Made by a program: the position numbers and the translations under genes. Source: a virus. Taken from it: a stretch of 20,805 nt of DNA. Positions within the stretch are counted from its first letter, which is position 1. Each line of letters starts with the position of its first letter. Below are positions 1 to 20,805 of the stretch, piece by piece. The notes below the pieces were generated by a model. The model did no database searches. It was not told the origin of the DNA and was given only the letters and a program-made list of their open reading frames with translations. The stretch spans positions 1 to 20,805 of IMG/VR virus record IMGVR_UViG_3300031227_000536. One strand, written 5' to 3'.

Positions 1-951
1 GTACGAAATACAGTGGGTGAATTTGTAGAGTTACGAGTAAGAGACCCAAGAACATTCCAAGTACAAGTCGACCAACATGGAGATATTGACCACTATTTAC
101 AAGTAGTTAAGGTAGAAGGTGGCGATGAAGAGATAGAACTTAAACCGGAAGAGGTTGTTCATTACCAATTGTTCTCAAGGCCAGATAGCCCATACGGTTT
201 AGCACTTATCGACCCATCTAAAGATACGATATTGAGAAAGACACTTGCAGACGAAGGTATATCTGCAGCAATTGACAGACATGGTTATCCAAAATTTCAT
301 ATTATATTAAAAACACCACCAGGATTTGAAACGGAATTACCAACATCCGGTGAAATTGATACGATATCTTCAGATTTTAAGAACATTAATTCTAAAAATG
401 AAATTGTAACAACTGAATTAATTGAGATTAAGGCATTAGATGTTAAAGGAGTTGAGAACGTCGAGGAGTATTTTGGCTATTTCCAAAGTTCTTTAACGTG
501 TGGTATGCTAGTTCCACAGGAAGTCTTAGGTCTTGGGAGCGGTTCCACTGAAGCAACTGCAAGAGTTAGACGGATAATGTTTGAAAAGATGGTTAAAGGC
601 TTTCAACATAAGCTTGCAAGACGAACTGAGATTGATGTTTTCAAAGAATTTTCAGATGATAAAACACCTCGTTTAATATTCGCAGATGTAGTACCTGAAG
701 ATGATGCTATAGTAGCAGATATACTTAAAAAGATGATGCCAAAGGACGATATATTTGCAGTATTAACAAGGGATGAAATTAGGGAACGTTTAGGTTATCC
801 TCCATATGAGTTATCACAGAAAGCTAGACAAAATGCAATCAATGCTTTCAAGGGAGTCGAGACTAAAAACGTTGATGTTAGTGACCTAGATGCTCTGTTA
901 AGCGAGTATCAGAGAAAGGTACACGATTTCCTTCGAACAAAGGTGGATTGA
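1..951 (+). CDS. Portal protein, C-terminal part (5' truncated by window edge)
   Basis: The frame is open from base 1, so the GTG at 13 is not a convincing start and the gene begins outside the window; 316 residues are visible. The portal forms the dodecameric ring at one capsid vertex through which DNA enters and to which the tail attaches. Supporting features are a VVHYQLFS/PYGLA stretch near the start, an LVPQEVLGLGSGSTEA motif equivalent to the 'PPEVLG' turn of HK97/SPP1-class portals, and the following long basic and acidic helix (ARVRRIMFEKMVKGFQHKL) expected for the stem/crown region. A helical C-terminal tail with LTRDEIRERLGYPPYE follows, typical of portals in which 'N E.R..lG..P' precedes the end. 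The minor head gene comes next, the usual order. Family call is strong; the exact portal subfamily is not determined. Confidence 0.87.
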   Translation, partial: VRNTVGEFVELRVRDPRTFQVQVDQHGDIDHYLQVVKVEGGDEEIELKPEEVVHYQLFSRPDSPYGLALIDPSKDTILRKTLADEGISAAIDRHGYPKFHIILKTPPGFETELPTSGEIDTISSDFKNINSKNEIVTTELIEIKALDVKGVENVEEYFGYFQSSLTCGMLVPQEVLGLGSGSTEATARVRRIMFEKMVKGFQHKLARRTEIDVFKEFSDDKTPRLIFADVVPEDDAIVADILKKMMPKDDIFAVLTRDEIRERLGYPPYELSQKARQNAINAFKGVETKNVDVSDLDALLSEYQRKVHDFLRTKVD

Positions 952-959
952 TTTTAAAC

Positions 960-1033
960 AATCCTAAGCTTTTTATAATGGGGACCCTTAGTTATATATT
1001 AGGATTTTACGTTCGTAGTCCTACGCTATACAC
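960..1033. promoter_or_regulatory. Intergenic element A: inverted repeat around a GGGGACCC core, with TCCTA repeats
   Basis: The 114-base gap between portal and minor head gene holds AATCCTAA (960-967) and its exact inverted copy TTAGGATT (999-1006), separated by 31 bases that contain TAATGGGGACCCT. Further on are GTCCTACGC (about 1018-1026) and TATACAC (1027-1033). The start codon lies at 1066. Much of this recurs in the 20183-20286 gap upstream of another gene, so it looks like a shared control element (operator or promoter) or a structured RNA rather than leftover sequence. It overlaps no open frame of note. Function is inferred, not shown. Confidence 0.5.
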
Positions 1034-1065
1034 GGATAGTTCCTCAATCATTCTACGAGGTTAAC

Positions 1066-1608
1066 ATGGACTTAGATACAATTATAAAAGAACACGCGAA
1101 GATATTAGTAGCGTCTTTGAAAGAATTATACATTCAAGCTTATATCAAAGGTGCTAAGAGCGTTGCAACTAAAGAGTACAAAGAATCAATTTACGACGAA
1201 GCAGTAAGTTATTACAATGAACAAGGCGAATGGATTGAAGGAAACTTTATTGATGTCGACTCAAAAATATTATTTAACAAATTAGATACAGCGATAGTAG
1301 AAGGTCAAAGTTTTGGGCAATTCTGGGAGAGTACGAAAGACTCTGGAATGTTTGACTATGCAAGAGCAGAAAGAATATTTAGAACGGAAACAAATAGAGC
1401 ATACAGCGAAGGCACTATTAGGCAATATAAGAAAGAAGGTGTTAAGGAAGTTAATTTTTTGTTAGGGCCAAATCCGTGTCCCGTATGTATAGATATAGCA
1501 ACGTCTGGGCCGTATCTAGTAAAAGACATGGAGGGTGTGTTACCTATTCACCCAAATTGTTCGTGTGTTCTTGTTAATGCTAAAGTTTCAACACCAGGCG
1601 GTATATAA
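1066..1608 (+). CDS. Minor head (head morphogenesis) protein, SPP1 gp7 / Mu gpF family
   Basis: This 180-residue protein is the minor capsid component that in SPP1 and Mu relatives associates with the portal during prohead assembly. The C-terminal half carries the family signature: ARAERIFRTETNRAYSEG (about residues 101-118), where the RTE..RAY helix is characteristic. A CPVC pair (about 137-140) and HPNCSC (about 162-167) follow, together resembling a small metal- or disulfide-stabilised knuckle common in the family. The protein is shorter than many relatives, which run to 250-400 residues, because the N-terminal helical part is short. The start ATG is preceded by ACGAGG. The position directly after the portal supports the call. 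Confidence 0.85.
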   Translation: MDLDTIIKEHAKILVASLKELYIQAYIKGAKSVATKEYKESIYDEAVSYYNEQGEWIEGNFIDVDSKILFNKLDTAIVEGQSFGQFWESTKDSGMFDYARAERIFRTETNRAYSEGTIRQYKKEGVKEVNFLLGPNPCPVCIDIATSGPYLVKDMEGVLPIHPNCSCVLVNAKVSTPGGI

Positions 1609-1664
1609 TTTAGAACGTTAACGGCATTATTGTGCCAAAAGAAAGAAAAGGAGGATTGAAAAAA

Positions 1665-2219
1665 ATGGTTGAAGTAAGATTATATGACGACGTGAATGAA
1701 AATCATGCCGTGATTACAAGCGGTGGAGCAGTAAAGATAATTAAAAATCATGATTATTCAACACACAAAGGGCATTGTTATACTGCTAAACATGTATGGT
1801 ACGCTAATCCTGCGAGTGCAGCAAGTGATATATTGTTTGTTACTAACTCGACAAATTACGTTCATTTATGGTATGATTTTGAGGCTACTTCTAAAGGCGA
1901 GTTTACTGTACATGAGGATGCTACAGCTACAAGTGCAGGAAGTACAATAACATCATACAACAGGAATAGACGAAATACATCAGAAGCATTAAGTGTTATA
2001 TCATATGACCCTGGTGTTTCAAGTGCAGGAACGACATTAACTGCAAGGTTACTTTCTGGAATTGGCGGGTCACTTGCTGGTGGGGGAGAAACTTCAATTG
2101 GTGAATATTTACTTAAGCAATCAACTACGTACCTGTTTAGGTTTACGGATAAGAGTGTAACAACATCAGATTGTATGATAGCATTATCATGGTGCGAAGG
2201 TAGCAACGAAAAAGTATGA
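1665..2219 (+). CDS. Virion-associated beta-rich protein (conserved phage structural family)
   Basis: I chose the ATG at 1665 because AAGGAGGA lies at the right distance; a GTG at 1632 in the same frame lies upstream of that ribosome site and is unlikely. The 184-residue product is beta-rich. Its pattern (N-terminal VNENHAVITSGGAVK, central FTVHEDATATSAGSTI then TSYNRNRRNTSEAL, C-terminal GEYLLKQSTTYLFRFTD) matches from memory a widespread uncharacterised phage family encoded near capsid or tail genes, often annotated as a structural protein. It has no transmembrane segment or signal peptide. Position between the minor head protein and the protease-like gene suggests a capsid surface or head-fibre role, which is inference. 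The family recognition is moderately firm; the function is not. Confidence 0.6.
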   Translation: MVEVRLYDDVNENHAVITSGGAVKIIKNHDYSTHKGHCYTAKHVWYANPASAASDILFVTNSTNYVHLWYDFEATSKGEFTVHEDATATSAGSTITSYNRNRRNTSEALSVISYDPGVSSAGTTLTARLLSGIGGSLAGGGETSIGEYLLKQSTTYLFRFTDKSVTTSDCMIALSWCEGSNEKV

Positions 2220-2231
2220 TGGAGTATATAG

Positions 2232-2744
2232 ATGAGATTAAATGTATGTTATAAATCAAAGGATAAAAACGTTTTAAATGACGTTATTTACAGGGATACA
2301 ATTATTTTAAGTGCCGGGACTTGGGACCAACAGGATAAAAAGAGTCAAGTTTATTATCCACCTGAAGTTTGTGCAGAGTATGCAACTAATTGGAAACGGA
2401 AGTTTATCTATAGGATGCATACTGAACGAGCAGATGGCACGCCAGTAAATTCATTTAACATTGTTGGCATGGTTGAGAATCCAAGATTTGACTATACTAG
2501 GAATGCAATCATTGGCGATTTAAGAATAATGCCAATAACAAGAGACGCGATTGATGTCATCAATCAAATTGATAAGGGCATTATTAAATATCTATCACCA
2601 GAAGTCAGAACCTGGGATAACCACAATTATTATATGAAGCGAAGAGAAGCTAGAAAATTAGAATTCAACGGAGTCGCACTTGTAATTGATAATCCAGCTT
2701 GTAAAGATACTGCGATTAATCATAAGAGTAGAATGACTGTTTAG
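2232..2744 (+). CDS. Stand-alone prohead-protease-like protein (assemblin fold, clan SH candidate)
   Basis: This 170-residue protein has the layout of phage prohead proteases: an early strand (VIYRDTIILSAGTW), a candidate catalytic His63 in YRMHTE, an alternating-strand region ending in IIGDLRIMP, a helix (RDAIDVINQIDKG), candidate Ser122 in IKYLSPEV, and Glu144 in RKLEFNGVALV followed by IDNPACKD. The order and spacing His-Ser-Glu (59 then 22 residues) are close to those in the larger protease encoded at 5324-6841 (53 then 27). These enzymes process scaffold and capsid proteins during head maturation. Whether it is active, a paralogue with another target, or a degenerate structural relative cannot be told here. 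GGAG ahead of the ATG supports the start. Confidence 0.55.
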   Translation: MRLNVCYKSKDKNVLNDVIYRDTIILSAGTWDQQDKKSQVYYPPEVCAEYATNWKRKFIYRMHTERADGTPVNSFNIVGMVENPRFDYTRNAIIGDLRIMPITRDAIDVINQIDKGIIKYLSPEVRTWDNHNYYMKRREARKLEFNGVALVIDNPACKDTAINHKSRMTV

Positions 2745-2773
2745 ATGTATAAAGTAAATAGAGAGAGATATAT

Positions 2774-3322
2774 ATGGCACAAATAGAAAACGACGAATAT
2801 TTAGTCACAAAAACACTCCGTGTTGAGGGTAATCTCGAGTTAGGAACAGCAAAGCCGGTAACGGGTACTTCTTATCACGACCTTACAATGTTCTATAACG
2901 CACCTGCTCTTATAGGTGCCGACTGGGTCACATCAACAAGTGGGGCATATACACTTACATTAAACAAAACAACTAAGTCGATAAATTTCCCATTGTCAGG
3001 ATTAAAAGAAGGCGACATTTTAAAGTCATATAGGGTACTTGGCGGTTGTGAAGCAATTTCTGGAAGTATAACTACAATCGATGCATGTCTATGGAAATTG
3101 ACTAAAGCTGCTGCGGCAGATGCGACTGCAACTTCATGTGGTGCAATTACTCAAGTTGCGGCAAGTGTAGATACTTCTATAGATTCAGAGAAAGATGTCA
3201 CAGACTTAACTGTCACGGATGATTATCAATACTTTGTTGGCGTTAAAGGGTCAACAGCAAACACCGATGAGTGTGGGGCAATGATTTCCGGTGTTGAAGT
3301 CGATATTAAGCGTATTGTTTAA
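2774..3322 (+). CDS. Probable virion surface/decoration protein, unknown family
   Basis: This 182-residue protein is rich in Thr, Ser, Ala and short beta stretches, with no membrane segment, signal peptide or catalytic motif. The N terminus (EYLVTKTLRVEGNLELGT) resembles the short 'VxGNLxL' beta-helical or trimeric repeats seen at the attachment ends of phage fibre proteins. The remainder reads like a single beta-sandwich (GDILKSYRVLGG through YQYFVGVKGST). I do not recognise a named family. It is flanked by other beta-rich structural genes and lies in the same transcription direction, so a head-fibre or decoration role is the simplest inference. Only a weak GAGAGA ribosome site precedes the ATG. 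Confidence 0.5.
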   Translation: MAQIENDEYLVTKTLRVEGNLELGTAKPVTGTSYHDLTMFYNAPALIGADWVTSTSGAYTLTLNKTTKSINFPLSGLKEGDILKSYRVLGGCEAISGSITTIDACLWKLTKAAAADATATSCGAITQVAASVDTSIDSEKDVTDLTVTDDYQYFVGVKGSTANTDECGAMISGVEVDIKRIV

Positions 3323-3351
3323 ATGTAAGAATAAAATGGGGGATAAAAATT

Positions 3352-4305
3352 ATGTCATGGACAAACGAAGATATGTTTAGGGTTACCGACAAACTCGCAA
3401 TCGATAACTTAGGTGAAGAAGCTTATCTGGCTCCCGACGGGTCAAACGGTATATCAGTCGTATTGCCCGATACAAAAGCATGGGGTTTTGGTGTTGACGG
3501 AACTGGAACAGATTGTAAGTTCTTTGGAGACACTGCAAGCACCTACGTATTGTGGGATGAAAGCGCAGATTCGATGATATGGGCTGGAGAAGCTACTCTT
3601 GCAATTACAACTATAGGAGTACAAAGTCCTTTATCGATTGGTTCTTGGGCAACACCAATAGCTTTAACGGATACGGTTACTAGGTTAGTATTAATTAATT
3701 CAACCGTAACAGCAAAACTTGACGGCGCAACATATGCTAGAGCTTTAGAGGTAAGAACAGTAATAGCTGGAGCAGCAGCATTTGATGCAGGTGAAAGTAT
3801 CTATGCGGAAAGAGCAAATCTAAAATTCGCATCAACAGCAACACATACAGTTTCATCATTACAATCAGCAGCAATCTGGGCAAATCTAGAAGCAGAAGTT
3901 TCATCAGCAGCAGTCATAACACTTAATGGGGATGCTGTCAACTTACACGGATTACTAGCATCTATTGAATTAGACGCTGATATGACTTGTACAGATGGTA
4001 ACGTTTCAGGTGTTAAGATTTCAAGCAACACACCCGATGGATTGGATGTCAGTGGTTTAGAATATGACGCGTTAAAAATCGCTAAAGGCAGCGGTGGAGA
4101 AGATTGGCAAACTGCAATGCGTATAGAAGATTGTACAAAATTTGTATTATTTGAAGATGATAACGCAATAGCAGCAGAAGATGGCGCAGTAGCAACAGCA
4201 GCAGCAATTACAGCAATTTCAAGTTTCGATGGCTGGATAAAGTGCGCTATTGGTACAGCAGACCACTATATATTAACAACTACAACAGACCCGTCAGCTA
4301 ATTAA
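3352..4305 (+). CDS. Virion structural protein with the 'GDTAS-YVLWDES' motif
   Basis: This 317-residue protein contains FFGDTASTYVLWDESADSMIW near residue 60, a motif I recall from many environmental phage structural proteins of the 'frame-shaped beta-repeat' type. It also ends with a short beta unit (SFDGWIKCAIGTADHYI) that occurs at the C terminus of the same proteins. Between them lies an Ala/Thr-rich, regularly alternating region consistent with stacked beta-strands. GCA codons cluster strongly from about 3770 to 4210 but do not form a DNA tandem array. GGGGGAT precedes the ATG. It probably lies on the particle surface, perhaps as a trimeric fibre. The family match is from memory and the biochemical role is unknown. 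Confidence 0.6.
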   Translation: MSWTNEDMFRVTDKLAIDNLGEEAYLAPDGSNGISVVLPDTKAWGFGVDGTGTDCKFFGDTASTYVLWDESADSMIWAGEATLAITTIGVQSPLSIGSWATPIALTDTVTRLVLINSTVTAKLDGATYARALEVRTVIAGAAAFDAGESIYAERANLKFASTATHTVSSLQSAAIWANLEAEVSSAAVITLNGDAVNLHGLLASIELDADMTCTDGNVSGVKISSNTPDGLDVSGLEYDALKIAKGSGGEDWQTAMRIEDCTKFVLFEDDNAIAAEDGAVATAAAITAISSFDGWIKCAIGTADHYILTTTTDPSAN

Positions 4306-4317
4306 TTATTTTATTTC

Positions 4318-4332
4318 TTTTTATATGTTGCA
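4318..4332 (+). promoter_or_regulatory. T-rich/TATA-like upstream stretch (possible promoter or archaeal-type terminator)
   Basis: A T-run leading into TTTTTATATGTTGCA sits 23-37 bases before the ATG at 4355. Similar T-run plus ATATTTGT or ATGTTATAACA segments precede the major capsid and tail tube genes. It may be a promoter element, or a poly-T stop for the upstream unit in an archaeal host. The support is pattern only. Confidence 0.25.
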
Positions 4333-4354
4333 TTAGTAGCAGGAGGATATACAA

Positions 4355-4678
4355 ATGAGGAAAATAAAAGTTGAAAAATGGACTTCAAATGGCCCAGATG
4401 GTAAGGTCGAGGAAGATATTTTAAAAGCATTAAGTATTATTATCTCCGGGAAAGACCCAAAAGAATTGCCAAAGGGACTTGAGAAGTTTAGAATATTTGG
4501 GCGTATCTCAAAAGCTTTTGAAAAAGCAACTGAGACGAATGAATTGGTTTTAGAAGAGTCTGATTATGACTTTTTAAAGAATTCAATTGTTAGGGACGTT
4601 CCAAGTGTTTGGGCAATGAACCATAAACTTAGAGAAGCAATCGAAAGCTTTATGGAAGCCAAAGAAATAAGTGGATAA
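4355..4678 (+). CDS. Conserved small helical phage protein, function unknown
   Basis: This 107-residue, mostly helical protein has a perfect AGGAGG site upstream. Its body (DILKALSIIISGKDPKELPKGLEKFRIFGRI, then an acidic helix ending ESDYDFLKNSIVRDVPSVWAMN) looks like a small family I associate with phage capsid neighbourhoods, but no function is known to me. The aspartate-tryptophan segment RDVPSVWAMNHKLREAIESF is its most distinctive part. There is no membrane segment, metal motif or DNA-binding helix-turn-helix that I can support. The location between particle surface genes and the protease suggests an assembly factor or chaperone, which is only inference from context. Confidence 0.6.
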   Translation: MRKIKVEKWTSNGPDGKVEEDILKALSIIISGKDPKELPKGLEKFRIFGRISKAFEKATETNELVLEESDYDFLKNSIVRDVPSVWAMNHKLREAIESFMEAKEISG

Positions 4679-4716
4679 AAACGTTAAATGTTCTGTATTT
4701 TATTTAAGTGTGAAAG

Positions 4717-5343
4717 ATGAAATTAAAAATTATTGACTTAGGAAACAAAAGTGCGAATGCCGCAATCAAAGTCTTGACGGAATATTCAGACATTTGTATC
4801 ATATCGAATGTTGCAAATCTATCTGAAGAATCCAAAAAAGAACTTTATAATTCTAAATGGATTGTAAATTGTACAACAATGGATGATTACAAAGAGACAA
4901 TAAAACTTGCAAAAGAACTACGTCCTAAACAATTATTTATTATGGATGTTTCAAAGCAACTAGACGAATTTTCTCGTAATGAAATTAAGTCATGGAGGGG
5001 GGATATTTTATCCACAGGGAGTACATTAGAATTATCTAATAAAGCTGAGGAGGGATTTTTTTCCGATAATTCCAAATGGAATATTGAAGAAGGTGGAGTA
5101 ACTTCATTTGAATTAGATGAACGATATAGAGTTGAAGGAAGAGAGTTTGTCTTGTGTAATGGAAACCTTGCATATGGAAATATCACTATAGGTAAGATAT
5201 CTAAAGTTGAGGATAAGTTCAGATATGAAATTGAAAGTTTTGAACCTTTGTGTGAGAAGATAAAGTTGAATATACCAGAAGACATTGATAACATATTTGT
5301 TGATAACATTTGGGGGTATATGGATGCCAATACTGAAGCCTAA
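4717..5343 (+). CDS. Uncharacterised protein, 208 residues, overlapping the protease gene
   Basis: I do not recognise this protein. The N-terminal third alternates strands and helices (LKIIDLGN, DICIISNVANL, WIVNCTTMDDY, QLFIMDVSK) in a way that suggests a small alpha/beta domain. The C-terminal half is beta-rich and acidic (EGGVTSFELDERYRVEGREFVLCNGNLAYGNITIGKI), reminiscent of a compact barrel. The last 20 bases overlap the 5' end of the protease-scaffold gene at 5324, so translation of the two is probably coupled. The ATG has only a weak upstream site. Many virion blocks hold such a gene between capsid accessory proteins and the protease. A virion-assembly role is plausible but unproven. 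Confidence 0.55.
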   Translation: MKLKIIDLGNKSANAAIKVLTEYSDICIISNVANLSEESKKELYNSKWIVNCTTMDDYKETIKLAKELRPKQLFIMDVSKQLDEFSRNEIKSWRGDILSTGSTLELSNKAEEGFFSDNSKWNIEEGGVTSFELDERYRVEGREFVLCNGNLAYGNITIGKISKVEDKFRYEIESFEPLCEKIKLNIPEDIDNIFVDNIWGYMDANTEA

Positions 5344-6841
5344 AGTTGGCGAAGACGATAAAACATTTATGGGTCGTTGCATGGCTAATAAAATAATGGT
5401 ATCCGAATATCCAGATATTAAACAACGATACGCAATATGCAATTCACAATTGAAAAAACCTAAGCCTAAAAAAAGTAACATTAATGTTAATAATGTGAAA
5501 AATAAAATGGACGAAAATATGGCAAAGAAAAAATCAAAATCTGTTTATGGCTTTAAAGTTGTTAGCAAAGCAAAAGGCAAACATATCATTGCGGGTTATG
5601 GTTCTTATATAATGATTGATAGTGATGACCAATTAGTAACGATTGAGGCATTAAAAGGTGGCCTTACAAAGTTTATGGCCGACAAAGAGCGTCGAAACAT
5701 TATGATTTCACATGAGGGTATACAAATTGGGAAAGTCCTTGAAACATATAAAGATTATAAAACGCTTGTTGATGATAAAGGTTTGTTTATCGTTGCTGAA
5801 ATATATGACGATTTAGAGACATCCAAAGGCACATGGCAGGGTATACTTGATGGCGAATACAATGCATTTTCGATTTCATTTGAACCACTGGAAAAGGCAA
5901 CTCACGTTGTTGACGGAGTATGGGAGGAAGTAAAACAGATTAATTTGTTAGAAGTGTCTGTTTGCCAAAATCCTAAGAATCCATTATCACGTTTCATAAT
6001 TTTATCTAAAAGTTCAAATGTTAAAGAAATAAATAATGGCGAAAAGATGACTGAAGAGGAATTAAAAAGCAAGCCTAAGCAAGACCCTGAAGAAGAACCA
6101 GAAGGCGAACCCGCCGAGAAACCTAAAAAACCCGTCAGAATGCCATTTGGAAAACCTACAGACGAATCTGAAGATGGAGAAAAGTCCCCAGGCGATAATA
6201 AAGAAGATGATGCTGGTGGATTAGTCGGAGCAATTAGGGGAGAACTCCAACGATTGTCTGGATTAGGGGAAGAAATACATGCAGAAGACTTATCGCCTCT
6301 AGCAAAATTGGTGACTAATTTGAGAACAGGTGGACAAAAGGCTTATCGATTTCCAGAGAAAGCCGTAAAGTCTGAGGAAGACGATTGGCATACTGTCGTT
6401 GCAAATGCAATCGACGATATATATAATCGTTTAGATGTAGCAATACCCGCAAAAGCGGAAACTAAATCAAATGAGGCCGTAAAAAAATTGAAAGCAGAAG
6501 TAGTTAAAAAATCTCAGGAAGCTGAAGAGGCAAAAAAAGATGCAGGCGAAGCCAAGAAAGATGCTGAAGAGGCTAAAGGAGATGCAGTGGCAGCAAAGCA
6601 GACTGCCGAAGAAGTAAAGACTGTTGCGAATCAAGACCGTGAAATCATGTCAGAATTAAAGGATTCGCTAAAAAATGTTAATGAGACTTTTGGAAAGTTT
6701 GAAGAAAGGCTCAAAAATCTTGAGAGTCAAAAAGAAGTTAAAACAAAAGTCACAACTGAGAAGCTTATAGAAGATTATCACCCGTCAAATGTTCGAGAAT
6801 CGCCCGATGGCGTAGAAATAATAATAAATGGAGAAGAATAG
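5324..6841 (+). CDS. Prohead protease fused to coiled-coil scaffold
   Basis: The start is set at the ATG of MPILKPK, seven bases after GGGGG; an upstream in-frame ATG at 5285 lies inside the previous gene. The 505-residue product has four parts. Residues 1-42 form a small domain with KPKVGEDDKTFMGRCM, then SEYPDIKQRYAIC, a module often found at the front of phage proteases. About residues 72-230 are the protease, with candidate catalytic His130 (IMISHEG), Ser183 (YNAFSISF) and Glu210 (LLEVSVCQNPKNP), as in Mu/HK97-like enzymes of clan SH. An acidic, Pro-rich linker follows (about 232-300). The end is an Ala/Lys/Glu coiled coil (about 385-490) suited to a scaffold. The protease would cleave the scaffold, and perhaps itself, during head maturation. 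An internal ATG at 6047 could start a scaffold-only product. Confidence 0.87.
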   Translation: MPILKPKVGEDDKTFMGRCMANKIMVSEYPDIKQRYAICNSQLKKPKPKKSNINVNNVKNKMDENMAKKKSKSVYGFKVVSKAKGKHIIAGYGSYIMIDSDDQLVTIEALKGGLTKFMADKERRNIMISHEGIQIGKVLETYKDYKTLVDDKGLFIVAEIYDDLETSKGTWQGILDGEYNAFSISFEPLEKATHVVDGVWEEVKQINLLEVSVCQNPKNPLSRFIILSKSSNVKEINNGEKMTEEELKSKPKQDPEEEPEGEPAEKPKKPVRMPFGKPTDESEDGEKSPGDNKEDDAGGLVGAIRGELQRLSGLGEEIHAEDLSPLAKLVTNLRTGGQKAYRFPEKAVKSEEDDWHTVVANAIDDIYNRLDVAIPAKAETKSNEAVKKLKAEVVKKSQEAEEAKKDAGEAKKDAEEAKGDAVAAKQTAEEVKTVANQDREIMSELKDSLKNVNETFGKFEERLKNLESQKEVKTKVTTEKLIEDYHPSNVRESPDGVEIIINGEE

Positions 6842-6842
6842 A

Positions 6843-7289
6843 ATGACAGCAATTTCAACATTCACGACAGCAACGGACAGAATATTAGTTCATGGTGACA
6901 ACCAATACACATTCACCGCTGCAGAAACTCTTTATGCTGGTCAGGTAGTTCAGGTTATTCCCGCTGGTGGAGACTTTCTAATCTATGGTGGTAAACTTGC
7001 TAATACAGCAGTGCCGATTGGAATTGTCGACCAAAATGCAACATCCGGAGATACAGATGTAACTGTAAATCTTTATGGTTGCGTTTGTTACGGTGCAAAT
7101 GCAGATGATACAACTGCAATTGACGCAGGTTCTGCATTGAGGGTCACAGCTAATACAAGTTGTGATGGAACACTTCAAGCATGGGCTGGGGGAGCAACTG
7201 AATACATCATTGGAATCGCGGTTACAGATATAGCAGCAGATGGTTTTGGGAAAGTCTTAGTATGCCCCCATTTGAGTGCAATAGCGTGA
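6843..7289 (+). CDS. Decoration-type protein, first of three tandem paralogues
   Basis: The ATG at 6843 is preferred over 6828 because GGAGAAG sits correctly before it and because the product then aligns end to end with its two neighbours. The 148-residue protein opens with STFTTATDRILVHG and has the family pattern: a strand after TFTAAETLYAGQVV, a GCVCYGAN turn near the middle, and a C-terminal IIGIAVTDIAADGFGKVLV. It is small, beta-rich and lacks membrane or enzyme motifs. Placed directly before the major capsid gene, it fits a capsid decoration or cement protein that binds the outside of the shell. It starts one base after the protease stop (6841), so expression is coupled. The fold is not established here. 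Confidence 0.65.
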   Translation: MTAISTFTTATDRILVHGDNQYTFTAAETLYAGQVVQVIPAGGDFLIYGGKLANTAVPIGIVDQNATSGDTDVTVNLYGCVCYGANADDTTAIDAGSALRVTANTSCDGTLQAWAGGATEYIIGIAVTDIAADGFGKVLVCPHLSAIA

Positions 7290-7300
7290 GGTGAAGAAGA

Positions 7301-7744
7301 ATGGCAGATATAGAAACATTTCCAACAAGAGCAACAATTCTTGTAACGGACCCACAAATCGCACCATTGAGAACTTTTACAGCGAGCGAAGTTATTTATG
7401 CTGGACAAGTTGTAACTGTAGACCCAACTACAGGGGATAATTATGTTACTCCTGGAGATTTGGATAATGCCGCACCAGTAATTGGCATAGCATTATATGG
7501 AGCAGCATCCGGAGCACCGATAACTGTTTGTACAGCAGGTTGTATTTGTTACGTAGCGAATGAATCTGGAAGCGCAGCAGTTGGGGAAGGAAGTACTCTA
7601 ATGTTAGCTAATGCAAATGTTGCAGGAACAGTTCTTGCATATGCATCTGGAGCAGCTTACATAGTTGGTATAGCATTGGAAGATATCGCAGCTAATGGAT
7701 GGGGCAGAGCACTAGTTATGCCTTATGCGGAGGTGGTTAGTTAA
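7301..7744 (+). CDS. Decoration-type protein, second tandem paralogue
   Basis: This 147-residue protein aligns with the genes on both sides: MADIETFPTRATILV at the start, TFTASEVIYAGQVVTV, the GCICYVANES turn, and IVGIALEDIAANGWGRALV at the end. GTGAGGTGAAGAA supplies a ribosome site. It differs from the first copy mainly in the loop between residues 45 and 75, which would be on the exposed side if the fold is a small barrel. The end overlaps the next start in TAATG, so the pair is translationally coupled. Three copies in a row suggest either a hetero-oligomeric cement layer or different surface positions, which is inference. Confidence 0.65.
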   Translation: MADIETFPTRATILVTDPQIAPLRTFTASEVIYAGQVVTVDPTTGDNYVTPGDLDNAAPVIGIALYGAASGAPITVCTAGCICYVANESGSAAVGEGSTLMLANANVAGTVLAYASGAAYIVGIALEDIAANGWGRALVMPYAEVVS

Positions 7745-8181
7745 TGGCAGATACTACAGCATTTCCAACAATCACAACTAGAGTTCGAGTTAATGGTTGC
7801 AATGCAATAACACTGAAAGCTGCTGAAGCAATTACTGCTGGTATGGTCGTTTGTCTTGATGCCGACGGAAATATCGTCGCAGGAGACTCAGACGATGGTT
7901 ACATGCCAATAGGTGTCGCAGATACAGATATAGCTTCTGGAGCGAATGGTACTGTTAATACAGCAGGAACTATTTGTTACGTTGCTAATGAAGATGACAC
8001 TTCAGCAATTGGAAAAGGAACAGTTCTAATGGTAGCCGATGTCAATATCGGTGGTTGTGTTGTCGCACAAGCTGGCGGCGTAGACGCAGATGAATATATC
8101 ATTGGTCTAGCATTAACAGATATTGCAGCTGATGGTTGGGGTCTTTGTTTAGTAAACCCAGCAATTAGTAACACTGCATAA
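7744..8181 (+). CDS. Decoration-type protein, third tandem paralogue
   Basis: This 145-residue protein shares the pattern of the two upstream copies: MADTTAFPTITTRVRVNG, ITLKAAEAITAGMVV, the TICYVANEDD turn and IIGLALTDIAADGWGLCLV. Its middle is more acidic (DADGNIVAGDSDDGYMPIGVAD). The start shares TAATG with the preceding stop. It is followed by a 96-base gap before the major capsid gene, where a T-run and a palindrome occur, so it may end a translational group. The predicted role is capsid decoration, by position and small beta-rich fold. I know of no specific named homologue. Confidence 0.65.
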   Translation: MADTTAFPTITTRVRVNGCNAITLKAAEAITAGMVVCLDADGNIVAGDSDDGYMPIGVADTDIASGANGTVNTAGTICYVANEDDTSAIGKGTVLMVADVNIGGCVVAQAGGVDADEYIIGLALTDIAADGWGLCLVNPAISNTA

Positions 8182-8226
8182 ATTTGAAAATGATGTGAAA
8201 TAATTTGTTTAAATTTACGTTTAATG

Positions 8227-8248
8227 TTTTTTTTATATTTGTACAAAT
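8227..8248. promoter_or_regulatory. T8 run plus 12-bp palindrome upstream of the major capsid gene
   Basis: Eight T bases (8227-8234) run into ATATTTG, and ATTTGTACAAAT (8237-8248) is a perfect 12-bp palindrome. It ends 29 bases before the capsid ATG. It may be a promoter with an overlapping operator, or a T-run stop for the decoration genes. Both readings are inferences from position and symmetry. Confidence 0.35.
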
Positions 8249-8277
8249 GTCAAAAATAATGTAAATTGAGGATATGT

Positions 8278-9225
8278 ATGTCTGAATTAAGAAAATTATT
8301 GGCATATGAATTAGATGGCTCTGACTCAGTACAGAAAGAGAATCTACATTCAATGACTCCGCAACTCCGTAAATTGTTACAAACAGAAGGAATCGAGTCA
8401 ACCACGCTTATCCAAACTGAATTCTCAAAAACAGTTGCAGAGGGTTCAAAACCAAAAATCTCAGCTAGACAATGGCTTCCTATAGTTAGAATTAAATCTA
8501 ACGCATTTAGTTGGCCATACGGTTCAGCTGGAACATACGCTACAAAAGTTGGAGAAGGCGCAAGCTCACCTACTGCTGAACAAGATTACGGCAAACGAGA
8601 TTTTACGACATATAAGATATCACAAGCCGCAGAAATTTCTGAAGAACTAATAGAGGATGGTCTTTACGACATTATCTCTATAGAAGTTAAGAAAGCAGCT
8701 GCAGCATGTGAGAATCGTCTAAACAGAGATGCAATCGGTGCGTTGATGGACGGAACATCTTCTGAAGTTGATACAACTGGAAGTGCCTACAGTACAACCT
8801 TTATGGCAAAAGCAGTTAAAACAATGCAAGAAAATGGCTTCGAACCGGATACACAAGTTCTTTCAGCAAATGCATGGGCAGACCTAATGGCAGATTCTGC
8901 AATTATATACCAAGCATATGCAGGAACAAACAGCGCTCTAAAGACAGGTGCAGTATTCCCAATATTTGGACTTAAGTCTTACATTTGTAATGTAACGGCA
9001 AGTTCAACATATGGTGGATTTACTGGAACTTGGGGTGGAGATACTGATGGCTATTATATGGCATTAGTACTCGACAAAGCAAACGCTGGTGGAATTGCAA
9101 TGAGACGCGACTTAACCACAAAGAAATTCGCGGATGTTCGAAGAGATATTCAAGGTGCTGTTGTATCGATGAGATACGATGTCAACTATCTGCATGCCAA
9201 TGCAACAGTTAGAATAGAAGTCTAA
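8278..9225 (+). CDS. Major capsid protein, HK97 fold
   Basis: The start is the ATG at 8278, after TTGAGGAT; an in-frame TTG at 8266 falls inside that ribosome site. The 315-residue protein follows the HK97-fold plan: an N-terminal helical arm (LRKLLAYELDG...), an extended E-loop region (IVRIKSNAFSWPYG, then ATKVGEGASSP), the YKISQAAEISEELIEDGLYD spine-helix entry typical of these proteins, and a long helix ending NRDAIGALMDG. The A-domain is rich in Gly and Thr, and the C-terminal strands end in AVVSMRYDVNYLHANATVRIEV. It lacks a long delta domain, in keeping with a separate scaffold encoded at 5324. Strong expression is expected. This is one of the firmest calls in the window. Confidence 0.9.
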   Translation: MSELRKLLAYELDGSDSVQKENLHSMTPQLRKLLQTEGIESTTLIQTEFSKTVAEGSKPKISARQWLPIVRIKSNAFSWPYGSAGTYATKVGEGASSPTAEQDYGKRDFTTYKISQAAEISEELIEDGLYDIISIEVKKAAAACENRLNRDAIGALMDGTSSEVDTTGSAYSTTFMAKAVKTMQENGFEPDTQVLSANAWADLMADSAIIYQAYAGTNSALKTGAVFPIFGLKSYICNVTASSTYGGFTGTWGGDTDGYYMALVLDKANAGGIAMRRDLTTKKFADVRRDIQGAVVSMRYDVNYLHANATVRIEV

Positions 9226-9257
9226 ACTCTCTCTACTCATTTTGGGGGGAAGATTAA

Positions 9258-9482
9258 ATGTTGCATAAACGTAATGCAGGAAAATATTTCTCGAAAGAGT
9301 ATTTGCACGAACGGAATATTGGATTGGAAGATAGGCGTAATTTAACAACTAGTGAACAGAATTACGCCGACATTTCATTTCCAGACGGTGCTGGACGCTT
9401 TAATAAACGTACACATGTTTTACATTCTGTATTCAAAGACAAAGAATATGATAGGCGTAATAATCCTAGAATCGGAGACTAA
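9258..9482 (+). CDS. Small basic protein after the capsid gene, unknown
   Basis: This 74-residue, strongly charged protein begins after a clear GGGGGG-rich ribosome site. It contains repeated arginine/aspartate clusters (ERNIGLEDRRN, KDKEYDRRNNPRIGD), no membrane segment and no recognised domain. It ends two bases before the next start, which places it in the neck gene group. The charge and size allow either a structural peptide or a non-globular binding factor. I make no functional call. Confidence 0.5.
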   Translation: MLHKRNAGKYFSKEYLHERNIGLEDRRNLTTSEQNYADISFPDGAGRFNKRTHVLHSVFKDKEYDRRNNPRIGD

Positions 9483-9484
9483 AA

Positions 9485-9874
9485 ATGTCATATACCCCAC
9501 AAATTGTGACAACCAAACTAGTACGTGATTTCTTCAACCCACGATTATCGGAAGAAGAATATCCAGAACAACAGTTACTGGCTAAAATTAAAGCCGCTGA
9601 ATATCACGTTAATAGTAAATATGGTGTGTCACTAACAGGTGCAGACGAAGCTGATATACAAGCTACATCTATGTTGATTGCTGCAAGAATCGGCTCTGAA
9701 CCAAAAGTTGTTCAACGACGTATGTCATTAACTAGAGAAGCATGGGTTGGAGAGAAGATGGCTAGTGAAGGAAATGACCCATATTCTATTTCACAAGGTT
9801 GGGAGCAAGATGCTATTAATATGCTGCGAAAACATTTGCCAAACGTACGAGGATTTAAGGTCGTGAATTTGTAA
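9485..9874 (+). CDS. Head-tail connector protein (HK97 gp6-like candidate)
   Basis: This 129-residue, mainly helical protein is placed where the adaptor beneath the portal is encoded, between capsid and tail completion genes. Its helices (TTKLVRDFFNPRLSEEEYPEQQLLAKIKAAEYHVNSKYG and ADEADIQATSMLIAARIGS) fit the four- to five-helix fold of gp6-like adaptors, which begin with a short turn and a D-rich acidic stretch. The C terminus WEQDAINMLRKHLPN is an extra helix. The evidence is gene order and helical pattern, with no diagnostic motif. GGAGACT precedes the ATG. Confidence 0.6.
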   Translation: MSYTPQIVTTKLVRDFFNPRLSEEEYPEQQLLAKIKAAEYHVNSKYGVSLTGADEADIQATSMLIAARIGSEPKVVQRRMSLTREAWVGEKMASEGNDPYSISQGWEQDAINMLRKHLPNVRGFKVVNL

Positions 9875-10323
9875 TGGGCGTAGGTGCAATGTGGCCAACA
9901 GCCGGTGCTAATACAGTATCAAAGACAATTAATGGTACTGGTGATAAAAGCAAGCAAGATAGGGTCATAGGAAAGATGGCTAGCCAAGCTAGGGATATTG
10001 CTAAAACATTAGCACCCCACGGGAAAACCGGTAATTTAGCACGAACCATATTTTCTAGGAAAGTATCCGATTGTGTATATGATGTTGGCTCGCCTTTAGT
10101 ATATGCTTGGGCTGTCGAATTTGGCAGTGGTACATATGGGGAAGGTCCATTAGCGACAGGAAGTCCCATTGAAGCAAAAAAATCTGAATATTTAGCATTT
10201 CGAATTGGCGGACGATGGATACGTGTTAGATTTGTTTTAGGACAACGTCCACAACCATTCTTAAGACCCGCTTGTGAGCAAGTTGACCCAAAAGAGGCAA
10301 CAGCTAACTTTATGGAGAAATAA
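9874..10323 (+). CDS. Tail completion / neck protein, HK97 gp10-like
   Basis: This 149-residue protein shows the gp10-like pattern well. A basic helical front is followed by AKTLAPHGKTGNLARTI, the 'P..TG.L..S' motif, then a strand pair in CVYDVGSPLVYAWAVEFGSGTYG, the 'pYA...EfGt' motif. The end is RPQPFLRPACEQ, the 'PFlRPA' motif. In HK97 and SPP1 relatives the protein joins the head connector to the tail. The start shares TAATG with the previous stop, and the downstream gene follows after three bases. The motif match is strong enough to trust. Confidence 0.83.
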   Translation: MGVGAMWPTAGANTVSKTINGTGDKSKQDRVIGKMASQARDIAKTLAPHGKTGNLARTIFSRKVSDCVYDVGSPLVYAWAVEFGSGTYGEGPLATGSPIEAKKSEYLAFRIGGRWIRVRFVLGQRPQPFLRPACEQVDPKEATANFMEK

Positions 10324-10326
10324 TCT

Positions 10327-10809
10327 ATGTTTGACCCTCGTGATGAAATTCGTGATACATTGAAAGCTTATTTACCGGCAGGACAAGAGCGTAAGGGCAT
10401 AATATTTCACGATGATAGGGGAGATGAACATCCTGTCGATGTCCATTTATGGGAAGCGAAAGTTAATTCTTTTGAAGAAGGTGGAAAGCTAGGATTAGAA
10501 AATCCACAAATGGCTCTATTGTCTTTAATATCGTCGACATCCAGAAATCTGGATATTGGTGGCGGTTGTAGAACTCACATAGGGCTTATTGACGTTCATA
10601 TCTTTTTAGTTAAAGACGAACGTTGGAGTGCCGAAACAATTAAGCAAGAAGTTTCAAGTAATATTGAAAATTGTATTCGGGCAAGTCAAAAAACTGTATC
10701 AGGATGTAATTTTGTTGAATGTATAAATGGCCGGGATTTAGACCCGTTAAAACAGTCACTTGGAGTAAGACGAATCATTGGTATTCGTGCGACGGGTGAT
10801 TGTAGTTAA
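10327..10809 (+). CDS. Probable tail terminator / tail completion protein
   Basis: This 160-residue protein lies directly before the tail tube gene, the usual place for the ring that ends tube polymerisation and joins the neck. It begins with an acidic helix (DPRDEIRDTLKAYLPAG) and has alternating strands (PVDVHLWEAKVNSF, THIGLIDVHIFLVKDERW) followed by an amphipathic helix (AETIKQEVSSNIENCIRASQ). This is consistent with the small alpha/beta terminator fold. A cluster of five cysteines is scattered through it. No diagnostic sequence motif is visible, so this rests on position and secondary-structure pattern. Confidence 0.55.
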   Translation: MFDPRDEIRDTLKAYLPAGQERKGIIFHDDRGDEHPVDVHLWEAKVNSFEEGGKLGLENPQMALLSLISSTSRNLDIGGGCRTHIGLIDVHIFLVKDERWSAETIKQEVSSNIENCIRASQKTVSGCNFVECINGRDLDPLKQSLGVRRIIGIRATGDCS

Positions 10810-10814
10810 GAATG

Positions 10815-10830
10815 TTTTTATGTTATAACA
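10815..10830. promoter_or_regulatory. T-run plus 10-bp palindrome before the tail tube gene
   Basis: The sequence TTTTTATGTTATAACA (10815-10830) contains TGTTATAACA, a perfect 10-bp palindrome ending 19 bases before the tail tube ATG. Its form (T-run, then a TG...CA palindrome) parallels the element before the major capsid gene. It may be a promoter or operator for a highly expressed gene, which is inference. Confidence 0.3.
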
Positions 10831-10849
10831 ATTAAAGGTGTAAATAAAT

Positions 10850-11761
10850 ATGACAGTCGCAACAAAAGGTTTTCAAGGAGAAATTAGTTGGGTTGCTGAG
10901 TCTGCATATGGTGACGGTGTTGCAACAGGTTCAACTCTGTTGTTACTCGCAAATTGTGTACAGAACGTTAAATTGGGACATAATAAAGCTTTGAATGAAT
11001 CTAGATGCATAAACACATATGATGTCAAGAAAATTGTTACTGGTACTAACATGTACAGTTTATCGACAGAGTATGCGGCTGATAGAAACTATAGTACGAG
11101 TACTTTATTATATAAAGCTTTAACTCGTACATCTGGTGTTCTTGGCAGCGTTGCATTTCAAGTCGGTGTTGGAGTTAATCAAACGACATCAACATACTTC
11201 AATATGAAAGGATGTAAAGCGAAAAATGTAACCATCAGCACAGATGAAGATGCTCCCGTTATGGTCACTATTGACTGGTCTGTAAAAGACGTCGCAACAA
11301 GCACTGCAGTAACTGTAGCTTGTACTGATACAATTACAACTGCTACTAGAAAGTTTACGGGTGGTGCATTTAAGCGCGGAACTTCTGCAACATGGGGTTA
11401 TATCGTTGGTGCAGTTTCTGTTACTATCGATAACGGACTTTATGAAGCAAAGGATATCGGGAATACAACTCTCATCGCAGCAGAAGCAGGACCTAGAGCT
11501 TTATCGGGAACAGCTAATGTATGTTTAACTGATGGCGGTGCAACATATTGGGCAGAATCAACTGGAGTTACATCAACATCAATAGAACTCGATTTTGGTA
11601 CTACCTCAAATGACCCAAGTATTCGTTTCGCAAGTGCAGTTATAGGCTCAATTGAAATACCATTAGATTCAGACAGCGCTATCGTTATGACGACTATACC
11701 ATTTACAGGTGCAACTGCATCAGCTACAACTGAAGGCGTTATATACGAAGCTGCAGCATAA
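10850..11761 (+). CDS. Major tail tube protein
   Basis: This 303-residue beta-rich protein is followed by tail chaperones and the tape measure, the standard siphovirus order. It starts MTVATKGFQGEISWVAESAYGD, resembling tube proteins that open with a short arm and then 'ES.fG'. It has repeated strand-turn segments (NVTISTDEDAPVMVTIDWSVKD, AVSVTIDNGLYEAKDIG), where the 'v.i.....p.v..dw' strand pair is common in tube proteins. The C-terminal IEIPLDSDSAIVMTTIPFTGATASATTEG is also tube-like. The N-terminal half carries the tube fold, and residues beyond about 250 may form an external domain. AGGTG precedes the ATG at a usable spacing. Confidence 0.77.
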   Translation: MTVATKGFQGEISWVAESAYGDGVATGSTLLLLANCVQNVKLGHNKALNESRCINTYDVKKIVTGTNMYSLSTEYAADRNYSTSTLLYKALTRTSGVLGSVAFQVGVGVNQTTSTYFNMKGCKAKNVTISTDEDAPVMVTIDWSVKDVATSTAVTVACTDTITTATRKFTGGAFKRGTSATWGYIVGAVSVTIDNGLYEAKDIGNTTLIAAEAGPRALSGTANVCLTDGGATYWAESTGVTSTSIELDFGTTSNDPSIRFASAVIGSIEIPLDSDSAIVMTTIPFTGATASATTEGVIYEAAA

Positions 11762-11788
11762 GTATTGCTTATCTATATATAAATATCT

Positions 11789-11817
11789 AGCAGTTCAAAG
11801 TTAGTTTTTGAATTGCT
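11789..11817. terminator. Hairpin after tail tube gene (11-bp stem, 7-base loop)
   Basis: AGCAGTTCAAA (11789-11799) pairs with TTTGAATTGCT (11807-11817) in an 11-bp stem with a single G-U pair and a seven-base loop. It lies 28 bases after the tube stop and is followed by a T-rich but not uniform tail (ATAATTCTTTT). It could be a weak terminator or an mRNA-stabilising or processing hairpin that sets the tube-to-chaperone ratio. The hairpin itself is seen directly. Confidence 0.5.
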
Positions 11818-11877
11818 ATAATTCTTTTCGATGTCTAATGTATTTGTTATATGTTAAATCTATAATGAGGTGCTTTT

Positions 11878-12201
11878 ATGACTGATAAAAAAGAAACTTA
11901 CAGCATACCCTTTGTCAATAAAGGCGAAGAATTCGAAGTTCCAATAATTTGGGTTTCCGATATTAGAGCGATGCAAATGAAACGTTCTAAAGTTGAAGAC
12001 CCTGAATTTAAAGAACTCGAAGCTAGTATTACGCTAGTTCATTCTTTATTGAGCAGACTCGACAAGACTATAAAAGTTGAGAACGTTGAGCAATGGGAGT
12101 ATTCAGAGTTTGTTAAATTTGTAAAAATACTCTGGGAAAAGAATGCTGCAAATTTTCGTGGGATATTGCCGAACTTAGCAGCGACAACATTAGAGAAATA
12201 A
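11878..12201 (+). CDS. Tail assembly chaperone, zero-frame product (gpG-like)
   Basis: This 107-residue, acidic, helix-rich protein lies between tail tube and tape measure. In most siphoviruses that position encodes the chaperone that coats the tape measure until the tube polymerises. Visible helices are TYSIPFVNKGEEFEVPIIWVSDIRAMQMKR, an acidic one (EDPEFKELEASITLVHSLLSRL), and the basic KFVKILWEKNAANFRGILPN. No membrane or catalytic motif is seen. The frame ends with TAA at 12201, but a -1 slip at 12150-12156 would extend it to 12485. GAGGTG precedes the ATG. The call is by position plus the overlapping-frame signal, and sequence homology is not claimed. Confidence 0.72.
   Translation: MTDKKETYSIPFVNKGEEFEVPIIWVSDIRAMQMKRSKVEDPEFKELEASITLVHSLLSRLDKTIKVENVEQWEYSEFVKFVKILWEKNAANFRGILPNLAATTLEK
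12150..12156 (+). promoter_or_regulatory. Predicted -1 ribosomal frameshift heptamer A_AAT_TTT
   Basis: In the zero frame of the chaperone gene the codons read GCA AAT TTT CGT, so bases 12150-12156 form AAATTTT as X XXY YYZ. After the slip both tRNAs re-pair as AAA and TTT. The -1 frame is open from 12117 to 12485, beginning after a TAA at 12114-12116, so a slip here crosses to it without meeting a stop. I see no strong stem-loop or pseudoknot just downstream and no clear internal Shine-Dalgarno stimulator. Confidence 0.65.
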
Positions 12202-12485
12202 GTGACATCGATAGGATACACGCATTCGATGAATCAAGATGGTTGTTAGCTTACTTTTATAAATGTCCGTTAACAAATGTTGATTGTTTAACTCTTAATG
12301 ATTTTTATGGATTGCATAGGACTTTACAGGAAATCAAAGAAGCAGAATCTGGTAATTCTGGGGATTCCGGGCAAAAGAAATCACAGGCCAGACCAGCTAC
12401 AAAAAAAGAGTTAGCATTCGTTGAAAGATATAAAGAATATACAGAGAGAAACGAAGAGAAAAAATGGGATTCTTTGAAGAATTAA
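12156..12485 (+). CDS. Tail assembly chaperone, -1 frame extension (gpGT-like C-terminal part)
   Basis: Read in the -1 frame from the slip, the sequence gives SWDIAELSSDNIREISDIDRIHAF, then DESRWLLAYFYKCPLTN, an acidic linker and KKELAFVERYKEYTERNEEKKW, 109 residues to TAA at 12485. The region before any plausible start in this frame (12156-12242) is clearly coding-like, which supports fusion to the upstream protein rather than independent initiation at the TTG at 12243. The fused product is about 202 residues, of which the first 93 come from the zero frame. In lambda and relatives such an extended form binds the tape measure and is made at a low ratio. The end overlaps the tape measure start by 22 bases, coupling the two. 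Confidence 0.68.
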   Translation, partial: SWDIAELSSDNIREISDIDRIHAFDESRWLLAYFYKCPLTNVDCLTLNDFYGLHRTLQEIKEAESGNSGDSGQKKSQARPATKKELAFVERYKEYTERNEEKKWDSLKN

Positions 12486-15400
12486 AAGTCAGATTTTCCG
12501 GTGAAGACGGTTTATCTGGCATGCTTGGAAAGATTACAGGCGGCATGGGAGGTGCAACTAAAGGTGGACTTGCCATGGGTGCGGCCTTCGCAGTTGTACA
12601 AATGGCTATTCAAGCTGTTATGAAAGCCATACAAGCAATGATTAAATTCGTTCAGGAAGGCATACAAGCATATGTTGAATTCGAGAAAGGAATTGCAGAA
12701 GTTTCTACTTTGTTATCCGATAAGAGTCCTTTGGAGGGTTATTCGGAAGGATTAAGACAGTTAGCTAAGGATTCTGGGGAATCTTTAGGAACTCTAACAA
12801 AAGGTTTATACCAGGTCATATCTGCTTCAGTTGACGCTGGAGCAGCTATGGGCGTTTTAACAGTAGCTAACCGAGCAGCTATTGCCGGTGTTAGTGATAC
12901 AGCAACAGCAGTTGATGTCATAACATCCATTATGAATGCTTATGGCATGTCAGCAGCGGAAGCAGAAAAAATATCCGACCAATTATTTACCGCAGTCAAA
13001 TATGGTAAAACGACATTTGGTGAATTAGCGGCTGGAGTAGGCCCTATCATTACAATGTCTGCAAATCTTGGAATTGGCTTTGATGAAGTTGCAGCATCAT
13101 TAGCAACAATGACCAGAAGTGGTATCAAAACAACAAATGCCGTTACATACCTTAGGGGTGTACTCCAAGGAGTTATAAAACCGAGCACAACTGCTATAGC
13201 TACAGCAAAAGAACTTGGCGTACAATTCGACCAAACAGCTCTTAAATCAAAGGGACTTGGTGGATTCTTAAATTATCTTTCTGAAGCTGCTGAAGGGGAT
13301 AGTAAGGTAATGGCAAAATTATTCCCTAATGTTCGTGCTATACAAGCAGTAATGGCTTTAGCTGGAGATAATGCTCAGGGATTTGCTGATGATTTAGATA
13401 ACATGACCCAATCAGCGGGGGCTACTGACGCAGCATTTACGACAATGGCCGATACGACTGCTTTTAAATTGGGACAGATGAAAGCCGAAATTGCTGATAC
13501 GCAATTAGAAATCGGCGAAAAGATGATTCCTGCAACATTAGCATGGAGTAAAGTACAGGTAGTTTTAGCAGAAACAATGGGTACCGTGATGCAAGTCATA
13601 GGCAAACTCTATGATATGATAGTAGGTCCTTTTGTAGAAGCCTTTAGTAGTATCAATACCTCATTGGGTGGCACTACATCGATGTTTGAAATTCTCGGAA
13701 AGGCAATTATGTTTTATTGGGCAGCTACATTTAAACCCCTTTATACATTTATAGCTAATGTACTTGCTGGAGCATTTGAAATATTAGGGGATACAATTAG
13801 TGTAATTACAGATATATTTGAGTCCATGTTTGGAGAAATAGGTCCAGGCGTTGATATATTTGAACTTCTAAATGCATCATTAGATGCAGCTTGTACGATA
13901 ATTAAAAACGTCGTTAAGACAGCATTCGTTCCTTTTAAAATAGCATTGGCCGTAATCAAGACTGTCGTGTTGATAGTTATTCAGAAATTTAAAGATTTTC
14001 TTGCCGTTATAAAACCCGTTACAGATTTTCTAACAGAGAAACTTAAACCAATCCTAGATGCAATTTCAGCTACATTTGGTGTCGTTAAAAATGCTGTCGG
14101 GGGATTTACCGACGGACTTAAAAGCGCATGGGGTGCTCTGACTAATTGGTCAGAGGAAGTAATACACGGCAAAGAAACAGTTGATGAACTTGGCAATGTT
14201 GTTAATCATACAGCAGATGAGATTACGGATTTTGCTGCAGATATAGCAACAACAGTGCGAGCAATTGGAGATTATGATGACGCCATTGAAACTGCTGTTC
14301 AAGAAGTAAAAGATTTAGAAGAAGCCAATAAGGATTTAGTATCGCAGATAGCTGACCTTACACGCATTGACGAGATAACAAGCAGTCTGGATTATTTCAA
14401 GAAAAGCTCTAAGAATGCCACATACGCAACGCAAATATTCGATGACGAATTAAGAAATGCCCAAATGGAATTGCTAAAAACACAGGGCCTTTTAGATGGT
14501 ATGAATGAGACGCTTGACGAATACGGGGATACACAGAAGAAAAATAATCTAGCTATAATGAAGATTCGTTATCAGGCTAAAAAAGAAGGGCGGGATTTAA
14601 CTGAAGACGAAGAAAATCAAATTGGAGATTTGGAATTAGCAAATGAAGGACTTCGAATCAAGGTTCAAGAAGAGCAGATTCGAATGGACGACATTCAAGA
14701 AACTGCGTTAAGAACTGGAAAAGAGAACGTAGCCGAAAGAATTAAACAGCTAGAAGACGAAAAGGATGCCATCAAAGGCAAAGCAAAAACAGAAGTGGAA
14801 AAGGTTCAAGAAGAGATTGATGCAAACAATGTCGCGATATTAGACAAAACACTTGCTTTAAACAAATTTGCAGTTGATAGACAAGCAGCAGTTGATAAAT
14901 TAAATAATGAGTTATTATCAAAACAAAGTATTTTTAATAGTGATGAGCTTACAAGTATTGAAACACAATCAGGTTTAAAATTAACAGAGATTGATACCTT
15001 TATTACAGACAGTGAGTCGAAATGGAGAAACCATTATGCTTATTTAAGTGGTTTAGCCGGAGGGGAAGTTCCTTCTGGTGGTGCAACAACTAATCCACCA
15101 ACACCCACGCCAACCCCTACACCACCGCCGCCACCACCACCACCATATAACGGTGGAACGGATGATGACCCGGATGAACCAACACCAACAACTAGTTATC
15201 AAGTTGCTTCTGCTTATGGAGTAGACACTGGTCGTACAATGAAGGCAAATCTTAAGAGCACTTCAGGCGTTATGCGTACATTAACGGAATTGCCCTATTC
15301 AGCAACTACGCGGTCTATGATTGCGACCGTTATACGAAATATTCTTGCAAGATTCCCGGTTGGTCAAGGACTTAGTTGGGAAAGTGGTGGTTATATCCCT

Positions 15401-15655
15401 TCCGATGCTTATGGTAAAGTTCATGCTGGGGAATACGTATTGCCAAAAAAGATTGTCAGTCTGTTAGATTCATTAGTTCAAAATCCATCATCAGTTGGGG
15501 ACAGGAAACAACCCTCACATATAATTGACGGCGGCGACAGAAGTGTTAGGAATATTAATATCTATGGAAATATTAATTTACCTAGTGTTCAGAATGTTGA
15601 TGATTTCATGAGAGAACTGCAACGTCGTTCACGTACTGCAGGTGCGAGACGATGA
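12464..15655 (+). CDS. Tail tape measure protein (TP901 class)
   Basis: At 1063 residues this sets tail length, roughly 150-160 nm by the usual one-and-a-half angstrom per residue. Residues about 30-65 are a hydrophobic helix. Residues 70-300 carry the TP901 core (FEKGIAEVSTLLSD, LAKDSGESLGTLTKGLYQVISASVDAG, FGELAAGVGPII, LATMTRSGIKTTNAVTYLRGVLQ). A second hydrophobic stretch (about 370-520) can cross a membrane during DNA entry. Residues about 620-830 form coiled coils. A Pro-rich linker follows at about 877-898 (TPTPTPTPPPPPPPP). The end is a GGYIPSDAYGKVHAGEYVLPKK motif typical of tape measure C termini. The start is chosen at the ATG overlapping the chaperone extension. Family call is firm. 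Confidence 0.9.
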   Translation: MGFFEELKVRFSGEDGLSGMLGKITGGMGGATKGGLAMGAAFAVVQMAIQAVMKAIQAMIKFVQEGIQAYVEFEKGIAEVSTLLSDKSPLEGYSEGLRQLAKDSGESLGTLTKGLYQVISASVDAGAAMGVLTVANRAAIAGVSDTATAVDVITSIMNAYGMSAAEAEKISDQLFTAVKYGKTTFGELAAGVGPIITMSANLGIGFDEVAASLATMTRSGIKTTNAVTYLRGVLQGVIKPSTTAIATAKELGVQFDQTALKSKGLGGFLNYLSEAAEGDSKVMAKLFPNVRAIQAVMALAGDNAQGFADDLDNMTQSAGATDAAFTTMADTTAFKLGQMKAEIADTQLEIGEKMIPATLAWSKVQVVLAETMGTVMQVIGKLYDMIVGPFVEAFSSINTSLGGTTSMFEILGKAIMFYWAATFKPLYTFIANVLAGAFEILGDTISVITDIFESMFGEIGPGVDIFELLNASLDAACTIIKNVVKTAFVPFKIALAVIKTVVLIVIQKFKDFLAVIKPVTDFLTEKLKPILDAISATFGVVKNAVGGFTDGLKSAWGALTNWSEEVIHGKETVDELGNVVNHTADEITDFAADIATTVRAIGDYDDAIETAVQEVKDLEEANKDLVSQIADLTRIDEITSSLDYFKKSSKNATYATQIFDDELRNAQMELLKTQGLLDGMNETLDEYGDTQKKNNLAIMKIRYQAKKEGRDLTEDEENQIGDLELANEGLRIKVQEEQIRMDDIQETALRTGKENVAERIKQLEDEKDAIKGKAKTEVEKVQEEIDANNVAILDKTLALNKFAVDRQAAVDKLNNELLSKQSIFNSDELTSIETQSGLKLTEIDTFITDSESKWRNHYAYLSGLAGGEVPSGGATTNPPTPTPTPTPPPPPPPPYNGGTDDDPDEPTPTTSYQVASAYGVDTGRTMKANLKSTSGVMRTLTELPYSATTRSMIATVIRNILARFPVGQGLSWESGGYIPSDAYGKVHAGEYVLPKKIVSLLDSLVQNPSSVGDRKQPSHIIDGGDRSVRNINIYGNINLPSVQNVDDFMRELQRRSRTAGARR

Positions 15656-16191
15656 CCGAATATGAAATATTAATCAATCCCCGTAAAGCTACTGAGATAA
15701 ATATTTCACAGGATAGTAAGAACAGCGAAGACATTTCAATTTCACAATCCAAACAACAGTCATACCAAAATGCAGAATTAACGGTAATTGATAAAAACAA
15801 AACGTTCTATAGCGACGTAACTATTGGTAGTGGAGTCGAGATAACTATTGATGATTCTTTAGAATTTGAGGGTTTTGTTTCCAATAAGCGTACGGTATTT
15901 GCCGGTGGCGCTATATTAAACTTACAGTGTACTGGACGAACGTTTGAATTAGAACGCTATACAACAGCAGAAACGCATTCGTATAATGCCGTTACAACTG
16001 CAGCAATTGCATATGATTTAATTAGTACTTATACGGCAGTAGGAGACTTTGACTATACTAACATCAATACATCGGATGGTGCAACTGTCCAAACAATTAC
16101 GTTTGATGCTGAAACTTTAGGCGTATGTTTCCAGCGTCTTATAGAATTTGACGGTTTTAACTTTTACGTAGGAAACAGGCGGAGAGTCTAA
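15652..16191 (+). CDS. Baseplate hub / tail-tip protein, N-terminal half (apparently split gene)
   Basis: The 179 residues correspond to the first part of a hub protein of the gp27/late-control-D/Tal class. A first beta domain has ISQSKQQSYQNAELTVIDKN and IDDSLEFEGFVSNKRTVFAG. It continues with LNLQCTGRTFELERYTTAE and TAAIAYDLISTYTAVGDFDYTNI, and ends TLGVCFQRLIEFDGFNFYVGNRRRV. That last strand pair is normally followed directly by the next hub strand. Here it stops at TAA, overlapping the ATG of the next gene in TAATG. The missing C-terminal half is present 1 kb downstream, after an inserted module. The start overlaps the tape measure stop as ATGA. Confidence 0.6.
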   Translation: MTEYEILINPRKATEINISQDSKNSEDISISQSKQQSYQNAELTVIDKNKTFYSDVTIGSGVEITIDDSLEFEGFVSNKRTVFAGGAILNLQCTGRTFELERYTTAETHSYNAVTTAAIAYDLISTYTAVGDFDYTNINTSDGATVQTITFDAETLGVCFQRLIEFDGFNFYVGNRRRV

Positions 16192-17666
16192 TGGGAGAAA
16201 CTACATATTATTTTAATAGCCATATTTATGATATTTGGACAAATAATCCCGGTTATATGGTTGATGGAAGTGAAGTAAATAATGCAGCCACTGCAATAAA
16301 CGGAGATATAAATCGTCTTACTGCAAATAGTTACGATGGGTATACTGATTACGGCACTATTTCTAAAGTTGAGATACGTTGTAAAGCTATGTATGCTAAT
16401 TCAGGTTCAAATAATTGTTATGTTCAGCTAGTTCCTATATTTGGTCCTGTATTAAAAGGGGATACGCATAGTTATCAATTGCCTCTGTCAACATTAGCAT
16501 GGAGTAGCTGGTATGACATTACATCTGATACAAATGCGCCTAATTCGTGGGCATGGACAGACATAGATGCATTAAATGCGAATGTGGTTTTTAGTAAAAC
16601 TGCACCTGATACATATGCAGCTTACTGTTCTAAAGTTGAAATACGGGTTACCTATACGGGTCCTACAACTGTAACATTTTACTTTAACAATTATGCACAA
16701 GTAGCTTGGACTGCTCCTCAAAACATGATGGATAATAGTACAAGTACTTGGGGAAATGCTACTGGTGATAGCAAAGCCCATACATTTGATGACATTTCAG
16801 CTGCCTCTAAACCGGGAGCGATAACAAAAGTCTATGTACGTTGGAGTCGTAGAGGAAGTTCAAATGGAAGTTCCACCAATAAAATAGCCGGCCAAATGAG
16901 ATTTACTAATGGAGATGGGGCATTTATATGGGACCAATCGTTTACAGCAAACGCGGCATGGTCTAGTTGGACAGAAATAACATCCGACACAAATGCGCCT
17001 AGCCCATGGACATGGACAGATTTAGATAATTTATCAATAACATTATCAACTTATGATGTTGATGGGAATAAAACTTTTTATATATCCAGTGCGGAAGTTA
17101 AAGTAGAGTATGGAATATTGGATACTTTAGAGGAATCCGTTACATTCACAGACAGCATAGCTTTTATTACGGGCATGCCTATATATTATTATGAACCATC
17201 TACAACATCACAATTTACAATATCGTCTCCAGACATACTTGAGTTTAGTGGCTTGGAAGAAGACGATTCTTTAATACGCAATTACATAATTGTCTTAGGA
17301 ACGGGAGTTCGTGCGACAACAAGCGACAGTACCTCAATTTCAACATACGGACGTTATACGTATCGTTATAAAAACGAGGATATAACAGACTCAACCGATG
17401 CAGCAACTATCGCAGGGCAGATTTTAACAAATTATAAGAATTCAAAAAGTAAAGGTTCATTTAAAATTAAAGGAAAGACTGGCGTAACTACAAGACAACA
17501 ATTTACATTAAAGATGCCAGAATTAGGACTTACAAGTGAGGAATACGAAATTGTTCAGTATAATCACAGTATCACGGGTAGTGGATTTTACACTACTATC
17601 TATTTCGGGGAAGCACCATGGGATATCACCAGAGAGGTTACAAATCTATTGAGGACGGTATACTAA
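16191..17666 (+). CDS. Inserted double beta-sandwich module fused to hub C-terminal half
   Basis: Residues 1-310 of this 491-residue protein are two copies of one domain, each with Y(Y)FN at the start, a MVDGS/MMDNSTSTW segment, I(S/T)KV strands and a strongly conserved tail: AWSSWYDITSDTNAP in copy 1, AWSSWTEITSDTNAP in copy 2, each followed by (W/P)..W(A/T)WTD. A VTFTD linker (about 311-327) leads to the hub C-terminal half from about residue 329: YYYEPSTTSQFTISSPDILEFSGLEEDDSLIRNYIIVLG, then AATIAGQILTNYKNSKSKGSFKIKGKTG and a final EEYEIVQYNHSITGSG strand set. The last two segments have the 'r A..il..y......g...i.G' and 'y.v..v.h.i' form of hub proteins. The domain type looks like a carbohydrate- or surface-binding jelly roll, which is inference. 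Translation is coupled to the preceding gene through TAATG. Confidence 0.6.
   Translation: MGETTYYFNSHIYDIWTNNPGYMVDGSEVNNAATAINGDINRLTANSYDGYTDYGTISKVEIRCKAMYANSGSNNCYVQLVPIFGPVLKGDTHSYQLPLSTLAWSSWYDITSDTNAPNSWAWTDIDALNANVVFSKTAPDTYAAYCSKVEIRVTYTGPTTVTFYFNNYAQVAWTAPQNMMDNSTSTWGNATGDSKAHTFDDISAASKPGAITKVYVRWSRRGSSNGSSTNKIAGQMRFTNGDGAFIWDQSFTANAAWSSWTEITSDTNAPSPWTWTDLDNLSITLSTYDVDGNKTFYISSAEVKVEYGILDTLEESVTFTDSIAFITGMPIYYYEPSTTSQFTISSPDILEFSGLEEDDSLIRNYIIVLGTGVRATTSDSTSISTYGRYTYRYKNEDITDSTDAATIAGQILTNYKNSKSKGSFKIKGKTGVTTRQQFTLKMPELGLTSEEYEIVQYNHSITGSGFYTTIYFGEAPWDITREVTNLLRTVY
16197..16660 (+). repeat. Tail-tip beta module, copy 1
   Basis: This is the first copy of a protein-level repeat recurring at 16661-17112 and 18013-18471. 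The diagnostic segment is W.SWYDITSDTNAPNSWAW, followed by a strand ending VEIRVTY. The DNA copies are diverged, so this is an old duplication rather than a recent exact repeat. Confidence 0.65.
16661..17112 (+). repeat. Tail-tip beta module, copy 2
   Basis: The second copy keeps YFNNYAQVAW near the start, MMDNSTSTW, ITKVYVRWS, and W.SWTEITSDTNAPSPWTW, and ends in VEVKVEYG-like strands (SSAEVKVEYG). It shares most of the ~30-base stretch around the DTNAP codons with copy 1 at the DNA level. Confidence 0.65.
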
Positions 17667-17667
17667 A

Positions 17668-17997
17668 TTGACAACCATTACGATTGACTCGACGATTTAC
17701 CGTGAGGGCATTGAACATTCAGTTGAATTGGAAATACCGGATATTGATAGTTCGGATAAAACAACTCTAGTATCAGCATTGCAAAATGCAGGACGCATGG
17801 GGGTTATCAATTCTCCATTAGCAGATATTCAACATTATGATACGACTACGGATGATTCAAATACCGTCACATTTGTACTAAGTAATTACCCAGACGCTAT
17901 TTCTTCGTCGGTTACATTAATAATTGAAAGTTATTCCGTTGAGATTACTAGTCCTACACCATCATATACATTCCGAATAAGGGGGTTTAGCGAATAG
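17668..17997 (+). CDS. Small tail-tip protein, paralogue of the next gene's C-terminal domain
   Basis: The start is the TTG at 17668, one base after the previous stop, with GAGG 13 bases upstream. The 109-residue beta-rich product aligns over nearly its full length with the last 105 residues of the next gene: SSDKTTLVSALQNAGR against SSAQKTIFDSALKYAGR, P..D...YD.TT, NTV.F, N.P..I, LII...S.EI and Y...I.G. It probably forms a ring or wing component of the tail tip. I do not recognise a named family. It is the plain, module-free version of that domain. Confidence 0.55.
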   Translation: MTTITIDSTIYREGIEHSVELEIPDIDSSDKTTLVSALQNAGRMGVINSPLADIQHYDTTTDDSNTVTFVLSNYPDAISSSVTLIIESYSVEITSPTPSYTFRIRGFSE

Positions 17998-18918
17998 ATG
18001 GCAGAGCATGAAGAAACATATTATTTTAACAGTTGGGGTGCAGCATCAGATGCAGAATGGACAGATGATGCGAATGCCGTTGATGGCAGTACCTCTACAT
18101 GGGCACAATGCAGTACGGGAAATAAGTTCGCTTATTATGATGGAAATAGTTGTACAACAACTCAATTAGGGCTTATCACAAAAGTCGAATTCAGGGGTTC
18201 AGGAAAAGTTAGCAACGCTGGATGCAGCTGGTGTCAAGTTGAGCATAGTCTTAGATATGGTGTAAGTTGGTTAGTCGGCAATGCTGATATTGCAACTACA
18301 ACCGCAGCTTGGTCAGCTTGGGCAGACGTAACGGATGATGCAAATGCACCCGCATCTTGGACATTTGCAGGAATATCTACTAGCATGTCAGGAGCTATTA
18401 CGTGTAATCAGTCTACTGCTGGTTGCGGGACAGTATATTCTGGACGGTGTGAGTTGAAAGTCACGTGGCGTGACCCAATGGCGCTTTACTCTACTAGTGA
18501 TGAAACAGTACTATGCACAGATGTCATTAAAGTGCCATCCACCACAAAACAAACTGAGACTGTCACATTTACTGATACAGTTTCAGAAATACAAATCTAT
18601 CTAGTTCGGGTACTCAGTTACTTGGAAGACGTAAGTCACCATTTCCAATTATCGTTGAAAGTCAGCTCGGCACAAAAGACTATATTTGATTCAGCACTAA
18701 AGTATGCTGGACGTCTTTCAACATTCTCAAAACCATTTGGTGATACAGAAACATATGACGGAACAACGCAACAGCTTAACACCGTTGGTTTCGATATAAT
18801 TAATTGTCCATCTGGGATTACCAATCCATTAATATTAGTTATTGACAATTGTTCATCTGAAATTGTCACTGGCTCAAGATTTTACCTATATTCAATTTCA
18901 GGGTATAAATATGTTTAA
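17998..18918 (+). CDS. Tail-tip protein with beta module and VTFTD linkers fused to a paralogous small-tip domain
   Basis: This 306-residue protein begins immediately after the previous stop (TAGATG). Residues 5-158 are the third copy of the beta module (EETYYFNSW, DGSTSTWAQ, ITKVEFRG, WSAWADVTDDANAPASW). Residues about 160-198 form a linker with two DETVLCTD/TETVTFTD units. The last ~105 residues are the paralogue of the 109-residue protein just upstream. The same module-plus-linker arrangement precedes the hub C-terminal half, so the module seems to move as a unit. The likely location is the tail tip, with the module exposed, perhaps in host-surface recognition, which is inference. Confidence 0.55.
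   Translation: MAEHEETYYFNSWGAASDAEWTDDANAVDGSTSTWAQCSTGNKFAYYDGNSCTTTQLGLITKVEFRGSGKVSNAGCSWCQVEHSLRYGVSWLVGNADIATTTAAWSAWADVTDDANAPASWTFAGISTSMSGAITCNQSTAGCGTVYSGRCELKVTWRDPMALYSTSDETVLCTDVIKVPSTTKQTETVTFTDTVSEIQIYLVRVLSYLEDVSHHFQLSLKVSSAQKTIFDSALKYAGRLSTFSKPFGDTETYDGTTQQLNTVGFDIINCPSGITNPLILVIDNCSSEIVTGSRFYLYSISGYKYV
18013..18471 (+). repeat. Tail-tip beta module, copy 3
   Basis: This copy recurs with the features YYFNSW, a DGSTSTW segment, ITKVEFR, W.AW.DVTDDANAP.SW and a final CELKVTW strand. It is more cysteine-rich than copies 1 and 2. Confidence 0.6.
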
Positions 18919-18945
18919 ATGTGAAAAAATAAGAGGTGGTACGTT

Positions 18946-19116
18946 ATGGTAATGAAATGTGTATGTACACACGGAAATAAAGAACAAGCTGTACTAGCTG
19001 CTGAGTCCCTCGAAAAGATTGGTTGTGAAACAGAAGTGTTTAAGACCAGTGTTGGTACATGGGGAGTTATGTCAGATGGAAAGCTTGCCACACGTACTGT
19101 AATGGAGAAGTTTTAA
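18946..19116 (+). CDS. Small protein, 56 residues, unknown
   Basis: The ATG at 18946 follows GAGGTGGT at good spacing. The product reads MVMKCVCTHGNKEQAVLAAESLEKIG and ends GVMSDGKLATRTVMEKF. It has a CxC pair near the start, a central amphipathic helix and a GTWG turn. No domain is recognised. Its stop overlaps no gene but lies one base before the next ATG, so the pair is likely co-translated. It is too short for firm function. Confidence 0.6.
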   Translation: MVMKCVCTHGNKEQAVLAAESLEKIGCETEVFKTSVGTWGVMSDGKLATRTVMEKF

Positions 19117-19117
19117 A

Positions 19118-19606
19118 ATGCCATCAGTTATTGATGTATTGAAAAACGGAACACAAAAAGACGCAATTGAGATGTCCGGTAACGTCAACTTTGTTCACTA
19201 CGACGGAGAAGGAAACGTTCTCGGGGAATATGACGGACACAATGTTGTTGTACTCGGCGGACTTCAAAACATGGCTAACTTACTTCTAACTGACGTAGGT
19301 GGAGTTGCTTTTGATTATATTGCAATCGGAACTTCAAATACAGCAGCTGCTACTACAGATACCGCATTAATCGGGGAGGATAGTAGAAGTGCTGGTGCAG
19401 GTACGGTAACATCAACTACACTGTCTGAAGATACTGCTCAGTTACAGGTAACATTTGCAATCACAGGTGCAGATGTAGCGATAGAGGAATCTGGAGTATT
19501 TGCATCCGCTTCAGCCGGGATAATGCTATGTCGTAAAACATTCAGCGATATAAACGTCTCAACAGGAGATTCTTTGCAGGTTACGTGGAAGGTAAAATTC
19601 GCTTAA
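19118..19606 (+). CDS. Tail fibre/collar-like virion protein
   Basis: This 162-residue beta-rich protein has a pattern I recall from many phage tail-associated proteins. It contains GGLQNMANLLLTD near residue 50, the FDYIAIGTSNTAA strand, a TDTALIGEDSR segment, and a final EESGVFASASAGIMLCRKTFSDINVSTGDSLQVTWKVKF, where '(E/T)xAGIFnA...mLaRKtF....v..GDslqvtW' is the signature. GGAG precedes the ATG. Such proteins are usually listed as structural or fibre-associated. The position among tail-tip genes supports that, but the exact location in the virion is not shown. Confidence 0.62.
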   Translation: MPSVIDVLKNGTQKDAIEMSGNVNFVHYDGEGNVLGEYDGHNVVVLGGLQNMANLLLTDVGGVAFDYIAIGTSNTAAATTDTALIGEDSRSAGAGTVTSTTLSEDTAQLQVTFAITGADVAIEESGVFASASAGIMLCRKTFSDINVSTGDSLQVTWKVKFA

Positions 19607-19624
19607 ATGTTGCAATTGTAACAT
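19607..19624. terminator. Near-palindrome after fibre-like gene, possible hairpin
   Basis: Directly after the stop codon the 18 bases ATGTTGCAATTGTAACAT are symmetric except for one pair. The RNA can fold into a 7-bp stem with an AATT loop. No T-run follows, so it is a weak terminator candidate, or a boundary left by insertion of the HNH gene. Confidence 0.3.
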
Positions 19625-19639
19625 GGAAGTTAATTTAAT

Positions 19640-20122
19640 ATGACTAGTGGAATTCCTTTAGATGGTTCTCGTAATTCAAGTTGGTTTGCAATAGACCATG
19701 CTGTTCCAATAAAATGGAAAGAGAAAATAGGAAATTCACCATATCATAAATCTAAACGTTCTGAATTGTCTAATACTCGACGTTCAATAGCATTAAAAGG
19801 AAAAAAGAAACTTCCTGAACATATTGCTAAACTGTCAGGACCGAACCACTGGAATTGGAAAGGAGGCATATCAGGACTTCCTGAAAATTCCCGACGAACA
19901 ACAGAATACGATGAATGGCGTCTAGCTGTGTATAAGAAAGACCATTATACCTGTCAAGATTGTGGGCATCGATTTAATGGCATTGTTGCGCATCATATTA
20001 AATCTTTCGCCGGCTTTCCTGAGCTTAGGTATAATGTTGAGAATGGTATAACTTTATGTCGTTCTTGTCATTTGAAAAGACACAGCGAAATTGGGTATGC
20101 AACTAAGTTCAAAAAAGTGTAG
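19640..20122 (+). CDS. HNH endonuclease (free-standing, homing-type)
   Basis: This 160-residue protein has a short N-terminal DNA-binding-like segment (SRNSSWFAIDHAVPIKW, then IGNSPYHKSKRS) and a KGKKKLPEHIAKLSGPNHWNWKGGISG stretch of the type seen in NUMOD3-like regions of homing enzymes. The C-terminal HNH domain has CQDCG (about 114-118), AHHIKSF (the first H), ENGITLC and CHLKRH, so the metal-binding cysteine pairs and the catalytic His/Asn/His are present. Such genes spread by cutting DNA at their insertion site and usually have no virion role. It interrupts a structural block between fibre-like and membrane-anchored genes. The call is solid; the recognition site is unknown. Confidence 0.88.
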   Translation: MTSGIPLDGSRNSSWFAIDHAVPIKWKEKIGNSPYHKSKRSELSNTRRSIALKGKKKLPEHIAKLSGPNHWNWKGGISGLPENSRRTTEYDEWRLAVYKKDHYTCQDCGHRFNGIVAHHIKSFAGFPELRYNVENGITLCRSCHLKRHSEIGYATKFKKV

Positions 20123-20182
20123 TTGCTAGTCACTCATCTCAATCCTTTACGTATGAATGTTAATTCTTATACTGGAAACACA

Positions 20183-20286
20183 TTAGGACGTTTCTAAGCA
20201 TTTCTTAATGGGACCCTATGGTTACTATGAGAAATATATTCAAGTGCCTCTAGCGACGTCCTAACGCGTTCCTAAAGCATATACAC
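20183..20286. promoter_or_regulatory. Intergenic element B: inverted repeat, GGGACCC core and TCCTAA repeats, resembling element A
   Basis: The 190-base gap (20123-20312) is otherwise featureless. It contains TTAGGACG (20183-20190) and its exact inverted copy CGTCCTAA (20257-20264), 66 bases apart. Between them are CTAAGC (20194-20199) and a TAATGGGACCCTAT core. After them are TTCCTAAAGC and TATACAC (20280-20286), 27 bases before the next ATG. The CTAAGC, TTAATGGGACCCT, TCCTA and TATACAC pieces recur in the same order in the gap at 952-1065. A control element or structured RNA is likely, but the function is not shown. Confidence 0.5.
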
Positions 20287-20312
20287 AATAAATTATAGAC
20301 GGGAAAGAACAT

Positions 20313-20805
20313 ATGATGATTTTACTTATTTTATTATTGATTATTTTAGGTATTGGCATTGCGTCATACATTTATAGAGATGGCATTGCCAGTTGGATTA
20401 AAAAGAATAAGAAAAAAGTAATCGGTGGCATTGTAGCGGTGTCTATGGCATCTGCGGGTGTTATGTTGATACCTGTTGGCGACCAACCCGATTCGCCTTC
20501 TTGGGTCATAGATGGTAATACTGTTTATGTAAATGATAGTTTTATATTTGCATCTGCTACACCACATACCATTACTGGTAATACACTTGTAGAATTTAAT
20601 TTCCGTTCTAAAGTGTTCACTGGTGATGTTGATTTCGTTTGGGGTTTTGATGTACCAGATGTGAAACCAAAAAGTGTAGATATATGGCGTAACTATACTC
20701 ATTATTATACAGCAAATCATATTGTTGAAAAATATGGTAATAGAATTATTGAAAACGTAACTAGTTATACTAACCTTGGTATTGAAAACTATGATAATTA
20801 TACTG
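20313..20805 (+). CDS. Membrane-anchored protein with two hydrophobic segments, 3' truncated by window edge
   Basis: The frame opens at ATG 20313 (a second ATG follows at 20316) and runs to the window edge without a stop, 164 residues visible. The first 20 residues are hydrophobic (MMILLILLLIILGIGIASYI). A Lys-rich stretch (KKNKKK) then precedes a second hydrophobic segment (VIGGIVAVSMASAGVMLIPV). From residue 55 on the chain is polar and beta-rich, with YVNDSF and several NxT/NxS sites (NDS, NYT, NVT), suggesting an external domain. GGGAAAG precedes the start. Composition and layout look like a viral surface or membrane-fusion-type protein, and I recall similar layouts in archaeal virus genomes, but no family is claimed. 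Confidence 0.6.
   Translation, partial: MMILLILLLIILGIGIASYIYRDGIASWIKKNKKKVIGGIVAVSMASAGVMLIPVGDQPDSPSWVIDGNTVYVNDSFIFASATPHTITGNTLVEFNFRSKVFTGDVDFVWGFDVPDVKPKSVDIWRNYTHYYTANHIVEKYGNRIIENVTSYTNLGIENYDNYT

Follow-up and report, generated by a model that had tools for sequence, protein, structure and literature searches.

The window analysed here, a 20,805-nt stretch of DNA, is the partial genome of a tailed virus in which the tail genes follow one another in the order tail tube (10850-11761, a Phage_tube_2 match), tape measure, gene A, gene B, a 109-aa gene, a 306-aa gene and a phrog_5417 gene. The stop codon of the tape measure gene (12464-15655, plus strand; phrog_991, E 3.1e-57, and PhageMin_Tail) and the start of gene A at 15652 overlap as ATGA, and gene A thus lies immediately 3' of the tape measure gene, the position of a gp27/YqbQ-type baseplate hub. 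The major capsid protein gene is found at 8266-9225, and all seven tblastn matches to its product in the 50,697 phage records searched are haloarchaeal tailed viruses (best E 3e-14). An archaeal-type major capsid protein has been used as a marker of archaeal tailed viruses (PMC8651126). Since haloarchaeal tailed viruses were the only matches, the window virus is probably an archaeal tailed virus, and the uncultured group to which it belongs probably infects archaea, an assignment that comes from the capsid protein. Upstream of the capsid gene, at 6828-8181, lie three tandem, similar genes of ~150 aa that resemble capsid decoration protein genes by eye, and a gene adjoining the tail genes (19640-20122) encodes a protein with an HNH-endonuclease-like CxxC...HH...CxxC pattern, also recognized by eye.

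Gene A (15652-16191, 179 aa) and gene B (16191-17666, 491 aa), both on the plus strand, overlap by one base in a TAATG stop-start junction (16189-16193), and gene B is in the -1 frame relative to gene A. A Shine-Dalgarno-like GGCGGAG (16178-16184, plus strand) for the product of gene B (henceforth chain 2) sits within the 3' end of the sequence encoding the product of gene A (chain 1). Along the same strand, gene B encodes two beta modules (copy 1, 16200-16655; copy 2, 16674-17114), the linker ILDTLEESVTFTDSI (17115-17159), which contains VTFTD, and a 168-aa part resembling the C-terminal part of a hub (17160-17666). Linkers resembling ETVTxTD are present in relatives and in the gene starting at 17998. 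A first-pass annotation made from the sequence had proposed that residues 1-179 (15652-16191) are the N-terminal half of a hub whose C-terminal half resumes near residue 329 of gene B, with two tandem beta copies and the VTFTD linker between the halves. Our placement of the resumption at residue ~324-328 (17160-17175) agrees with this, and the remainder of the layout is borne out below. The TAATG junction that it pointed out is present, with an overlap conserved in four lineages, but further TAATG junctions at 7744 and 9874 make it commonplace in this genome, so that it proves nothing about the split on its own.

To identify the hub parts, we compared the two halves, separately and joined, with protein family profiles. 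Residues 375-464 of gene B align with positions 197-285 of the 294-position Pfam YQBQ profile, in its C-terminal portion. The joined window halves reach 29.0 bits against YQBQ in two stretches, above the cut-off of 27 bits, compared with 23.4 bits for the C half by itself and 20.6 bits for a control in which the reversed N half was placed before the C half. An order-swapped control scored 29.1 bits, as expected because the matching is local, and the order of the halves consequently rests on other evidence, provided by the related contig L012. When joined, the L012 halves give a single unbroken YQBQ match (profile 2-285 of 294, E 4.7e-7), and matches to phrog_1887 (E 2.1e-9) and phrog_400 (E 1.4e-6) are likewise single stretches that span the join and beat either half alone. 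The N half of L012 and L013 alone matches the Mu GpP-like first domain (GpP-like_1st) at E 3.3e-4, below the curated cut-off. As chain 1 of the window has no significant family match by itself in phrog and Pfam profile searches, it is identified through the join and through its relatives. PDB sequence searches returned nothing convincing for the hub chains, and neither an hhalign comparison of chain 1 with phrog_4930 hubs (weak, P 0.0015 at the correct position) nor a HMMER comparison with the hub of contig L003 (barely above shuffles) was relied on. AlphaFold2 models from three-row alignments were too poor for use (mean pLDDT 29.6 for chain 1 and 41.1 for chain 2), and a Foldseek search with the low-confidence chain 2 model, which gave no match at E <= 0.001, carries no weight as evidence. 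At the level of sequence, these comparisons show that one gp27/YqbQ-type baseplate hub is divided between gene A, which encodes its N-terminal part, and the last ~168 residues of gene B, which make up its C-terminal part, the two halves matching one family as the first-pass annotation had anticipated.

The strongest evidence for one hub is provided by an undivided relative, likewise anticipated, that reads continuously through the cut site. Contig L037, found like L038 via the module search, has an ORF (514-2967) encoding an undivided hub of 817 aa, whose residues are numbered here along the stop-to-stop frame, which begins two residues before the ATG. Positions 20-178 of the N-half profile align with residues 22-175 (iE 1.7e-18), positions 8-55 of the C-half profile with the adjacent residues 176-226 and positions 50-168 with residues 698-817 (iE 6.8e-17), while the joined profile covers residues 26-227 in a single stretch (positions 24-234, iE 1.6e-26). 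At the cut site L037 reads FKFYIDNSGQMHYYQPE, consistent with a beta-hairpin and with the insert absent there; the window has FNFYVGNRRRV followed by the stop codon, and IYYYEPS after the insert. In L037, 472 residues are instead inserted elsewhere in the hub, between VLVVGG and EITATRTDDN, which shows that more than one of its loops tolerates large insertions. Two further relatives are undivided: HSTV-1 gp27, a 596-aa protein of an archaeal virus encoded by a single gene, matches the C half at residues 191-270, the expected position (E ~1e-7), and L003 encodes a 333-aa phrog_4930 hub (E 6.2e-42) that matches gene A weakly. Given that the hubs of L037, HSTV-1 and phrog_4930 are undivided, the cut is most simply read as a derived state, the undivided relatives rather than a rooted tree serving as the guide.

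The same cut with its TAATG overlap occurs in four lineages drawn from a few metagenomes: the window, L002, L012 and L043. L012, L013 and L014 show 0-1 differences in 2243 bases and are therefore counted as one virus. Among the split lineages the N halves are 39-70% identical and the C halves 42-73%, with chain 1 of L002 being 70% identical to that of the window. L043, like L037, came from the beta-module scan; two scans using the hub halves recovered no additional lineage, scans of genome contigs no relative, and tblastn of chain 1 or chain 2 no match in the phage collection.

By contrast with the cut, the insert varies. In the window, gene B residues ~4-155 and ~162-308 form two homologous modules of ~150 aa with 33% identity over 156 aa (blastp E ~1e-11 to 1e-14; alignment z = 21, a score reached by 0 of 500 shuffles). 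Copy 1 (module HMM E 1.5e-60, with this copy in the training set) is absent from L002, which has a single module 58% identical to copy 2. The 223-residue insert of L043 contains a distantly similar module (tentatively, at E 1e-4 in a three-sequence search) and several linker-like repeats, and the 402-residue insert of L012 is not detectably similar to the modules of the window (z < 2). These comparisons show an insert exchanged among lineages that share the cut, which strengthens the idea of exchangeable modules raised by the first-pass annotation; the cut appears to be a site at which host-binding domains can be swapped. The module has no significant Pfam or PDB match, and proteins of various sizes carry it in about 20 viral contigs. 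An example on a 122-kb viral contig (L004, 249-1448), in which a module 44% identical to that of the window lies within a serine-repeat protein, illustrates the mobility of the module.

We favor the reading, with a probability of roughly 0.82, that genes A and B produce one gp27/YqbQ-type hub as two polypeptides. The cut would fall in the turn of a predicted beta-hairpin (FNFYV-GN...|...IYYYEP), and, with the chain 2 start overlapping the chain 1 stop, coupled re-initiation would probably keep the chains near 1:1. Both chains would co-fold into a single subunit of the hub, which is presumably a trimer like other hubs, and the N-terminal arm of chain 2, comprising the two modules and the VTFTD linker, would project from the hairpin tip and bind the host surface, most likely glycans or the S-layer. 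This host-contact role is proposed by analogy with the oligosaccharide-binding domains of the RcGTA and R4C hubs and the predicted carbohydrate-binding domain of the HFTV1 hub. The cut would also free the N terminus of the arm, so that replacement of an arm would need only one in-frame junction, at the linker, and herein may lie its evolutionary advantage. Although the hub, which closes the tail, ranks among the most constrained tail components, the conserved cut admits unrelated domains at one point; if the two-chain reading is correct, it explains how these viruses could change their attachment target with the tail machine undisturbed.

Division over two chains is a feature that the window has in common with lambda gpL/gpJ and RcGTA-type split hubs. 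In the lambda tail-tip hub, HDI is on gpL (residues 1-166) and HDII-IV are on gpJ, and a beta-sandwich, FNIII-A (residues 72-215), lies near the N terminus of gpJ, much as the modules open chain 2 (PMC10721106). In lambda, however, a four-cysteine [4Fe-4S] domain forms the end of gpL, and genes L and J are separated by K and I (PMC10721106). Chain 1 has two cysteines in the window and one to three across the four lineages, in none of which does it end in a four-cysteine Fe-S domain, and in all four the hub genes have a one-base overlap instead of an intervening gene. The RcGTA hub (g13) and megatron (g15), termed the two proteins that make up the GTA hub (PMC10038345), and roseophage R4C likewise have a two-protein trimeric hub with oligosaccharide-binding insertions, but the megatron, at 1304 residues, is much bigger than chain 2, the two genes are separated by one for a peptidase, and an Fe-S domain is part of the hub (PMC7296036, PMC10276861). 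Two-chain hubs are thus already known, while the version without an Fe-S domain or intervening genes appears to be new, and as a simple natural two-chain hub it could serve as a model for the origin of lambda-type split hubs.

The other hubs compared are single chains. With the YQBQ-like hubs (PF24032) and the Mu gpP-like first domain (PF21683) the two-chain hub shares a full-length, colinear match of its joined halves, but Pfam describes one continuous domain, here split over two genes. HSTV-1 gp27, HFTV1 gp44 and HRTV-29 gp68 from haloarchaeal tailed viruses are likewise archaeal virus tail proteins, the first of which matches the C half, but each is encoded by one gene and has its extra domains at the C terminus, not at a cut in the hub. 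The structure of HFTV1 gp44, a hub in which a carbohydrate-binding domain is predicted, has been solved (PMC12494034), and gp44 has no significant sequence match to the hub chains. The stand-alone phrog_5417 protein of the window (19118-19606, E 9.3e-23) belongs to a family that also matches within the single-chain hubs HFTV1 gp44 (404-507) and HRTV-29 gp68 (394-487). The gp27-type hub gp147 of phage 0305phi8-36 similarly combines a conserved core with exchangeable attached domains, but is undivided and has its variable domains at the ends (PMC2147016). In the open papers searched, we found no description of a two-chain hub with a swappable insert in archaeal viruses.

A bolder version of the two-chain reading holds that the cut itself is an adaptation: the hub would be kept permanently in two chains, the chain 2 start would act as a cassette site, and recombination in the interval from the TAATG start to the ETVTxTD linker would swap the arms, all of this separately from the division seen in lambda and GTA. 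We regard this version as tentative, at a little under even odds.

The hub could be correctly described as two-chain and its modules still be structural spacers or stabilizers of the tail tip rather than receptor-binding domains, since the module matches no binding family and the role of Ig/FNIII-like tail domains is often unclear. Nevertheless, the modules are replaced between relatives and reappear on numerous proteins from different viruses, and a second set of tail-tip proteins follows the same slot logic. Directly downstream of gene B, on the plus strand, lie a 109-aa protein with a TTG start (17668-17997), made up of a stand-alone tail-tip "anchor" domain detected with an anchor HMM across relatives, and a 306-aa protein (17998-18918) in which module and anchor HMMs identify a beta module (18016-18468), a linker and an anchor domain (~18595-18915). 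This ~107-aa domain recurs (window 17668-18918, L012 15384-16322, L013 19317-19943 and L037 2968-5355), either alone or behind an N-terminal beta module, a Laminin_G_3 domain or a CarboxypepD_reg-like domain. It is preceded by Laminin_G_3 in L012 (E 1.7e-23) and by a weak CarboxypepD_reg-like match in L013 (E 6.7e-4, below the cut-off); L037 has a series similar by eye, with Laminin_G_3 in one member, and a marginal anchor match (E 0.0066). As hub and anchor domain both bear varied N-terminal modules, conserved tail-tip domains with exchangeable N-terminal modules look like a general feature of these viruses. Module replacement, recurrence and the lectin-like Laminin_G_3 on an anchor protein together point to adhesion. 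We therefore consider a purely structural role for the modules unlikely.

Separately, proteins encoded downstream of the tail tip in L002 (11626-12525), L043 (5673-6272) and L013 (15656-19315) have a hydrophobic segment followed by basic residues, KxHKKxLVA, at the N terminus, and the L013 protein has Beta_helix repeats (E 2.5e-16). Although encoded in a tail operon, these proteins look membrane-anchored.

Because gene B is read in the -1 frame relative to gene A and hub genes commonly contain insertions (472 aa in L037), one might expect -1 ribosomal frameshifting at the overlap to yield a fused hub, that is, one polypeptide with an internal domain insertion. The junctions argue against this and make it very improbable: none of the four overlaps contains a slippery heptamer, the gene B frame of L012 has a stop one codon before the ATG, and the peptides upstream of the ATG in the gene B frame are unconserved. 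Moreover, a purine-rich, ribosome-binding-like site precedes the chain 2 ATG in all four lineages, in L002, L012 and L043 at the same position as in the window. The lack of a family match for chain 1 in the window might instead suggest a self-contained tail protein, such as a distal tail protein, with no relation to chain 2. This is still more improbable and is contradicted by L037, which holds chain 1 and chain 2 sequence gap-free in one ORF, and by the match of the joined halves to hub profiles.

Finally, the halves together equal one undivided hub of the relatives, as they would if a frame error, a recent insertion or a sequencing or assembly error had broken the gene into a pseudogene, but the chance of this is negligible, refuted as it is by conserved orthologues in independent contigs: the cut is found again in L002, L012/L013/L014 and L043, where protein identity is 39-70%. 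In the hub halves, the window differs from L002 at 52-53% of third codon positions versus 12-18% of second positions, with dN at 0.19-0.22 and dS at about 2.2 or saturated. This codon pattern shows purifying selection on both hub halves; the cut is conserved and functional.
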